The position numbers were made by a program, and so were the translations under genes. A stretch of DNA of 64,000 bases, taken from assembly GCA_900114405.1 (NCBI GenBank), contig FOSY01000004.1, forward strand, positions 1-64,000, in the 5' to 3' direction. The stretch's first letter is position 1; the number at the start of each line of letters is the position of its first letter. The DNA is from Lachnospiraceae bacterium KH1T2. Its GTDB lineage: Bacteria > Bacillota > Clostridia > Lachnospirales > Lachnospiraceae. Below are positions 1 to 64,000 of the stretch, in pieces. The notes beneath the pieces are model-generated. The model was not told the DNA's origin. It was given only the letters and a program-made list of their open reading frames with translations, and ran no database searches.

Positions 1-105
<105 letters not shown>

Positions 106-321
106 AGTTTCTTTCCTCTGGCTTAGTTACACTAGCTTTTTGCTTTGCGCTTCTTTACCATTTTTACTGTTTGGTTTCATTCATTTCTGAATAACTCTTT
201 AACGTCTTTTGACGTTTTCGAATTTTCAGGGTTGCATTGCTGTTTATTTGTCAATGTTCTTCCGTCAAAACCTTGTGTTTATCAGGTTTCTCAGCGTCGC
301 TCTCTCGCGGCGACATGTGTT
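106..321 (-). other. rRNA operon leader with hairpin
   Basis: This is the non-coding leader between the rrn promoter and 16S on the minus strand. It holds a small dyad, AACGTC-TTTT-GACGTT at 201-216. It could be part of rRNA processing or antitermination, but I did not find a convincing boxA. Short open frames here are not supported as genes. Confidence 0.6.
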
Positions 322-350
322 ATATTAACACTTTGCTTTATCTGTGTCAA
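322..350 (-). promoter_or_regulatory. rRNA operon promoter
   Basis: On the minus strand a perfect -35 TTGACA (345-350) is followed after exactly 17 bp by TAATAT (322-327). It is about 220 bp upstream of the mature 16S start, a normal distance for an rrn promoter. Confidence 0.8.
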
Positions 351-410
351 CAACTTTTTTCAAAAATTCATCTTTTTTATTTTTTATCCATGTTTTTCAG
401 AATAATTTAA

Positions 411-458
411 TAAAGAAAAACTCTTCCTGACAGCTTTCTAAGCATTATCAGGAAGAGT
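411..458 (-). terminator. glgP terminator
   Basis: Inverted repeat ACTCTTCCTGA (420-430) / TCAGGAAGAGT (448-458). On the minus strand it is followed by a T-rich tract (TTTTTCTTTA). It lies 57 bp past the glgP stop codon and separates glgP from the rrn promoter. Confidence 0.85.
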
Positions 459-514
459 CCACTTATATTAACTCATGATTTCGATCATCCATTTTATGAA
501 TCAGCACCATCGGG

Positions 515-2788
515 TTATTTTAATTTCCATATGTCTTTATTGTAATCAGCAATTGTACGATCTGATGAGAAGAATCCGGCTTTAGCTATATTAACAAGCA
601 TCATCTTTTTCCATTTATCCTGATTTTCAAAATCTTCAAATATCTTATCCTTCTTCTCGATATAATCCTCAAGATCAAGAAGTGTCATAAACCAGTCTTT
701 ATTAAGAAGCTCTTTATACAAGCGTTCCAAATTTTCCTTATGACCTACTGCAAGCGCCTCTTTACTTACTATAAAATCGACCGCTTCTTTAATTACAGCA
801 GACTTCTTGTAGTAATCCTTTGAAACATAGTCTGCTTTCTTATAATGATTAATAACCGTATCAGAATCAACGCCGAAGATATAGATATTATCATCACCTA
901 CAAGCTCATGAATTTCAACATTTGCTCCATCATCTGTTCCAAGTGTCACCGCACCATTAAGCATAAACTTCATATTTGATGTTCCAGAAGCTTCTTTTGA
1001 AGCAAGTGATATCTGCTCAGAAACGTCGCATGCCGGGATGAGCTTTTCTGCATAATCGACATTGTAGTTTGTCACCATCACAACTTTGAGGTATGGACTA
1101 ACCTCCGGATCATTGTTAACAATATGCTGCAGCACAAGAAGCAAGTGTATTATATCTCTTGCTATTACATACGCCGGTGCAGCTTTAGCTCCAAAAATAC
1201 ATGTTATTGGACGCTTCGGCTTTTTACCAGCCTTTATTTCAAGGTATTTATGAATTATATAAAGCGCATTCATCTGCTGACGCTTATACTCGTGAAGTCT
1301 CTTTACCTGAACATCAAAGATCGAATTAGGATCAAGTTCTATGCCTTCTCTATCTTTTATTACTTTCACAAGTTCAACCTTCTTCTGGTCTTTGATAGCG
1401 CGGATCTTTCCAAGCACTTCTTCATCATTCACATATTCGAGAAGCTTTTCAAGATCGTCTGCGTTCTTTCTATATGATGTTCCGATAGTTTCATCAAGCA
1501 GCTTTGCAAGTGGTCTGTTGCATTCCAACAACCAGCGACGGAATGTGATTCCATTTGTCTTATTGTTGAATTTTTCCGGATAAAGCACATAAAAGTCATG
1601 GAGTTCTGTATTTTTAAGTATCTCTGTATGTATAGCCGCTACGCCATTGACTGAATATCCATAATGGATATCAATAAATGCCATATGTACTCTCTTATCA
1701 TCATCAATGATCCAGACTTTTTCGTTATCTTTATGAGCCTTCTTGATTCTATTCGCAAGTTCCTTAATGATAGGTACAAGTACCGGAACAACTTTTTCAA
1801 GGTATGCCAAAGGCCATGTTTCAAGCGCTTCTGCAAGAATTGTGTGATTTGTGTATGCACAAGTCTTTGATACTACTTCAATTGCATCATCCATTGTGAA
1901 CTCTTCTTCCTGCGTAAGAATTCGGATAAGCTCAGGTATTACCATGGTAGGATGTGTATCATTTATCTGGATAGCTACATGCTTATGCATTTCATGAAGA
2001 TCATAGCCCTGTTCCTTCATATCCTTTATGATAAGCTGTGCACCGTTTGAAACCATAAAGTATTCCTGATAAATACGAAGAAGATTTCCATTTTCATCTG
2101 AATCATCAGGGTAAAGGAACAGTGTAAGGTTCTTATCTATCGCAGTTTTATCAAAGGTGATCCCTTCTTTAACCAGCGACTCATCAAGAGTTTCCACATC
2201 AAACAAGTGCAGCTTGTTCATTCCGCTGTCATAACCTGTGACATCTATATCATACATTACAGACTTAAGAGTTCTGTCTCCAAATTTTACGTCAAATGTA
2301 ACATCAGTCTTCTTGAGCCATGAATCTTTTTCAATCCATTTGTCTTTTTCTGCATTCTGTAAATAATCTTTGAAAACCTGATGGAAAAGACCATAATGAT
2401 AATTTAAGCCAATACCACAGCCTGGAAGTCCCAGAGTTGCTATGGAATCCATAAAGCATGCCGCAAGTCTTCCAAGTCCTCCATTTCCAAGTGATGGCTC
2501 AGGCTCTTCATTCTCAATCTCAGTCAAAGACTTACCATTTTCCTTCAGAATATTTTCTACTTCATCATATAATCCAAGGTTGATCAGATTATTGCTCAAA
2601 AGTTTACCTATAAGAAACTCCGCAGAAATATAATAAATTTTTTTCTCCCCTTCATTATATTTCTTTTCTGTCATCGCATCTTTGGTCAATTGAAGAACCA
2701 CATGATAAAGCTCCTGTGTTGTACACTGATTGATTGGTCTTCCGTAAAGTTTTCTTGCTAATTTGTCAAAATGTGTTTTAACTTCCAT
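515..2788 (-). CDS. glgP: glycogen / maltodextrin phosphorylase
   Basis: Releases glucose-1-phosphate from alpha-1,4-glucans in the cytoplasm; family GT35. The pyridoxal-phosphate attachment block [13 protein letters not shown], followed by [11 protein letters not shown], is intact near the C-terminus, and the 757-aa length suits a bacterial phosphorylase. Start choice: an upstream in-frame ATG at 2800 has AAAGG directly against it (no usable spacing), while ATG 2788 has GGAG six bases upstream. I therefore take 2788. It is a single gene with its own terminator. A 14-bp palindrome of LacI-operator type lies ~150 bp upstream (2939-2952), and a LacI-family gene precedes it on the same strand, so carbon-source control is likely but inferred. 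Confidence 0.95.
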
Positions 2789-2938
2789 TTCATTCTCCAT
2801 CCTTTATACACAATATTTCTTTTAACGACCAAATACCCATTTTCTTTATCGGCATTCTTTAAGCCGTTTTAAAGAATAACGCCCACGTATTCCTGATCAG
2901 AAATTTAATATCTTCATCACAGTTTTGACTTTAGCATA

Positions 2939-2952
2939 GGAAAACGTTTTCC
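2939..2952. promoter_or_regulatory. LacI-type operator upstream of glgP
   Basis: Perfect 14-bp palindrome GGAAAACGTTTTCC with a central CG, the usual shape of LacI/CcpA-family operators. It sits between the LacI-family gene (3022-4035) and glgP, in the presumed glgP promoter region. Which regulator binds is not shown by sequence. Confidence 0.65.
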
Positions 2953-2974
2953 GCAAGTAGTTTTATGGTATACA

Positions 2975-3008
2975 TTAAAAAAAGACCATCGCACTGATGC
3001 AATGGTCT
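2975..3008 (-). terminator. terminator of the LacI-family gene
   Basis: Stem AGACCAT (2983-2989) / ATGGTCT (3002-3008), followed on the minus strand by a run of seven T. It lies 14 bp after the stop codon of the regulator at 3022. Confidence 0.85.
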
Positions 3009-3021
3009 CTATCTTCTTTCA

Positions 3022-4035
3022 TTAACATATTATATCTTTGTAGTACATCCTTACCAATAAATGTGGCATTGTGATCTTTCGCCCTTTTGCCCCCTTCATT
3101 ATATTTGAAAGTTCTTCTACAGCTGTATGTGCTATCTGGTAAAAATCCTGTTTGGCAGTATTCATCTGTTTCCCGACATAGCCCATAAGTGTGATGCCAT
3201 CAAAACCACATACGGGATGAAATATATCCATATCTATAAGTGCGTTCATTGCACCTATTGCCATAAGATCAGAACCGCATACTACAACATCTGCGTCTTT
3301 TCCGTACTTAAAAGTGATGGCGCGTGCCTCTTTTTCCGAGAAGTTTCCACACTTGAATGTCGTTTTCAAAGACAGCTCATCAGTAAGTCTCTTCATGCCA
3401 TTTATCCTGTACTGTGATACATAGCTGCTCTCTTTGCCGGAAATATATAAAACACTCTGTGGACCATGATCCACTTCAAGCCATTCATAATTATCAACTA
3501 TCGTTTTTTTGGCAACGTCATATTGAGCAAGTTCATGGTCTATACTTACTGAGCTTGTTTTTTCATTAGCATATGGCACGTCAATCAAAACACAGGAAAA
3601 CGAGCCTGTTTCGACAAGCTGCATCAAAACATTATCGTCTTTTGACATCCCGAATATTACAAGCCCGGTCACATTTTGAGCCAAAAGATATCTGGTAAGC
3701 TGATCTACATCCATATCTTCTATCATTGAAAAAAATAGTGTAACTGCATCCAGATTTTGCTCTTTTGCACAGTCAATGGCTCCAAGCAGATATTGCATAA
3801 ATATCTGGTCTATCGCCTGTGTTTGCCGCTTCGGCTCCATGATCAGAGCAATTCTTCCGGAATTTTTAGAAGAAAGCGCCGAGGCAATCGAATTAGGTAT
3901 GTAATTCAACTCTCTAACTGCATTATTTACTTTTTCTTTTGTTTCTTCTGAAATATTCGAATAGCCATGCAGAACTTTTGAAACTGTAGAGATCGAAACT
4001 CCAGCTTTTCTCGCTACATCTCTAATAGATATCAT
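3022..4035 (-). CDS. LacI-family transcriptional regulator
   Basis: DNA-binding repressor with the classic N-terminal LacI headpiece (MISIRDVARKAGVSISTVSK, then VLHGYSNIS) and a periplasmic-binding-like effector domain; 337 aa. A longer frame reaches back to 4101, but that part is read through the tRNA-Leu gene. The start at 4035 has AAGGAAG six bases upstream and begins exactly at the headpiece. The gene begins 40 bp after the tRNA-Leu 3' end with no terminator between, so it is probably cotranscribed from the tRNA promoter at 4200-4228. Its own terminator follows. The palindrome before glgP (2939-2952) is a plausible target. The effector is unknown. Confidence 0.9.
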   Translation of the reverse strand: MISIRDVARKAGVSISTVSKVLHGYSNISEETKEKVNNAVRELNYIPNSIASALSSKNSGRIALIMEPKRQTQAIDQIFMQYLLGAIDCAKEQNLDAVTLFFSMIEDMDVDQLTRYLLAQNVTGLVIFGMSKDDNVLMQLVETGSFSCVLIDVPYANEKTSSVSIDHELAQYDVAKKTIVDNYEWLEVDHGPQSVLYISGKESSYVSQYRINGMKRLTDELSLKTTFKCGNFSEKEARAITFKYGKDADVVVCGSDLMAIGAMNALIDMDIFHPVCGFDGITLMGYVGKQMNTAKQDFYQIAHTAVEELSNIMKGAKGRKITMPHLLVRMYYKDIIC

Positions 4036-4074
4036 TTGAATCTTCCTTAGACACACATTGCTGCATAAATGCAG

Positions 4075-4157
4075 TGCGCCGGATGGGACTTGAACCCACA
4101 CGCCACCAGGACACAGGAACCTAAATCCTGCTCGTCTGCCAATTCCGACACCGGCGC
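4075..4157 (-). tRNA. tRNA-Leu (anticodon UAG)
   Basis: Acceptor stem GCGCCGG / CCGGCGC closes an 83-nt cloverleaf with a long variable arm, as in leucine tRNAs. The anticodon loop reads TTTAGGT with TAG as anticodon, and the T-arm GGTTCAAGTCC is canonical. The discriminator is A, and CCA is not encoded. A short palindrome CTGCATAAATGCAG (4061-4074) follows the 3' end and may mark processing before the downstream LacI gene. Confidence 0.95.
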
Positions 4158-4199
4158 TTACAATAATGCTTTTATACTTATTTGAAACGCAATATAGAA

Positions 4200-4228
4200 A
4201 TTATAGCAAAATAAGTCTTAAAACTCAA
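4200..4228 (-). promoter_or_regulatory. promoter of tRNA-Leu and LacI gene
   Basis: On the minus strand TTGAGT (4223-4228), 17-bp spacer, then a perfect TATAAT (4200-4205). It is placed 43 bp before the tRNA 5' end. Confidence 0.8.
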
Positions 4229-4253
4229 TAACTTATAACTTGCGCGTCTCAAA

Positions 4254-5255
4254 TCAAGATGTACTTTCCTTAAGTATGATACTGTAATTCTTTATGACCT
4301 GACTCTGTACTTCTGCTCCTTCTAGTTTATTGATCAAAGTCTTGGCAACAATTTGACCCAACCGTCCATCATCGAAAGAAATCGAGGTAATCGCCGGAAT
4401 AGAATTATCAAGCAAAGAACTATTGTAAAAAGATGCTATACGGAGATCCTTCGGTATATTAATACCAAGTATATTACACTTCGCTATAACTTCTGCTGCA
4501 ATTTTATCGTCCATGCAGAGTATCCCGTCTATATCTTTCCTCATGACATTTTCTATAAGAACTGAAAAATCCGAATCTTTCAGGCAATCCATATATATCA
4601 ATGACTGATCGACAGGTATTCCCATTTTCTTATATGCCGCTTCAAAGCCTTTTCTCCGTGTTCTTGAAATATAGAAATCACTATCACCTCCAAATAACGC
4701 CAAGCGTTTCAAGCCTTTCGCTATCAAGACTGTAGTGAGTTCCTTACATGCCATGTAATTATCATTATCAATCTGCAAAAGATTCTTTTCGTCATAACTG
4801 CCTATCACAATGAATGGCACTCCTGACTGCTTTAAATATTTTATTGACTCGTCTTTGACAAGCGCCCTTGTCAAAATGACACCATCAACTTTATGATTTT
4901 CTACAAGTCTTTTAATATTATCTATACGCCTGCCTTCAAGTATAGAGATCATAATATCATATCCCGCTGCCGACGCAACAATACTGATCCCTTTCATACA
5001 ATTTTGAAAAAAGGGCAGTTCAAATGCTTCATTTTCATTCGGCAAAACAAGGCCAATGTTATATGTTTTCTTACTTACAAGACTTTGCGCAACTGCATTT
5101 GGCTTATAATTATGTTCTTTTATATATGTTTTTACACGTTCTGTAGTTTTCTCGCTTATTCTTCCCTTACCGGAAATCGCCCTTGAAACAGTTGTTTTTG
5201 ATACCCCTAATGCCTCAGCGATATCATCAATGGTCATACGCGTTGACATTTTCAT
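4254..5255 (-). CDS. LacI-family transcriptional regulator
   Basis: Second LacI-type repressor, 333 aa. The N-terminal helix-turn-helix MTIDDIAEALGVSKTTVSR is followed by AISGKGRISEKTTERV and a ligand-binding domain. Starts are ambiguous: GTG 5261, ATG 5255, ATG 5249 and ATG 5237 are in frame. AAGGG with ~5-nt spacing favours ATG 5255. It shares no operon with the neighbours; the MarR gene lies divergently beyond it. Target and effector cannot be told from the sequence. Paralogous to the gene at 3022-4035 in fold only. Confidence 0.88.
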   Translation of the reverse strand: MKMSTRMTIDDIAEALGVSKTTVSRAISGKGRISEKTTERVKTYIKEHNYKPNAVAQSLVSKKTYNIGLVLPNENEAFELPFFQNCMKGISIVASAAGYDIMISILEGRRIDNIKRLVENHKVDGVILTRALVKDESIKYLKQSGVPFIVIGSYDEKNLLQIDNDNYMACKELTTVLIAKGLKRLALFGGDSDFYISRTRRKGFEAAYKKMGIPVDQSLIYMDCLKDSDFSVLIENVMRKDIDGILCMDDKIAAEVIAKCNILGINIPKDLRIASFYNSSLLDNSIPAITSISFDDGRLGQIVAKTLINKLEGAEVQSQVIKNYSIILKESTS

Positions 5256-5373
5256 CTTCACCCTTCGTTAATATTCTCGTATTTTTGCATGCGCAAACGG
5301 TTGCTCTTAATTCATCATACTTTAGTTTCAAAAAGTCTGTCAATGATTTATTTTTATTTATCTATCACAGTAT

Positions 5374-5402
5374 TTGACATTTTTTCTCCTGATAATTAGA
5401 AT
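5374..5402 (+). promoter_or_regulatory. promoter of the marR-yczE-like operon
   Basis: Perfect TTGACA (5374-5379), 17-bp spacer, TAGAAT (5397-5402). The operator palindrome begins right after the -10 box. Confidence 0.85.
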
Positions 5403-5422
5403 ACTATTAGCGTACTAATAGT
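5403..5422. promoter_or_regulatory. MarR operator
   Basis: Inverted repeat ACTATTAG-CGTA-CTAATAGT, 8 bp per arm, abutting the -10 box and covering the likely transcription start. The size and position are typical of an autoregulatory MarR site. Confidence 0.75.
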
Positions 5423-5455
5423 TTGTATGCTAACTATATTGACGAGGTTACTTTT

Positions 5456-5890
5456 ATGAAAAATTCACTGCATTATAAGCTTAGAGCAAGTCACACAATA
5501 TGCAACAAAACTATCATTCAGGAACTTCAGCAGATCACAGAATTACGCTCAGGCGAGCCAAAAATTCTTGAATTTCTCGCTGAAAATGAACCCTGTGAGC
5601 AAAAAGCCATCGCACTCGGATGTGATCTTGACCCAGCATCTGTCACCGGTATTCTTGGACGCATGGAAGAACGCGGACTCATAAAACGCGAAACCCATCC
5701 TGGAAATCGACGTTCTTTATTTGTCTCAATGACAGACATCGGTCAAAAATCTTTTTTAAGTGTAGAAAAAATCTTTGAAAAAGTTGACAGTTTTGCCTTA
5801 AAAGATTTTACAAATTCGGAAAAAGCTGAACTTTTCAGACTTTTAGATAAACTATATTTTAATTTAAAGGAGAATAATCATGAAAAATAA
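5456..5890 (+). CDS. MarR-family transcriptional regulator
   Basis: Winged-helix regulator of 144 aa. The recognition region and wing are visible as DPASVTGILGRMEERGLIKR, followed by ETHPGNRRSLFVSMTDIG. The ATG at 5456 is preceded by GAGG at eight bases; an upstream TTG frame has no ribosome site. It overlaps the next gene by 11 bp, so the two are translationally coupled. A palindrome directly after the promoter -10 box (5403-5422) indicates autorepression. The ligand is unknown, but pairing with one membrane protein suggests it controls that protein. Confidence 0.9.
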   Translation: MKNSLHYKLRASHTICNKTIIQELQQITELRSGEPKILEFLAENEPCEQKAIALGCDLDPASVTGILGRMEERGLIKRETHPGNRRSLFVSMTDIGQKSFLSVEKIFEKVDSFALKDFTNSEKAELFRLLDKLYFNLKENNHEK

Positions 5891-6563
5891 TTTCAAAACA
5901 AGATTTGTATTTTACTTGATAGGTCTTTTTATTATGACATTAGGTGTTGCAATGTCTGTCAAATCAAACCTTGGCGTTTCTCCGGTAAGTTCGATTCCCT
6001 ATACCATAACCTGCATTTTTGGCATTGAGATGGGCAAGGCTACGATTTTATTCCACATATTTCTAGTACTTCTTCAGATAGTACTTCTTAGGAAAAATTT
6101 TAAATTAAAGAGTGTATTGCAAATTGCCGTTGGTGTCGTATTTGGATACTTTACGACCTTCTGCAACTCACTTTTTGCTCCGCTTCCTACTCCTGAGAAT
6201 TTAATCATAAGAATTTTAATGGTACTCATTAGTACTGTACTCGTTGCTATCGGAATATTCTTTTATCTCCCATCCGACATTGTTCCACTTGCCGGCGAAG
6301 GTGCAATGCAGGCAGTTTCAGATATAACCGGAATAAAATTCAGCAAGGTTAAAGTTGGCTTTGATTCTACAATGGTAATCATATCACTCATTTCATGCCT
6401 TTCTGTTCTTCATAAACTCGGCTCAGTAGGCATCGGAACAGTAATTGCCGCATTGCTTGTCGGAACTGAATTTGGAATCCTCAATACACGCTTTGGTTCA
6501 TACAGAGACAGGCTTTTCGGCTACAAAAAAGTCGCAGTTGACATTGATGGAGAGCCGGCATAA
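5880..6563 (+). CDS. YczE/YitT-type integral membrane protein
   Basis: A 227-aa membrane protein with about five hydrophobic segments. It begins FYLIGLFIMTLGVAMSVKS, followed by NLGVSPVSSIPYT, the signature seen in YczE/YyaS-type proteins. The biochemical role of this family is not established; some members sit beside regulators of secondary metabolism or stress. It is the second gene of the MarR operon and ends at a strong terminator. Possibly an exporter or sensor of the MarR ligand, which is inference only. Confidence 0.75.
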   Translation: MKNNFKTRFVFYLIGLFIMTLGVAMSVKSNLGVSPVSSIPYTITCIFGIEMGKATILFHIFLVLLQIVLLRKNFKLKSVLQIAVGVVFGYFTTFCNSLFAPLPTPENLIIRILMVLISTVLVAIGIFFYLPSDIVPLAGEGAMQAVSDITGIKFSKVKVGFDSTMVIISLISCLSVLHKLGSVGIGTVIAALLVGTEFGILNTRFGSYRDRLFGYKKVAVDIDGEPA

Positions 6564-6582
6564 AACTTATCCACAACGATTA

Positions 6583-6609
6583 AAAAGCAGCAATGACTTG
6601 CTGCTTTTT
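6583..6609 (+). terminator. terminator of the MarR operon
   Basis: Stem AAAAGCAGCA (6583-6592) / TGCTGCTTTT (6599-6608) with T-run. It abuts the stop codon of the convergent HD-GYP gene at 6610. Confidence 0.88.
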
Positions 6610-7695
6610 CTATCCTACGAATCTGTCTGCGATAGAGTACTCCTCTCTATCTTTTTCTCGTTTTATCTCTTCCTCTTCGTTTTCATTTTTCAATTCCAGT
6701 ATTGTGATACAATAACACTTTCTATCTAACGCCAGATCAAGAAGCCTTTTATCCTCAACTGTCATCACCACCGGTCGGCCGACATACATTGCACGATTCT
6801 TTATAACCCTGGCTTTTTCGCCTGTCGACAGATATACTGTCGTTCCAACAGGATAAAGCACGATATACTTAAGAAATGTTTCCATTATCTCAAGATCAAA
6901 CAATGTTCCATTATTCGCCATCAGATACTCTACGACACTGCTCACGGGAAGAGAATTTTTATAGCTTCGTTTATGACACATTGCATCGTAGGTATCTGCA
7001 ATTCTCAGTATCCTTGCTATAAGCGGAATATTTTTTCCAACCAGACCACATGGATAACCTGACCCATCATAATTTTCATGATGACACAATATCGCACTTC
7101 TCACTTCAGGATGTATTCGCTCATTTGCAAAAAGCATATCATAAGCCAGCCTTGGATGCTGATTCATTATATCTTTTTCTACGACTGTAAGTTTTCCGGG
7201 CTTATTCAGAATATCCAACGGTATGAGCTGCTTGCCTATATCATGCAAAAGCGCAGCCTGTGCTGTATGTTTTATCTTTTCATTCGAAAGTCCCATTCCT
7301 ATAGCGCACGCCGTAGAAAGCATTGCTACATTGACAGAATGCTGATAAGTATCCTCATCATACTCACGCAATGCGCCTGCATCAAGAATAATATCTTCCT
7401 GCATAAGCATCGAATTTACTATCTCATTTGTAAAGTATAAAACCTTATCAATATCAAAAGTCTTAAGAGCTTTTACTGCATCCATTCGCACAGTTTCAGA
7501 AATGATTTCATTCAATTCTTCATAGTCTGAAAATTCATCGAATACATACAGCCCCATATTTCTGCTCTGAAGTTTGTCTATCGTTTTTATCGTCAGCTTA
7601 TAGTTTGCTGCAAGCAATACCGCGCCATACTCATCGTACGCTGGTCTTGCAAGTATTTGCCCAGGAACTAATTTATCAGATCTTACATATCTCAT
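6610..7695 (-). CDS. HD-GYP domain protein, probable cyclic-di-GMP phosphodiesterase
   Basis: Likely hydrolyses cyclic di-GMP. The 361-aa protein has an N-terminal region of ~100 residues that I do not recognise, then an HD-GYP domain with the metal motif LLHDIGK (about residues 149-155) and the extended HHENYDGSGYP motif (about 204-214), followed by ADTYDAM. All catalytic positions are present. The ATG at 7695 is chosen; a TTG nine codons earlier lacks a better ribosome site. The C-terminus is charged (EEEEIKREKDREE). No GGDEF or receiver domain is fused, so input signals are unclear. It is a single gene, convergent with the MarR operon. Confidence 0.88.
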   Translation of the reverse strand: MRYVRSDKLVPGQILARPAYDEYGAVLLAANYKLTIKTIDKLQSRNMGLYVFDEFSDYEELNEIISETVRMDAVKALKTFDIDKVLYFTNEIVNSMLMQEDIILDAGALREYDEDTYQHSVNVAMLSTACAIGMGLSNEKIKHTAQAALLHDIGKQLIPLDILNKPGKLTVVEKDIMNQHPRLAYDMLFANERIHPEVRSAILCHHENYDGSGYPCGLVGKNIPLIARILRIADTYDAMCHKRSYKNSLPVSSVVEYLMANNGTLFDLEIMETFLKYIVLYPVGTTVYLSTGEKARVIKNRAMYVGRPVVMTVEDKRLLDLALDRKCYCITILELKNENEEEEIKREKDREEYSIADRFVG

Positions 7696-7831
7696 TAAAG
7701 CATCCCATTTTCTTCGGCTCAAAAAATGTCACATTTATTTGTATCACGAACGGTGGAAGTTTATCATATACCTGTGAACAATTAATGTATGATTCATAAA
7801 TCAGGGATAAATTGTATTTACAATTAACTAA

Positions 7832-8713
7832 TTAATGCTGACTTTTCTGTAAACCATTTTCACTTGCTACTTTACTATGATCCGTAAGACCTACATAATA
7901 GGCATCCAATTCACTGAAATCATTTGTTATCCTATCATACAGATATTCCGACGTATCAATATCAGAGCAGACATACATAATGTCATTTTCCATATTTTTT
8001 TCCACATACATCAAAAACTTTTTATCTATTTTATATTCTTCGTCCTCTGTATAAAGGTCAGGTGCTCCATAAGCATGAAGCAGCTCATGGGCATATACTG
8101 CCGGCGGATTCACATCGCCTTCATCCATGTAATACATAAGTACCGTTTCATATGGATATATCGTTCCCTGATACCATGTATTCGTGCAGGTAATAGTCTT
8201 ATTGCGCTCATCTGTGTTCATGACTATCATGAATACCATATTCTGAGAATCATATTTCTCCAAAAGATCATCGACCGGTATATTATTTTCTATATAATCT
8301 GTAAGTACATCATCTATTTTTTCGTAATCTTCGGATTCAAGCTTTATATCAAAATTATTTTGGTATTTGAGATCTGTGTTTTCCTCAAAATCATATATAA
8401 AATTACATTTTTTTCCATATTTTGCAGCTTGATCTTCTATATATTCTGTGGCAATACCCATATATTTTTTTACGTTTTCAACTCTTTGAAGATCCTCGCT
8501 TCTGCTCATATCCCATGAATACTCAGGATCACTGGCGAAAAGTGTGACTATAAGATTATTTCCTTCCGGAGTTTCAGCACTTCCATGAGAAAACTTTATA
8601 AAATTAATTGATGCCGTACTAGGCTTCCCTACTGCATTATTGCCACACGCTGTTAAGCATACCACAGCTCCCACAAGAGCCGAGATCATGATCAAACTTT
8701 TTTTAAAACTCAT
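7832..8713 (-). CDS. lipoprotein with zincin-type HExxHxxGxxD motif
   Basis: A 293-aa predicted surface lipoprotein: a hydrophobic signal segment ends in the lipobox LTAC-G (Cys ~23). Around residues 209-219 it carries HELLHAYGAPD, which matches HExxHxxGxxD, the zinc-binding signature of metzincin-like metalloproteases with Asp as the third ligand. The rest is acidic and not recognised. The start ATG 8713 follows AGGATGGAA; two earlier in-frame starts have no spacing to a ribosome site. No operon partners. Function as a cell-wall or surface protease is inferred; substrate unknown. Confidence 0.7.
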   Translation of the reverse strand: MSFKKSLIMISALVGAVVCLTACGNNAVGKPSTASINFIKFSHGSAETPEGNNLIVTLFASDPEYSWDMSRSEDLQRVENVKKYMGIATEYIEDQAAKYGKKCNFIYDFEENTDLKYQNNFDIKLESEDYEKIDDVLTDYIENNIPVDDLLEKYDSQNMVFMIVMNTDERNKTITCTNTWYQGTIYPYETVLMYYMDEGDVNPPAVYAHELLHAYGAPDLYTEDEEYKIDKKFLMYVEKNMENDIMYVCSDIDTSEYLYDRITNDFSELDAYYVGLTDHSKVASENGLQKSQH

Positions 8714-8879
8714 AACCGATTCCATCCTAAACAAAAATTTTCATATGTGATAATAAGTCCTTTATATAGAATTCGCATTAACGGTATCTTAAAAAAAGCT
8801 TAATATAATGGTGCCAGGGCAAAGGTTATCACTTTTGCCCCCAGCATCATATATTTTCTTTATTTTCTTAAAATTAAGT

Positions 8880-8914
8880 AAAAAAAATGCAGCACATAGG
8901 AGATATATGCTGCA
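8880..8914 (-). terminator. intrinsic terminator without an upstream gene (possible small RNA end)
   Basis: On the minus strand TGCAGCA / TGCTGCA (8908-8914 with 8888-8894) is followed by eight T residues. No minus-strand gene lies upstream, because the AraC gene runs the other way. It may end a small RNA starting near a minus-strand TATAAT at about 9022-9027. Confidence 0.55.
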
Positions 8915-9017
8915 GTCTGATGATATATGTTTATTGTGTAAGGGATAAATAAATTGATTTGTCCTGCGCTAATCATATTTTGCGCAAAACCATCTATAGG
9001 TAATCGCTTTGTTACTA

Positions 9018-9046
9018 TTGCATTATAGCTTCTTAAAAAATATAAT
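9018..9046 (+). promoter_or_regulatory. promoter of the AraC-family gene
   Basis: TTGCAT (9018-9023), 17-bp spacer, TATAAT (9041-9046). Confidence 0.7.
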
Positions 9047-9097
9047 ACATATTAAATTCAAAGAAAAACCAATCAAATCTTGCAAAGAGGTTAATTT

Positions 9098-9898
9098 ATG
9101 ATTCCATCATACAGCGAAAATCAGGATCTGATCCAGATCGAGGAGATCGACGTAAATCATTTCACTCCTCATCTTCATGAATCGATCGAGTTAATATATA
9201 TGCTATCCGGAAGCATGGTCATCGGAACAGGGGTTGATCTTTTCCCCGTTGAAAAAGGTGATCTGGCTATTATTTTTCCTAATCTTATACATCATTCACA
9301 GGTTTTCAGCACCGACAAAAACCGCGCGATACACATTTTAGCTGCTCCTACGTACTTCGAAACATTCAATGATCTTCTTCTTCAAAAACGTCCCGAAGTA
9401 CCTGTAGTACCCGGAGATAAGCTTCACGACAATATACTTTATTCCATAAAAAATCTTGCTGAACTTTCTGATAATGAAAATAATTCAGTCTTGCAGCACT
9501 CATTTTTACAGATAATCCTTGCTCGGGCTTTGCCTATGCTTAAGCTTAGGGAACGAGAAGATATACGTACACATGATATCGTATATCAGACCGTTTCGTA
9601 TATTGCTGTCCACTTTAAGGAAAATCTTACACTTACAAAAATGGCAAAAGACCTAGGAATAAGTCAGTTCTCTCTCTCAAGAGTTTTTTCAGGGATCTTC
9701 CATCAAAATTTTAACAGGTACCTGAATGAAGTGAGACTGCAGTATATTTCTCAAAAGCTGGTCGGAACTTCCAAGCCTATCACAGAACTTTATCTCGATG
9801 CCGGCTTCCAAAGTCAAGCAACATTTAATAGAGTATTTCAGGCGCGCTACCATATGTCTCCCAAAAGCTATCGTGAAGTATACAGCTCTAATAAATGA
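9098..9898 (+). CDS. AraC-family regulator with cupin sensor domain
   Basis: A 266-aa regulator. Residues ~20-90 form a cupin-like ligand domain (HFTPHLHESIELIYMLSG, then GDLAIIFPNLIHHSQ). Residues ~165-262 form the double helix-turn-helix AraC domain (LTKMAKDLGISQFSLSRVF, then AGFQSQATFNRVFQ and MSPKSYRE). AGAGG lies upstream of the ATG. It stands alone between its own promoter and the kinase-like gene. Such cupin-AraC proteins often sense sugars or aromatic compounds; the ligand here is unknown. Confidence 0.9.
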   Translation: MIPSYSENQDLIQIEEIDVNHFTPHLHESIELIYMLSGSMVIGTGVDLFPVEKGDLAIIFPNLIHHSQVFSTDKNRAIHILAAPTYFETFNDLLLQKRPEVPVVPGDKLHDNILYSIKNLAELSDNENNSVLQHSFLQIILARALPMLKLREREDIRTHDIVYQTVSYIAVHFKENLTLTKMAKDLGISQFSLSRVFSGIFHQNFNRYLNEVRLQYISQKLVGTSKPITELYLDAGFQSQATFNRVFQARYHMSPKSYREVYSSNK

Positions 9899-10010
9899 GT
9901 ACCTGCCGAACGATTTGGTCTTATTATTTTTTCAAAAACTGAACATTTTAATATAGTCAGTTAATCTTATAATTGTGGATATACTTTCAATGATAGGAGT
10001 GAATCAACCA

Positions 10011-10844
10011 ATGAAGCGTATCGTTACTATTCAGGATATTTCATGCCTTGGTAAGTGCTCGATTACAGTTGCACTACCGATCATTTCTGCTATGGGCATT
10101 GAAACTGTTATCCTCCCGACAGCAGTACTTTCAACACATACACAATTCTCAGGCTTCACCTGTGCAGATCTTGAGAATCAGATCGAGCCTATATCAAAAC
10201 ATTGGAAATCGATCAACGCTGATTTCGATGCTATATATACCGGCTATCTTGCCTCTGTTTCTCAGATCGAGCTTGTAAAAAAATTCTTTCAAACTTTTGG
10301 AAAAGACGAAACTCTCCGCTTTGTGGACCCTGCAATGGCTGATAACGGAAAACTTTATGCCGGCTTTGACGACAGTTTTCCTAAATCAATGGCTGAACTT
10401 TGCGGTATCGCTGACATCATAGTTCCTAATCTTACTGAAGCCTGCCTCATGACCGATACAGAGTATCCTGATAGCTACGACGAAGCCTTCATCAGAGAAC
10501 TTTTGCTAAAGCTTGCAGCTCTCGGAACACGCAAAGCTGTGGTCATAACAGGTGTGACTGCTGAAGCCGGCAAAACCGGAGTCTATGGCTATAATGTCCA
10601 AACCGGGGAATTTTTCAATTTTTCACATAAAAAGGAAAGCAGTTCCTACCACGGAACCGGTGATATTTTCGCAAGTGTTACGCTTGGTGCGCTCGAAAAT
10701 GGAAATTCATTAGAAAAATCTCTAAAAATTGCTGCTAAATTCACAGTAGATTCTATTAAGGAGACTGTTAAGAACGATAAAGATAAAACATACGGCGTTG
10801 ATTTTGAGCCAGTTATACCTGAGCTCATAAAGCAGCTCGCCTGA
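10011..10844 (+). CDS. pyridoxal / pyridoxamine kinase family protein
   Basis: Likely phosphorylates B6 vitamers to salvage pyridoxal phosphate; ribokinase (PfkB) superfamily. The 277-aa protein starts MKRIVTIQDISCLGKCSITVA, the PdxY-like N-terminus, has the substrate region TAVLSTHTQF and the anion-hole/catalytic motif HGTGDIFAS near residue 215. AGGAG lies 11 bases before ATG 10011; a TTG-like upstream start is not supported. A TATAAT at 9968-9973 and an inverted repeat ACTGA (9939-9943) / TCAGT (9957-9961) lie upstream. Many enzymes in this window use PLP, but no direct operon link is seen. Confidence 0.85.
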   Translation: MKRIVTIQDISCLGKCSITVALPIISAMGIETVILPTAVLSTHTQFSGFTCADLENQIEPISKHWKSINADFDAIYTGYLASVSQIELVKKFFQTFGKDETLRFVDPAMADNGKLYAGFDDSFPKSMAELCGIADIIVPNLTEACLMTDTEYPDSYDEAFIRELLLKLAALGTRKAVVITGVTAEAGKTGVYGYNVQTGEFFNFSHKKESSSYHGTGDIFASVTLGALENGNSLEKSLKIAAKFTVDSIKETVKNDKDKTYGVDFEPVIPELIKQLA

Positions 10845-10849
10845 ATATA

Positions 10850-10879
10850 TGCCCAATCGGAGCTTAAACTCCGACTGGG
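10850..10879. terminator. bidirectional terminator
   Basis: Stem GCCCAATCGGAG / CTCCGACTGGGC with a 6-nt loop, between the convergent kinase-like and membrane-protein genes. The T tracts on either side are weak. Confidence 0.7.
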
Positions 10880-10887
10880 CTAAAATA

Positions 10888-11469
10888 TTATTTTGCTGCT
10901 TTGCTCTGAATCATGCGAGCGATAAAAATTGCAATACCAAATATGAAAACTGTCCAAAAGATCGACATCCATACAGGCTGATCGTAAATTCTCAGGAAAT
11001 TATATGGTCCATATACTTTACCTACAATATTAAGCATCACTATGATCACACCATAGATGATCGTATATCCTACCGGAAATCTCACATCTTCTGACTTAAG
11101 CAGATCATTTTTCTCATAAAACATAAATGATATAAAAGAAGCAACCGGACATAATACATGCACAAAAGTACTGTCCCAACCTACTATATATGAGAGCGCA
11201 GTTCCGCTTTTGATATGTGTAGGCATCAAGACCAAAAATACTATCAGCATTGTAAGTGACAACGCACATGTAGCTACATATCGCAATATTACAGCAAATC
11301 TTGAATTTTGATTTCTGCAAATAAGGTAAACTACTGCCGATAGAAGCGCGATAATATTACTGTCCACTGTATAATATACGAAGAATTGATTTCCCGTAAT
11401 AAATTCCATTGTAAGACCAATTACTTCCATGATAATTATTGCAACATTTAAGATAATATCCTTACTCAT
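10888..11469 (-). CDS. six-helix membrane protein (Pr6Pr-like)
   Basis: A 193-aa protein with about six hydrophobic segments. Features such as FFVYYTVDSNIIALL near residues 28-42, a conserved-looking HVLCPVASF stretch and YGPYNFLRI resemble the uncharacterised Pr6Pr family of predicted membrane proteins. No catalytic motif can be assigned. It stands alone, convergent with the kinase-like gene. GGGAAAAAG precedes the ATG. The family call is from memory of the pattern and is moderate. Confidence 0.6.
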   Translation of the reverse strand: MSKDIILNVAIIIMEVIGLTMEFITGNQFFVYYTVDSNIIALLSAVVYLICRNQNSRFAVILRYVATCALSLTMLIVFLVLMPTHIKSGTALSYIVGWDSTFVHVLCPVASFISFMFYEKNDLLKSEDVRFPVGYTIIYGVIIVMLNIVGKVYGPYNFLRIYDQPVWMSIFWTVFIFGIAIFIARMIQSKAAK

Positions 11470-11611
11470 CTTTTTCCCTCTGTGAAACTAATTTCTAAAT
11501 ATTATGTAAAAAACAACACAGCTTTACCTCATTTTTTACACAGTGCTATATGATAACACAAATGAATCATTCTCGCTAATTGAAATTTTAAGCGACGAAA
11601 CAAAAGGCATA

Positions 11612-11647
11612 AAAATTCCCCTTTCACTGGTTTTCCAGCAAAAGGGG
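11612..11647 (-). terminator. terminator of the DUF4097-like gene
   Basis: Outer stem CCCCTTT (11618-11624) / AAAGGGG (11641-11647) with an inner CTGG-AAAA-CCAG stem. On the minus strand it is followed by AATTTTTATG. Confidence 0.82.
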
Positions 11648-11682
11648 TAAATATATCTCAAATGAATGTGTCAAAACCTAGG

Positions 11683-12486
11683 TTAAAATGTAATATCTCC
11701 ATGACGGTTCTGTACAGTCAGGTTAGAGTCGCTGTCATCTGCGCTGCGCTTGATGACCTTCCATCCGTCCTTTTTCTTTACTTTCTTTTTCCAGCCATCA
11801 GGAAGCTCTACGTCTCCATCTTTGTACTGTATCTTGCAATCAAGAGTTTTCAATGTCTTGTCTTTAAGGTCCATAGTTACATCACCATTCTTTGTTGTGA
11901 CGGTAATGTCATTGCTCATACTTGACTTCTTGACGTCGATATCTCCTTCATAAGAAAGCAGACTTGTGTTATTAAGAGCACCCTTATCAATATGGATATC
12001 GCCATTGCTTAAGTTTATCTGAGTATTCTTAAATACAACTGACTTACTCTCAAAATCGCCATTTTCCATTGAAATCTCACCATTGCAGATTCTTTTTCCT
12101 TCAGGGATATAAACTATTATGGTATTCTGAAGATTCTTTATCTCATCATACATACTCTTTGTCTTTGCCTTTGAAAGTTCAACCTTATCATTTCCGCCTG
12201 TCTGCTTAATGATAAGTGCATTATCAGCAATAGAATATGATACTTTTACTTCATCATCCCCAAGAACTTTGTTGTAGGACAAATAGTATTTGCCATTATC
12301 CGAATGCTTAACGATCACATCAAACCTGTTCGCCTTCACTGTAAGCTGACCAAAAGACTCAAGCTCTATCTTTTTCTTAACCTTAGTTTTTTTCTCAGAT
12401 GCCATCGCATTACATGCCATACCAAAAGTCAAGGCAAATGTCATCACTAAAGCTGCCAGTCTTACTCCAATTTTCAATGTTCGCAT
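11683..12486 (-). CDS. secreted DUF4097-like beta-repeat protein
   Basis: A 267-aa exported protein: residues 1-29 form a signal peptide with a likely Ala-X-Ala cleavage near NAMASE. The rest alternates short beta strands with repeated NGD/EGD turns (SMENGDFESK, LSNGDIHIDK, SYEGDIDVKK, TKNGDVTMDL, QYKDGDVELP), the pattern of DUF4097 putative adhesins that form a beta-solenoid. The molecular role is unknown; surface or envelope location is likely. The ATG follows AGGGAG. Its promoter has an extended TATAAT and a 7-4-7 inverted repeat just upstream (12566-12583), suggesting repression or activation by a dimeric regulator. Confidence 0.75.
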   Translation of the reverse strand: MRTLKIGVRLAALVMTFALTFGMACNAMASEKKTKVKKKIELESFGQLTVKANRFDVIVKHSDNGKYYLSYNKVLGDDEVKVSYSIADNALIIKQTGGNDKVELSKAKTKSMYDEIKNLQNTIIVYIPEGKRICNGEISMENGDFESKSVVFKNTQINLSNGDIHIDKGALNNTSLLSYEGDIDVKKSSMSNDITVTTKNGDVTMDLKDKTLKTLDCKIQYKDGDVELPDGWKKKVKKKDGWKVIKRSADDSDSNLTVQNRHGDITF

Positions 12487-12531
12487 CTCTCTGTCTCCCT
12501 TTTCAAGCTAATGTTAATAAATTCGCAATTA

Positions 12532-12583
12532 ATTATAGCATAAATAAATCAAATCAAATTAATTTTGTACAAAAAATTGTACA
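12532..12583 (-). promoter_or_regulatory. promoter and inverted repeat upstream of the DUF4097-like gene
   Basis: Extended -10 TGCTATAAT with TATAAT at 12532-12537 on the minus strand. Upstream lies TGTACAA-AAAA-TTGTACA (12566-12583), a perfect 7-bp dyad that could be an operator. No good -35 box is present. Confidence 0.6.
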
Positions 12584-12598
12584 TTTAAAAAAATTAAA

Positions 12599-12639
12599 AA
12601 AGTAAATTCCACTCTCTAACCCCTTGTGGAATTTACTTT
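12599..12639. terminator. second hairpin after the xylanase gene
   Basis: A 14-bp perfect stem AAAGTAAATTCCAC (12599-12612) / GTGGAATTTACTTT (12626-12639), T-rich on the minus strand. It forms a tandem pair with the hairpin at 12666-12715. Confidence 0.7.
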
Positions 12640-12660
12640 TTCAAGCCAGTCTGCTAACAA

Positions 12661-12715
12661 TAAAAACAGAGTTAACGAACATCTTCAAATTTTGAAAATG
12701 TTCCATTAACTCTGT
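12661..12715 (-). terminator. terminator of the xylanase gene
   Basis: Stem ACAGAGTTAA (12666-12675) / TTAACTCTGT (12706-12715) extended by GAACAT / ATGTTC. On the minus strand it ends in TTTTTATTG. It lies 25 bp after the stop codon. Confidence 0.85.
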
Positions 12716-12740
12716 CAATAAAAATCACCTTTTAGTTTAA

Positions 12741-15422
12741 TTATCTGCTAAATCTAAGTACGTTTTTTGCTCCCTTAAAAGCACCTATACCTGTAATTCT
12801 GTATATGCCTGCTATGCCCATTCTTCCCTTCCTTACAGTCTCAAAAGTATAGTCTTTTCCTTTAGTAAGATAGAGCTTAGTTCCTTTTTTTACTCCAAGA
12901 GCCTTTGCTGCTGCCTTAGTTCTAACTCTGTAAGTTACCTTCGGAACATAGTCCCCGCATTTAGTTGAATGCCAGCTAACATGTGCAAATAAAATATCAG
13001 CCTTTTCTTTTTCAACTTTCTTGTCTGCAAGAGTTGCTTCACCAAACACGTTAGGAGATGACCAACCATTTCCTGTCTCATCAAACCATGAAGCAGTACC
13101 AATTCTAGAACCGCCCGCTGCATCATTTATCTGCAGATCAAGTCCAATATTTGTGCCAACTTCAGGAGTAATGTCCGTCCAGGCATATGCAGCCTCTACC
13201 AGATAGCCATCCTCAGTCTCCTTAGCTGCATGTTTGATATTATCTTCCTTACATTTTGAACCATTAAATGTTGCTTCATTCAGATAGTTCACACGATACT
13301 GCTTATCATCTTCTTCATACGAATCTGACTTGTGATTATTTTCATCAATAAACACTTCAACAGAATCCTTTTCATGCGCAGCATCAGATGTAGCATCAAG
13401 ATTCTCATCCTTTACATTCACCAGAACATAAAGGTTTTTATCATCCCAAAGCAGCTTTGCCTTTGCGCTTGCCTTAGGATTTCCATTCTTCACTGACAGC
13501 TCGATTTCTTCTACATCGTTCCATGCATCGTCAACCTCGCCATCTATCACAGGAGTTCCCTTTGTTATAGACATATATGGCTTGCAGATAGCCTTGGCAT
13601 AGTACTTGCTTCCACTCTCCTGTGACATCTGTAAATTGTTAAAAGCATGATCTCCTGAATTGTCTGAAACAACAACATCAATTGCTATAGCAGATGATAC
13701 AGCCAGCTTATCTTTTGCATCAATTTCAATGATACAGTTTCCATCAGCATCAAATTTACCCGTCTTGCAATCAAAATCTGCGCCATCCTTCATTGACTGA
13801 TTCCAATCAATATAAACCTTTGCAGACTTAGCCTTTGGAGCGTTTATCTTTACTGAAATCTTGCCATCATCCCATATCGGCATGAAAGTATAGTCTGTAT
13901 CATCTATCGAATATGACTTTGCACAAGCAAAAATATCCTCTCCGGAATTCTTTTCACTAATAGTTATGTTTTTTATTTTGGGTTCAAGTTTCTTTGTGTC
14001 AACAAATGCCCAATATGCCGGCTTTGCCTTGTAATCACCATCAAACAGAAGTGGAACCTGCTTTTTCTTACCATCTGAGGCACCACCTACATCACTTCTG
14101 GACTGCAGCCATGAATTAGGATCGATAACACCCCAAACAGTTATATTATTTACATCGATACCAGGCTCTTTATCTATTTCCTTAAGTGCATCATAAATGT
14201 CCTTAAATCTATATGCCTCTCTTGTATACTCATCTGCTTCAGTTTCCTTGGTTCCATCGTATGCAGCACTTGCCTTGATATCAAGCTCTGTTACCTGTAC
14301 CTTACCAACGATCTTGCCATATCTGATACCACAGTCTATGATCTGCTGCTTTGTAGGCGAGTCTATAGAATAATGTCCCTGCATTCCAACGCCGCTTATT
14401 CTTGTTGGAAGTTCAGCGTCGTTTTCGTGCTTCTTGACGCTGCTAAGCAATCCTGCTATTGCATCAGGCTTGTTTCCTGAACATTCGTTATAGTCGTTGT
14501 AATAAAGCTCGAGATCATCCTGTCCCATTTCATGAGCATAATAATTTGCAAATCTGAATGCGTTCAATATATACTCAGGGGCATCGTCCTTACTGCCTGT
14601 GCCATAGATTCTTCCCCAGTTAGATTTTTCGTTTGCGTTTCTGTAAGTTCCTGTAGAATCTGAGCATGCTTCATTTACCACATCCCAGCCATAGAACATA
14701 TCTTTATACTCAGAGCTAAAAATATGCTCATATACACTCTTGATGAACCACTCATGTCTAAGTGTCATCTCCTCTGCAGAAACGAACTTACCATTTGGAT
14801 CATAATTTTCCTTAAAGAACCATGAAGGTGTCTGTGAATGCCAGGTAAGAACATGTCCTCTAACCTTAATTTCCTTATCCGGATGCTTATCATTCCACTC
14901 TTTGATAACCTTAAGCATTCTCTCAGCTCTTGAGAAATCAAGGGTCGGTACTTCCATATCCTTATGCTCAACACCTCTGGCATCTGTCCAGGTTTCCTTG
15001 ACTATCATACCATCAGCAGGCTTATCATTATTGTAATTAAAAAGTGCATCTGGCTTTAATTCATTTCCAAAAGTCACTGCATTGAAGTGTTTCTCAACCA
15101 GATCCATCAATGTCTGATCAGTTATTTCAGATACCATAATAGCTGTTCCGGTATAACCATCTGAGCCAATGCCTTCCTCAGATGAGATATGATCTCTGAG
15201 ATCTGGGATATCTCTTTCAATTTCTTTTTTTGCTTTTTCTTCCCCGAATACAGTTGTGTCTTCTTCAGCCTCTTCCACTGTTGCAGCCACTTCTTCCTTA
15301 GCTTGTTCAGTTGCTTCTTCGCTTATCTCATCTGCATAAGTCTGGACAGGACATGTCATACTTGATACCATTGCCGATATAGATATAGCAGAAAACAACA
15401 TGTAAAATCCCTTTTTTACCAT
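12741..15422 (-). CDS. secreted GH10 endo-1,4-beta-xylanase with CBM9-like module
   Basis: Cleaves xylan outside the cell. The 893-aa protein has a signal peptide (residues 1-30), an acidic Glu/Ala linker, then a GH10 barrel (about 80-510) with acid/base Glu251 in WDVVNEA and nucleophile Glu379 in VQVTELD; RGHVLTWHSQTP is also typical. A beta-rich segment of ~140 residues follows, then a CBM9-like domain (TPVIDGEVDDAWN ... LLWDDKNLYVLVNVKD) and a ~60-residue basic C-terminal module (YRVRTKAAAKALGVKKGTKL) that may anchor or bind polysaccharide. The start at 15422 has AGGAGG at optimal spacing; the longer upstream frame has none. Single gene with two terminators. Confidence 0.95.
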   Translation of the reverse strand: MVKKGFYMLFSAISISAMVSSMTCPVQTYADEISEEATEQAKEEVAATVEEAEEDTTVFGEEKAKKEIERDIPDLRDHISSEEGIGSDGYTGTAIMVSEITDQTLMDLVEKHFNAVTFGNELKPDALFNYNNDKPADGMIVKETWTDARGVEHKDMEVPTLDFSRAERMLKVIKEWNDKHPDKEIKVRGHVLTWHSQTPSWFFKENYDPNGKFVSAEEMTLRHEWFIKSVYEHIFSSEYKDMFYGWDVVNEACSDSTGTYRNANEKSNWGRIYGTGSKDDAPEYILNAFRFANYYAHEMGQDDLELYYNDYNECSGNKPDAIAGLLSSVKKHENDAELPTRISGVGMQGHYSIDSPTKQQIIDCGIRYGKIVGKVQVTELDIKASAAYDGTKETEADEYTREAYRFKDIYDALKEIDKEPGIDVNNITVWGVIDPNSWLQSRSDVGGASDGKKKQVPLLFDGDYKAKPAYWAFVDTKKLEPKIKNITISEKNSGEDIFACAKSYSIDDTDYTFMPIWDDGKISVKINAPKAKSAKVYIDWNQSMKDGADFDCKTGKFDADGNCIIEIDAKDKLAVSSAIAIDVVVSDNSGDHAFNNLQMSQESGSKYYAKAICKPYMSITKGTPVIDGEVDDAWNDVEEIELSVKNGNPKASAKAKLLWDDKNLYVLVNVKDENLDATSDAAHEKDSVEVFIDENNHKSDSYEEDDKQYRVNYLNEATFNGSKCKEDNIKHAAKETEDGYLVEAAYAWTDITPEVGTNIGLDLQINDAAGGSRIGTASWFDETGNGWSSPNVFGEATLADKKVEKEKADILFAHVSWHSTKCGDYVPKVTYRVRTKAAAKALGVKKGTKLYLTKGKDYTFETVRKGRMGIAGIYRITGIGAFKGAKNVLRFSR

Positions 15423-15550
15423 TAAAATACCTCCTTTTTTTGTACCACCTAAAAAACATTTTATATCCATAGTGGGCACAAAAAAGGGGGATATTCTTTA
15501 GAATAATACCCTACAATTTATTAAACGATTCATAGTTAGTACATTGTCTC

Positions 15551-15600
15551 AAAAAAATACCACTCGGGTACCAAGTAAAAAAACAAGGTACCCGAGTGGT
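15551..15600 (-). terminator. terminator of the dlt-like operon
   Basis: A 14-bp perfect stem ACCACTCGGGTACC (15559-15572) / GGTACCCGAGTGGT (15587-15600) with seven T on the minus strand. It starts 4 bp after the stop codon of the PLP decarboxylase gene. Confidence 0.9.
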
Positions 15601-15603
15601 AAC

Positions 15604-16755
15604 TTACATATCAGGAACATTTATAAGGTCAGTAGGCTCTGAACCCCTTATCTTCTTTATCCCAAAATCGCCTTCTATCCAAATTTCCGGCAGCCTTCTA
15701 GAAAGGAAAAGCGCCGGTGCTTCCATTGCTGAATATGCACCAACCCTCTCAAATACCAGCTCATCACCGATTTCAAGAGGAGCAAGCATTGCATCTCTCG
15801 CAAGGACATCCGCGGTAGTACAAAGACTTCCGCACAGTGTATACGCTTTTCTCGCCTCTGAACGCACAATTGCCTGTCTTATCGGTGGCATCTTCATTGC
15901 CATCATTTGGCCAAAATAGTTTACCTGATGCATTCCTCCATCAAGAAGCACATATGTGACACCCTCTGTCGACTTTATATCACATACACGAGTATGATAT
16001 TCACCGCATGTCGCCGCCATATATCTTCCCATTTCAAAGCTCAAAGGCACTTCTTTGGCGAATTCATTCAATAGCGGAGCGGCTTCCCTTAGAACTCTCT
16101 CATCTTCTTCCTGCATAGGCGGATTAAAGAATTCAACTGCAAATCCAGGTCCATACTCCAAAATTTCAGGTTCAAAATCATATTGATCTTTAAGCTTTAA
16201 CAATGTTCCTCGTATCTGCTTTAGATCTTTTTCGATTTTCTTAACCTTTGATTTGCCTGTTCCGGAATAATAATGAACTCCGACAAAATCAAGATGCTTG
16301 AAATCAGCTTTTCTCTCAAAGAGTGAAAGCATATCTTCTTCGCTCATGCCAAACTGACTTCCGGCAGATAGTCTGAGTATCACCTTAAGCTTACCTGAAA
16401 TATTTTCACACTCTGCACCCTTTTCCAAAAGCTCTGCATGACGGATACTCTCCGCTGTCAAAATTCCCGCACCATATCTTATCGCTTCTCTAATGTCGGT
16501 TATTTCCTTCATCACACCAGAATAAATGATATTCTCTGACGGTACACTAAGCCTTTCGCATATAGAAAGTTCTCCCGGACTGCATACTTCAACTTTCGTT
16601 ATCGCCTCAGGTAATCTTTGCGTTAAAAGAAATGGATTTGCTTTTATTGAAAATACAAGCGGAATTTCAGGCAATGCCGCCTTAATATATTCGACTCTTT
16701 TTCTAAAATCTTCTGTATTAAAAACATAATATGGTGTCTCAGGCTTCTGCTGCAT
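15604..16755 (-). CDS. fold-type III PLP-dependent amino-acid decarboxylase in a dlt-like operon
   Basis: Related to diaminopimelate/ornithine decarboxylases (383 aa). Lys38 in FSIKANP would hold PLP; VGVHYYSGTG, the glycine loop EYGPGFAVEF, the phosphate/substrate region EMGRYMA, the catalytic-Cys region CGSLCTTADVL and VGAYSAMEAP are all present. The start at 16755 is set by GAGG six bases upstream. It is the last gene of the operon, 24 bp after the carrier-protein gene. Its place there suggests it makes or trims the amino compound loaded on the carrier; comparable decarboxylase-ligase-carrier trios occur in exosortase-associated clusters. A plain lysA role is less likely from this context but not excluded. 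Confidence 0.8.
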   Translation of the reverse strand: MQQKPETPYYVFNTEDFRKRVEYIKAALPEIPLVFSIKANPFLLTQRLPEAITKVEVCSPGELSICERLSVPSENIIYSGVMKEITDIREAIRYGAGILTAESIRHAELLEKGAECENISGKLKVILRLSAGSQFGMSEEDMLSLFERKADFKHLDFVGVHYYSGTGKSKVKKIEKDLKQIRGTLLKLKDQYDFEPEILEYGPGFAVEFFNPPMQEEDERVLREAAPLLNEFAKEVPLSFEMGRYMAATCGEYHTRVCDIKSTEGVTYVLLDGGMHQVNYFGQMMAMKMPPIRQAIVRSEARKAYTLCGSLCTTADVLARDAMLAPLEIGDELVFERVGAYSAMEAPALFLSRRLPEIWIEGDFGIKKIRGSEPTDLINVPDM

Positions 16756-16779
16756 TATCATCCTCACATGTTTTATAAA

Positions 16780-17010
16780 TTATTCCTCTGAAAGTCTCTC
16801 GATAAGATTTTCAAGAGCTTCAAGTGAATCAAAATTCTCTGCCTTCAAATCCTTAGGTGTGATCTCGATATCAAACTCATCATCAAGCTCAGATACAATA
16901 GAAACGATGTCAAACGACTCAAGGATCTTTCCTGAAACAAGTTCTGTCTCATTCTCAAAGTCAACATCTGGTCTCTGATCCTGAAGGATCTCAAGTATTC
17001 TTTCTCTCAT
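16780..17010 (-). CDS. acyl / D-alanyl carrier protein (DltC-like)
   Basis: A small acidic 76-aa carrier protein. The attachment serine for 4'-phosphopantetheine is Ser32 in GKILESFDIVSIVSELDDEF; the SF context resembles DltC rather than fatty-acid ACP (DSL). AGGAGA precedes the ATG. It lies between the adenylation enzyme and the decarboxylase, so it most likely receives an amino acid or amine-bearing acid from the 17058-18575 enzyme and hands it to the membrane acyltransferase. Confidence 0.88.
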   Translation of the reverse strand: MRERILEILQDQRPDVDFENETELVSGKILESFDIVSIVSELDDEFDIEITPKDLKAENFDSLEALENLIERLSEE

Positions 17011-17057
17011 TACAAAAATCTCCTATAACATATATATAAATAATAAACCTGCTGAAG

Positions 17058-18575
17058 TTATTTTACTCCAGCCAGTTCCTTAAGGGAACTCATATCAATT
17101 TTTCCATTTGGAAGCTTTGGCAGTTTTTCGAGCTTCTTTATCTTCCTCGGCACCATAAATCCCGGAAGCTCTTTTCTAAGCGTCATTACGAGATCTTTTT
17201 TCTCGATGTCTCCATCATAGAATAGCCAAAGTGCTTCCTTTTCGGCATTATACAATGCTGCACACTCTCCAGCGCCTTCTGCCAGCCCTGCCGCGAGCTC
17301 TATTTCATCAAGCTCTACACGGTGTCCCATATGCTTGACCTGTCGATCACGTCTTCCGTGGAATTCAAGCAGGCCGTCTTTATTATACCTTCCTATGTCA
17401 CCTGTCCTGTACATTCGTTCATAGTAAGTATCTACAAGTGGATTTCTTACAAAGGAAGCCTCTGTGCGTTCCACATCGCGATAGTATCCTAATGCAAGAC
17501 ACGGACCTGCAACACAGATCTCGCCTTCTTCACCGTCAGCTGCCTCTGTATTATCTTCCTTAAGCAGAAAAACTTTATAATTATCATATGGTATTCCTAT
17601 CGGGATAACTTCATTTTCTTCAACCACATGATCTACTCTGTAATATGTACATGAAGCAGTCGCCTCAGTCGGTCCATATTGGTTCACAAACATTGCATCT
17701 GTGAGATTCTCCTGCCATTTCCTTAATACCTTTCCAGGCATTACAGACCCAGAAAAGCATATCTTATTTAACGTATTAAGTCTAGTATCTGAAAACGCTC
17801 CCAACTGAGTTAATACCGTAAGTGCAGATGTGCTCCATCCTATAGCCGTGATCTCCTGCTTATTCATAAGATCAAAAAGCTCATCCGGCTGCATAAAATA
17901 CTCCTTAGGAAGCAAGTACGTGCTTGCACCTGTTTTCAGTGGAACATAAATATCTCTGATCGCTGCAATATAGTCCAATGGAGACTGACAGCCGAGCTTA
18001 TCATGTATGCCAATATTCATAACGCCTGTATATGCGCTTATGTAACACATCAATGAATGGTGGCTTGTGATAACACCCTTCGGACGTCCGCTTGAGCCAG
18101 ATGTAAATATGATATAAAGCGGATCTGTATCCACCATATTTTTTCTTATGCTATTGATCGCAGGCCATAATGTTATACCCTGATTCAATTCTTCTCTCTT
18201 GAACACATCGCAGCCTATTGCTTTTCCATATACTGAAGCTGTCTCATAGCTTTCTTCATCTGTAAGTATAGCTGCAGGCTTAAGTGCATCAAGTATCTTA
18301 TTTACTCTATCCTCAGGCAGCGCTGCATCGATAGGCGCATACACATGTCCGCTGTAAATCACGCCGAGATATGATGTGATCGTATGTACATTTCTTCCCA
18401 GCATAACAGCGATCGGTGCTTTATCTTTTACGTTCTCGATAAGTCGGCTTCCAATCCTTCGCGCTTCACTTATCGCTTGATAAAATGTAACTTTATCTGA
18501 ACTATCTTCATATACGATCTTATCCGGATGTATACGACTTATTTTCTCTAACCATTCAAGTACATTTTTTTCCAT
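17058..18575 (-). CDS. amino-acid adenylation enzyme, DltA-like carrier-protein ligase
   Basis: Activates a carboxylic substrate with ATP and loads it on the carrier protein (505 aa). The adenylation core motifs are intact: FTSGSSGRPKGV (A3), NQYGPTEA (A5), YRTGD (A7), GRRDRQVKHMGHRVELDEIE (A8) and the catalytic lysine in PNGKID (A10). In the binding pocket, SPLDYIAAIRDIY keeps the Asp that contacts an alpha-amino group in DltA and NRPS A-domains, so the substrate is probably an amino acid. ATG 18575 is preferred over GTG 18584. Third gene of the operon. D-alanine is the default guess; the neighbouring decarboxylase leaves another amino substrate open. Confidence 0.85.
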   Translation of the reverse strand: MEKNVLEWLEKISRIHPDKIVYEDSSDKVTFYQAISEARRIGSRLIENVKDKAPIAVMLGRNVHTITSYLGVIYSGHVYAPIDAALPEDRVNKILDALKPAAILTDEESYETASVYGKAIGCDVFKREELNQGITLWPAINSIRKNMVDTDPLYIIFTSGSSGRPKGVITSHHSLMCYISAYTGVMNIGIHDKLGCQSPLDYIAAIRDIYVPLKTGASTYLLPKEYFMQPDELFDLMNKQEITAIGWSTSALTVLTQLGAFSDTRLNTLNKICFSGSVMPGKVLRKWQENLTDAMFVNQYGPTEATASCTYYRVDHVVEENEVIPIGIPYDNYKVFLLKEDNTEAADGEEGEICVAGPCLALGYYRDVERTEASFVRNPLVDTYYERMYRTGDIGRYNKDGLLEFHGRRDRQVKHMGHRVELDEIELAAGLAEGAGECAALYNAEKEALWLFYDGDIEKKDLVMTLRKELPGFMVPRKIKKLEKLPKLPNGKIDMSSLKELAGVK

Positions 18576-18593
18576 GATCACCACTTTTACCTA

Positions 18594-20183
18594 TTAAAAC
18601 TTTGCATAAATCATTCCGGCTGCATCATATCCATTTCCATATGCGCCGAATATCACAACTGCCAAAATGCATACATACCAAAAAGCAAATCGGGCAGCAA
18701 TTGGATATGCCATAAGTTTTGTTCTAATCGGATATCCCCTTTCCTTTAACACGCTGACAGCGATCACAAGAAGCATACCCGCTGCCACTGTCCAATAATC
18801 CCAGAAATCCAAACCAAGAAATCCGGCATTTTCTGCAAGAACATTCAAATGAAAATTGGTGAATATCTGCATAAACATTTTAACACCAATAGCAATATTA
18901 TCAGCTCTGAAAAACATCTCGCCAATAATAACAATGATAAATAATTTTATAAACCTAAATACTCTTACCGTTATCGACTCCTCTGTAAGTTTAAGCTTCT
19001 TAAGCACGCCCAGAAATGGCTCTTCAAAAATATTTTCAAGCTCTATCAGAACAAAATAATACATACCATAGAAAATATATGTCCAGCGCGGTCCATGCCA
19101 GAGTCCATTTGAAAGCCATACTAAGAATAAAGCAAGCATAGGAGCTGCTATAGTGCCTGCAAATTTTCCAAATTTATCTCTTACTTTTTTGGTAAATTTC
19201 ATTACAGGCTTCGCCAAAGTTACAGGATAAAATATATAGTCTCTAAAAAACGTTCCAAGAGTAATATGCCATCTATGCCAGAAGTCTGACGCATTCTTTG
19301 CAAAAAACGGCTGCCTGAAGTTTTCTGTAAGATGTACACCAAAAGTAATACCACTTCCTATTACAATGTCAATCGTTCCTGAGAAATCCATGTACTCCTG
19401 AATTGTAAACAGTATCGCAGCAGCAACCGATAAAGAGCCATCCATTATATTGTTTTGAAACAGTATATCTACTGCCGGAGCAAGATGATCTGCGATCACA
19501 AGTTTCTTAAATAAGCCCCACAATATCCTCTGATAACCGTTCGCAACATTATCTGCCGTAGTCGCTCTGCCTGATGAAAGGTCATCCGCTATCTCATTAT
19601 AACGTGAAATAGGTCCTTCCATAAGTTTTGGAAAAAATACAATGAAAAGCAGCAGTTTTATAAAATCATGCTCAGCTTTTATATCATCACGAAAAACATC
19701 TGTCATATACGCGATTGCTTCGAGCGTAAAGTACGAAATTCCGACCGGAACAGCCCAATCAAGCAGATTCCACTGGAAATTCCCATGGAAAATATGGCTT
19801 ATCCTGACAAGCGTAAGTCCTGCAAAATCAGAATACTTGATAACTGCGAGGGTTGCTAAAAGAATGATGATCCCGGCAGCAAGTACTCTCTTTCTCCTAC
19901 GCGTCCTTTCTTTACGTTTTATCTCTTTGTTTCCGGCGATATTCTCCATTATCCTTCCGGCTGCATAGCTTATGAGCGATGCAGCTATAGGAAATACTAT
20001 CAAAATCCCACTAAAGAAAGCAAAAAACAAAAGACTGGCAGCCAAAAGAACATATCTTCTGAATCTTTGCGGGAAAAGCTGATACAAAAGCAAAGTTACC
20101 GGCAGGAACAGCACCGGATACTGCCACATCGCATATGAAACTCCGATTCCGCTCTTAAGAAAGGTTATAAAATTTTCAAGCAT
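18594..20183 (-). CDS. MBOAT-family membrane O-acyltransferase (DltB/AlgI-like)
   Basis: A 529-aa polytopic membrane protein that would transfer the carrier-bound group across or onto a cell-surface polymer. The MBOAT hallmarks FWHRWHITLGTFFRDYIF and the catalytic-His region WLSNGLWHGPRW are present. At 529 aa it is longer than typical DltB (~400) and closer to AlgI/PatA-type enzymes, so the acceptor need not be teichoic acid. Its ATG overlaps the upstream stop by one base (TAATG), indicating translational coupling to the SGNH protein. Confidence 0.88.
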   Translation of the reverse strand: MLENFITFLKSGIGVSYAMWQYPVLFLPVTLLLYQLFPQRFRRYVLLAASLLFFAFFSGILIVFPIAASLISYAAGRIMENIAGNKEIKRKERTRRRKRVLAAGIIILLATLAVIKYSDFAGLTLVRISHIFHGNFQWNLLDWAVPVGISYFTLEAIAYMTDVFRDDIKAEHDFIKLLLFIVFFPKLMEGPISRYNEIADDLSSGRATTADNVANGYQRILWGLFKKLVIADHLAPAVDILFQNNIMDGSLSVAAAILFTIQEYMDFSGTIDIVIGSGITFGVHLTENFRQPFFAKNASDFWHRWHITLGTFFRDYIFYPVTLAKPVMKFTKKVRDKFGKFAGTIAAPMLALFLVWLSNGLWHGPRWTYIFYGMYYFVLIELENIFEEPFLGVLKKLKLTEESITVRVFRFIKLFIIVIIGEMFFRADNIAIGVKMFMQIFTNFHLNVLAENAGFLGLDFWDYWTVAAGMLLVIAVSVLKERGYPIRTKLMAYPIAARFAFWYVCILAVVIFGAYGNGYDAAGMIYAKF

Positions 20184-21160
20184 TAATACAGACCTGCCTT
20201 TCTCACATTATCTTCCCAGTCCTTGTAATTTGAATCATTTCTGTGATCAGCGAGCGCATAATTTTCTGTAAGATAATCACCTATATAGTCCATGACCTTT
20301 TTTGATCCATATAAATTCATGTGATTACCGCCATCCATCGTATCATTTGCCCAATCAATGCCGATCTCGTCTAATTTTTCATTGATATCAAGATAAGCAA
20401 CCTGCGGTGCATTTTCATCAAGCCACTTTACAACAGCAGCGTGCTTTGCACTGTTCCAATTGGTTGCACTAGGTGCAGAAACCAGCACTAACGACGCTGA
20501 ATTTTTTTCACATAATTTGATTATATCTTTAAGCACATTTCTATTAGTTTCACGTATCTTTGTCTTTGGCGCCTCCACACTCATGTAATCTCCGCCTTCA
20601 TACGGTCTTACTGCAGTTTCAGCCAAAAATCCCTTAAAAACTGAAGCATCTTTCCAATACATATCCTTCTCTTTGACGCTTTCAGGTATCCAACGCTTAT
20701 AAAATGTATGGTAATGAAAAAGCGGAAGTTTCTTTTCTACCTTATTAGTAAGGTGTGCATCCGGATCACGATAAGGGCTTCCCTCTTCAAAAAGTGTATC
20801 CGTTTCAAGCACAATAACTTTTGGGCTTTGCTGCTTAAAAAAGTTTCCGAGTATCTCTCTGCAATCACATACCCTAAGAGCACTGGCTCCTAAATTATAG
20901 GAAGTAACTCCTTTTTGCGCGTACAATTGCAGCGGTGAAAATGCTCTGTAAGATTCACTGTTTCCTGCAAATGCCACATCAATACTTTCCGCGCGTTCCT
21001 TTGCAGTAGCTTCACATTTCATCTGCACAGTATTGATGTCATAAACCTCTCCACTCTTGGGCTTTATTACTAACGATAGTATTATCAGCAAAGCAAAAAG
21101 ACCGCCCACAAATATAATGCCATGAACGGTCTTTTTATATTTTTCAAAATAACTTTTCAT
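20183..21160 (-). CDS. membrane-anchored SGNH-type protein (DltD/AlgX-like)
   Basis: First gene of the dlt-like operon. The 325-aa protein has one N-terminal membrane anchor (IIFVGGLFALLIILSLVI) and an extracytoplasmic domain with SGNH features: the GNS block VAFAGNSESYRAF near residue 65 and the C-terminal DxxH-type block MDGGNHMNLYGS near residue 282. It would act outside the membrane as the partner of the MBOAT enzyme, as DltD or AlgJ/X do. AGGAG precedes the ATG. Catalysis versus substrate binding cannot be decided from sequence. Confidence 0.78.
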   Translation of the reverse strand: MKSYFEKYKKTVHGIIFVGGLFALLIILSLVIKPKSGEVYDINTVQMKCEATAKERAESIDVAFAGNSESYRAFSPLQLYAQKGVTSYNLGASALRVCDCREILGNFFKQQSPKVIVLETDTLFEEGSPYRDPDAHLTNKVEKKLPLFHYHTFYKRWIPESVKEKDMYWKDASVFKGFLAETAVRPYEGGDYMSVEAPKTKIRETNRNVLKDIIKLCEKNSASLVLVSAPSATNWNSAKHAAVVKWLDENAPQVAYLDINEKLDEIGIDWANDTMDGGNHMNLYGSKKVMDYIGDYLTENYALADHRNDSNYKDWEDNVRKAGLY

Positions 21161-21211
21161 AACTTCTCCTAATTATATGCCCCAAAATATCTATTTATCT
21201 ATCGAGTACAA

Positions 21212-21240
21212 ATTATAAAGCAAAACCTCATGGGAGTCCA
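21212..21240 (-). promoter_or_regulatory. promoter of the dlt-like operon
   Basis: On the minus strand TGGACT (21235-21240), 17-bp spacer, TATAAT (21212-21217), about 50 bp before the first start codon. Confidence 0.65.
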
Positions 21241-21274
21241 CATAATAAAACAAGTTAATTGAAAGTTTTTAATA

Positions 21275-21300
21275 AGAAAAAAAGCATCCCGCAGGATGCT
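21275..21300 (-). terminator. uraA terminator
   Basis: Stem AGCATCC (21283-21289) / GGATGCT (21294-21300) followed on the minus strand by seven T. Confidence 0.88.
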
Positions 21301-21309
21301 TAAGATACA

Positions 21310-22683
21310 TTACATACTGATCTCAGAAAGCTCTGACTCTTCCTTTTCATTAGAAGTTTCATCGCCAAATTCGTAATCATTTCCCGGAAGGACTGCGTTG
21401 AGAACTATTCCGAAAACAGCTGCAAGGGCAAGTGATGTAAGTGTGATAGACGCTCCGCCGATCTGGAAAGTAAGACCATCTGTGAAGCCAAGCCCTGTAA
21501 CAAGGATAACTGCAGCTATTATAAGATTTCTTGATTTTGTAAAATCAACTTTATTCTCGACAACATTTCTCACACCTATGGCTGAGATCATTCCATAAAG
21601 AATGAAGCTTACACCACCGATGATCGCTGTAGGAAGTGAACCGATAAGCTCTGCAAACTTAGGAGAGAAAGAAAGAACTATCGCATAAACTGCTGCAAGA
21701 CGGATAACTTTAGGGTCATGCACCTTTGAAAGTTCAAGAACGCCCGTATTTTCGCCATATGTTGTATTTGCCGGTCCTCCAATCATACCTGCAAATGCTG
21801 TTGCAAGACCATCACCTATGAGTGTTCTGTGAAGTCCCGGATCTTTAATATAATTTTCTTCTACTGTTGCAGAAATTGCAGAAATATCACCAACATGCTC
21901 CATCATAGTTGCGATAGCGATAGGCGCCATAACAAGTATTGCAGTAATGTCAAACTTAGCAAGTACAAAAGGCTGAATATGTACTACATTTGCAGCCGCA
22001 ACATTTGTAAAGTCAAAGATTGCAGAGCCATCTGAATTGGTAAGCCCGATCGCCTGAAGCCCTAATGCACAGATATATGAGATCACAACTCCGAGAAGGA
22101 TAGGAATTATCTTAAACATACCCTTTCCCCAGATATTGAAAAATACAATAATAGCAAAAGCGATAAATGCGAGAAGCCAGTTTTGAGAAGCATTAGTAAC
22201 TGCTGAGGGTGCAAGAGAAAGTCCGATACAAATAATGATAGGACCTGTAACTACAGGTGGAAGGAAACGCATAACGCGTGAGACACCAACAAGTTTAATA
22301 ACAAGTGCAAGAATGAAATAAAGAAGACCGGCAACAACGACGCCGCCGCAAGCATATGGAAGCTTTTCAGCCATCGACATGTTTTCATAAATTCCGGATT
22401 GAAGATTAGCAATAGCAGCAAATCCTCCAAGAAATGCGAAAGAAGAACCAAGAAATGCAGGAACTTTGCCCTTGGTGATCAAATGAAAAAGTAACGTTCC
22501 AAGACCGGCCGCAAATAACGTAACCTGAATCGAAAGCCCTTCGCCTTCAAAATAACCATCTACCAGAATCGGAACTAATATCGTCGCTCCAAACATCGCG
22601 AACATATGCTGTAATCCTAATAGAAGCATCTTCGGCATACCTAAGCTTGCCGCGTCTTTAATAACGCCAGTTTTCGTGTCCAT
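21310..22683 (-). CDS. uraA: uracil permease (NCS2 family)
   Basis: Proton-coupled nucleobase importer, 457 aa with about 14 membrane segments. The NCS2 signature GGPANTTYGENTGVL and the TM8 region MMEHVGDI place it with UraA/PyrP uracil carriers rather than xanthine carriers. The start at 22683 is set by GGAGG with 5-nt spacing; an upstream in-frame ATG at 22707 lacks one. Own promoter and terminator; the leader is only ~35 nt, too short for a PyrR attenuator. An acidic Glu/Ser-rich C-terminal tail of ~20 residues extends past the family core. Confidence 0.92.
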   Translation of the reverse strand: MDTKTGVIKDAASLGMPKMLLLGLQHMFAMFGATILVPILVDGYFEGEGLSIQVTLFAAGLGTLLFHLITKGKVPAFLGSSFAFLGGFAAIANLQSGIYENMSMAEKLPYACGGVVVAGLLYFILALVIKLVGVSRVMRFLPPVVTGPIIICIGLSLAPSAVTNASQNWLLAFIAFAIIVFFNIWGKGMFKIIPILLGVVISYICALGLQAIGLTNSDGSAIFDFTNVAAANVVHIQPFVLAKFDITAILVMAPIAIATMMEHVGDISAISATVEENYIKDPGLHRTLIGDGLATAFAGMIGGPANTTYGENTGVLELSKVHDPKVIRLAAVYAIVLSFSPKFAELIGSLPTAIIGGVSFILYGMISAIGVRNVVENKVDFTKSRNLIIAAVILVTGLGFTDGLTFQIGGASITLTSLALAAVFGIVLNAVLPGNDYEFGDETSNEKEESELSEISM

Positions 22684-22724
22684 AAAAACCTCCATAAAAA
22701 ATCCCAAAAAATTTTATCTGTCCT

Positions 22725-22753
22725 AGTATAGAGGTTCTTTGTCTCTTTTTCAA
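22725..22753 (-). promoter_or_regulatory. uraA promoter
   Basis: TTGAAA (22748-22753), 17-bp spacer, TATACT (22725-22730) on the minus strand. Confidence 0.8.
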
Positions 22754-22765
22754 CACAAAATTTTA

Positions 22766-22802
22766 AACAAAAATTGAGAACCGATAGCACTTATCGATTC
22801 TC
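22766..22802 (-). terminator. terminator of the cysteine desulfidase gene
   Basis: Stem GAGAACCGATA (22776-22786) / TATCGATTCTC (22792-22802), one mismatch, followed by AATTTTTG on the minus strand. Confidence 0.85.
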
Positions 22803-22822
22803 ATTTTAAACAATCATATATA

Positions 22823-24115
22823 TCAGCCTGTCATGATTTTAAGAATTTCCCAATCTGTAGAACGCATCCCTTCAGAACCTATATCTGCAATGTTATCAAT
22901 CGTGCATTCAACATTTTTCCCAACGATACCATCACCGCCATTAAAGCGCTGACCGTATCTATACATTTCAAAGCCCATAATACCTGCATCTACTGCAAGC
23001 GCTATCTTTGCCGCACATGAAGGCTTAGCTCCATCACATATTATGCCGGATGCAGTTGCAAGAGAATTTGAAAGCACCTGAGAAATAGCATCATACCCGC
23101 AGCCGTGAAGATAGGCGATTCCGCAGCCTGCAGCACATCCTGCACTTACCGCGCCGCAAAATGCTGAAAGCGCACCGATGCCATACTTAATATGTATAGA
23201 TATCAGATTAGATATGAGCAATGCTCTATAAAGCTTCTCTTCTGATGCATTAAGACTCTCTGCATATATTACTACAGGAAGCGTCACCGTAATACCCTGA
23301 TTGCCACTTCCGGAATTGATGACCACCGGAAGCTCACATCCGCTCATTCTTGCATCAGAGCCTGCTGCCGCGTATGCTTTAGCACGATTTCGTATATTCA
23401 TATCACTTGATGCAAGAATCGTACTTCCTATATTTGCGCCCCAATTATTTACGATTCCTTCTCTGGCGATTGCAGTATTGCACGTTATCTGACGTTGTAT
23501 GATATCACGTATCAGCTCGATATCCACGTTATCCGCGAAATCTATGATACCTTTAACTGTAAGAAGTGCTTTTTTGGCAATTATTGGATCATTTTCAAGT
23601 TTATCCTGATCCTCGTTAAAAACATCAGTGTTGTCTATAAGCACCTCTGAATTTTTCTTTTCCCAAATGATATTTGTATGAGTATGAGCTATACACACCT
23701 CTGAGCTTTCTTCATCTGCAAAGAGAGATATCTTTATATACAGCTTTTCCTTGGTTTCAGAAGGTATCACCTTCATCGGGACACTTTTAAGAAATTTCTT
23801 TATCTCAGCTCTGTCTGTCGCCGTAAGACCTGTGATGACCTCAAGTTTCTTTGCAGGATCACCTGCAACGATTCCTGCCGCCGCTGCCGCTGCAATGCCT
23901 TTCATCCCGTCTGTCCCCGGAACTATCACACTCTTCGCATTTTTAATGATATTTCCGCTAACCTCTATCTCACATCTTTCTGCTGCCTTCCCCAAAACTC
24001 TTTTAGCTTCAGCCGCGCAATAAGCTATAGCTATAGGCTCTGTACATCCGAGTGCCAGCTTTAATTCATCTCTAAGGATATCTATATAATCATTCGCAGT
24101 AAGTGTGTAAGCCAT
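22823..24115 (-). CDS. UPF0597-family L-cysteine desulfidase-like protein
   Basis: A 430-aa cytoplasmic protein of the UPF0597/YhaM (CyuA, CdsB) group, related to serine dehydratase alpha chains and thought to degrade L-cysteine to pyruvate, ammonia and sulfide with an Fe-S cluster. Conserved features: ALGCTEPIAIAYCAAE near residue 22, SGNIIKNA, VPGTDGMKG, INSGSGNQGITVTLPV, and cysteines in SAFCGAVSAGCAAGCG, IICDGAKPSC. AGAGGAG precedes ATG 24115. A LysR-type gene is divergent and adjacent, the usual setting for a substrate-induced catabolic gene. Substrate specificity (cysteine or serine) is inferred from family. Confidence 0.88.
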   Translation of the reverse strand: MAYTLTANDYIDILRDELKLALGCTEPIAIAYCAAEAKRVLGKAAERCEIEVSGNIIKNAKSVIVPGTDGMKGIAAAAAAGIVAGDPAKKLEVITGLTATDRAEIKKFLKSVPMKVIPSETKEKLYIKISLFADEESSEVCIAHTHTNIIWEKKNSEVLIDNTDVFNEDQDKLENDPIIAKKALLTVKGIIDFADNVDIELIRDIIQRQITCNTAIAREGIVNNWGANIGSTILASSDMNIRNRAKAYAAAGSDARMSGCELPVVINSGSGNQGITVTLPVVIYAESLNASEEKLYRALLISNLISIHIKYGIGALSAFCGAVSAGCAAGCGIAYLHGCGYDAISQVLSNSLATASGIICDGAKPSCAAKIALAVDAGIMGFEMYRYGQRFNGGDGIVGKNVECTIDNIADIGSEGMRSTDWEILKIMTG

Positions 24116-24209
24116 ATTTTTTCTCCTCTTAAGCAATTCAACGATTCTTACTATAAGATTATGGTATCATGAGGTTATATATTTGTTAAATCGAAATTAA
24201 AATTATATC

Positions 24210-24228
24210 TTATCGGTTTTTTCGATAA
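24210..24228. promoter_or_regulatory. inverted repeat in the divergent LysR region
   Basis: TTATCG (24210-24215) / CGATAA (24223-24228) with a 7-nt T-rich loop, 20 bp before the LysR start codon and within the divergent intergenic region. It may be the LysR site, but it is also positioned to form a leader hairpin. Confidence 0.4.
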
Positions 24229-24247
24229 AAGAAGTGGTGAGCATTTT

Positions 24248-25123
24248 ATGGAATTTAGAAATCTTGATACATTTATCCGTGTTGCCGAACTCGAAAACTT
24301 TTCGAAAGCCGCAGAAGAACTCGGCTACTCACAGTCTTCTGTGACTGCACAGATACAGCAGCTAGAGGAACAGTTAAAAACAAAGCTTTTTGATCGAAAT
24401 GGAAAGAAAGTCAAACTTTCTGCTGCCGGCAAAAAATTTCTGGAATACAGCTACCGGATACGGCAGATTGAAGAAGAAGCTGCTTCATGCTTTCTCTCTG
24501 AAAAAGAACCTGAGGGTACGCTTCGCGTAGGCATAATGGAATCAGTCTGCTCCTCCGTTTATGATTCCCACCTTACGGACTTTATGCTCAAATATCCGCA
24601 CGTCGATATGAAGATTATAGTATGTACTACTTTTGAGGCTATAGAGTTTCTCCAAAAAGGTGAGCTGGACGTGATAATAACCCTTGACCACCGCATCGTA
24701 CGCCCTGGCTGGGAAACTTCGTATCTTAAACACGAAGACATTGTATTCATATGCTCTCCAGAACATCCTTTGCTGAAAAAGAAATATGTCAGTGTTAACG
24801 ATATTATTTATGAAAATTTCCTGATGGTGGAAGAAAAATGCAATTACAGGGAGGCCTTTGAACAAGCTATGCAGCAGCTCGGTCACAGTATAAAATGCCG
24901 GCTTGAGATCGGTCACAGCTGGGTTATAGTTGATGCTGTATCAAAGGGTGTTGGAATCTCCATACTGCCAAAATTTACTGTCGCAGAAGCACTTCAGGCA
25001 GGCCTCGTAAAGCAGCTCGAACTCTCTGACTATCATCTTCAGATGGACCTGCAGATCATTTATGACAATTCACGTTGGAAAAGCCCTGCACTCAATGCCT
25101 TTTTGGCGTTTTGGCCAGATTAA
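24248..25123 (+). CDS. LysR-family transcriptional regulator
   Basis: A 291-aa LysR protein with an N-terminal winged helix (NLDTFIRVAELENFSKAAEE, then LGYSQSSVTAQIQQLEEQL) and a substrate-binding domain. It is divergent from the cysteine desulfidase-like gene, 132 bp apart, so it is the likely activator of that gene. It is followed by a chemoreceptor gene on the same strand after 98 bp, without an obvious shared operon structure. Confidence 0.9.
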   Translation: MEFRNLDTFIRVAELENFSKAAEELGYSQSSVTAQIQQLEEQLKTKLFDRNGKKVKLSAAGKKFLEYSYRIRQIEEEAASCFLSEKEPEGTLRVGIMESVCSSVYDSHLTDFMLKYPHVDMKIIVCTTFEAIEFLQKGELDVIITLDHRIVRPGWETSYLKHEDIVFICSPEHPLLKKKYVSVNDIIYENFLMVEEKCNYREAFEQAMQQLGHSIKCRLEIGHSWVIVDAVSKGVGISILPKFTVAEALQAGLVKQLELSDYHLQMDLQIIYDNSRWKSPALNAFLAFWPD

Positions 25124-25221
25124 TAAACATTTACTCTATGGCTTATCACTATAAATCATCCTGTCGATAAATATATTGATGATACTGCGCAATGCCGTTT
25201 TCAATCAGAAAGGAAAAGGTT

Positions 25222-26931
25222 ATGAAAGTTCGTAAAATAGGAATAAGCCAGCAGTTAATATTTTTAATAATAACCCTTTTTTTGGTTTCAGATATAATCT
25301 TAGGTATATTCATATACAATAAAGCCAGTAATATGTTGCTTTCACAGATCAAGAGCAATTCTGAAAGTATAGCAAAAGTTACCGCTGCGCTGGTAGACGG
25401 TAATATCGTTGCTTCTGTCAAACCCGGTGACGAAACTACCGAAGATTATTTGAAAGTAAGTACGCTGATAACTAAAATACAGGAAGAAGCCGGAGTAGAG
25501 TTTGTTTATATTGGACGATATTCTGAAAAAGGAATTCCTGAATACGCTATAGATGCACAAATAGATGACCCTGCTATGATTGGAGACGAAGTACATAACG
25601 AAGATGTAAAAGCAGCATTAGACGGCTCTCTGATTTCAAGTGCTGAACCATATACCGATGAATGGGGAAAACATATCTCATCCTTCAGCCCAATATACCT
25701 TGATAAAAAAATAGTGGGCGCAGTAGGTGTCGATGTAAGCATGGAGTGGGTAGATCAGCAAACTTTTGCACTTATAAGTGTCATTGTAATTATCTGCGGC
25801 ATAGTTCTCCTCATATCAGCGATCATGCTTATAATCATAGGACAGGCTCTTAGCCGCAAATTTAGATTATTAAACGATAAAATCGTCGAACTTACCATGG
25901 GTGAGGGTGACCTGACTCGAACTATAGAGATAAACTCAGGCGATGAATTTGAAGTTATTGGCTCAAATATCAATAAACTTATAAGCTTCATACGTGAAAT
26001 AATGCTTTCTATCAAAGACGATTCTCAGCGGCTTAACGATGCTTCAGTAAACATAGCCGGCAATGTTACCAACGCCAGCCAAAGTGCTCAGTCAATTTCT
26101 GAAACAATGACAGATATGAGCTCTACGATGGAAAACACTTCATCTTCCTTAAATGAAATGACAAGTGTTATATCTGATATGACCGATTCATTTAAGGACA
26201 TCGTTAAGGAAATCGATTCCGGACGTGAATTCTCTAAGGAAGTTAGAGTATCCGCCTCAGAAACCGGAAAGAATGCCGAGAATGAAAGAAATAATACTGA
26301 AAAAGAAGTTTCAAGCATAGCAGAGTCAGTTTCTGATAAGATCGAGCGTTCTAAAGGTGTTGATAAGATCGAAGATCTCACCAGCAACATCATAGCAATA
26401 GCGAATCAGACTAATCTTCTTGCGCTGAACGCTTCTATAGAGGCCGCACGTGCCGGAGAAGCAGGAAGAGGCTTCGCTGTTGTAGCTACTGAGATAGGAG
26501 AACTTGCAACAAATTCACAGGCAGCAGCCAGCGAGATCCAAAACGTTTCTGCAGAAGTTATATCTGCTGTTAATGAGCTTTCGACTGAAGCACAGAATCT
26601 GCTCGACTTTGTCAAAGACACCACTTTGTCAGGTTTCGATAAACTTGTAAAAATAAGCGATGATTACCTGAATTCTGCTGAACGTATAGACGAGCTGATG
26701 GAGCACTTTGCTTCATCAACAGAAAACATTCAAAAGAATGTCGACCTAATACAAGAATCCACAGAAGCTATCAACTCTGCTGTAGAAGACACAACGAATG
26801 GCATTTTACATACTACCGAAAGATCAGTAGAAATGACTGAAAATATGTCAAAGATTGATAACGATGCTGCTGCAAGCCGCAATCTTTCCAGTGAACTTCA
26901 AAGTGAAGTTGCTAAATTTAAACTTGAATAA
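25222..26931 (+). CDS. methyl-accepting chemotaxis protein
   Basis: A 569-aa chemoreceptor: TM1 at about residues 10-30, a periplasmic-type sensor of ~160 residues resembling a Cache domain ([20 protein letters not shown], then GWGD-like [13 protein letters not shown]), TM2 near 190-215, HAMP-like region, and a cytoplasmic signalling coil whose hairpin tip [20 protein letters not shown] is canonical. AGGAAAAGG precedes ATG 25222. GTCGATAA at 25163-25170 is one base off a sigma-D -10 box, but no matching -35 box is at the right distance. The gene ends at a strong terminator. The organism is therefore probably motile. Confidence 0.92.
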
Positions 26932-26942
26932 ATATCCTTCTC

Positions 26943-26988
26943 AAGTCTCGTCCCGCGCCAAACCTTGCGGGGCGAGACTTAATTTTTA
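26943..26988 (+). terminator. chemoreceptor gene terminator
   Basis: Stem AAGTCTCG-t-CCCGC / GCGGG-g-CGAGACTT (26943-26980), then AATTTTTAG. Confidence 0.88.
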
Positions 26989-27005
26989 GTAAACACAAAA
27001 AAACG

Positions 27006-27052
27006 AAAAAAAACGCCCCCCGCGGCTCAAAGGCACACGAAAAGCGCTCTTT
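27006..27052 (-). terminator. ptsH terminator with G-U rich stem
   Basis: On the minus strand GCGCTTTTCGTG pairs with CGCGGGGGGCGT largely through G-U wobble pairs, followed by eight T. As DNA it does not look like a perfect dyad; as RNA it does. Confidence 0.6.
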
Positions 27053-27082
27053 ATCAATTTATATTCTATTAATGCTTAAAGG

Positions 27083-27343
27083 TTATCCAAGGTTTTCTTT
27101 CAAAGCCTTTCTCATACCTTTCTCTGCTTCATCTTCATCCGGACCGTCGATAGTGATCGTAAGATCATCTCCAAATCTCGCCTTTAATGCAACCAGTCCA
27201 ATGATCGACTTACCATTCAAAGTAATGTCATCATGTGTTATGGATATTTTACTCTTATAACGTTCAGCTTCACGAGCTACGCCCGCAGCCGGTCTGGCAT
27301 GCATTCCAATCTCACTTGTAATATTGAAATCGAACTGTCTCAT
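27083..27343 (-). CDS. ptsH: phosphocarrier protein HPr
   Basis: An 86-aa cytoplasmic phosphocarrier of the sugar phosphotransferase system. His15 lies in GMHARPA and the regulatory Ser46 in LNGKSIIGL, both at canonical positions, so it can act in transport and in HPr-kinase/CcpA-type catabolite control. No ptsI follows: the gene has its own promoter and terminator and stands alone. GAAGGAG precedes the ATG. The operator-like palindrome before glgP would fit CcpA/HPr control in this organism, but this is inference. Confidence 0.93.
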   Translation of the reverse strand: MRQFDFNITSEIGMHARPAAGVAREAERYKSKISITHDDITLNGKSIIGLVALKARFGDDLTITIDGPDEDEAEKGMRKALKENLG

Positions 27344-27395
27344 ATTTACTCCTTCTAATATGAATAACGCTTTCTCACTTTACACACGAAAAGCT

Positions 27396-27424
27396 ATTAT
27401 ATATTAGCAGTAAACTATTTTCAA
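27396..27424 (-). promoter_or_regulatory. ptsH promoter
   Basis: TTGAAA (27419-27424), 17-bp spacer, perfect TATAAT (27396-27401) on the minus strand. Confidence 0.82.
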
Positions 27425-27689
27425 GAAAAAAAATTATTTCGCATTATCCATAGGATCAGTCGAATAAATATTTTCATTTGTTTTATTATCGACAAGCATA
27501 TTGATTTAGTTAACAGCTTTTTACAATGTTTCTGATTATGAGCACAGCTGACAGTTAATTCGTATCTACATTAGTAGTCAAAAGTGATGTCATGGATGAT
27601 GACTTTTTACCCTGTCATCATATGATGCATCCATAATACATTATGCATAAAATTCATGTATTAAATCAAAATATACATCAATTTCTGCA
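27425..27689. other. AT-rich intergenic stretch with a dyad
   Basis: No gene is supported between the ptsH promoter and the ABC-transporter promoter region. It contains a nested dyad: TGATGAC (27597-27603) / GTCATCA (27614-27620) within GGATG (27594-27598) / CATCC (27628-27632), and repeated ATGCAT-like words around 27620-27650. It may hold upstream regulator sites. Confidence 0.4.
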
Positions 27690-27724
27690 TTTTATTCAAA
27701 AAATAATCAATTTTTTGAATAAAA
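27690..27724. promoter_or_regulatory. 35-bp palindrome abutting the ABC-transporter promoter
   Basis: Perfect 15-bp arms TTTTATTCAAAAAAT / ATTTTTTGAATAAAA around a 5-nt centre, ending 4 bp before the -35 box. The position suits an activator or repressor operator. Confidence 0.65.
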
Positions 27725-27728
27725 ATAC

Positions 27729-27756
27729 TTGATTTTAAATTTTAATCAGTTATAAT
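27729..27756 (+). promoter_or_regulatory. promoter of the amino-acid ABC transporter operon
   Basis: TTGATT (27729-27734), 16-bp spacer, TATAAT (27751-27756). Transcription would start near 27763. Confidence 0.75.
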
Positions 27757-27762
27757 TTTCAT

Positions 27763-27926
27763 CAAGAGAACATTTATCAGAAACATACATTTATCTCGGT
27801 CAGGGATACGATCACTGACTGAATAAACGTTCCGCGAGGATGTGCAAAGATTTGCATATGAGATATGTCAGCTGTGCTGATGCAAATCTCGCGGGAGGAA
27901 ATTTGAAAATCCAGGGAGGAATTTTT
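27763..27926 (+). ncRNA. structured 5' leader of the ABC-transporter operon
   Basis: The ~164-nt leader folds into a hairpin CGGTCAG / CTGACTG (about 27797-27824) and a larger one: CCGCGAG (27831-27837) pairs with CTCGCGG (about 27886-27893), and inside it ATTTGCAT pairs with ATGCAAAT. A competing TGCAAAGATTTGCA pairing is also possible. The ribosome site lies just after. I could not match it to lysine, glycine, T-box, SAM or guanidine riboswitches. Confidence 0.5.
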
Positions 27927-28916
27927 ATGAAAAAGAATTTATCTATCATGATCGCTGCAATTCTTGCCGCAGTATCGCTCACAGCCTGTGGCTCATCTTC
28001 AAGCTCTGCCCCTGCTGCATCATCTGAAGCTGCACCGGCTGCAAGCTCTGAGGCAGCTTCATCTGAAGGCTCTGCTGAGATCTCAAAAGATGTAACTACT
28101 GTTACACCTGGAAAGCTTACAGTTGCAACATCTCCTGATTTCGCTCCTTATGAATTTTATAATGTTAAAAGCGGTACTCCTGAGCTTGCCGGTTTTGATA
28201 TCGCTCTTGCTCAGAGAATTGCCGATGAACTTGGTCTTGAACTTCAGGTAGTTCCGATGGATTTCGACGGAATCCTCATGGAGCTCCAGAATGGAAATGT
28301 AGACCTCGGTATCTCAGGTTTCTCACCAAGTCCTGAGCGTGCACAGGCATTCGACTTCTCAGACCTTTACTATCAGGGTGGTCAGGCATTCGTCATTCGT
28401 AAGGACGATGCAGAAAAATATAAGGGATATGAAGATTTCGACGGACAGCCTGTAGGTGCTCAGAACGGTTCTATCCAGATGGATCTCGCTAATAAAAATA
28501 CTCCAAATGCAAATATCATCGGTCTTGCAAAAGTAACTGATATCATTTCAGAGCTTACTACAGGAAAGCTCGAAGGCGCATTTATAGAAACAGCCGTTGC
28601 AGAGCAGTATATCAAGAACTATCCTGAACTCCAGATTGCATGGGATGTCGAGTACGATGCAGAGGGCTCTGCTATCGCTCTTAAGAAGGGCAGCGACCTC
28701 CTTCCTTCAGTAAACGCTGTAGTAAAAGAAGTACTTTCTGATGGTTCTATGGATAAGTACATCACAGAAGCTCAGGAACTTGCTTCAGACGAATCAAGTG
28801 TATATGAAGGTCAGCTCACAGAAGACGGCAGCATTTCAACAGAATCTGCTTCTACAGAGAGCGCATCTACAGAAGCTGCTTCAACAGAAAACGCATCCAG
28901 CGAAGCTGCTGAATAA
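27927..28916 (+). CDS. amino-acid ABC transporter substrate-binding lipoprotein
   Basis: Captures an amino acid outside the membrane. The 329-aa protein has a lipobox LTAC-G (Cys ~21), a Ser/Ala/Pro linker, then a family-3 solute-binding domain (LTVATSPDFAPYEFYN near 65, GFDIALAQRIADELGLEL near 88, FSDLYYQGGQAFVI). Unusually it ends in a ~30-residue low-complexity tail of TESAS/TEAAS repeats. GGGAGGA precedes ATG 27927; a longer frame from 27840 runs through the structured leader and is rejected. First gene of an operon with a permease and ATPase. The exact ligand is unknown; a polar amino acid is likely. Confidence 0.9.
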   Translation: MKKNLSIMIAAILAAVSLTACGSSSSSAPAASSEAAPAASSEAASSEGSAEISKDVTTVTPGKLTVATSPDFAPYEFYNVKSGTPELAGFDIALAQRIADELGLELQVVPMDFDGILMELQNGNVDLGISGFSPSPERAQAFDFSDLYYQGGQAFVIRKDDAEKYKGYEDFDGQPVGAQNGSIQMDLANKNTPNANIIGLAKVTDIISELTTGKLEGAFIETAVAEQYIKNYPELQIAWDVEYDAEGSAIALKKGSDLLPSVNAVVKEVLSDGSMDKYITEAQELASDESSVYEGQLTEDGSISTESASTESASTEAASTENASSEAAE

Positions 28917-28922
28917 CTTACA

Positions 28923-29007
28923 GTAACCGCATAATCTCCGGGGCTCTCCCGGAGAGCATTCGGTTACGAAGCAGGATAAAGGAACACTATTGTCCTGTAT
29001 CCTGCTT
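28923..29007 (+). repeat. tandem intercistronic hairpins
   Basis: Hairpin 1: GTAACCG (28923-28929) / CGGTTAC (28961-28967) enclosing TCTCCGGG / CCCGGAGA. Hairpin 2: AAGCAGGATA (28969-28978) / TATCCTGCTT (28998-29007). Neither has a strong T-run. They may protect the abundant binding-protein mRNA or reduce read-through to the permease. Confidence 0.7.
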
Positions 29008-29066
29008 TGTAATTGAATTATTTTGATTACTAAAAAATCCTAAAACTTGAAAGGTGGAATCAACTG

Positions 29067-29846
29067 ATGACTATTAGCATGGCTAATATGGGAAAGATCC
29101 TTACATATGGCAACATGTTTGGTCAGGGACTCATCGTTACAGTACTCCTTGCTGCATGTACAGTATTCTTTGGATTTTTCCTCGCATTCGCTCTTGCACT
29201 GATGCTTCTTTCAGATGTAAGACCATTTAGACATTTAGAGAAAATAAAGACTGACAATATCAACGTCAAAAAAAGAAACGACTTTATAGCCCGTTTCAAC
29301 CCTGTAAAGCTCATCGCAAGTGCTTATGTACAGTTTGTAAGATGCACACCAATGCTGGTTCAGGTATTTTTGGTATATTACGTAGTATTTGGATTTGTTG
29401 CGCTTCCAAAATTCACGATCTTTGGCTTCATACAGTTTGAGCGTTTCTTTCCGGCAGCATTCGCTCTGGCCTTGAATTCAGGCGGTTACATGAGTGCTGT
29501 CATCCGAGGTGGAATCGAAGGCGTAGATAAAGGACAGACCGAGGCCGCAAGATCTCTCGGTATGTCAAAAGGTGAGACGATGTATCACATCATTTTCCCA
29601 CAGGCAGTAAAAAACATCCTGCCGGCAGTTGCCAATGAATTCGTAACTATCATCAAAGAATCTTCTATATGCTACACGATCGGTGTGCAGGATATTATGT
29701 TTAATGTAAAAAGTGTACAGTCAGCAACTTTCATCGTAGCCGAGCCGCTCATCATGGCAACGCTCCTTTACTTCTGCCTGTGCTTCCCGACATCAAAGAT
29801 CATCGAGCACGTAGAAAGGAGGATGCGTCAAAGTGACAACAGATAA
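29067..29846 (+). CDS. amino-acid ABC transporter permease
   Basis: Inner-membrane subunit (259 aa) of the polar amino-acid family (HisM/GlnP type). The ATPase-contact EAA loop is [20 protein letters not shown] near residue 160. A ~30-residue cytoplasmic insertion rich in Lys/Asn ([15 protein letters not shown]) after the first helices is longer than usual. AGGTGG precedes the ATG, and the end overlaps the ATPase gene by 14 bp. Confidence 0.9.
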
Positions 29847-30579
29847 TGTAATGATAAGCGTCAAAGGCTTAAAAAAACACTATAATTACGGTGTTGTAAA
29901 AGCGCTTGACGGTGTTGATATCGATATAAATAAAGGCGATGTAATGGTTGTCATCGGTCCGTCAGGTTCCGGTAAATCAACCTTTCTGCGCAGCTTAAAC
30001 CTTCTTGAAGAACCAACTGAAGGAAGCATATTCTTTCAGGGTAAAGATATCGTAAACGACAAGATCGACATGGATAAATTCCGTCAGAAAATGGGAATGG
30101 TCTTTCAGCATTTTAACCTTTTCCCGCATAAGACAGTTCTCGAAAACCTCACTCTTGCTCCGCAAGTTGTAAAAAAAGCAAACAAAGCTGAAATTGAGAA
30201 AAAAGCTCTCGAACTTCTTGACCGTGTAGGACTTGCTGACAGAGCAAACGCATACCCTGTGCAGCTTTCAGGCGGTCAGAAACAGCGTGTAGCTATAGTA
30301 CGGGCTCTTTGTATGGAGCCTGAAGTAATGCTCTTCGACGAGCCAACTTCCGCTCTTGACCCTGAAATGGTCGGCGAAGTTCTCGAAGTTATGAAAGAGC
30401 TTGCCCATAATGGAATGACAATGGTATGTGTAACTCATGAAATGGGCTTCGCTCGTGAAGTAGGAAACAGAGTAGTGTTCATGGCCGATGGAAAGCTCAT
30501 CGAGCAGGGAACGCCTGACCAGATCTTTGATCATCCTCAAAGTCCAAGACTTAAAGATTTCCTCGGAAAAGTTCTATAG
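29833..30579 (+). CDS. amino-acid ABC transporter ATP-binding protein
   Basis: GlnQ/HisP-type ATPase, 248 aa. Walker [11 protein letters not shown]-loop VFQHFNLFP, signature LSGGQKQRV, Walker B VMLFDEP and H-loop VTHEM are all intact. The GTG start at 29833 has AAGGAGG ten bases upstream, inside the permease gene; ATG 29851 is the alternative. It completes a three-gene importer with the two preceding genes and is followed by the hydrolase gene after ~100 bp. Confidence 0.92.
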
Positions 30580-30596
30580 TAAACGTCAGATAAAAC

Positions 30597-30649
30597 TACC
30601 GCTTACGGTAGTATAACACAAAGCTCCTATGATCTTTCATGGGAGCTTT
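30597..30649 (+). repeat. two hairpins between ATPase and hydrolase genes
   Basis: CTACC-GCTTAC-GGTAG (30597-30612), then AAAGCTCC (30620-30627) / GGAGCTTT (30642-30649) with inner ATGA/TCAT pairs. The second resembles a weak terminator with no long T-run, so partial read-through to the hydrolase gene is plausible. Confidence 0.6.
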
Positions 30650-30677
30650 AACTATACAATACGAAAGGATCGACAAC

Positions 30678-32114
30678 ATGAATTCGTTTAAAAAGGAAGC
30701 TGTAGACTACATTGATAAACATTCGAATATTTTCACAGAAGTTTCTGACCAGATATGGGCAACACCGGAATTAAGCCTAAAGGAGTACAGGTCTGCCGCT
30801 TTATACGAAAAAGTGCTTGAAGAGAACGGTTTCACCGTAGAAAAGGAAATTGACGGCATCGAAACAGCCTTCACAGGAACTTTCGGACACGGTAAACCTG
30901 TAATCGGAATCCTTGGTGAATTCGATGCTTTATCCGGGCTAAGCCAGAAAAAAGGACAGGTGAAACATAAACCTCTAGTTCCAGGTGCTCCGGGACATGG
31001 ATGCGGTCACAACATGCTTGGCGCAGGTGCACTTGCTGCTGCCTTTGCCATAAAGGACTACCTTGAGACCTCCGGCCGCGAAGGAACTGTGATATTCTAC
31101 GGATGCCCCGGAGAAGAAGGCGGCGCTGCCAAAGCTTTCATGGCTCGCGATAATATCTGGTACTCGCTCGATGCTGCACTTACCTGGCACCCTGAAGACG
31201 TTAACGAAGTCAAGACCGGCACAAATAACTCAACGATTCAGATTCTTTATGATTTTCATGGTATATCAGCTCACGCTGCCGGAGATCCCGAAGACGGACG
31301 TTCTGCCTTAGATGCTGTAGAGCTTATGAATACCGGCGTTCAGTATCTTCGTGAACATATGACCTCTGACTGCCGCATCCACTATGCTATCACTGATGCG
31401 GGCGGAGTTTCACCAAACGTGGTTCAGGACCATGCCTCAGTACTTTATATGGTTCGCGCCGGCAAAGTACGTGCCTGTGTGGATCTGCTCAAACGTGTAG
31501 ATAAGATCGCGCAAGGCGCTGCGCTCATGACAGAGACTAGCTATGACCGTACTTTTATAGATGGTACTGCAGACCTCGTGCCGAATTTTACATTGGAAAA
31601 TGTTTTCTACGAAAATTTCAAGGAACTGGGCGTTCCCGCTTATACAGAAAAAGAACTTGACTTTGCGCAAAAACTCCGCGACACTTGCCCTGTAAACGAA
31701 GCTCCGGGCTTTGCCTCTACTCTTAGTGATGAAATCCGTGAATTTACAGCAAAAGCAAGTAAGAATGGTACAAAAGCAATGAACGACTTCCTCGTTCCTC
31801 TTTATCACAGCAACGCTTTTCAGGCCGGCTCTACTGACGTAGGTGATGTATCATGGGAAACCCCAACAGCTCAGATACATGTTGCCGGATTTGTAAGCGG
31901 TGCTCCCGGTCACAGCTGGCAAAACGTGTCCTGCGGTGGAACCACTATCGGTCACAAAGCTCTTCTCCATGCCGGCAAGGTCATCGCATGTACCGCAATA
32001 GATCTCTATGAAGATCCTGAACTTCTCAAGGAAGCTCAAAAAGAATTTAGGGAAAAGACCAAGTCAGGCTATGTCTGCCCTATAGAAAAGGACGCCAAGC
32101 CTTTTGCTCTTTAA
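30678..32114 (+). CDS. M20-family amidohydrolase (AbgB-like)
   Basis: Zinc-dependent amidohydrolase of 478 aa, close in layout to the B subunit of p-aminobenzoyl-glutamate hydrolase. Metal motifs: GHGCGHN near residue 110, GCPGEEGGAAK near 150 and late His in HVAGFVSGAPGHSWQ; the lid region GISAHAAGDPEDGRSALDA is typical of M20D. AAAGGATCG precedes ATG 30678. It sits after an amino-acid importer, so it may hydrolyse an imported N-acyl or aminobenzoyl amino acid. No AbgA partner is visible. Substrate unknown. Confidence 0.85.
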   Translation: MNSFKKEAVDYIDKHSNIFTEVSDQIWATPELSLKEYRSAALYEKVLEENGFTVEKEIDGIETAFTGTFGHGKPVIGILGEFDALSGLSQKKGQVKHKPLVPGAPGHGCGHNMLGAGALAAAFAIKDYLETSGREGTVIFYGCPGEEGGAAKAFMARDNIWYSLDAALTWHPEDVNEVKTGTNNSTIQILYDFHGISAHAAGDPEDGRSALDAVELMNTGVQYLREHMTSDCRIHYAITDAGGVSPNVVQDHASVLYMVRAGKVRACVDLLKRVDKIAQGAALMTETSYDRTFIDGTADLVPNFTLENVFYENFKELGVPAYTEKELDFAQKLRDTCPVNEAPGFASTLSDEIREFTAKASKNGTKAMNDFLVPLYHSNAFQAGSTDVGDVSWETPTAQIHVAGFVSGAPGHSWQNVSCGGTTIGHKALLHAGKVIACTAIDLYEDPELLKEAQKEFREKTKSGYVCPIEKDAKPFAL

Positions 32115-32122
32115 AAGAAATA

Positions 32123-32158
32123 ACTCCCGACTGATATCAGCCGGGAGTATATTTTTTC
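32123..32158. terminator. bidirectional terminator
   Basis: Stem ACTCCCG (32123-32129) / CGGGAGT (32142-32148) with an inner CTGATATCAG palindrome. TATATTTTTT follows on the plus strand and a T-rich tract on the minus strand, serving the hydrolase gene and fba. Confidence 0.85.
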
Positions 32159-32172
32159 CGTAAAGCTTAAAT

Positions 32173-33036
32173 TCAAGCCTTTCCAACAGAACCGAAGAGT
32201 TCCATCTTTTCCTTTGTCTTAGCCTTGATAGCTTCGAAACCAGGAGCAAGAAGCTTACGAGGATCAAATCCCTTACCTTCCTGATCCTTACCAGCTTCGA
32301 TGTAACCACGTGTTGCATCAGCGAATACAAGCTGACACTCTGTGTTTACGTTGATCTTAGATACACCGAGGCTGATAGCCTTAGCGATCATATCATCAGG
32401 GATACCTGTACCACCGTGAAGAACGAGTGGCATAGCACCTGTCTTAGCCTGGATGTTATCAAGAACGTCGAAACGAAGTCCTTCCCAGTTTGCAGGGTAT
32501 TTACCATGAATATTACCGATACCTGCAGCGAGCATATCTACGCCAAGGTCAGCTACTCTCTTACACTCTTCAGGATCAGCACACTCACCTGTGCTTACAA
32601 CACCGTCTTCTTCACCACCGATGCCGCCTACTTCAGCTTCGATAGAAAGTCCAAGGTGATGAGCAACGCTTACGAGCTCTTTTGTCTTAGCAACGTTCTC
32701 TTCGATGTCATAGTGTGAACCATCGAACATAACTGATGTGAAACCAGCTTCGATGCACTTGTAGCAGCCTTCGAATGAGCCGTGATCAAGGTGAAGAGCT
32801 ACTGGAACAGTGATTCCAAGGCTCTTATCCATAGCCTTAACCATAGCAGCTACTGTAGCGAAGCCTGTCATGTACTTTCCTGCACCCTCAGATACACCAA
32901 GGATTACTGGAGAGTTGAGCTCCTGTGCTGTCTGAAGAATAGCCTTAGTCCACTCAAGGTTGTTGATGTTGAAGTGACCTACTGCGTAGTGACCTTCCTT
33001 TGCTTTCTTAAGCATTTCTGTTGCAGATACTAACAT
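32173..33036 (-). CDS. fba: class II fructose-bisphosphate aldolase
   Basis: Zinc-dependent glycolytic/gluconeogenic aldolase, 287 aa. Metal and substrate motifs: LHLDHGSFEG near residue 82, AEVGGIGGEEDG near 134, GIGNIHGKYP near 172, LHGGTGIPDD near 207 and the phosphate loop INVNTE. A GTAGGAGTG-like ribosome site precedes the ATG. It is monocistronic with its own promoter and shared terminator. Strong codon bias toward a few codons fits a highly expressed housekeeping enzyme. A tagatose-bisphosphate specificity cannot be wholly excluded. Confidence 0.94.
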   Translation of the reverse strand: MLVSATEMLKKAKEGHYAVGHFNINNLEWTKAILQTAQELNSPVILGVSEGAGKYMTGFATVAAMVKAMDKSLGITVPVALHLDHGSFEGCYKCIEAGFTSVMFDGSHYDIEENVAKTKELVSVAHHLGLSIEAEVGGIGGEEDGVVSTGECADPEECKRVADLGVDMLAAGIGNIHGKYPANWEGLRFDVLDNIQAKTGAMPLVLHGGTGIPDDMIAKAISLGVSKINVNTECQLVFADATRGYIEAGKDQEGKGFDPRKLLAPGFEAIKAKTKEKMELFGSVGKA

Positions 33037-33119
33037 ATTCTTACACTCCTATACTTAAACAATGTTAAATGTTATATGAAAAGAAATTTTTTATAAAATT
33101 CTTTTCACAGTTCTAATTT

Positions 33120-33148
33120 ATTATAAGACCTAATGTAAAAAAAATAAA
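33120..33148 (-). promoter_or_regulatory. fba promoter
   Basis: TTTATT (33143-33148), 17-bp spacer, perfect TATAAT (33120-33125) on the minus strand. Confidence 0.65.
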
Positions 33149-33185
33149 GTTAATTCTTTAACTATGTGGATTTTATCCTTATTAT

Positions 33186-34442
33186 TCACTTTTCCCATAT
33201 CTTTTTTACAAGATTCTGGCATTTTTCGAGCGAAAAACCCGGATCCTGACTCAATATTTTATTCGAAGCAGCAAGCTCTTCTGTATAATCCGAAAGAAAA
33301 TATGCTGTGACCTCTTTTTCTCCAAGATGGCACACCAACGGAAGTACATCATAATTTTGAATGACTGCATTTCCCGCTTCATCCCTGCCTACAGTAACAT
33401 CTGCCATACCTCCGACCATCCTGTTCGTTATAGTATCACCTGATTCGGAAGTCGCACTCACAAAGTTGCCAAGTGAATAATATACGAGCATCTTTTTCTC
33501 TCCGTCAGATACCATTTTCACAGGCTCGATAACATGCGGATGTGCACCGATCACAAGGTCTGCGCCATGCTTAAAAAATATCCCGGTCCACTTTTCCTGC
33601 TCCGCATCAATTGAGAGATTATATTCACTTCCCCAATGAGGGCACACTATCGTAAAGTCCGCATTTTGCTCTGCCTCATCAAGCTGTCTCTCAACCAGCT
33701 CTTTATCCATAAAATTCACGAAATAGTGGCTTCCTTCAATATCTTCATTCCTGTTTGTGCCATAGGTGTAGTTAAGCACCGCAAACTTTATCCCATTTTT
33801 TTCAATATAAAGAAGTGCATTTTGATGCTCTGCATTTTTATTAATACCGACATATCCCACCCATGGATACTTACTCTCCCAGAAATTAATGGTATTTGCA
33901 ATCCCCTCAAGCCCCTTATCCAAGGCATGATTATTCGCATGAAGCACTACATCAAAGCCGGCTTCAGCCTCTGCAATACCAACTTCCTGCGGAGCATTAA
34001 AGACCGGGTAGCCTGATACACCAAGCTCTGTTCCGCCAAGTATAGTCTCCTGATCGACCATTGCAAGATCTGCACCAAGAACTTTATCTTTTACATGGGC
34101 AAAAAGCGCACTATAGTCATATGAGCCATTTTCCTGCAGACCGCTGTCAATGACTCTGTCATGCATAAGCACATCTCCGATCATTACGATCTCCACAGGA
34201 TCATCCGCAGGTTCTTCCTCCGGTTCAAATACCTCACCCAGTACACCATCTTCTGTTATCGTCGGTTTCGCCTCAGCACTTTCCACTTCCTGCAATACTG
34301 AGCTTTCCGTCGTCTTTTCCTCTTCCTGCGTCGCCGATACATCAGCAATGTAATTCTTTTTGTCCATCTCGACGACATGCACCCCTGCGGCCGCTGTTAC
34401 AAGTATCAAAGCGATAACTTTTAGCCCTACACTTCTCCTCAT
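33186..34442 (-). CDS. CapA-family exported metallophosphatase-like protein
   Basis: A 418-aa protein with an N-terminal membrane anchor, an acidic Glu/Pro linker and a CapA domain: IGDVLMHDRV (metal Asp) near residue 88, HANNHALDKG near 171 and GAHPHVIEP near 297 are the calcineurin-like metal motifs. CapA/PgsA proteins help make or export poly-gamma-glutamate, but no capB/capC genes are nearby, so another envelope role is possible. ATG 34442 has GGGGAG with short spacing; GTG 34454 is an alternative. It lies 23 bp after the DUF5067-like lipoprotein gene, probably one operon. Confidence 0.82.
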   Translation of the reverse strand: MRRSVGLKVIALILVTAAAGVHVVEMDKKNYIADVSATQEEEKTTESSVLQEVESAEAKPTITEDGVLGEVFEPEEEPADDPVEIVMIGDVLMHDRVIDSGLQENGSYDYSALFAHVKDKVLGADLAMVDQETILGGTELGVSGYPVFNAPQEVGIAEAEAGFDVVLHANNHALDKGLEGIANTINFWESKYPWVGYVGINKNAEHQNALLYIEKNGIKFAVLNYTYGTNRNEDIEGSHYFVNFMDKELVERQLDEAEQNADFTIVCPHWGSEYNLSIDAEQEKWTGIFFKHGADLVIGAHPHVIEPVKMVSDGEKKMLVYYSLGNFVSATSESGDTITNRMVGGMADVTVGRDEAGNAVIQNYDVLPLVCHLGEKEVTAYFLSDYTEELAASNKILSQDPGFSLEKCQNLVKKIWEK

Positions 34443-34465
34443 ATCTCTCCCCACCTAAAAAGATA

Positions 34466-34990
34466 CTACTCCATTGTGAACTCCTCTGTTCCTAAATTCT
34501 CGATCTGTGGTGTAGTAGACGTATCCATAATGCTCTGTGCCGTTAGAGTGACCTTGCCTGTGCCCTTAAGCTGATAAGCGATCGCGCTGGACGCTGTCTC
34601 TCCAATCTTTACAGGCTCAAATTCCGTCCCTACAAGCTTCTCATCCGGAATAGCAGCTGCAGTAAGCTTTTCACCCTGTGTCACTGTTACTGCCGCTTCC
34701 CATGCTTCCTGCGGGCTTGTTTCTATCCCGGAAGTATTTGTCACATCATACCAAAAGGCTATCACCGGCTCACTGCCGTTTTCATTTCCCTCTTTCCCCG
34801 GCTGAATGATCTGGCTCTTAGTGATCTTTATATTATAAAACGCTCCAATTATTTCATTATTTTCAAAAGAAACAGCCTCATTTGCTGAAATAACCCTCTC
34901 ATCTGCTGTTTCCTCAACTGCCTTCGCTGTACTTCCACAGCCTGTCATAAGTACCGCCGCAGAAACTACCGCTGCCCAGAATTTTTTCAT
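34466..34990 (-). CDS. DUF5067-like lipoprotein
   Basis: A 174-aa lipoprotein with lipobox LMTGC-G (Cys ~18). The body (ENNEIIGAFYNIKITKSQII, then PVIAFWYDVTNTS and AIAYQLKG) resembles the immunoglobulin-like DUF5067/DUF4352 fold found in small Gram-positive lipoproteins. Function unknown. CGGAG lies six bases before ATG 34990; the longer frame starting at 35023 has no ribosome site. First gene of a likely two-gene operon with the CapA-like gene. Confidence 0.75.
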   Translation of the reverse strand: MKKFWAAVVSAAVLMTGCGSTAKAVEETADERVISANEAVSFENNEIIGAFYNIKITKSQIIQPGKEGNENGSEPVIAFWYDVTNTSGIETSPQEAWEAAVTVTQGEKLTAAAIPDEKLVGTEFEPVKIGETASSAIAYQLKGTGKVTLTAQSIMDTSTTPQIENLGTEEFTME

Positions 34991-35044
34991 AATAATCTCC
35001 GTATCCTCAAATTTATAACTCAATTATAGTCTTTTGTTGAATTT

Positions 35045-35088
35045 AAAGAAAGAGCACCGGCAATGATTTTTACTACATTTCCGGTGCT
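35045..35088 (-). terminator. tyrosine-phosphatase gene terminator
   Basis: Stem AGCACCGG (35053-35060) / CCGGTGCT (35081-35088) followed on the minus strand by CTTTCTTT. Confidence 0.75.
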
Positions 35089-35115
35089 TTACTGTACTTA
35101 TTTTATACACTTGTG

Positions 35116-36267
35116 TTACTGATCTGTTATGAGACATTTTATATACAATATCTGCGAATTTGTCAGTCCGCCGTATCTCAGATAGTTGACAGCTCCTATC
35201 TTGAAATCAGTCTTTTCCAGATTTATACCGCTGTCATCTGAAGCACACGCCAGATAATACAGTATCTCATCAGCCTTCAGTTCAACAATCCTATGATATT
35301 TCTCCGGCTCAGCACTCTCTGTGATGCCGTAATAATTTTCATAGGACTTCATGTAATCATCTCTGATCTCCTCATAATCCGCCCCTGAAAGAGCAAGTAT
35401 GAGTGCGCTGACAAAGCCGGTTCTGTCTTTCCCTTCTCCGCAATGAATAAGATATGGTCCACGCTTATCACATATCTTAAGCAGCGCATTGGAAACAGCA
35501 GAAGCAAATTCTTTCGACCTGTAATCTGAATTCAGATTTAGAAATGCAACATTTCCGGCAGATCTCATATTATTATAGTAACGCGGAAAGTAATTATATT
35601 GATATTGCGCATTATCAGCCTCTGAAACAGTATCAGAAATGTTGATTATATGCTTTATTTCTTTTGCTTCTAAAAGCTTTTCCGCAAACGGTGCTCTGCT
35701 TCTTTTATTATTTACAGGAGAAGACGACCTGTAGAAAAGACCTTTTTTCAGCTTTCCGCCTTTTATCTCATAAAAATTTGCAAATTGCTCTGCAGAATCA
35801 AAGTCTGATCTTTTATCCGAGTAGACAAGGTTCAATGTTTCTTGAATTTCCTCATATGCGCCTTTTTCACGGAGAGTTATAAGTGCCTTGTCCCCCGGCT
35901 CTACATCCGACATTTTTTCAAATGATGCCCTCGATGCGGCGATAACGACACTTCCATCCGGCTTGACAACTATTTCAGGTCTTCCATACTTTGCATAATA
36001 GCCATTATATACAGGAATATTATCTGTTCTATAGCCATTGCTAAGACTGAGGTCTACACCATCTCCAAGCTCAAACCCTAATTTCATAAAGTCTTCACCG
36101 GACATGTCAAGATACAGATCTCCAAACTCTTTATCTATCGACACACTAACAGCACCTGTCGTAATACGTGGCTGCACATCCTCTGCAACTGCTAAACATT
36201 CCCCTCCATGGAATACGCCAGTTAAAATCACAACAGCTGTAATAACTGAAATGATCCTGCTTTTCAT
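35116..36267 (-). CDS. secreted tyrosine-type phosphatase with N-terminal beta domain
   Basis: A 383-aa exported protein with a signal peptide (about 1-28). The C-terminal half is a protein-tyrosine/dual-specificity phosphatase with the P-loop HCGEGKDRTG near residue 270; the Cys and Arg are intact. The N-terminal half (FGDLYLDMSGEDFMKLGFEL, then YNGYYAKYG and EPGDKALITL) resembles the C-terminal domain of SAM-hydroxide adenosyltransferases, a tentative call. It stands alone with its own promoter and terminator. A phosphatase acting outside the cell might target host or dietary phosphoproteins, inositol phosphates or envelope proteins; the substrate is unknown. Confidence 0.8.
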   Translation of the reverse strand: MKSRIISVITAVVILTGVFHGGECLAVAEDVQPRITTGAVSVSIDKEFGDLYLDMSGEDFMKLGFELGDGVDLSLSNGYRTDNIPVYNGYYAKYGRPEIVVKPDGSVVIAASRASFEKMSDVEPGDKALITLREKGAYEEIQETLNLVYSDKRSDFDSAEQFANFYEIKGGKLKKGLFYRSSSPVNNKRSRAPFAEKLLEAKEIKHIINISDTVSEADNAQYQYNYFPRYYNNMRSAGNVAFLNLNSDYRSKEFASAVSNALLKICDKRGPYLIHCGEGKDRTGFVSALILALSGADYEEIRDDYMKSYENYYGITESAEPEKYHRIVELKADEILYYLACASDDSGINLEKTDFKIGAVNYLRYGGLTNSQILYIKCLITDQ

Positions 36268-36319
36268 ATTTTCTCCTCTATCGAATCAGACAATAGTCTC
36301 TTTCTGTTTATCGGTCATT

Positions 36320-36349
36320 TTTATAAATTTAATAAGGGGATTTTTCCAA
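36320..36349 (-). promoter_or_regulatory. tyrosine-phosphatase gene promoter
   Basis: TTGGAA (36344-36349), 18-bp spacer, TATAAA (36320-36325) on the minus strand. Confidence 0.6.
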
Positions 36350-36385
36350 AAAATTTAAAAACAGCATAGATTTTTCTATGCTGTT
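36350..36385 (-). terminator. terminator of the 93-aa hypothetical gene
   Basis: Stem AACAGCATAG (36360-36369) / CTATGCTGTT (36376-36385) followed by TTTTTAAATTTTTT on the minus strand. Confidence 0.82.
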
Positions 36386-36441
36386 AATTAACCATTGCCT
36401 CAGCTCGAATCCATCATGTAATGGCGATTTCAAGACAGACA

Positions 36442-36723
36442 TCAGATTATATCAAACTTTATTTTTCTATGTATAAGTTCATCATAGGTAAACGGCTTGA
36501 TCTCCACATCGTCAAGAACTCTGTGCTCTCTGTTCTCTGCACATCCGTTAAACAGAACCTCACCTTTACTGTTTACGGATGCAATTCCCGTGATAACAAT
36601 GTTGGTGAGTCCAATATCCTCAGGATAAGCCATGCCAATCTGAGGAACTGAGACTGTTGAGCCTATACGATTTGCTGCCATGCGAATTTCTCGTGGATTT
36701 GAGTTAAGTAAAATATTTTCCAT
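36442..36723 (-). CDS. small hypothetical protein
   Basis: A 93-aa soluble protein that I do not recognise. It is probably real: AAAGGGGGA is well spaced before the ATG, there is a dedicated terminator, and base composition is like that of neighbours. It begins MENILLNSNPREIRMAANRI and contains alternating short strands and helices with one cysteine (NGCAEN). No signal peptide or membrane segment. It lies alone between the phosphatase gene and tRNA-Gln. Confidence 0.65.
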   Translation of the reverse strand: MENILLNSNPREIRMAANRIGSTVSVPQIGMAYPEDIGLTNIVITGIASVNSKGEVLFNGCAENREHRVLDDVEIKPFTYDELIHRKIKFDII

Positions 36724-36886
36724 ATTCTTCCCCCTTTATTTTTTGGTTACCCTTCACAAACAATACTAAAATATTTTTTCGGATATTACTAGTGCTAGAA
36801 GTAATGAATATTGAAATTATTAAATTTTATACATTTTTCCAAAAAACATCCTAAATTAAATTTTAAAATTTTTTTTCAAAAAACTA

Positions 36887-36915
36887 TTGCAAAACCCCAA
36901 AAAGGAGTGTATAAT
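36887..36915 (+). promoter_or_regulatory. tRNA-Gln promoter
   Basis: TTGCAA (36887-36892), 17-bp spacer, perfect TATAAT (36910-36915), 13 bp before the tRNA. Confidence 0.82.
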
Positions 36916-36928
36916 TCATATTCGTTGT

Positions 36929-37001
36929 TGGGCTATCGCCAAGCGGTAAGGCAACGGACTCTGACTCCGTCACTTCGAAGGTTCGAATCCTTCTAGCCCA
37001 G
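36929..37001 (+). tRNA. tRNA-Gln (anticodon CUG)
   Basis: A 73-nt cloverleaf: acceptor TGGGCTA / TAGCCCA, anticodon loop CTCTGAC with CTG anticodon, T-arm GGTTCGAATCC. CCA is not encoded. It is monocistronic with its own promoter and terminator. Confidence 0.94.
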
Positions 37002-37010
37002 TTATCATTA

Positions 37011-37039
37011 AGCTCAGGACTTAGTTCCTGAGCTTTTTT
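37011..37039 (+). terminator. tRNA-Gln terminator
   Basis: Stem AGCTCAGGA (37011-37019) / TCCTGAGCT (37026-37034) and six T. Confidence 0.92.
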
Positions 37040-37050
37040 CGTTTAAATGT

Positions 37051-37096
37051 AAAAAACGACCTGTTACATTTACAACTCAAAAAATATAACAGGCCG
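37051..37096 (-). terminator. terminator of the LOG-family gene
   Basis: Stem with arms CGACCTGTTA (37057-37066) and TAACAGGCCG (37087-37096), one wobble, followed by six T on the minus strand. Confidence 0.8.
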
Positions 37097-37106
37097 CATA
37101 AATCGA

Positions 37107-37640
37107 TCATATATTTAAGATTTCTGCAATCTCATCAAGACTTTCCACAAAGTGAAGCTTCTCAATATCCTTCCTCTGAACAAACCCTTCTTCTGCCATA
37201 TGTTCAAACTGTTCTTTGAAAATATCATAAAAGCCCTCCAGATTATACACGATAACAGGCTTAGAAAGTTTCCCAAGGAAAAGAAGTGTTGTAACTTCTG
37301 TTATCTCCTCAAGAGTTCCAATTCCACCCGGAAAAGCAATGAATGCATCACCGAGATCCATCATCTTCTGCTTTCGCTCAGACATGGTATCAGTAACTAT
37401 AAGCTCGGTAAGATTAAGCTGCTGTACTCCGTCTTTAATGAAAAACTCAGGCTCAACTCCAATGACTTCACCCTTTTCTGACATTACAGCCTCTGCGAGA
37501 TATCCCATAAGTCCTGCCTTGCTTCCACCATAAACAAGAGTATTCCCACTCTTTCCAATGCGCTTCCCAAGGGCGATGACTGCCTCTTTATATATCGGCT
37601 TCTTTCCTTCACTTGAACCTAAATAAACTACGATATTCAT
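37107..37640 (-). CDS. LOG-family protein (TIGR00730-type)
   Basis: A 177-aa Rossmann-like protein of the LOG family. The signature PGGIGTLEEITEV near residue 105 and the N-terminal VYLGSSEGKKPIYKEA, then LVYGGSKAGLMG, are diagnostic. Family members hydrolyse nucleoside 5'-monophosphates (cytokinin riboside phosphoribohydrolase in plants and some bacteria), and in most bacteria the natural substrate is unsettled. Monocistronic with its own terminator. Confidence 0.9.
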   Translation of the reverse strand: MNIVVYLGSSEGKKPIYKEAVIALGKRIGKSGNTLVYGGSKAGLMGYLAEAVMSEKGEVIGVEPEFFIKDGVQQLNLTELIVTDTMSERKQKMMDLGDAFIAFPGGIGTLEEITEVTTLLFLGKLSKPVIVYNLEGFYDIFKEQFEHMAEEGFVQRKDIEKLHFVESLDEIAEILNI

Positions 37641-37694
37641 TGATGATCCTCACTAACAAAAATTTATAGTAAAGCTTAACACATTTATCTTTGT

Positions 37695-38648
37695 TTACGC
37701 TATCCTATTTAATACCCAATCGTGAAACTCTGATCTGATATAGATGAATCCCAAGATAATATAAAGGTACGAAAAACTTCCCATAAAGATAAGCGGAAGT
37801 ATTATCGCGAATATCTTAGGGAAATTGAATCTAACACGCAGCATGAGATACGCACTAAACATTCCAAAGCATAAAAGATACATCATTCCGCATATACCGA
37901 GTGTCTGAACTACATTCTGTGCTATATCATTCTGAAGCGGTCTAACATATGTAAACATGTATGCCGCAAATGCGATCAGGCTTACTACCCCCGACCATTT
38001 CGGCGGATAAAAGTCTGCAAGTGGCTTAGGTCTCTGAACCTTGAACCTGAGCCTGCGAAGTATCAGAAGGCTCAGCCAGTATATGACTATTCCCTGTATC
38101 ACGCCTGTAAACGCAAGACCGACAAACATTATTCTTCTCAGATTATCTGCCGTAAGCATGGTTTTCATAGATTGAAGTATCTGCTCATTATATCCGGCCT
38201 TTGTACCAAATTCATCGATCATTCCATTCATCATCGTCTGAACCTGCGACAAGTCCTGACCTACGCTTATTCCTGAGATTGAAAGCAGCAGCCAATAACT
38301 CACGATACTTGATATCGCGCATAAAGTCATTATAAGCACTACTATCTTCCCCGGATCTTTCTTGTGATACAGGCACACGCCAAAGACCATTCCTATAAAT
38401 GACTGGCTTATTGCATAAAAAACCGCAGTATACGAGCCGCAAAAGAATGTAAGAAGTACCGTACAGATAAATACTGAAATACTGCTCTTCAAGCCATATT
38501 TCGCAGAAAATGCAACGAGCGGAATAGGAAAAATGAAGAATAAAAAATCTTCAAAAATCCCTCCGCTCTGTCTGTTGATCAATAAAAGTACGCCAAATAT
38601 CGCAACTATCATGGCGCCAAATGTCAATTTTTGTGTTTTTGTATTCAT
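37695..38648 (-). CDS. DUF2232 (YybS-like) membrane protein
   Basis: A 317-aa membrane protein with about eight hydrophobic segments, including FGAMIVAIFGVLLLI at the N-terminus and SLIAFAAYMFTYVRP later. It fits DUF2232/YybS, an uncharacterised Firmicute family with ECF-S-like topology. No catalytic motifs. A short gap of ~55 bp separates it from the LOG-family gene on the same strand, but there is no clear operon evidence. Function unknown. Confidence 0.72.
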   Translation of the reverse strand: MNTKTQKLTFGAMIVAIFGVLLLINRQSGGIFEDFLFFIFPIPLVAFSAKYGLKSSISVFICTVLLTFFCGSYTAVFYAISQSFIGMVFGVCLYHKKDPGKIVVLIMTLCAISSIVSYWLLLSISGISVGQDLSQVQTMMNGMIDEFGTKAGYNEQILQSMKTMLTADNLRRIMFVGLAFTGVIQGIVIYWLSLLILRRLRFKVQRPKPLADFYPPKWSGVVSLIAFAAYMFTYVRPLQNDIAQNVVQTLGICGMMYLLCFGMFSAYLMLRVRFNFPKIFAIILPLIFMGSFSYLYIILGFIYIRSEFHDWVLNRIA

Positions 38649-38694
38649 GGTATAACCTTTCTATATATGATTATTGATTATACCACATGAATTC

Positions 38695-39066
38695 TCAACT
38701 TTTTTCGCACATTTCTACTGCATTTCTGACACAGTCGTCACATTCACAAAGGACCTTGCCTGTGTCGCGTCCCTTTAAGTCTTTGCAAAGAGTCGCCCCA
38801 CACTTTTCGTTGAATTTTTTATACAGCTCTGCCGCATCCTTCAAAATAGGTTTTCCCTGAAAAGTCCTGATGCCATTGACCATCTGTGCGCCGATCAAAG
38901 CTCCGCATGTCGCTTCCATGCAGCCCATTCCAACACCGAAGCCTGCGCCCATCTTATCAAGTTCTTCCGTTGAAATCTTTAATTCATCAGCAAACGCACA
39001 TAAAACTGACTGACAGCAGTTGTGCCCATTGTGCTTAAATTCTACAGCTAATTCTTTCCTATCCAT
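38695..39066 (-). CDS. C_GCAxxG_C_C family redox protein
   Basis: A 123-aa cysteine-rich protein. The family pattern is clear: NCCQSVLCAF, GCMEATCGALIGAQMV, KCGATLCKDLKG and CECDDCVRNAV. Members are thought to bind a metal centre or perform redox chemistry and often sit near Fe-S or reductase genes; the precise role is unknown. ATG 39066 has AAAGGA six bases upstream. Its promoter (39108-39135) carries the same 41-bp element found before the ferredoxin gene, so the two are probably co-regulated by the neighbouring HxlR protein. Confidence 0.85.
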   Translation of the reverse strand: MDRKELAVEFKHNGHNCCQSVLCAFADELKISTEELDKMGAGFGVGMGCMEATCGALIGAQMVNGIRTFQGKPILKDAAELYKKFNEKCGATLCKDLKGRDTGKVLCECDDCVRNAVEMCEKS

Positions 39067-39107
39067 TTTATTTCCTTTCAAAACCAATGCATGAGCCTAT
39101 GTTTGTA

Positions 39108-39173
39108 ATTATACTTTTAGATCTATACAATTCAAGTACGCAATATATCTTGATCTGGTACGAAAAAACTGAG
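39108..39173 (-). promoter_or_regulatory. promoter and conserved 41-bp element, copy 1
   Basis: Minus-strand promoter TTGAAT (39130-39135), 16-bp spacer, TATAAT (39108-39113). Directly upstream, 39133-39173 contains a 41-bp element whose plus-strand form is CAAGTACGCA, 12 variable bases, then CTGGTACGAAAAAACTGAG. The same element precedes the ferredoxin gene. Confidence 0.75.
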
Positions 39174-39183
39174 CAGGTATATT

Positions 39184-39528
39184 CTACAGGTTAGCCTCTC
39201 CCCAGCGTTTTAATTCCAGCAATATCGGCACTATACTTTTTGCTTTGTCCGTAAGGCTATATTCAACTCTGACAGGCATCTCCATATATTGCTTACGTTC
39301 TACCATCCCATCTCTTTCCATTTCTTTAAGCGAATTTGCAAGCATGGTATTGGTTATCCCGTAAACTGCACGTCTGATATCTCCATAGCGCACAGTTCCT
39401 TCTTTATCTATGACACACAAGATCATGATTTTCCACTTTCCGCCAACTATATTAAGTACCTTTTTGAGTCCGCAGCTTTCTCCTGCGAGATCATCACAAA
39501 GTGCTTCTTTTTCTTTTTTTGACGCCAT
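39184..39528 (-). CDS. HxlR-family transcriptional regulator
   Basis: A 114-aa winged-helix regulator of the HxlR/YodB type, which often senses redox or electrophile stress through a cysteine. Visible motifs: VLNIVGGKWKIMIL near residue 25, YGDIRRAVYGITNTMLANSL, KEMERDGMVERKQY and VEYSLTDKA. Cys11 and Cys19 near the N-terminus are candidate sensors. It lies between two copies of a 41-bp promoter element and is divergent from the ferredoxin operon, so it most likely controls both that operon and the cysteine-rich protein gene. Confidence 0.9.
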   Translation of the reverse strand: MASKKEKEALCDDLAGESCGLKKVLNIVGGKWKIMILCVIDKEGTVRYGDIRRAVYGITNTMLANSLKEMERDGMVERKQYMEMPVRVEYSLTDKAKSIVPILLELKRWGEANL

Positions 39529-39549
39529 AATCCTTATCCTTTCACTTTA

Positions 39550-39615
39550 CTCAGTTTTTCCTTACCAGGTTAATGCAAACTGCGTACTTGATATATTTTT
39601 TATACTGGGTATACT
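39550..39615 (+). promoter_or_regulatory. promoter and conserved 41-bp element, copy 2
   Basis: Plus-strand promoter TTGATA (39588-39593), 16-bp spacer, TATACT (39610-39615). The 41-bp element spans 39550-39590, in the same orientation relative to transcription and at the same position relative to -35 as copy 1; 29 fixed positions differ in only two bases. Confidence 0.78.
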
Positions 39616-39659
39616 AACATTACAAGGAGCGAAAAACAAGCCTTTTAAGGAATAGGAAA

Positions 39660-39863
39660 ATGAAATCAAAAAAATTTGCAAGTGTAAATAAAGATATATG
39701 TGTATCCTGCGGAGCGTGCACCGGCGAATGTATGCTCGGTGCTATCACGACTCCAAACGGCTGCTATGCCGTAGTCGATACAGATAAATGTGTAGGATGC
39801 GGAAGATGCAGCATGATATGCCCAACCGGATGCATAAGTATTAAAGACAGGATAGGAGCATGA
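39660..39863 (+). CDS. 2[4Fe-4S] ferredoxin
   Basis: A 67-aa electron carrier with two cluster motifs CVSCGACTGEC and CVGCGRCSMICP. It overlaps the start region of the next gene (4Fe-4S membrane protein), so the two form an operon, likely an electron-transfer pair. Expression probably depends on the HxlR site upstream. Confidence 0.92.
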   Translation: MKSKKFASVNKDICVSCGACTGECMLGAITTPNGCYAVVDTDKCVGCGRCSMICPTGCISIKDRIGA

Positions 39864-39865
39864 TG

Positions 39866-40447
39866 ATGAATAAGAAAAAGCATTGGAACGATTATTTATG
39901 GATATGGACTCTGATCTACTTTTCATTAGGCTTTTTTAATATACTGTTTGCATGGCTCGGAATGATAGACTTTATCGTGCCTATAATCATCGCTATAGTC
40001 AAAGGCAATAAAGCTTTCTGCAACAGATATTGCGGAAGAGGCAAGCTGCTGGCACTTATCCCAAGTGTATTCAAGATGAAAAATCAGCGAGTTGCGCCCA
40101 AGTGGATGTATTCAAAATATTTTAGATATGGCTTTTTAGCATTCTTTTTAACAATGTTTGCGAATATGCTCTATCAGACTTACATGGTATTCGCCGGAGC
40201 GCCATTGAAAACAGCCGTAAAGCTTCTCTGGACATTTAAGGTACCGTGGTCATGGTCATATACTGTTACAACTGTTCCAGAGTGGATAACTCAGTTCAGC
40301 TACGGTTTTTACAGCATGATGCTTACTTCGACCATCATCGGCCTTGTCGTAATGGCACTCTACCGTCCAAGGACCTGGTGTACCTTCTGCCCTATGGGTA
40401 CGATGACGCAGAGTATCTGTAAAGTCAAAGCTCAACTTAAAAAATGA
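39866..40447 (+). CDS. 4Fe-4S membrane protein (NapH/YccM-like)
   Basis: A ~194-aa membrane protein with about four hydrophobic segments and two cysteine motifs, CNRYCGRG near residue 51 and CTFCPMG near 176. The pattern resembles the NapH/YccM/RnfC-associated membrane Fe-S proteins that pass electrons between ferredoxin and a membrane or periplasmic reductase. Three ATGs in a row occur; AGGAG spacing favours 39866. Codons from 40223 to the stop, plus the terminator, are repeated at 58125-58393, marking this gene end as the left boundary of the 17.6-kb Stickland segment. Partner reductase unknown. Confidence 0.82.
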   Translation: MNKKKHWNDYLWIWTLIYFSLGFFNILFAWLGMIDFIVPIIIAIVKGNKAFCNRYCGRGKLLALIPSVFKMKNQRVAPKWMYSKYFRYGFLAFFLTMFANMLYQTYMVFAGAPLKTAVKLLWTFKVPWSWSYTVTTVPEWITQFSYGFYSMMLTSTIIGLVVMALYRPRTWCTFCPMGTMTQSICKVKAQLKK

Positions 40448-40491
40448 TTACAAAAAGAGTAGTGAAAATCCAAGGCTTTCACTACTCTTTT
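40223..40491 (+). repeat. direct repeat, left copy (269 bp)
   Basis: Contains the last 74 codons of the 4Fe-4S membrane-protein gene and its terminator. It matches 58125-58393 over 269 bp without gaps; I count 8 mismatches (97%). Weaker similarity continues ~20 bp further. Confidence 0.92.
40453..40491 (+). terminator. terminator of the ferredoxin operon
   Basis: A 15-bp stem AAAAGAGTAGTGAAA (40453-40467) / TTTCACTACTCTTTT (40477-40491). Confidence 0.85.
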
Positions 40492-40519
40492 ATTTATTAC
40501 TTCTTTATTATGCGCATCA

Positions 40520-40741
40520 AACTCTCATACATCCTTGAATGTTGGAACTGAAGAATGGGATAATACCTACAAGATCTGAACTACCGTGGAGCGCGATATC
40601 AACCATATGGAGGATAATCTTTGTTTGGCTGGACGCCGCACTCAAAATGAGAAGACTCTGCATGCTGATCTGATACTTGCAGGAATCACTCAGCTTATAT
40701 CTGTAGTACTTGCTGACAAGATTCATCACCCGGTAATCTGA
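40520..40741 (+). pseudogene. transposase C-terminal remnant
   Basis: In one plus-strand frame the translation ends TTVERDINHMEDNLCLAGRR, then TQNEKTLHADLILAGITQ and LISVVLADKIHHPVI, followed by a stop at 40739. Upstream, GTEEWDNTYKI is in the same frame but separated by an in-frame TGA at 40577 where transposases of this type have Arg (CGA to TGA). This resembles the tail of DDE transposases common in Lachnospiraceae. There is no start, the catalytic core is missing, and no terminal repeats are seen. It lies right next to the left direct repeat. Confidence 0.7.
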
Positions 40742-40807
40742 TTGATAACAATTCAAAATTACCGGTATTATAGCATAAGTCAGTATGGAGTTAGTATTAA
40801 GCCACTA

Positions 40808-41737
40808 TTATTCGTATTTTTCGCCTTTGAGGAGCTTATCAAGAGTTCCATCTTCAGTCAGCTTGTCAATTGCTGCTTCGAAAATTGCAACAATATCAGG
40901 ATTAGCTTCAACACATTTCTTTGAAAATGCAATAGCATAAGGTGCCTGTCCCTGATTAAACTCATCACCTACTACCGCAAGCTTTGTTCCTTCGGTTTTT
41001 GCAACGTAGTACTGAGCACCGGGGCCATCCTGAATAACAGCATCAACCTTGCCCTGCTCAAGGGATTCGTAAGCTGTTGTAATCGTATCATGTACTTCGA
41101 TACAGCTTTCCGGGAATCCTTCATTCTGAACATACAAGTGTGAGGCAGTTCCCTTCTCCACGGCAACCTTGTAATCGCCACCGGCTAAGGCATCAACACC
41201 TGTTATTTCAGCAGGTGAAGTTTCTGTATTAATCATTACAACCTGTCCGGAATCACAGTAGGTCTTTGTGAAATCCATAACTGCTTTTCTTTCATCTGTT
41301 GCGCAAAGTGCTGCCATTCCAAAATCAAGCTTACCCTCAGCAAGAGATGTGGTAAGAGCGCTATAGTCCATTACCTGTGTCTCACCATCAATTGTAAATC
41401 CCAGCAGATCCTGAAGAGCCTTTTCGATTTCAATATCATATCCTATAAGAGTAGTTCCATCTTCATCATAATATGAAAATGGAGCGAACAGGCCTGAGGT
41501 ACCAAAGGAAATTGTCACTCCACTAAGAGCACCCTCTACATTATCTTTGGTATAACCTTCTGATATACTCTCGGATTCTGCAGCTTCCGTAGCTGCCGCA
41601 GTTGCTTCATCTGTAACCTCCACTGTTTCCTCGGATTCTGTCACTGTAGTTTCAGTTTTAGCAGATGATCCGCACCCCATCAGTGACATGGTAAATAATG
41701 TACCTACCATGAAAGTTGCTACGATTCGTTTCTTCAT
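40808..41737 (-). CDS. amino-acid ABC transporter substrate-binding lipoprotein
   Basis: A 309-aa family-3 solute-binding lipoprotein (lipobox LMGC-G, Cys ~22), with a Thr/Glu/Ala-rich linker and a binding domain (GTSGLFAPFSYYDEDGTTLI near 80, GYDIEIEKALQDLLGF, DFGMAALCATDERKAVMDFT). It differs clearly from the protein at 27927. Divergent from a permease and ATPase with which it should form one importer. Given the surrounding genes, proline, hydroxyproline or ornithine are likely ligands (inference). Expression starts at 41848-41876 and must pass a terminator-like hairpin in the leader. Confidence 0.9.
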   Translation of the reverse strand: MKKRIVATFMVGTLFTMSLMGCGSSAKTETTVTESEETVEVTDEATAAATEAAESESISEGYTKDNVEGALSGVTISFGTSGLFAPFSYYDEDGTTLIGYDIEIEKALQDLLGFTIDGETQVMDYSALTTSLAEGKLDFGMAALCATDERKAVMDFTKTYCDSGQVVMINTETSPAEITGVDALAGGDYKVAVEKGTASHLYVQNEGFPESCIEVHDTITTAYESLEQGKVDAVIQDGPGAQYYVAKTEGTKLAVVGDEFNQGQAPYAIAFSKKCVEANPDIVAIFEAAIDKLTEDGTLDKLLKGEKYE

Positions 41738-41780
41738 AATGTCTCCTCCTATCTAAAAAGTAAATGCTTCAAAGAAAAGC

Positions 41781-41811
41781 AAAAAAGCGCAACCAGAATT
41801 TCTGATTACGC
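41781..41811 (-). terminator. leader terminator before the binding-protein gene
   Basis: On the minus strand GCGTAATCAGAA pairs with TTCTGGTTGCGC (41787-41811) followed by six T. It lies between promoter and start codon, about 44 bp before the ATG, so it is a candidate attenuator. Confidence 0.7.
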
Positions 41812-41847
41812 CTTTGTAAGAATTTTCTCTCGTTTTTCTTTGAAGAG

Positions 41848-41876
41848 AATATAATATAAATTTTCTCTCATGTAAA
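41848..41876 (-). promoter_or_regulatory. promoter of the binding-protein gene
   Basis: TTTACA (41871-41876), 17-bp spacer, TATATT (41848-41853) on the minus strand. An AGAGAA-type dyad (AGAGAATATAATATAAATTT, then TCTCT) overlaps the -10 region, and GAGAGAAAATT is directly repeated. Confidence 0.65.
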
Positions 41877-41949
41877 ATTAGTATTACTCATGTTTAACAT
41901 CACATTTTGTAATTTTACTTTATTCCACGATTAAAATATACTGTTCAAT

Positions 41950-42007
41950 TATAATATGTAATGCCAGTGACAAAGGTGTCTATTTCTCAGAAATAGGCAC
42001 CTTTTTT
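41950..42007 (+). terminator. -10 box and leader terminator before the permease gene
   Basis: TATAAT at 41950-41955 (no good -35). The hairpin AAGGTG-t-CTATTTCT / AGAAATAG-g-CACCTT at 41973-42003 is followed by T to 42007. It precedes the permease start by ~35 bp. As on the other strand, transcription must read through a terminator. Confidence 0.6.
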
Positions 42008-42041
42008 CATGTTGTTACATATAGTAAAGGAGGATTGATTT

Positions 42042-42689
42042 ATGGATTTAAGTTTTTTGGGAGTTCTTCTTCCAATGCTGTTTAAAGGACTTAGAGTAAC
42101 ACTTCTGGTAGCGGTATTAGGTATTCTGTTTGGATTTATACTCGGTGCCATAGCAGGTTTTAGTCTCGAATGTAATAAGAAGATACTAAAGTTTTTAGCT
42201 AACATCTATATATGGATAATCAGGGGCACTCCACTTATAGTGCAGGCACTGTATGTATATTTTGTTATCCCTAAAATAACCGGAATTGATTTATCTTCCA
42301 TAGTAGCAGGTGTAATAGTAATCTCCTTAAACTCCGGAGCTTTCATTGCAGAAATAGTAAGAGGTGCTCTTGATGAAATAGATCCCGGGCAAAAAGAAGC
42401 CGGCTTATCCCTTGGTCTTACCGCAACGCAGACAATGATACATATAATTGTTCCACCTGCATTTAGATCTATGCTTCCTGCTTTGTTTAATCAGTTCATC
42501 ATCTCTGTAAAGGATACGGCACTCCTGTCTGTAATAGTAGTAAACGAGATCACAAAGCAAATTCAAAACTATGCAGCGCTTTCTTTTAAAACAATTGAAG
42601 CCTACACGACAGGCGCCATATTTTATCTGTTTTTGATTTCCGTTCTTATTATTATCCAAAAACAGGTTGAGAGAAAAGTAATGGCTTAA
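42042..42689 (+). CDS. amino-acid ABC transporter permease
   Basis: A 215-aa inner-membrane permease of the polar amino-acid type, with the EAA loop EAGLSLGLTATQTMIHIIVP near residue 125 and IRGTPLIVQALYVYFVIP near 60. AAGGAGG precedes the ATG. It heads a three-gene operon with the ATPase and a kinase-like protein, opposite the binding-protein gene. The length is normal for the family. Confidence 0.92.
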   Translation: MDLSFLGVLLPMLFKGLRVTLLVAVLGILFGFILGAIAGFSLECNKKILKFLANIYIWIIRGTPLIVQALYVYFVIPKITGIDLSSIVAGVIVISLNSGAFIAEIVRGALDEIDPGQKEAGLSLGLTATQTMIHIIVPPAFRSMLPALFNQFIISVKDTALLSVIVVNEITKQIQNYAALSFKTIEAYTTGAIFYLFLISVLIIIQKQVERKVMA

Positions 42690-42713
42690 TCAAACAACAG
42701 GGAGGTGACAGTT

Positions 42714-43451
42714 ATGAATACACTTATAAAATTAAAACATTTATCAAAACGATTTGGTGATCTGGAGGTTCTTAAAGATATAAACATCGATATTAAGGAA
42801 GGCGAAGTTATATGTGTGATTGGCCCTTCAGGAAGTGGCAAAAGCACTATGCTTCGCTGCATAAATCAGCTTGAAACACCAAGCGGAGGCGAAATAATAT
42901 ACGACAACAAAAATGTGACCTCAGGCGAAATAGCGCTGAGGGACATGCGCGAAGAAGTCGGAATGGTATTCCAGCGTTTTAATCTGTTTCCCATGAAAAC
43001 AGTACTTGAAAATGTAATGCTTGCTCCTGTTCTTACCAAAAAGAAGGATAAGCAGGAAGCAAAGAAAATCGGAATGGAACTGCTTGATAAGGTTGGACTA
43101 TCCAGCAAAGCAAACGTATATCCCAAAACCTTATCCGGTGGCCAGCAACAGCGTGTAGCAATAGCCAGAGCTCTTGCTATGGAACCCCGTGCTCTTTTGT
43201 TCGATGAACCAACCAGTGCTCTGGATCCTGAACTTGTTGGCGATGTACTTGAAGTAATGCGTGACCTGGCTAAAAATGGCATGACTATGGTTGTTGTTAC
43301 TCATGAAATGGGATTTGCAAGAGATGTCTGCGACAGAGTCATCTTCATGGCAGATGGCTATATTGTTGAAGAAGGTGACCCCAAAGATGTATTTACCAAT
43401 CCAAAGGAAGAAAGAACCAAGGCTTTCCTTTCCAGGGTATTAAAAAACTAA
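42714..43451 (+). CDS. amino-acid ABC transporter ATP-binding protein
   Basis: GlnQ-type ATPase, 245 aa: Walker [11 protein letters not shown]-loop VFQRFNLFP, signature LSGGQQQRV, Walker B ALLFDEP, H-loop VTHEM. GGGAGG with 8-nt spacing sets ATG 42714; the GTG three codons earlier overlaps the ribosome site. It works with the permease at 42042 and the binding protein at 40808. Confidence 0.93.
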
Positions 43452-43468
43452 TTCGGAGGATTATGATT

Positions 43469-44071
43469 ATGCAAAAAAAATTCGTTGTTACAATTACTCG
43501 TCAGTTTGGAAGTATGGGACGTCCGATTGCCCGGGAGATGGCAGAGAAGCTCGGCATTGAATACTATGACAGAGATATTGTTGATATGATTTCACAGAAG
43601 ATGAATCTTCCTGTATCCACCATTAGTAAACTTGAAGAACGATATTCGGAGCCTTCCCTGTTTAACATGGTATTTCCATTAGGATTCGCCACTGCCCAGA
43701 AACAGCATCGGATTTTTGAGGTACAGGCAAAGATTATTAATGATATGGCTGATAAGGAGAGCTGCATAATTGTTGGTCGCTGCTCTGATTACCTTATGTA
43801 TGACAGACCAAGACATCTGAACATATTTATCTATTCCTCCTACGAAAACAGATTAAAGAATTGTATCGAGCAGCTGGGAATGGGTGAAGATGAAGCAACA
43901 AAGATGATAGATGAAGTCGATAAAGCCAGAGATAATTATCACAGAAGATTTGCGAACAACACGCTTCCAAGCGACATTAGATATAAAGATATCATGATAG
44001 ACAGTGCCCTATTCGGAATAAATGGCACAGCGGAATATCTCGTAGATATCGTAAAAAAGAAATTTTATTAA
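43469..44071 (+). CDS. cytidylate-kinase-like protein
   Basis: A ~200-aa P-loop-like protein of the cytidylate-kinase-like family, starting KKFVVTITRQFGSMGRPIAR, with EMAEKLGIEYYDRDIVDMIS and IIVGRCSDYLMYDRP. The phosphate loop is the atypical FGSMGRPI rather than GxxGxGKS. GGAGG with 9-nt spacing favours ATG 43469 over 43463. It is the last gene of the transporter operon. Its link to amino-acid uptake is unclear; the true substrate of this family is not established. Confidence 0.8.
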   Translation: MQKKFVVTITRQFGSMGRPIAREMAEKLGIEYYDRDIVDMISQKMNLPVSTISKLEERYSEPSLFNMVFPLGFATAQKQHRIFEVQAKIINDMADKESCIIVGRCSDYLMYDRPRHLNIFIYSSYENRLKNCIEQLGMGEDEATKMIDEVDKARDNYHRRFANNTLPSDIRYKDIMIDSALFGINGTAEYLVDIVKKKFY

Positions 44072-44112
44072 GCCTCCGTTATTTAGGTATTTAATTCCTA
44101 AATAATAAAATA

Positions 44113-44155
44113 CCCCCTTCCAATCGAAATGTACTTCATATCGATTGGAAGAGGG
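44113..44155. terminator. bidirectional terminator
   Basis: Stem CCCCCTTCCAATCG (44113-44126) / CGATTGGAAGAGGG (44142-44155), with T-rich flanks on both strands. It separates the transporter operon from the convergent hyp genes. Confidence 0.82.
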
Positions 44156-44173
44156 ATATTTATTTTAATGACC

Positions 44174-44380
44174 TTATTCCATTATTGCATCTATGCATTC
44201 CGCACAGGAAGCCCTGAATCCGGCTTTTTCCAGAGCCAGAACACCGCGAATGGTGTTCCTGCAGGAGAACATACATTGTCCTTTAGAACACCGGGATGAG
44301 TACCACTCTCCAGCTGCAACTTTGCTGCTCCTAAAATCATCTGAGAAATCAGTTTATATTCCAATAAAACCAAGTTTCAT
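44174..44380 (-). pseudogene. proC: deleted and frameshifted pyrroline-5-carboxylate reductase
   Basis: The minus strand starts with a ribosome site and MKLGFIG, the N-terminus of ProC, then hits a stop. In another frame it continues directly with the ProC C-terminus: [20 protein letters not shown], then [12 protein letters not shown]. After that a one-base loss shifts frame again, and the true end reads [26 protein letters not shown], stop (44174). About 180-190 internal residues are gone. A functional copy would reduce the product of HypD to proline, so this gene belonged to the hyp operon and decayed; a housekeeping ProC elsewhere may replace it. Confidence 0.85.
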
Positions 44381-44411
44381 AGCAATTCTCCCTTCATATC
44401 AGTCAGCTTTC

Positions 44412-46784
44412 TCATAAAGTCTGCTCTGTCCTTTCAATAATCTCATCCTGTAAGCTTTTACTCAGATTTCTAAAATGGTCGGAATAACCTGCTACTCTGA
44501 CTATAAGATCCTTATATTCTTCCGGATGATTCTGGGCATCAATAAGAGTTTTTCTGTCAATAACATTAAACTGAATGTGATGACCATCCATGTTGAAGTA
44601 TGTCCTTATCAAATTCGCCATTCCCATAAGTCCTTCTTCTCCCGCTACAACACCCGGAGTGAACTTCTGGTTAAGTAAGGTTCCACCGGTTGAAAGGTGA
44701 TCCATCTTGGAACATGATTTAACCACAGCTGTCGGTCCGTTCGTATCAGCTCCCTTATCAGGAGATATTCCTTCAGAAACAGGCTTATGTGCATGTCTTC
44801 CATTAGCACTTGCTATCATAACTTCACCAAAATATACGTGACAGGTTGTGGGCAGCATATTTATTCTGTATGTTCCACCCTTTATGTTTTTCCTTCCGTT
44901 CACAGCATTCATGTAATGCTCAAACACAGCTCTCATAATGTCGTCAGCCCTGTCATCGTCATTTCCGTATTTAGGTGAATGATTGCATACAAGATTATGG
45001 ATATAATCACAGCCTTCATAATCCTGTTCCAAAGCATTCATGAGCTCTTTCATGCTGAATTTCCTATTGTCGTATACATTGCATTTTATTGCGGCCAGAC
45101 AATCCGTTATGGTCCCTATTCCAACACCCTGAATATAGCTAGTGTTATATCTGGCACCTCCTGCATTATAGTCTTTTCCTTTTTTTATGCAGTCATTGGT
45201 AATTACCGATAAAAACGGAACCGGCATATCCTCGGAATATATTTTTTCGATAACCTGATTTCCTCTGATTTTGATATCAAGGAAATAGTCTATCTGTTTG
45301 CAGAATGCATCAAACAATTCTTCATATGTATCAAAGTCATACCCGTATCCAAGAGATAATCCTATCTGCTTTCCCGTGTAGTGATCATATCCGTTGAATA
45401 GTGTAATTTCCAATATCTTAGGGATATTAAAATAGCCCGTCAAAATGTACGATTCATTGCCAAAAGCTCCGGTTTCCACACATCCGCTGGTTCCTCCAAG
45501 TCTTGCATCATTAATTGATTTTCCTGCATTAAGAAGCTCCTGGATAATGGCTTCTGTATTGTAAAAAGCAGGTTGCCCCCATCCCTTTCTTGATATTTCA
45601 CATGCTCTTTTCAAAAATCTTAGCGGGGTCTTCTTACTTATCTGAACATTTGAAGATGGCTGAAGTAGTTTCATTTCATCCATTACATCAAGTATCAGAT
45701 AACTCACTTCATTAACCCCGTCTTTGCCGTCAGGAGTTATTCCTCCGGTGTTTATGTTTACAAAATCAGTGTAGGTACTGCTTTCCTTTAAGGTTGTTCC
45801 AACCTTTGGAGGCGAGGGCTGATTGTTAAACTTAATCCAAAAACACTCAAGCAATTCCTTTGCTTTATTTTCGTCAAGTATCCCTTCTTTTATGTCATGT
45901 CTGTAAAAACCGATAAGGTGTTGGTCAAGTCTTCCGGGAGAAAAAGCATCCCACGGATTAATCTCACTAGTTACACCAAGATGGATAAACCAGTACATCT
46001 GAATAGCCTGCCAGTATGTTTTCGGCGGCCTTGCCGGAACCTCCTCACAGTTATTTGCAATACATAATAATTCCTCTTTTCTCTCCGGATTAGTTTCTTT
46101 CAAAGCAAGCTCTCTGGCATATTCTGAATAACGCTTAGCCAGAATCATGATGGCATCACAGGCGATATCCATTGCCTTTAGCTCTGCTTCTTTATCAAGT
46201 GCATCTTTATCATTTATATAATCCAGCTTTTCCAGTTCATGCTTTATCTCTTCTTTGTAATCCAGGAATCCTTTTTTATAAAGATTCCCTGAGCCTACTG
46301 TATGTCCCGGGCCTCGCTGTTCCATAAACTCCGTAAAAATCCCTGCTTCGTAGCATTCCTTCCATTCTTTAGTCATGTGGGACAGGATTTTATTCCTTAT
46401 GCATCGTTTTCCCCAATATGGAATAATCTCATTTTCCTGAAATTCAAAATCCTTTTCTTTGACGCAAAAATTAATCAGCTCTCTCTCATTAAGTAAATTC
46501 AGATCTGCTATGGAATGACAACACAGCTCTGGGAACGTGGGGGCTGCAAGGGGTTGTGAACCTTTCTCACCGACTATTAATTCCCCTTCTCCTATATATA
46601 AAGTTTTCCCGGAAAAATAGTTTTTCAGACATAGTGCTCTAAGCTCAGGAGTAGATACCTTCCCATACATTTTTTTATATGTTTCCGTGATGAGTTTTGC
46701 CCTTTCCATATCAATGATGGCGCCGGCCTCAACGCTTTGCTTACGCAATTTTCTGACTCTTTCATTCATACCTCTTTCGCCCAT
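44412..46784 (-). CDS. hypD: trans-4-hydroxy-L-proline dehydratase (glycyl radical enzyme)
   Basis: Dehydrates trans-4-hydroxy-L-proline to pyrroline-5-carboxylate using a protein radical. The 790-aa protein has thiyl Cys435 and Glu437 in GGTSGCVETG and the glycyl radical Gly766 in VRVAGYSDHF; FMEQRGPGHTV, NNQPSPPKVG and TDTNGP-like GADTNGPTAV are also typical. Length and spacing agree with clostridial HypD as I recall it, and more so than with PFL or diol dehydratases. The activase gene lies 21 bp upstream and a proC remnant downstream, the usual HypD setting. GGAGG precedes the ATG. Oxygen-sensitive, cytoplasmic. Confidence 0.93.
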   Translation of the reverse strand: MGERGMNERVRKLRKQSVEAGAIIDMERAKLITETYKKMYGKVSTPELRALCLKNYFSGKTLYIGEGELIVGEKGSQPLAAPTFPELCCHSIADLNLLNERELINFCVKEKDFEFQENEIIPYWGKRCIRNKILSHMTKEWKECYEAGIFTEFMEQRGPGHTVGSGNLYKKGFLDYKEEIKHELEKLDYINDKDALDKEAELKAMDIACDAIMILAKRYSEYARELALKETNPERKEELLCIANNCEEVPARPPKTYWQAIQMYWFIHLGVTSEINPWDAFSPGRLDQHLIGFYRHDIKEGILDENKAKELLECFWIKFNNQPSPPKVGTTLKESSTYTDFVNINTGGITPDGKDGVNEVSYLILDVMDEMKLLQPSSNVQISKKTPLRFLKRACEISRKGWGQPAFYNTEAIIQELLNAGKSINDARLGGTSGCVETGAFGNESYILTGYFNIPKILEITLFNGYDHYTGKQIGLSLGYGYDFDTYEELFDAFCKQIDYFLDIKIRGNQVIEKIYSEDMPVPFLSVITNDCIKKGKDYNAGGARYNTSYIQGVGIGTITDCLAAIKCNVYDNRKFSMKELMNALEQDYEGCDYIHNLVCNHSPKYGNDDDRADDIMRAVFEHYMNAVNGRKNIKGGTYRINMLPTTCHVYFGEVMIASANGRHAHKPVSEGISPDKGADTNGPTAVVKSCSKMDHLSTGGTLLNQKFTPGVVAGEEGLMGMANLIRTYFNMDGHHIQFNVIDRKTLIDAQNHPEEYKDLIVRVAGYSDHFRNLSKSLQDEIIERTEQTL

Positions 46785-46805
46785 GATAATTACTCCTCCT
46801 TTTTT

Positions 46806-47681
46806 CTAACCTATATACACATTAACAAGTCCCAACTCAGTCATCCTATCTTTTAGCAATTCCATATCTTCTTCCTTTGGAGTATAAAAATCATTTCCCG
46901 GATATTTATAACCTATAAGCTCATATTTACTGCTTCCTGTATTGTGATATGGAAGCAGTGATATTCTGCTGTATGAAATCTCATTACCCTTAAGTAGCTC
47001 TGCTACAGAATTCACGTGGCCTTCATTGTCATTAGCGCCTCCGATAATTGGCAGTCTAATCCAGATATTTGCATTAAGCTTACTTAATTTGATCAGATTC
47101 TCGATAATCAGTTTGTTATCAGTACCTGTATACCTTATATGCTCCTCAGAATCAGTCAGTTTTATGTCATACAAAAAGGTGTCCGTATATGGAATCACTT
47201 TTTCAATTCTGTCAAAGGGCACATAGCCACAAGTATCTATATTTACTGATATGCCATTTTTATATAGTTCCTGCATAAGTTTTAGCAAATAATCCATATC
47301 TGTGGATAGCACTTCTCCGCCAGATAAAGTCACGCCTCCTCCGCTGGCTTCATAAAACGGCTCATCCTTCATGATTTCAGACACAAGTTCATCAATGCCA
47401 ATATCTCGTCCGCATATTTTCCTGGCACTGTAATTACATGCCGTAACACACTCTCCGCATGCAACGCATTTTTGTGTAAAAAAAGCTGCCTGATGCTTAC
47501 ATACTTCCTGACAGGAATTGCATCCCCTACATCTATCTTTGTAAAAGTAAAGCTGTCTTTTATAGTTCTGTGTCTCAGGATTGTGGCACCACTTACAACG
47601 GAGAGGACACCCCTTAAAGAACACTGTCGTTCTGGTTCCTTTACCATCGTGAATAGAAAATTTCTGAATATCAGTTATCAT
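46806..47681 (-). CDS. hypE: HypD-activating radical SAM enzyme
   Basis: A 291-aa glycyl-radical-enzyme activase. The radical SAM motif CPLRCKWC lies near residue 25, followed by two ferredoxin-like motifs CRGCNSCQEVC and CVACGECVTACN in the insert typical of non-PFL activases; GGGVTLSGGE binds SAM. It abstracts the Gly766 hydrogen of the adjacent HypD. A 13-bp hairpin separates it from the aminotransferase gene upstream. Confidence 0.92.
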   Translation of the reverse strand: MITDIQKFSIHDGKGTRTTVFFKGCPLRCKWCHNPETQNYKRQLYFYKDRCRGCNSCQEVCKHQAAFFTQKCVACGECVTACNYSARKICGRDIGIDELVSEIMKDEPFYEASGGGVTLSGGEVLSTDMDYLLKLMQELYKNGISVNIDTCGYVPFDRIEKVIPYTDTFLYDIKLTDSEEHIRYTGTDNKLIIENLIKLSKLNANIWIRLPIIGGANDNEGHVNSVAELLKGNEISYSRISLLPYHNTGSSKYELIGYKYPGNDFYTPKEEDMELLKDRMTELGLVNVYIG

Positions 47682-47731
47682 TTTTTTACCTGCACTACAA
47701 TCAGCAGTCTCATGCGATTTATAGCAGAAAG

Positions 47732-47763
47732 CTCCAATATTTTAATTGAATAAAATATTGGAG
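47732..47763 (-). terminator. hairpin upstream of hypE
   Basis: A 13-bp stem CTCCAATATTTTA (47732-47744) / TAAAATATTGGAG (47751-47763). On the minus strand the tail CTTTCTGC is a poor T-run. It may be a weak terminator or a processing site between the prd/aminotransferase genes and the hyp genes. Confidence 0.6.
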
Positions 47764-47794
47764 TCATCCTGATTAAATTGCGATATTTATACTA

Positions 47795-49009
47795 TTAAGC
47801 AACCGCTTCTACTGATGCCTTGATTATTTCAAAGGCCTCATCACAATCCTCTTTAGAAATAATAAGCGGTGGTACCATTCGGATTGTATGTGCTCCGATA
47901 GCGGTAATAAGCAGATGTCTGTTAATGCATTCATGCTTGACCTCCACACCTGCAACATTGTCATCAAATTCAACACCCACAAGAAGTCCCTGTCCTCTGA
48001 CCTCTTTTACATGGGGTAGTTTCGACAGCTTATCCTTAAAGTAATCTCCCATCTTTGCAGCATTATCAGCAAGATTTCTGCCAAGTAGTTCATCTACTTC
48101 AGCAAGCGCTGCCGCACATGAAACAGGATGTCCGCCAAAAGTAGTTCCATGGGAGCCTGCACTAAATGCCTTTGCCACTTCTTCAGTCGCACAAATAGCA
48201 CCTATTGGCATTCCTCCGCCCAGCGCCTTTGCCATGGATACAATATCAGGCTTGATTCCATAGTGCATATAACTCATGATTTTACCGGTTCTGCACCAGC
48301 CTGTCTGAACTTCGTCAATCAGGAGAAGAATACCCTTTTCATCGCAGAATTCTCTAAGTCCGGTCATGAATTCCTGTGTAGCAGGATGAACACCTCCCTC
48401 ACCCTGAACAGGTTCAATCATGATTCCTATCGTATTTTCTGTGCAGGCATCCTTAAAGGCCTTAAGGTCATTATAAGGAGCATAGGAAAATCCATAGGTC
48501 ATAGGGCCGAATCCTACCTGGCATCCGTTTCCCGGCTGACCTGTTGCTGACATGGCACCGAAAGTACGTCCATGGAAACCATTTTTGGCTGTCACAATGT
48601 GATATTTATTTGGTCCATACTTTTCTATTCCATATTTTCGAGCCATCTTGATCATGGCTTCATTTGCTTCCGTACCGGAATTCTGAAAAAAAATCTTGTC
48701 CATACCGATTGCGGTACAAACCTTCTCGGCCAAAAGAGCCTGAGGAATAGTGTAAGGATAATTGAAGGTGTGCATAACATCCTTAACCTGATCAATTACT
48801 GCCTCAACAACCTTATCGTTACAGCTTCCGGCTGAATTAACTGCAATGCCCGCATAAAAATCCAGATACTTTTCTCCACTTTCGTCATATAGATACTGGT
48901 CCTTTGCCGTCTCGCAGACAAAGTCCATTCTTTCGTAGGTCTCTATCATGTATTTACTTACTTTTTCCTTAATATCCGAAGAAGATAATCCCAAGTCCTT
49001 TAATTTCAT
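47795..49009 (-). CDS. class III aminotransferase, ornithine/acetylornithine type
   Basis: A 404-aa PLP enzyme of the ArgD/RocD group. The PLP lysine lies in SMAKALGGGMP near residue 256; FFQNSGTEANEAMIKMARK near 108, GFHGRTFGAMSATGQP, EPVQGEGGV and LIDEVQTGWCRTG are intact. In a proline-fermenting cluster it most likely turns ornithine into glutamate semialdehyde/P5C (or uses a related omega-amino acid), feeding proline formation. No arginine genes are near, so biosynthetic ArgD is less likely. CGGGAGGAAAG precedes the ATG. Confidence 0.86.
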   Translation of the reverse strand: MKLKDLGLSSSDIKEKVSKYMIETYERMDFVCETAKDQYLYDESGEKYLDFYAGIAVNSAGSCNDKVVEAVIDQVKDVMHTFNYPYTIPQALLAEKVCTAIGMDKIFFQNSGTEANEAMIKMARKYGIEKYGPNKYHIVTAKNGFHGRTFGAMSATGQPGNGCQVGFGPMTYGFSYAPYNDLKAFKDACTENTIGIMIEPVQGEGGVHPATQEFMTGLREFCDEKGILLLIDEVQTGWCRTGKIMSYMHYGIKPDIVSMAKALGGGMPIGAICATEEVAKAFSAGSHGTTFGGHPVSCAAALAEVDELLGRNLADNAAKMGDYFKDKLSKLPHVKEVRGQGLLVGVEFDDNVAGVEVKHECINRHLLITAIGAHTIRMVPPLIISKEDCDEAFEIIKASVEAVA

Positions 49010-49036
49010 AATCTTTCCTCCCGTAAATCATTCTTA

Positions 49037-50638
49037 TTATTGTGATACTATGCTCTTTAAATATGGAATCAGAAGCTTCTGTCCTGTCTCAACCAGGCTT
49101 CCTTCTCCACGTTTAACACACCAGTCATATATAACTCCTCTTTCTATTGAGGCATAGGTCTCTGCTATATCATCAGTGCTTTCTTCCCTGGTGAACTCCC
49201 CTGAGTGCTGTCCTTCCGAAATAATCTGAGGAATTATCGCATAATAGAATCGCTTTTTGTTAAGCATTTCCTGACGCTCTTCCGGTACCGTTACATAAAT
49301 ATGGCTTGTCAGATCCAGCGGAACATGCTTCTCGATAAGAGAAAACAGCTCATGATTAAGAAAAACCAGCTTGTCGAAATTTGTAAATCGTGGATTCATA
49401 TTAACCATAAGCTGTGCATACTTCTCATCAAACAGATCACCCAGGGTATGTTCCAATTCTTCCTTAGACCGGAAATATGCATTAAATTCTTCCAATGAAA
49501 CCTCTGCCCTCAGCAAAATATCATCCACTGTTGTTGCCTCATATGATTTTTCATCGAATAATTCCCAGGCAGCGTTTACAATTCTCGCTCTGATATTTTC
49601 CTTCTTAGCACTCATGTTACCCAGCAGGAAGCCGTTACCCAAAGGGTCTGTTTCATCTATGATCCATTCATTAAGGCCTGTAATCCATGCACTTCCCGTA
49701 ATTCTAGGAATGATTCCGGTACCTCCGTTTATTTCAACCAGCTTGTCAATTTCTCCCCTGAAGGTCGAACCGGTAATACTTTCATAAACAAAAGTATCCT
49801 TTACTCCCATCTCGCCTTTATGATAAAGAGCTGCCAGTTTCGCACTTGTACCTGTTCCACAGGGAGAACGGTCAGCCTGAGCATCTCCGAAAATAACGCA
49901 GTTCTTCATATCAGCCGTTTTAGTGGATGTATGAGCGTAAAATTCAACCAGGTCGACGGTGTTAATATCCAGATAGGGATGTTTTATTTCATACTTTCTG
50001 TTTATCTCTTTGCGAAGTTTCATGCCCAAATCTGTTATGGTCTCAATCTTTTGAAGCTCAAGGGGTAAGCCTATGCTTTCGGCATTTACAAGAGCAAAGA
50101 ATGAGCCTCCAAAAGAGATATCAAAAGAAATTTCTCCCCACCCATCGATGTCCACCTTCAGGTTCTCTCTGTACAGAAAAGAAGGAACATTTAAGATACT
50201 GACTTCCACTGCTTTACCATCAACAACGTGGACTCTGGTACGAATAATTCCGCTGGGAGCATCAAGTACAACATCTGTATACGGTTCCTTTACGGCAACC
50301 ATTCCTGTTTCAACAAGCATAGTCGCCGTACCTATACTTCCATGACCGCACATATTGAGGTAACTTCCGGAATCCATAAATATAACTCCACAATCTGCTT
50401 CCTCATGTACAGGCTCTGTAAGAAGTGCCCCAAACATATCTCTATGACCTCTGGGTTCCAGCATCATGGCTGTGCGAAGAAAATCGTAATTTTCCATGAG
50501 ATAGTTCTTTTTTTCCATCATGGTCTTACCCTGCAGAGCAGGAAAACCATCATATATTATTCTGGTAGCTTCGCCTTCAGTATGAGAATCAATTGTTTTC
50601 AGATGATAGCTATATTTTTTTAACTTAGGAAGTTTCAT
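49037..50638 (-). CDS. proline racemase fused to a TetR-like regulator domain
   Basis: A 533-aa fusion. Residues 1-341 are a proline racemase/4-hydroxyproline epimerase with both catalytic cysteines: Cys97 in LNMCGHGSIGTAT and Cys260 in DRSPCGTGTS; IDSHTEGEATR is diagnostic. It would make D-proline for the reductase (PrdF role). Residues 342-533 start MSAKKENIRARIVNAAWELF and form a TetR-type helix-turn-helix (TTVDDILLRAEVSLEEFNAY) plus ligand domain. No stop or frameshift separates them, and no ribosome site is obvious before Met342. It may be a self-reporting enzyme-regulator or a recent gene fusion. Confidence 0.88.
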   Translation of the reverse strand: MKLPKLKKYSYHLKTIDSHTEGEATRIIYDGFPALQGKTMMEKKNYLMENYDFLRTAMMLEPRGHRDMFGALLTEPVHEEADCGVIFMDSGSYLNMCGHGSIGTATMLVETGMVAVKEPYTDVVLDAPSGIIRTRVHVVDGKAVEVSILNVPSFLYRENLKVDIDGWGEISFDISFGGSFFALVNAESIGLPLELQKIETITDLGMKLRKEINRKYEIKHPYLDINTVDLVEFYAHTSTKTADMKNCVIFGDAQADRSPCGTGTSAKLAALYHKGEMGVKDTFVYESITGSTFRGEIDKLVEINGGTGIIPRITGSAWITGLNEWIIDETDPLGNGFLLGNMSAKKENIRARIVNAAWELFDEKSYEATTVDDILLRAEVSLEEFNAYFRSKEELEHTLGDLFDEKYAQLMVNMNPRFTNFDKLVFLNHELFSLIEKHVPLDLTSHIYVTVPEERQEMLNKKRFYYAIIPQIISEGQHSGEFTREESTDDIAETYASIERGVIYDWCVKRGEGSLVETGQKLLIPYLKSIVSQ

Positions 50639-50654
50639 AGTATTTCCTCATTCA

Positions 50655-51380
50655 TTAAACGTTATGTCTGTATTCGTAAGGAAGAACCTTCATCTGGTTG
50701 TAGCTTGGGCAATCTCTTACCCACTCCAGAGACTCCTTAATGATCGCTGTCTGCATCGGTTTATTATTGGGCTCACCTGCATTTGAACCAATCGGAACAT
50801 GGGGTGCGGTAATTCTTGGTGCACCCTGCCGCCTTGCAATCGGAGGAAGCGCAGCTATTACAACACAGCTCATTCCTTCAGCTTCACAACATCTTGTGAC
50901 GATTGTTGCGGATCTGTGACAGGTTCCGCAGCCGCCGGTACAAAGGACAATATCAACTCCCTGCTCCTTAAGCTTTCTCGCAATTTCAGGGCCTGTTTCA
51001 TTTTTGAATTTCTCAACGTTTCCACCGCCACCCATGAATGTATATGTCTCATTTGAGAGAGAACCGATAAAGCCCTCCTCCACTAATTCATGCAGTCTGT
51101 CGATAGGGAACATCGCGTTGACATCTTTATTGATATCCGAGTTATCAAAACCACCATGTGTAACCATAAGTTCTGAAGACGGTGTATCAAATTCGATAGT
51201 TCTGTATGAAAAATCTCCGGATGTATTAAAAGGTGTCTGGCTCTTTTTATGAATACCTCCCGCTGTGATAAATGCAACCTTGCACTCACTAAGCGGCTTT
51301 TTAAGTTCTGTAAAAACCGGTGGCGGTGTAACAGGGACAAATATTTCTGACTGCATACCCTCTAATGTTGTTAATCTCAT
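50655..51380 (-). CDS. prdB: D-proline reductase gamma subunit, cysteine form
   Basis: Catalytic subunit of D-proline reductase, which opens the ring of D-proline to 5-aminovalerate. The 241-aa protein starts MRLTTLEGMQSEIFVPVTPP, has THGGFDNSDINKDVNAMFPI and ends in a PYEY motif. The active site reads CTGGCGTCHRSA: the residue that is selenocysteine in characterised clostridial PrdB is Cys151 here, and no in-frame TGA occurs. The enzyme should therefore be selenium-independent and probably slower. AGGAGG sets ATG 51380. It lies 14 bp after the CBO2463-like gene. Confidence 0.92.
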   Translation of the reverse strand: MRLTTLEGMQSEIFVPVTPPPVFTELKKPLSECKVAFITAGGIHKKSQTPFNTSGDFSYRTIEFDTPSSELMVTHGGFDNSDINKDVNAMFPIDRLHELVEEGFIGSLSNETYTFMGGGGNVEKFKNETGPEIARKLKEQGVDIVLCTGGCGTCHRSATIVTRCCEAEGMSCVVIAALPPIARRQGAPRITAPHVPIGSNAGEPNNKPMQTAIIKESLEWVRDCPSYNQMKVLPYEYRHNV

Positions 51381-51394
51381 TATCTCTTCCTCCT

Positions 51395-51844
51395 TTATAT
51401 GCATTCTGCAGGTATCTCTTTTTTTCCGACTATACGCATGGGACTAAAATAAAACTCCACATTCTGCCCTTTCGTTAACGGTGAATCTGTAAATGCCCAT
51501 CTTCTCGGTACTGCTACAGTGCCAATATCATCCATCATCTCAGCCTTTATTGCAGTATCATTAACCTCCGTTATTGTTCCTCCGATAAAACAGGGTGAAA
51601 AATCTTTTTCTCTTTTAAGCGAAGAACTATCGTAGTCATAAGGCTCTTCATTAACCTGGATATAGCTGAAATAAAACTGCATATCATGCCCCACCTCCGG
51701 CGTTATATCTTCATTCAGAATGTAGCAGGTTGGTACTTCTATTACCCCAAGTCTCCCATGAAGATGTACCTTGACAGTGCTTTCATTTACTTCTTTAATT
51801 AGTCCACCCATTAAAATGGGATTGATTGTATAATCAATTTTCAT
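51395..51844 (-). CDS. CBO2463/CBO2479-domain protein of the prd cluster
   Basis: A 149-aa protein made of two ~60-residue repeats: MGGLIKEVNESTVKVHLHGR ... VGHDMQFYFSYIQV and IGGTITEVNDTAIKAEMMDD ... KGQNVEFYFSPMRIV. This is the small beta-barrel-like domain known from clostridial proline-reductase operons, here in tandem. The function is unknown; it might help assembly or cofactor maturation. It is placed between prdA and prdB. Confidence 0.8.
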   Translation of the reverse strand: MKIDYTINPILMGGLIKEVNESTVKVHLHGRLGVIEVPTCYILNEDITPEVGHDMQFYFSYIQVNEEPYDYDSSSLKREKDFSPCFIGGTITEVNDTAIKAEMMDDIGTVAVPRRWAFTDSPLTKGQNVEFYFSPMRIVGKKEIPAECI

Positions 51845-51872
51845 AATAATTACCTACACATATTTTTTATTT

Positions 51873-53654
51873 TTAGTGCAATGTTCCGTTGTCTAATAAA
51901 ACTGTTTCCGGCAAGCATAATAATTTATTGTTTGCGTTAATCACATCGTTGTTCCACTTCTTTGGTGCCGGTGCAATTTCCACTCCTGCCATCTTATTCT
52001 TAAGCATCTGAATTGCTCTCGCAGCAACTTCCTTTGTTACACAGGAGCAACCTGCTACGTTATTCTCAAAGCCGCCCTTATCCATGTTTTCTTCTACCAT
52101 GGCAGTTGCATATTCATTTCCCACTACAAGCTGTCCCTGATATGCACAGAATGAAACTCCTACTACCGGAATTCCTCTCTTACCTGCCTGTCCGATGTGC
52201 TGGATGAAATCGATATGGTTATTACCAAAGCCTTCAGTTGTGATAATGCAACCATCAATATCAAGGGATTCCAGAAGTGAACCCAGCCGTTCGGATACCC
52301 ATAGCTTTTCATCGTTTACCTGAGGAGATCCCACAAATACTACTCCAACCAGATCCATCTCAGAATCAGCTGCAAGGCCTTCAACAAGTGGCTCGCGGAT
52401 ATAATGACGGGTCATTTCCTTTGTTGCGGGTCCGATGCAGGTGAGAGCGTGTATAGAACCATCCCTTACCTGATTTGGTGTCAGAATAATCGGAACATTT
52501 CCACAATCTACGTTTTTCTGTCCGCCTAAAATACCGCAGGGCTCTGTAGGGCAGATAACGTTATCATGCATAGCTCCCTGACCCATGATTTCCTTAACCA
52601 GAACAACTCTCGGATTTCCGGGACGTCTTACATCCTCACAGATTTCTTCTCTTACGATTTCTCCGTCATATTTTTTCAATTCGTTTCTAACTGCCTGAAT
52701 TACATAATCCTGGCATTTGTGTGCTGAAAACGGGCCGGGTCTTGTCATTCCGGAAAGTCTCTGAATAACCACATGGCATCTTATTATGATGTCATTTTCA
52801 TCAGCACAGCCGGGATGTCCGAAGTACATCTTTTCATCAAGGTAACCTTCAGATGAACCGAATTCATGGACCTGAACTCCATCCTCATCTACACCTGTCA
52901 GCATGAATACAACGCCATCAGCTACTTTTGTTATTCCGCTTCCAAGCTCACCTTCAACCTTTGTAGCTATAGGACACACATCCATAATTGTTTCCGTATA
53001 CTGGTGTCTTTCGTTCGGATGAATGACATCAAGCTTCATACTCTTACACAATTCATCTTCCAGAATCGCTTTTTCCACTATGCTTCCGTCAATAGTAATC
53101 TTCCCATCCTTAATAGATGTTTCTGTTCCGATTTCCACGTCCTTTATTTTGATATGCTGCTTTTTAAGTGTTCTTATTACCTTCTTATCACCTGTAGTCT
53201 TCTTTTCATCCTCTACTGCAGGGGCCGCATCTAAAGCAGGTGTTCCGGAAAAAAGAGGAACATCTATACTTAATCCTTCTAATTTCTCTGCGTGTCCAAT
53301 CTCGATATGAAGCATTCCATTACCTCCTGTTACTGTTTTTATCGCTTTTTCTGTCGGGGCTGTTACAGCACTTTCCTTTTTGGGGCTCTCCTTTTCTATC
53401 TCATTTACTTTGTCCAAAACGCTTCTTGTTATTGGGGTTAAAGCCTCAACGTCACATAATAAAGTCGCTCCGAGTACCTGCTCGATTGTCAGCCCCTCAT
53501 CGCTAAGTGTAAGAAGTCCGGCATCGACCATATCATCAAATAAAGACGGGTCCTCCAGATCTGCTGCACTGATCACCAGTCCTTTTTCTCTTCTGCAGCA
53601 GAAGATAGCCGGATCTTTTAAGTGCATTTTTAGTGTTTCCTGTGTGATAGACAT
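51873..53654 (-). CDS. prdA: D-proline reductase proprotein PrdA
   Basis: A 593-aa precursor of the alpha and beta subunits. Self-cleavage before a cysteine creates the pyruvoyl group that binds D-proline; here the site is most likely Thr405-Cys406 in IHALTCIGPATKE, giving a beta part of ~405 and an alpha part of 188 residues. MTRPGPFSAHKCQDY, GFGNNHIDFIQHI and GVSFCAYQGQLVVGNEY are typical of the family. AAGGAGG precedes the ATG. Second gene after prdC, before the CBO2463-type gene and prdB. Confidence 0.93.
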   Translation of the reverse strand: MSITQETLKMHLKDPAIFCCRREKGLVISAADLEDPSLFDDMVDAGLLTLSDEGLTIEQVLGATLLCDVEALTPITRSVLDKVNEIEKESPKKESAVTAPTEKAIKTVTGGNGMLHIEIGHAEKLEGLSIDVPLFSGTPALDAAPAVEDEKKTTGDKKVIRTLKKQHIKIKDVEIGTETSIKDGKITIDGSIVEKAILEDELCKSMKLDVIHPNERHQYTETIMDVCPIATKVEGELGSGITKVADGVVFMLTGVDEDGVQVHEFGSSEGYLDEKMYFGHPGCADENDIIIRCHVVIQRLSGMTRPGPFSAHKCQDYVIQAVRNELKKYDGEIVREEICEDVRRPGNPRVVLVKEIMGQGAMHDNVICPTEPCGILGGQKNVDCGNVPIILTPNQVRDGSIHALTCIGPATKEMTRHYIREPLVEGLAADSEMDLVGVVFVGSPQVNDEKLWVSERLGSLLESLDIDGCIITTEGFGNNHIDFIQHIGQAGKRGIPVVGVSFCAYQGQLVVGNEYATAMVEENMDKGGFENNVAGCSCVTKEVAARAIQMLKNKMAGVEIAPAPKKWNNDVINANNKLLCLPETVLLDNGTLH

Positions 53655-53676
53655 ATTTTTCTCCTCCTTTATATCC

Positions 53677-54981
53677 CTAACTGATTTTCCTGATTATTCT
53701 TTGGTTAACTGCTCTTAGTGCACCATCCGTGCAGTGATAAACCGGTAGTCCAAGCTGTGGTGCACAGCTCATTACTGTATTGGAGCAATCCGTGCAGTTA
53801 CTGATTAAAACTGCTTCTGCTCCTGCTTTCTTTAAAGCCATAACCTTTTGAACCTGTCCCGGACATTTCCCGGGATTTTCACATTTAAGTGAAGCTTTCA
53901 CCTTATGTGCCTGCTTGCAGTATTCACAGCCCACAACCTCTGAGCCAAGGCTTTCTGCTATTTCTTCAAGTCTCTCTTTATTAGCACCGCATGCACAAAC
54001 CAAAAGACCTATCTTTTCAGGACCCTTGGGGAAGCACTCAGCTGCTATTATTCCCCCGGTCGTCTTAACTACCGGCGCATCCAGATTTGTCCTCTTACCT
54101 GTAAAAGGGCCACCCATTATTATTTCTCCAAAGTCATCAGCCAATCCTCCGGCTCTTTTCAACATGCTTCCTACTGATATTCCAAGTGGTACATCATAGA
54201 AAACCTGTATCAGTTTTCTATCATCCTTAAGCTTTCCGGCAATGGTCATGTTTTTATCAATCAGTGGCTTTTTTAAATCAACTGCTTCCTGAATCCTGCA
54301 AATTGTTTCAGCATTGATTACTATGGCTCCTGCTTCAGAAGGAAGACTTTCAACTCCCAGCAGCGTTCCGAGACATTCTCTTATAACTGCTCTTTCCTCT
54401 CCCATTGGATACAGGTTCTTCAGCAGATGAACTGTTATTCTACTATTCTTTTTTGCAACAAGTTCACTGTTTATCGCATCAACTGCTTTTTCATGAATAC
54501 CCTTTATTGCGATGATTCCACGCTTAGCCTTAACCACTTCCATGGCTATTTCAAGCCCTCTTATCAATTGTTCCGGCTTTTGCTCAATCGCTCTTATATT
54601 GTGTTCCAATATAGGTTCACACTCTGCAGCGTTTACAATGACAACACCATCCTTTTCAAAAGGTTTATTCAGTTTTGCATATGTGGGAAATCCGGCACCT
54701 CCAAGGCCAACCAATCCTGATTCTTCTATTAATGCAAGTGGTGTGTCAGATTTCAGTTTTTTGTATTCCGGCTTCTGATCATCATCTGCCAGAATAAAAA
54801 TTGCTTCATCTGTCACCTCTGTTACAGTACCGGAGACACTTGAATAAACATTTGCGCCTAAGTCATTTTTGCCCTTATACGCAACAAGCTGCCCTCGAAC
54901 AATTGTGTCTCCTTTGACAATTGCTGGGGCAGCCTGTGCTCCGATATTCTGCTTCAGAGGGAAACAAAACAGTTCACCCAT
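53677..54981 (-). CDS. prdC: proline-reductase-associated electron transfer protein PrdC
   Basis: A 434-aa RnfC-related protein thought to pass electrons from NADH to D-proline reductase. The N-terminus MGELFCFPLKQNIGAQAAPA and the barrel-sandwich stretch precede the NADH/FMN-type domain GLVGLGGAGFPTYAKL near residue 90 and VNAAECEPILEHN. Cysteine motifs CACGANKE, GCEYCKQAH, CENPGKCPGQ and SNCTDCSNTV lie near the C-terminus. First gene of the prd operon, starting at the promoter 55029-55057. No in-frame TGA, so not a selenoprotein in this form. Confidence 0.9.
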   Translation of the reverse strand: MGELFCFPLKQNIGAQAAPAIVKGDTIVRGQLVAYKGKNDLGANVYSSVSGTVTEVTDEAIFILADDDQKPEYKKLKSDTPLALIEESGLVGLGGAGFPTYAKLNKPFEKDGVVIVNAAECEPILEHNIRAIEQKPEQLIRGLEIAMEVVKAKRGIIAIKGIHEKAVDAINSELVAKKNSRITVHLLKNLYPMGEERAVIRECLGTLLGVESLPSEAGAIVINAETICRIQEAVDLKKPLIDKNMTIAGKLKDDRKLIQVFYDVPLGISVGSMLKRAGGLADDFGEIIMGGPFTGKRTNLDAPVVKTTGGIIAAECFPKGPEKIGLLVCACGANKERLEEIAESLGSEVVGCEYCKQAHKVKASLKCENPGKCPGQVQKVMALKKAGAEAVLISNCTDCSNTVMSCAPQLGLPVYHCTDGALRAVNQRIIRKIS

Positions 54982-55028
54982 TCTTTTCTCTCCTTTGCTT
55001 TCTTTGTCTGGTTCTTTGAATTGAGCAA

Positions 55029-55057
55029 ATTATAGCAACGGGCAGACCACATGTAAA
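55029..55057 (-). promoter_or_regulatory. prd operon promoter
   Basis: TTTACA (55052-55057), 17-bp spacer, perfect TATAAT (55029-55034) on the minus strand, 47 bp before prdC. Confidence 0.82.
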
Positions 55058-55079
55058 ATGAAGCTTTGAACAAGTCGCC

Positions 55080-55192
55080 ATGACAAACTGTCATCTATTA
55101 TTCGAAATACATTTCTCTTTATCATGCCTTGAAATTATATTTGTCATGAGAAATTGTCATGACTCATTTCATTGACACTGCCTTCTGTCATG
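55080..55192. promoter_or_regulatory. TGTCAT(G) operator array between prdC and lysR
   Basis: A dyad ATGACA-AAC-TGTCAT (55080-55094) lies ~60-70 bp upstream of the prd start, the usual LysR activation site. Further TGTCATG boxes occur at 55142-55148, 55155-55161 and 55186-55192; the last is inside the lysR promoter spacer. Confidence 0.7.
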
Positions 55193-55201
55193 TTCTATAC
55201 T
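55172..55201 (+). promoter_or_regulatory. lysR promoter
   Basis: Perfect TTGACA (55172-55177), 18-bp spacer, TATACT (55196-55201). A TGTCATG box in the spacer suggests autorepression. Confidence 0.75.
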
Positions 55202-55212
55202 TCAACAATAAC

Positions 55213-55246
55213 AAAGGCGTTAAAGCGATTGCTTTAGCGCCTTTTT
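55213..55246 (+). terminator. leader terminator before the lysR gene
   Basis: AAAGGCG-t-TAAAGC / GCTTTA-GCGCCTTTTTG starting ~5 nt after the presumed transcription start and ~35 bp before the start codon. It is a terminator by sequence, placed as an attenuator. Confidence 0.65.
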
Positions 55247-55280
55247 GTTTATATTAAAAAACGGGAGGAGGCAAAATTAT

Positions 55281-56156
55281 ATGGATATAAAGAAATTCAA
55301 ATTATTTGCCGATGTTGCCGAAACTGGGAATTTCACAAAAAGTGGCGAGCGCCAGGGATATACACAGTCAGGTGTAAGTCACATATTAAAATCTTTAGAA
55401 AATGAAGTTGGATTTCCACTTTTTATAAGGTCAAAGCAAGGAGTATCTCTTACTAAAAATGCCTTACAGCTTTTACCTATGGTCAGATCTCTGCTGGCGA
55501 TGTATGAAACACTTGAGCAAAACATAAATGAAATAAACGGAATTGAAACCGGTTCACTGACCATTGCAACTTATCAGAGCATCTCAATAAACTGGCTTCC
55601 TTCCATTATTCATTGCTTTCAAAGTACATATCCGGGCATCAATATCCGTCTCATGGAGGGCGGAACCGATGACATAGTAAACTGGGTAGAAAATGGAATA
55701 GCTGATTTTGGCTTCCTGTCAAAGCATAATCTTCAATCTCTTGACTGGATTCCTTTACGGGAGGATCCTCTAATGGCTATAGTTCCCTATGATTATGTGC
55801 CAAAACACAGCAGTTATATATCTATAGAAGAATTTCAGGGAGTTTCCTTTATAATGACTGCAATGGGTACCGATTATGACGTGCATTCCGCTCTTTCAGA
55901 ATCAAGCGTTGTTCCGGACGTTCGGTTCACCTCAAAGGATGATCACGCGATTATTTCCATGGTTGCAAATCACTTAGGATACACTATTCTTCCTGAGCTT
56001 ATAGTAAAAGGCTTTGAATCTCAAGTAAAGATTCTTCCCCTATTGCCTCAAATGTCCAGACATCTTGGCATTGCACTCAAATCCAAGGCTGCCATGTCGC
56101 CTGCTACTTCAAAATTCATAGGTTTGACCAAGGAAATGCTCCCAAGCTTAGGCTAA
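55281..56156 (+). CDS. LysR-family regulator of the prd operon
   Basis: A 291-aa LysR protein: winged helix MDIKKFKLFADVAETGNFTK, then SGERQGYTQSGVSHILKSL, and an effector domain. GGGAGGAGG precedes ATG 55281. It is divergent from prdC with an array of TGTCATG boxes between, so it most likely activates prd. Known clostridial prd operons use the sigma-54 activator PrdR instead; none is seen here. Its stop overlaps that of the convergent sdaAA by 4 bp. Confidence 0.9.
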   Translation: MDIKKFKLFADVAETGNFTKSGERQGYTQSGVSHILKSLENEVGFPLFIRSKQGVSLTKNALQLLPMVRSLLAMYETLEQNINEINGIETGSLTIATYQSISINWLPSIIHCFQSTYPGINIRLMEGGTDDIVNWVENGIADFGFLSKHNLQSLDWIPLREDPLMAIVPYDYVPKHSSYISIEEFQGVSFIMTAMGTDYDVHSALSESSVVPDVRFTSKDDHAIISMVANHLGYTILPELIVKGFESQVKILPLLPQMSRHLGIALKSKAAMSPATSKFIGLTKEMLPSLG

Positions 56157-57025
56157 TGAGATAGCTTAAGCTTTTCTGTGAGCTTTCTTCCCGTAGGAGT
56201 AACAGCAAGACCTCCTGTGGCAGTCTCTTTTATCGAATCACTCATGTTCCTGCTTATACTTCGCATTGCATCAAATACCTCATCTGCAGGAATACGTGAT
56301 TTGATTCCCGCCATGGTCATTTCTGCACATGTCACAGCATTTACCGCACTACATACATTTCTTTTAACGCAGGGAATCTCTACGAGCCCGGCTACCGGGT
56401 CACAGGCAAGCCCCAAAAAATTTTTGAGTCCCAGGGCCGCCGCATTTGCGATTTCTTCGCCACTTCCCCCCAGAAGATAACACATTCCGGCCGCAGCCAT
56501 AGCAGAGGCAGAACCGATTTCCGCCTGGCATCCCCCTTCTGCTCCGGAAAGCGAGGCTCTTATAGCTATCACTCCGCCTACTCCTGCTACTACATACAAA
56601 GCTTCAGTCATTTTTTCATCAGATAATCTGAATCTATCCTGCACAGTCAATAGTACAGCAGGAACAACTCCACAGGAACCGGCAGTGGGCGATGCCACTA
56701 TCCTTTTCATGCATGCATTGGATTCTGCCACCATCAGAGCCTTCTCCATCACTTCTCCAATAAAGTCACCGGACAAAAGCTTTTTCTCATTTATATATTT
56801 TCTGAGTTTAGCCGCTTCTCCTCCAATCAATCCACTATGACTTCTGATATCAGGATCATAATCCCGTACTGAATCCTTCATGGCTAAATACATGCTTTTC
56901 ATATTTTCAAAGGATTGTTCCTCAGTCACACCGCGTTCTTTACAGTCGTCAAGCTGTATAAGTCTCCAAAATGCTATTCCTTTGACATTTTCCTGTTTAA
57001 TTATTTCTTCCAATGACTCGTACAT
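56153..57025 (-). CDS. sdaAA: L-serine dehydratase, alpha subunit
   Basis: A 290-aa iron-sulfur subunit that deaminates L-serine to pyruvate. SHSGLIGGEAAKL near 62, SPTAGSCGVVPAVLL near 112, GAEGGCQAEIG near 160 and CDPVAGLVEIPCVKRN near 210 hold the cluster cysteines. It is paired with the beta subunit gene 37 bp upstream. In this cluster, pyruvate from serine can supply reducing power that D-proline reductase consumes. Confidence 0.93.
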   Translation of the reverse strand: MYESLEEIIKQENVKGIAFWRLIQLDDCKERGVTEEQSFENMKSMYLAMKDSVRDYDPDIRSHSGLIGGEAAKLRKYINEKKLLSGDFIGEVMEKALMVAESNACMKRIVASPTAGSCGVVPAVLLTVQDRFRLSDEKMTEALYVVAGVGGVIAIRASLSGAEGGCQAEIGSASAMAAAGMCYLLGGSGEEIANAAALGLKNFLGLACDPVAGLVEIPCVKRNVCSAVNAVTCAEMTMAGIKSRIPADEVFDAMRSISRNMSDSIKETATGGLAVTPTGRKLTEKLKLSH

Positions 57026-57062
57026 TTAACATTCCCACCAGTCTATTTTTTTGCCAGGCAAG

Positions 57063-57722
57063 CTATTCCTGGCTCATGTAGGTTACTTTTATAATGCCTT
57101 CAAGATTCTCCAACCATTTGATGGACTCCATGGGCACCTCCTGGTCGCACTCCAAAACCATAACTGCCTCACCACCCCTGCTTTTTCTGTAAAGTTGCAT
57201 CGTAGCAATATTTACTGACTTATGGGCCAGCATACTTGTAACTTCTGCCACATGGCCGGGCTGATCTATATTATGAACAATAAGGGTTGGATGTTCGCCT
57301 GAAAAATTAACCGTAATCCCATCTATCTCACATATCCGGATTCTGCCCGCTCCAATCGAGGATGCAATAATTTCAAGCTTCCTGCCGCTTTCTCCTTCTA
57401 TCTGCAATTTGACTGAGTTTGGATGAACATCTCCCAAATCTGTAGACCCAAAGTAAAAATCAAGTCCGCTGTCTTTTGCTATAGAAAAGCTCTCCGGCAC
57501 TCTCATATCATCCACATCAAACCCCATTAATCCGGCAACCAAAGCTTTATCTGTTCCATGTCCTTCTCCTGTTTGCAGAAATGATCCATGAAGCATAATG
57601 GCAGCCTTTACTATTCTTTCACCAATAAGCTTATGGCATGCATTTCCTATTTTTACTGCTCCTGCCGTATGAGAACTGGAAGGGCCAACCATAATGGGGC
57701 CAACTATATCAAATATATTCAT
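57063..57722 (-). CDS. sdaAB: L-serine dehydratase, beta subunit
   Basis: A 219-aa partner of SdaAA: the N-terminal domain has GPIMVGPSSSHTAGAVKI, and the C-terminal ACT domain (HPTLIVHNIDQPGHVAEVTS near 145) is a regulatory fold. The start is uncertain: ATG 57722 or TTG 57734, both with weak ribosome sites. It is the first gene of the two-gene sda unit and the last intact gene before the right boundary of the island. Confidence 0.9.
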   Translation of the reverse strand: MNIFDIVGPIMVGPSSSHTAGAVKIGNACHKLIGERIVKAAIMLHGSFLQTGEGHGTDKALVAGLMGFDVDDMRVPESFSIAKDSGLDFYFGSTDLGDVHPNSVKLQIEGESGRKLEIIASSIGAGRIRICEIDGITVNFSGEHPTLIVHNIDQPGHVAEVTSMLAHKSVNIATMQLYRKSRGGEAVMVLECDQEVPMESIKWLENLEGIIKVTYMSQE

Positions 57723-57768
57723 ATCTTTTTTCAACCATATTCTTCATGAAAATAGTATTAGTCTGAGT

Positions 57769-57890
57769 TTATAGCGCCTTATAGTACAAATCACGAATCT
57801 CTTCTTCAGAAAAAACCTTCGGATGTGATAAGATTTACAGGAAGATAGTATTGAAAATCTCTGTTCATTTGCCCATTTCCTCTCATTAAT
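57769..57890 (-). pseudogene. gene scrap, C-terminal remnant
   Basis: The minus strand reads ERKWANEQRFSILSSC in one frame and, after a shift, HPKVFSEEEIRDLYYKAL followed by a stop (57769-57771). It looks like the tail of a decayed gene with a frameshift. I do not recognise the family. It lies between sdaAB and the right direct repeat. Confidence 0.4.
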
Positions 57891-57895
57891 TATTT

Positions 57896-57928
57896 AAAGG
57901 AGTCCACCAAAAATCGGTGAACTCCTTT
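57896..57928. terminator. hairpin near the right island edge
   Basis: Stem AAAGGAGTCCACC (57896-57908) / GGTGAACTCCTTT (57916-57928), one mismatch. The flanks are weakly T-rich. Rest of the 57735-58124 gap: AT-rich, no supported gene beyond the scrap at 57769-57890. Confidence 0.6.
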
Positions 57929-58124
57929 GTTCGGTTTTATATATATCATATATGTTTCGCGCTATCAATAATATTGACTCATTTTATCGATTACAATATT
58001 TGACAACGTCATAACAAATCTGCATGAAGCTGTAATACCTATATTTACTGCATATCTCACACAATAAGGTCTTATTATGAAGCTCTGTAAATAAAATCAT
58101 GGTTCAGAATTCTTAAATAAATGA

Positions 58125-58349
58125 CTTCTCTGGACATTTAAGGTACCGTGGTCATGGGCATATACTGTTACAACTGTTCCAGAGTGGGTAACTCAGTTCA
58201 GCTACGGTTTTTACAGCATGATGCTTACTTCGACCATCATCGGTCTTGTCGTAATGGCACTCTACCGTCCAAGAACCTGGTGTACCTTCTGCCCTATGGG
58301 TACAATGACGCAGGGTATCTGTAAAATCAAAGCTCAACTTAAAAAATGA
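58125..58349 (+). pseudogene. 3' fragment of the 4Fe-4S membrane-protein gene
   Basis: Encodes the last 74 residues of the protein at 39866-40447 with no stop before the natural one, and four conservative changes (Ser to Ala, Ile to Val, Ser to Gly, Val to Ile). There is no start codon or ribosome site at the break, so it is not expected to be expressed. The conserved frame suggests either selection before the split or a recent origin from a related strain. Confidence 0.88.
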
Positions 58350-58393
58350 TTACAAAAAGAGTAGTGAAAATCCAAAGCTTTCACTACTCTTTT
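58125..58393 (+). repeat. direct repeat, right copy (269 bp)
   Basis: Same sequence as 40223-40491 with 8 mismatches and no gaps, including the 15-bp terminator stem at 58355-58393. Confidence 0.92.
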
Positions 58394-58414
58394 CTGTATC
58401 ACTTCTCTAATACT

Positions 58415-58573
58415 ATGATGTCACGGATTGCTTCATTGCTACGCAATTCCCGCAATCCTAAAACACTCGCATTCCGCGTAATAACGCTACTTGCTCGTGT
58501 TTTGTGGGTCCCAAGGTCTCAATCCTCTTTGTGCAAGCACAATCGGATTTTGACCTTTTGACCCTGACATCAT
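58415..58573. repeat. cloverleaf-like inverted-repeat element
   Basis: A closing stem ATGATGTCA (58415-58423) / TGACATCAT (58565-58573) encloses three arms. Arm 1: GGATTGC / GCAATCC (58425-58458) with inner ATTGC-TAC-GCAAT. Arm 2: AAAACAC / GTGTTTT (58460-58503) with inner GCGT/ACGC. Arm 3: GGGTC, AGGTC, ATCC, TTGTGC paired in order with GCACAA, GGAT, GACCT, GACCC (58506-58564), separated by short internal loops. It ends at the GH38 stop codon. Not coding; possibly a REP/MITE-like element or structured RNA. Confidence 0.65.
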
Positions 58574-58574
58574 A

Positions 58575-61500
58575 CTATTTTTCAGGTACGACCGACAATG
58601 TAATAATCTCAAAAGGCTTCAGCTCTAAGCTTACGCAACTTTCATCAACCTCAAGTTCTGCCTCGTGATTTTCAAGCATATCACATATAAATGCCCGGCT
58701 TACTTCACATCCAAATTTCAGCGTTGCTTTAGTCCTTCGGTTATAGCACTCATAAATCCTTATGATGATCTCCTCTGAATTAAGCGCCTTCTTTACAACT
58801 TCAATCTTTACATTCGGAGCATCTACTGATATAAAGCTGTAATCCTTCGGCATTTCTCCGCCATCATTAGATTTAACAATGCCGACATATGGATTATTAA
58901 AATTATAGGCTTTCTCTATTATCTGGCCTTCTCTGAAATCTCCCAAATGAGGGCAGATAGAGTACCAGAAAGTATGATGTTCTTTGTCTCCGTCCGGATT
59001 TGGATATCTCGCAGTTTTCAGCATTGTCATGCCGGCTACGTTTTCTTTAACGCTGCACCCATACTTGCAGTCATTAAGAAAAGCCACACCATAGCCATCC
59101 TCAGCTACATCAAACCATTTATGAGCACAAACTTCAAATTTAGCTTCATCCCAACTTGTATTTGCATGAGTCGGTCTTTTCACATTTCCATACTGTATGT
59201 CAAAAGTCGCCTCCCTGCAGTTCACATCTACAGGGAAATAGTCCCTGAGCAAAATCTGATCCTCATTCCAGTCGATCTCATTTCGTATATCGATCCGGTA
59301 AAGATCATTATAAAAGTACAAATACTGTGTCACTACAGAGCTTAGATACTTCCTCTCAACCTTGATACAAGCCCTTACAGGCCCACTCTCTACGATCTCA
59401 CACTCGCTCACATCATCCACAGGCCAGGACTTTTCAGTATAATAAATATTGATATCCCAGGCATCGAAATTATGAGGCTTATTTTCGTAGCTGATTATCT
59501 CATTAGCGACCTTACCCTCAGGAATGATCTCTCTCCCTGCTTTTTTGTCATAAATGCTTTCAAACTGCATCTTAGCATTGAATTTTATGCTGAAAAACGG
59601 CGTTTCAACCCTGTCTTTTGAAACATAAATTTCACTATCCGCATCATATCCAGCTACATCAAAAGTTTTATAGCCCTTAGCATTTATGCCATCCACAACT
59701 GCTATGCATTTATTGTTACTTTCCTGAATCGGATAATATTTTTCACCATCAAATAATGCGAAAGGCTTTTTATTTATATCAAGACCTTTTATTTCCACCG
59801 GAGCACTTATCGCATCTGAATTTGGATTAAATATAACAACGCTGTTTTTCCCCGCATCTATATTTTCTGCAAGCGAAAAATACAAATTCTGCTGACGCTT
59901 AAGTTCTCGATCAAAGAGGCCTGTGTACTCTTTAAGCGAATCTTCATATACATCTTTTATGGCAGACCCCGGCAGGATATCATGAAATTGATTTCTAAGA
60001 ACTACTTCCCACTCTTCATTAAGTTCTTCCTTCGGGTACTCCGTTCCTAAAAATGCATCCGCCATAGTGCTGAAAAGCTCAATATTTCCAAGTAAAAACT
60101 CAGCCTTTCTGTTAAATTTCTTATTTCGTGCCATAGAAGTATAAGTTCCCCTATGATACTCCAGATAGAGCTCTCCCACCCACTTAGGAAGATTTTTATT
60201 TCCTGCTGCATCTCTTTCAAGCTTTTTGAAAAACTGAAGTGCAGTAGAAGGTTTTGTGATCGGCGCACCGCATATTCCCTTATTCATACGCCTTTGAACT
60301 TCGAGCATTTCAGAGGTGACACCGCCGCCTCCATCACCATAGCCGTATGACATCAGCACTTCATTATTCAGCTCTTTATCTGAATATCTCTGCCATGCAC
60401 CCTTTACCATGGAAGGAGTGAGCATGCCATTATAGGTTGTGAAATGCTCTGTTTCAGTTCCGCCTTCCTGCGCAGCTTTATTAAAATCTCTCGTTGGAAT
60501 GAAATGTGTAAGGATCTCAGTTCCGTCTATTCCTTTCCACATAAATGTATCGTGCGGCATTTTATTGAATTCATTCCAGCTTATCTTGGTGGTCATGAAA
60601 TACTTAATACCGCATTTTTTCATTATCTGCGGAAGCGCTGCCGAGTATCCGAAAACATCAGGAAGCCACAGTATCTCATTATCAGAACCAAATTCTTTCT
60701 TAAAAAAATCTTTGCCATAAAGGAACTGCCTCACAAGCGATTCACCTGATGCAAGGTTACAGTCCGCCTCTACAAACATACCGCCTTCGCATTCCCATCT
60801 GCCTTCTGCAACCCGCTGCTTTATCTTTTCATAGACCTCAGGCGCATTCTTTTTCACATATTTATATAGCTGCGGCTGGCTCGACATAAAAATGTACTCA
60901 GGATATCTGTCCATCAGATCAAGCACTGTCGAAAAGCTTCTCACAGCCTTATCTTCCGTAGTCGCCAATGTCCAAAGCCACGCTATATCTATATGGGTAT
61001 GCCCCACGCAATAAACTACAGGAGAATCCTTACCCATCTCTGAGTAAAAGTTCTCATAGAGATATTTTTGAGCAAGCTCAAGGCTTTCATAGAATTCCTT
61101 AGAATATGAAACTCTCATATCCAAAAGATTCAGGGATTCATTCAATGACTTGCGGATAAATATGCCATTCTCATCATCAGGAGAAAGCATTCTCATAACA
61201 TCGTAGGGAACTTTTATGTCATAGTAAAACTTCTCTATCTTCCTATCTAAGACCTTTATCTCAGAATCCATGAACAAAGTGTAATTATTATCACCTGTGT
61301 ATGAGTGCAAAAGTATTTCATAGCGCTCACCTGCTACAGCATTTTCAGATAAAACCACTGTCCTATGATTCACATCAAGACCGCATCTCACCTTTCCATT
61401 CACATATACAAGAAATTGAGGGTTAATGGCATCCCATTCCCCCTCTTTTCCTGTCCTCAGCTCATATATGACGGTCTTTCCCTTGAATTCCTCCGGTATC

Positions 61501-61694
61501 ACGACCGAGGTCTTAAAGCAAAAGTGTTCTCTGTTTCCACCCCAGATACCACTTTTATCCATTTTGTCCCAGCCGGTATCTTCTTCTATTTTTCCCCTTT
61601 TGATAGCGTATTCAGAAACCTTACATGTATTTGAATATCTAAGCTCACCTATCTGCTCTATGAGCTTTCCTATCCTCTCTTTTGTCTGAAGCAT
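58575..61694 (-). CDS. GH38 alpha-mannosidase
   Basis: A 1039-aa alpha-mannosidase, cytoplasmic by absence of a signal peptide. Zinc motif GHTHIDIAWLW near residue 231, nucleophile Asp in WLPDVFGYSAALPQ near 345, then KISWNEFNKMPHDTFMWKGI and NQFHDILPGS, are all typical of bacterial GH38. The N-terminal ~200 residues form the usual beta domain and the C-terminal ~450 the beta-sandwich region. AAGGAAGGAAAGG precedes the ATG, 2 bp after the regulator stop codon. With GH125 upstream it should strip alpha-mannose from imported N-glycan or mannan fragments. Confidence 0.94.
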   Translation of the reverse strand: MLQTKERIGKLIEQIGELRYSNTCKVSEYAIKRGKIEEDTGWDKMDKSGIWGGNREHFCFKTSVVIPEEFKGKTVIYELRTGKEGEWDAINPQFLVYVNGKVRCGLDVNHRTVVLSENAVAGERYEILLHSYTGDNNYTLFMDSEIKVLDRKIEKFYYDIKVPYDVMRMLSPDDENGIFIRKSLNESLNLLDMRVSYSKEFYESLELAQKYLYENFYSEMGKDSPVVYCVGHTHIDIAWLWTLATTEDKAVRSFSTVLDLMDRYPEYIFMSSQPQLYKYVKKNAPEVYEKIKQRVAEGRWECEGGMFVEADCNLASGESLVRQFLYGKDFFKKEFGSDNEILWLPDVFGYSAALPQIMKKCGIKYFMTTKISWNEFNKMPHDTFMWKGIDGTEILTHFIPTRDFNKAAQEGGTETEHFTTYNGMLTPSMVKGAWQRYSDKELNNEVLMSYGYGDGGGGVTSEMLEVQRRMNKGICGAPITKPSTALQFFKKLERDAAGNKNLPKWVGELYLEYHRGTYTSMARNKKFNRKAEFLLGNIELFSTMADAFLGTEYPKEELNEEWEVVLRNQFHDILPGSAIKDVYEDSLKEYTGLFDRELKRQQNLYFSLAENIDAGKNSVVIFNPNSDAISAPVEIKGLDINKKPFALFDGEKYYPIQESNNKCIAVVDGINAKGYKTFDVAGYDADSEIYVSKDRVETPFFSIKFNAKMQFESIYDKKAGREIIPEGKVANEIISYENKPHNFDAWDINIYYTEKSWPVDDVSECEIVESGPVRACIKVERKYLSSVVTQYLYFYNDLYRIDIRNEIDWNEDQILLRDYFPVDVNCREATFDIQYGNVKRPTHANTSWDEAKFEVCAHKWFDVAEDGYGVAFLNDCKYGCSVKENVAGMTMLKTARYPNPDGDKEHHTFWYSICPHLGDFREGQIIEKAYNFNNPYVGIVKSNDGGEMPKDYSFISVDAPNVKIEVVKKALNSEEIIIRIYECYNRRTKATLKFGCEVSRAFICDMLENHEAELEVDESCVSLELKPFEIITLSVVPEK

Positions 61695-61696
61695 GC

Positions 61697-62812
61697 TTAC
61701 CTTTCCTTCCTTTCACGCAGTGTAAATGGAATGTATATGGATTTTTCCGGCTTCTTGCCGTCCATTATCTCTGCAAGTACTTCTACGGCTTTTCGCCCCA
61801 TAGAGTATTCGTCCTGTTTAATAAGTGTAAATTCTCTTCCTGAGCGATAAACTGTTTCAATACTGTCAAATGTAGCGATCTCTCTTTTAAGCTTAAGCTC
61901 TTCCAATGCACGTTTCAAAAGTATCGCGATCTTATACTCTGCGGTCAAAAATGCACTGCAGTCTTCGAACTCCTGAATGATCTTTTTATATTCCGTAAGG
62001 TCGTATCTTTCATACTCCTGCTCGGTATCAAGCGGTGCCGGATTATAGCTCTCCACCTTGGCAAAAACACCCGTGACATCACTATTATCCACGATACTTG
62101 CGCTGAATCCTCCATATCTCTCACCTATAGATGAAGTTTCTATAGAAGCATGTGTCAGAAAACAGATCTTTTTATTGCCATGTTTTATCAATTCATTGGT
62201 AAGCACTCTCGCCGCTTCATAATTATCTGTCTTTACGCATGGTATCGGGATGCCTTTGATCTGCCTGTCCACCGTTACTATTGGGAATCTATTAAGCGAT
62301 AACTGCAGTATCGCTGAATTATATATCTCGCCCTGAGCACACATGACAACAAGCCCGTCCACATCAGCATCGAGTGCTTCCTGAACTGCCATCACCTCAT
62401 CATCAACACTTCCATAGGTACATCTGAAAAGCATGTCAAAATGCCTCTTTGTACACTCTTGTTCTATACTCCTAAGCAGATCTGTTCCGAAATCATTTCC
62501 AAAGGTATCAAAAATAACGCCTATTCTTTTTCTTCTCTTGATCACGCCCGTCCTTGCTGCGATTTTTTGATTCGGTGCTTCCAATACATCATCTATTCTT
62601 TCATTAACAAATGAGCCTCGCCCGGGCTGGCGTACGATATAGCTTTTTTCCGCAAGGATCTCCATCGCTTTTTTCGCCGTTATCCTGCTCACTCCATACA
62701 TCTCGCCGATCTCTTTTTCCGAAGGCAGCTTATCGCCAGCTTTATACTCATGAGCCGAAATCCTATCCTTGAAATCTTTGAAAATTTTTTCATACATTAT
62801 CTGCTTTTCCAT
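61697..62812 (-). CDS. GntR/LacI hybrid transcriptional regulator (AraR-like)
   Basis: A 371-aa regulator with an N-terminal GntR winged helix (KAGDKLPSEKEIGEMYGVSR, then ITAKKAMEILAEKSYI) and a LacI-type sugar-binding domain (RRKRIGVIFDTFGNDFGTDL onward). This architecture is that of AraR. It is placed between the two mannosidase genes in one operon, so mannose or a manno-oligosaccharide is the likely inducer. GGAG lies 8 bases before the ATG. Confidence 0.9.
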   Translation of the reverse strand: MEKQIMYEKIFKDFKDRISAHEYKAGDKLPSEKEIGEMYGVSRITAKKAMEILAEKSYIVRQPGRGSFVNERIDDVLEAPNQKIAARTGVIKRRKRIGVIFDTFGNDFGTDLLRSIEQECTKRHFDMLFRCTYGSVDDEVMAVQEALDADVDGLVVMCAQGEIYNSAILQLSLNRFPIVTVDRQIKGIPIPCVKTDNYEAARVLTNELIKHGNKKICFLTHASIETSSIGERYGGFSASIVDNSDVTGVFAKVESYNPAPLDTEQEYERYDLTEYKKIIQEFEDCSAFLTAEYKIAILLKRALEELKLKREIATFDSIETVYRSGREFTLIKQDEYSMGRKAVEVLAEIMDGKKPEKSIYIPFTLRERKER

Positions 62813-62830
62813 ACTTAGTTCTCCATTTTA

Positions 62831-64000
62831 TCAGCCCTTTATCCTATATCCGCAATAGTCCATTACCAACTCACAAAAAACTGAATTAGCCCACGAGAAC
62901 CACGGTCTGGTATACTTGCCTGCATCATCTGCACAAACTCCTTCATGCATGCATGATGTCCCTCCATCTGTAGCAACCATCTCGCGAATTATCTTAGCCT
63001 TTTCTGACTTATCTTTCGCTGTAAGTCCCTTCATCCCCATTGATATATGCCACACATATCTCGCAGGAGTATGCGGACTGCCTATTCCGCTGATTTCTTT
63101 ACCTTCATAGTAATACGGATTAATATCACTATAAATAACCTTTTTCGTATTTTGATATATCTCATCATCCATATCGCAGTATCCCATCCATGGGATAGAC
63201 AAAAGGCTTGGCAGATTTGCATCATCCATAACGTTGTACTGCCCAAAGCCATCTACTTCATAAGCATAAAATGTACTTTCGCCCTCATTTACAGGCACAT
63301 GTGAATACTTTTCTACAGCAGCTCTAAGTTCTTCTGAAAAGTGCTTTGTTTCCGCTGCAAAGTCATCCTGTCCATATACTTTTTCAAAAATTTCACTTAA
63401 ATATCCAAGCACAACCACAGCGAACATGTTTGACGGAATAAGAAATCCATACTGACATGCGTCATCACTCGGTCTGAAGCCTGACCATATGAGCCCGCAC
63501 TCTTCATTTACCAATGCGCCTTTTCCGCCTCTAGAAAGAGTGTCTGTATAAACACAGTTTTCTCTCTCAAAACTATACTTTGATTCACTTTCATGATGCT
63601 GCTCAATCCTGAAAACTTCGACTACCCTTCTTGCTGCTTTATTAAACAGCTCATCAAACTGTGAAGTTCTTCCGCTGTTTTTCCATAAAAGATACGCAAG
63701 CTGTATCGGGAAGCACAGCGAATCTATCTCATATTTTCTTTCCCACAGCTCATCCTTCATTTCCGTCTTATCATGACGCCAGCATTTTCCATTAGCTTCT
63801 TCATTAAATGCATTTGCATAAGGATCTATCAGGATGCATCTGCACTGACGTCTTATAACCCCTTCGATCATATCTGCAAATTCCGGATCTGTTTTTGCAA
63901 GTATAAGGTAAGGTCTCACCTGACATGCAGAGTCTCTGAGCCACATCGCCGGAATGTCTCCCGTTATAACAAATGTTGAGCCATCTTCCTTTCTCTGTAT
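62831..64000 (-). CDS. GH125 exo-alpha-1,6-mannosidase (partial)
   Basis: Removes alpha-1,6-linked mannose. The frame is open through the window edge: the 18 codons beyond the first internal ATG (63946) read [18 protein letters not shown] before [13 protein letters not shown], the GH125 signature, so the true start lies outside. Other family stretches: [13 protein letters not shown]-like [63 protein letters not shown] and [13 protein letters not shown]. The 3' end is followed by the regulator gene after 18 bp. It starts, or is near the start of, the mannosidase operon. Confidence 0.93.

Follow-up and report, generated by a model that had tools for sequence, protein, structure and literature searches.

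Metabolic enzymes are known to communicate with genes through DNA-binding parts, as in PutA, a proline dehydrogenase fused to a DNA-binding ribbon-helix-helix domain. Racemases and epimerases of the proline racemase type are marked by two catalytic cysteines, and TetR-fold proteins such as FadR and MtrR act as free repressors. AsProR of Acetoanaerobium (7pb3) and TcPRAC of Trypanosoma cruzi (1w61) carry both catalytic cysteines in chains of 335 and 353 residues, respectively, with no TetR tail. To date the regulator described is PrdR, which was demonstrated in C. difficile and predicted for eight further species (PMC6615313).

Here we analyse a gene in a 64,000-bp stretch of Lachnospiraceae bacterium KH1T2 (contig FOSY01000004.1, positions 1 to 64,000; hereafter the window), which codes for a racemase fused to a TetR-like tail. 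The enzyme part shares 51% and 48% identity with AsProR and TcPRAC, respectively, in structural alignments. The protein resembles PutA in that an enzyme of proline metabolism carries a domain derived from a transcription factor; however, the domain of PutA binds DNA, whereas the fused TetR tail has lost its DNA-reading motif. The initial annotation knew of no described racemase-TetR protein, and our search of PMC full text (racemase with TetR, and neighbouring topics) likewise found no description of one.

Results

A racemase gene fused in frame to a TetR-like domain

The fused gene is one open frame of 533 codons on the minus strand, with an ATG start and zero internal stops (Table 1). The initial annotation had given its coordinates exactly, leaving the strand unstated, and had read it as a single frame joining a racemase with catalytic cysteines 97 and 260 to a TetR-type domain. 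Both Pfam domains score above their cut-offs (Pro_racemase, 401.6 bits compared to 27; TetR_N, 39.9 bits compared to 24), and both cysteines are found and conserved, C260 in 11/11 aligned fused rows and C97 in all 10 rows reaching that position. The enzyme part thus belongs to PF05544 by its score above the gathering cut-off and its catalytic cysteine pair, and the tail to the TetR family by its TetR_N score and its predicted fold (see below). The best of the family models, the proline racemase equivalog NF010576, gave 477.2 bits, under its curated cut-off of 556; with that cut-off unreached, either proline racemisation or hydroxyproline epimerisation would fit the enzyme part. No other member of the racemase family was found in the window's own genome, which is 98.6% complete.

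A search for further proteins with both domains, as the initial annotation had proposed, yielded 12 other distinct fused sequences with a complete tail. Because their fused frames are open, a sequencing error hiding a stop codon near position 49614 is untenable and was ruled out. Relatives with the same whole arrangement are 60-91% identical to the window's protein (genome contig scan), and this recurrence indicates that the racemase-tail arrangement is far beyond chance.

Table 1. Features of the fused gene and its surroundings in the window.
Feature	Position	Strand	Evidence
hypD, trans-4-hydroxy-L-proline dehydratase	44412..46784	-	NF043068, 1473 bits over 1100
Glycyl radical enzyme activase, probably of HypD	46806..47681	-	TIGR02494 over cut-off; NF043069 367.7 bits, below 425
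Acetylornithine/ornithine-type aminotransferase	47795..49009	-	TIGR00707, 440.9 bits over 410
Fused gene, racemase + TetR-like tail, 533 aa	49037..50638	-	Frame, Pfam, fused homologues
TetR ligand/dimer region, residues 396-533	49040..49453	-	dN/dS, shared invariants, TetR fold
TetR_N helix-turn-helix, residues 353-395; core kept, recognition surface diverged	49454..49582	-	Pfam, per-position comparison
Former recognition helix, residues 381-391 (SLEEFNAYFRS)	49466..49498	-	Family motif absent
Linker, residues 338-349, variable	49592..49627	-	Low pLDDT, low pairwise identity
Pro_racemase domain, residues 16-337	49628..50593	-	Pfam PF05544, 401.6 bits; both Cys conserved
Cys260 codon	49859-49861	-	Conserved Cys of Pro_racemase domain
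Cys97 codon	50348-50350	-	Conserved Cys of Pro_racemase domain
prdB, D-proline reductase subunit, one open frame	50655..51404	-	TIGR04483, 456 bits over 300
CBO2463/CBO2479-domain protein, between prdA and prdB	51395..51844	-	NF041553, 152 bits over 50
prdA, D-proline reductase proprotein	51873..53654	-	TIGR04480, 879 bits over 700
prdC, electron transfer protein	53677..54981	-	TIGR04481, 635 bits over 490
Divergent LysR-type regulator, candidate current local regulator	55245..56156	+	LysR distribution; no NCBIfam cut-off reached

Fused, adjacent and tail-free forms

The genome contig scan returned 20 loci. Fused proteins were read from the frames of L031 to L039, in addition to L040, which lacks the helix-turn-helix (HTH), and L048, which is truncated at the 5′ end by the contig border; genome searches added fusions in G251 (L115), G745 (L155) and G733 (L156). 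With the near copies L034 and L035 counted once (L035 dropped), racemase and complete tail share one frame in 13 distinct sequences, window included, plus L040 without its HTH. Wherever a family is named, the host belongs to the Lachnospiraceae. Racemase-TetR fusions are uncommon: 51 of 397 genomes of the family encode the racemase at E≤1e-20, with a frame exceeding 500 aa in 3 places. In the order, 392 genomes were searched with the fused profile; 27 have a match at E≤1e-90, which spans the full length in 3 (G000 belongs to both samples). Among plasmid relatives, 555 records match, none covering 80% of the query in one place, and no fusion was seen.

The tail profile (A2) matches 316 of the 397 family genomes at E≤1e-6. 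Among the matches listed, three are tails of racemase fusions; of the rest, many of the top-scoring ones are encoded directly downstream of a racemase gene. We fetched 24 loci of this adjacent kind, which were picked for the arrangement and hence give no frequency; in 24/24 the racemase gene is followed by a standalone TetR gene on the same strand, and the fusion therefore joins neighbours. A divergent prdC is within reach in 22 of the 24. Tail-free ("naked") racemases also occur, and two genera hold both forms, with fused G000 and naked G039 in one and fused G745 and naked G254 in the other. A tblastn search for TetR remnants behind the naked racemases of 14 loci returned nothing at E≤1 except two weak matches inside the racemase gene.

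Two further loci were observed. At G052:C4:966-5503, fragments of both the racemase and the TetR family are found, and one fragment of the racemase has five internal stops. L094 (G400:C28, a 498-codon frame) codes for a TetR of the same family with its canonical recognition motif kept and an extra C-terminal part that we take to be endonuclease-IV-like, perhaps another fusion.

The tail belongs to a family of standalone, often racemase-adjacent regulators

In a TetR tree of 46 rows, which drew long-branch warnings and whose bootstrap had not settled, all 11 fused tails fall into a single clade (support 100/97; recovered in 100% of 200 bootstrap trees), and the 24 adjacent TetRs likewise cluster with one another. 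Standalone TetRs of the same bacterial family are homologous along the whole tail and share its invariants in the ligand/dimer region. They differ in being separate genes with the recognition motif kept, the racemase-adjacent ones having a predicted palindromic operator, whereas the fused tails are without the motif. These comparisons indicate that the tail belongs to the family of standalone TetR regulators found directly downstream of the racemase in related genomes.

The racemase trees, which omit the 5′-cut L048 and take in L040 instead for 13 fused rows, do not separate fused from naked racemases within the window's group but intermix them, with naked L144 branching outside the fused group. 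The fused/naked labels require at least 6 changes, 2 of them forced by well-supported branches. A single fusion followed by several tail losses is the simplest reading, in which we infer the number and order of events, and the tail-free racemases of the group are best explained by tail loss. Exchange between lineages may nevertheless have taken place, since 184/500 label shuffles were as low as the observed 6 changes and only 2 changes are forced.

The fusion lies in a proline reductase and hydroxyproline cluster

The minus-strand gene order is prdC, prdA, the CBO2463-domain gene, prdB, the fusion, the aminotransferase gene, the HypD-type activase gene and hypD, with the divergent LysR gene in front. 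Equivalog cut-offs of NCBIfam are reached by PrdA, PrdB, PrdC and HypD, whereas the activase passes a subfamily cut-off only. The CBO2463/CBO2479-domain gene occupies the same place between prdA and prdB in several related loci. Another gene, at 43463-44071 of the window, adjoins an amino-acid ABC transporter cassette and lies close to the racemase in the majority of fused and naked loci; it has no NCBIfam match at 1e-10, and from reading its sequence we presume that the product is kinase-like.

A LysR at least 50% identical to that of the window is encoded in 7/12 fused and 5/8 naked loci (window counted; the remaining stretches are mostly short), compared to 0/24 adjacent-TetR loci, where LysR matches are 23-31% identical. 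This distribution makes the divergent LysR a likelier local transcription regulator than the tail, a role it would have taken, and a swap of transcription regulator from TetR to LysR is plausible.

The window's prdB has no in-frame TGA and encodes Cys at the presumed selenocysteine position. A prdB interrupted by one in-frame TGA, resembling selenoprotein prdB, is found in 22 adjacent-TetR loci, the same 22 with prdC in reach. A tRNA-Sec gene was detected in 7/7 adjacent-TetR loci scanned (L117, L123, L125, L129, L130, L132 and L133), and by eye we took sequences between prdC and the racemase in five adjacent-TetR intergenic regions to be tRNA-Sec. Since fused L032 also has a TGA-split prdB (466-1254) and tRNA-Sec, the fusion is not strictly tied to the Cys-type prd.

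Fused tails lack the family recognition motif

The motif S[KR]G[STG]FY[HY][YH]F is present in 52/52 standalone relatives and in 0/13 fused tails, including L155 and L156, which were found after the pattern had been noticed. The 52 rows are the strongest matches of the fused-tail profile plus L050 rather than all matches, and the motif was widened to this final form after inspection of rows such as L050 and L163. L172 (TetR not parsed), L094 and L105 (46-row tree only) are outside the set, L040 is excluded from HTH counts as it has no HTH, and L116, L041, L042, L045 and L046 were dropped as presumed duplicates, their contigs being equal in length to those of L039, L135, L143, L145 and L146, respectively.

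Mean pairwise identity of the recognition helix (residues 381-391) is 95.7% in the 24 adjacent TetRs compared to 34.0% in 11 fused tails, while residues 392-531 give 69.4% and 59.5%, respectively. Divergence alone is insufficient to account for the loss of the motif, because pairs matched at 45-55% tail identity differ sharply there, with 23.8% for fused (maximum 36.4; 21 pairs) and 80.2% for standalone proteins (minimum 54.5; 466 pairs). The other four bins holding fused pairs go in the same direction, with lower recognition-helix identity in the fused. Helix 1 is alike at 45-55% tail identity (66.0% fused compared to 62.9% standalone) and lower in the closer fused pairs, at 73.4% compared to 81.9% (55-65%) and 75.4% compared to 86.8% (65-75%); the relaxation is therefore centred on the recognition helix and not confined to it. 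Even between the window and L031, 91% identical overall, 3/11 recognition-helix residues differ.

TetR_N scores range from 33.1 to 49.6 in the fused tails (10/13 scored) and from 59.3 to 70.2 in 10 standalone rows scored. At eight recognition-helix positions that we take to be DNA-facing, as in TetR structures, 12/13 fused tails have one to four Asp/Glu and L037 none; standalone rows have 0 or 1. Whole-HTH charge, which separated the first 26 standalone TetRs well, overlapped on the 52 and was dropped as a discriminator. The HTH core is kept, with I353, A357, W358, F361, T369, F389, K392 and L395 in 13/13 fused tails and F385 in 12/13. In L040 (2139-3623), a metagenome assembly, 67 residues are missing in frame relative to L036; the gap spans the end of the racemase part, the linker and the HTH into the start of helix 4, with the rest of the tail intact.

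The comparison indicates that the family recognition motif was lost after fusion, from which we infer that the tail has probably lost DNA binding. It may still bind DNA via a new surface or at a new site, and the L037 tail could still do so.

A predicted operator of the adjacent TetRs has no close match in fused or naked sources

Adjacent racemase-TetR clusters (L117-L133 and L147-L153; 22/24 in reach) mostly contain two palindromes each. The palindrome CTTATAGA-N5-TCTATAAG occurs within 3 mismatches in 20/22 racemase-prdC intergenic regions compared to 3/440 shuffled regions, having been found and counted on these same 22 regions, many from close species (L120 and L149, with no prdC in reach, were left aside). 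The looser YTTATAGA-N5-TCTATAAR occurs within 3 mismatches in 21/22 and is dense there: the 12,560 bp between the racemase and prdC genes contain 41 sites, compared to 17 in the 287,162 bp around. In 19/22 regions a site (≤4 mismatches) sits immediately in front of the ribosome-binding site, its end being 22-43 bp upstream of the racemase ATG, and in 19/22 another lies nearer prdC. We take this palindrome as the predicted operator of the adjacent TetR.

In three loci read (L121, L123 and L128), one further site lies about 40-105 bp before another gene, recognised by eye as presumably a cysteine desulfurase gene followed by one for a YedE-like transporter. The predicted TetR operator is thus seen at proline reductase and, in these three, before likely selenium genes. 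No simple sigma54-type pattern was found in 22 type A intergenic regions.

Twenty fused or naked sources, window included, contain no match to YTTATAGA-N5-TCTATAAR within 2 mismatches; each of the 14 matches seen across their 285,727 bp has 3 mismatches, and this number corresponds to the background rate. Genome-wide operator counts were below a reversed-pattern control in 8 of 10 genomes and above it in 2 (G082 and G424), and fusion genomes also have matches at ≤2 mismatches (G000, 21 places; G251, 4; G454, 7), so we make no regulon claim. A de novo palindrome search of 13 type B control regions (fused loci; short) gave a best 5-mer half-site in 3/13, with four shuffles reaching up to 2, and no 6-mer half-site common to two of these regions. 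Operators may have co-diverged with the recognition helix, and fused loci may have a new operator or one that they do not share.

The half beyond the HTH is constrained and predicted to fold as TetR

For the window and L031, dN/dS is 0.03 in the racemase, 0.17 in linker plus HTH and 0.03 in the tail (residues 396-530); for L034 and L048 the values are 0.05, 0.26 and 0.04, and the tail gives 0.02 for L036 and L040, all rough given the high dS of these pairs. In L033 and L115, where dS is saturated, dN shows a small excess in linker plus HTH (0.133) over tail (0.094) and racemase (0.097). Residues 396-530 thus appear to be under constraint as strong as that on the racemase (three pairs out of four, with dN/dS of 0.02-0.04), and relaxed constraint appears centred on the linker and HTH; the HTH, with dN/dS below 1 and its core kept, seems still under some constraint. 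D404, Y407, N428, R463, Y465, Y495, E499, R500, D505 and W506 hardly vary in either the fused or the standalone proteins, and no frameshift or stop was found in the 13 complete fused tails.

As the structure search with the full-length model listed racemases and related enzymes among its matches, the tail was modelled alone. AlphaFold2 predicts a complete TetR helix bundle (pLDDT 89.5, pTM 0.81), which would share its fold with FadR of B. subtilis (3whc; TM-score 0.78 over the query) and MtrR of N. gonorrhoeae (3vib; 0.79) at 13-22% identity. In the full-length model, residues 315-347 joining racemase and tail have pLDDT below 50, and mean pairwise identity at linker residues 341-349 is 19.8% (11 fused tails).

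Many standalone relatives neighbour proline or hydroxyproline genes

A putP-like symporter gene, so assigned by our reading of the sequence, lies by the standalone TetR in 9/30 loci scanned (8 places, including L114 of the window's own genome). Twenty further standalone loci, covered for about 2.5 kb on each side where the contig allowed, have putP in 6, a HypD-like gene in 6, prdC in 1 and none of these in 7; the HypD-like proteins are 70-87% identical to the window's HypD. Standalone relatives near putP-like or HypD-like genes are L114, L134 (=L102), L050, L080, L081, L084, L093 and L099; L160, L162, L163, L165, L167 and L168; and L166, L170, L172, L174, L176 and L178. The standalone relatives are probably a family of proline/hydroxyproline regulators, and the parent TetR family is likely to sense proline or a related compound.

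Discussion

We propose, with a probability of roughly 0.58, that the enzyme took in a repressor linked to proline, which then ceased to read DNA and was retained as a module for sensing or dimerisation. A standalone TetR gene directly downstream of the racemase would have fused to the racemase gene in one lineage, and other lineages of the group would have lost the tail again. The fused tail has given up the family DNA-reading motif but retains its predicted fold as well as the ligand/dimer half that is under constraint. The enzyme part would racemise proline, or epimerise hydroxyproline, feeding D-proline reductase; the tail would dimerise and bind proline or a related metabolite (D-proline, hydroxyproline or 5-aminovalerate), and in its liganded or dimeric state stabilise or tune the racemase, with the divergent LysR taking over local transcription control. 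Since the half beyond the HTH is strongly constrained, the tail may sense something. A tentative, more specific version is that the tail gave up DNA and now binds a proline-like ligand to set racemase activity, with LysR at the promoter; both the identity of the ligand and its effect on the racemase are putative.

A tail with no regulatory or sensing role, constrained only for folding or solubility and on its way to being lost, is a rather improbable alternative. It would agree with the naked racemases found among the fused ones in the tree, also within the same genus, and with an HTH that is relaxed and once deleted. However, the tail is constrained like the enzyme in three pairs, the polar residues common to standalone regulators are kept, and the 13 complete tails are unbroken. 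That the fused/naked labels on the racemase tree cluster no better than shuffled ones, and that helix 1 is also relaxed in the closer pairs, adds a little weight to this alternative over the captured repressor.

The initial annotation had suggested that an enzyme whose tail binds DNA could report its substrate directly to gene control. What stands of that racemase-TetR reading is one conserved frame within a prd/hypD cluster; DNA binding and the reporting of substrate to genes are not supported. A trigger enzyme resembling PutA, with a tail that still binds DNA near prd/hyp promoters and is modulated by substrate occupancy of the racemase, is unlikely. Enzyme and tail do share one frame, TetR_N exceeds its Pfam cut-off, a full TetR fold is predicted, and the HTH retains its core residues and a dN/dS below 1. 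Yet the parent DNA-reading motif is kept in none of the 13 fused tails, the recognition helix varies even between the window and L031, the fused loci have neither a parent-type operator within 2 mismatches nor a convincing shared palindrome, and L040 has dispensed with the HTH altogether. It is very improbable that an internal start near Met342, which the initial annotation had also raised, yields a free TetR as a second protein from the same gene: Met occupies that residue in the window, L031 and L156, but is missing from the linkers of the remaining 10 among the 13 fused proteins (Met only considered), so a conserved internal ATG start at residue 342 is unlikely.

A comparison series is already at hand, running from racemase and TetR as neighbouring genes through the fusions and one fusion without its HTH to racemases that have no tail. 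The TetR family near prd, proline-transport and hydroxyproline genes supplies candidates for the control of anaerobic proline metabolism in these bacteria. The fusion described here seems to be one between enzyme and regulator whose regulator part turned into a part of the enzyme, that is, reverse traffic in which a transcription factor seemingly became an enzyme domain in the proline metabolism of gut and rumen bacteria. If this is true, an enzyme would have absorbed the repressor of its own pathway as an allosteric sensor, and control would have moved from transcription to the enzyme.
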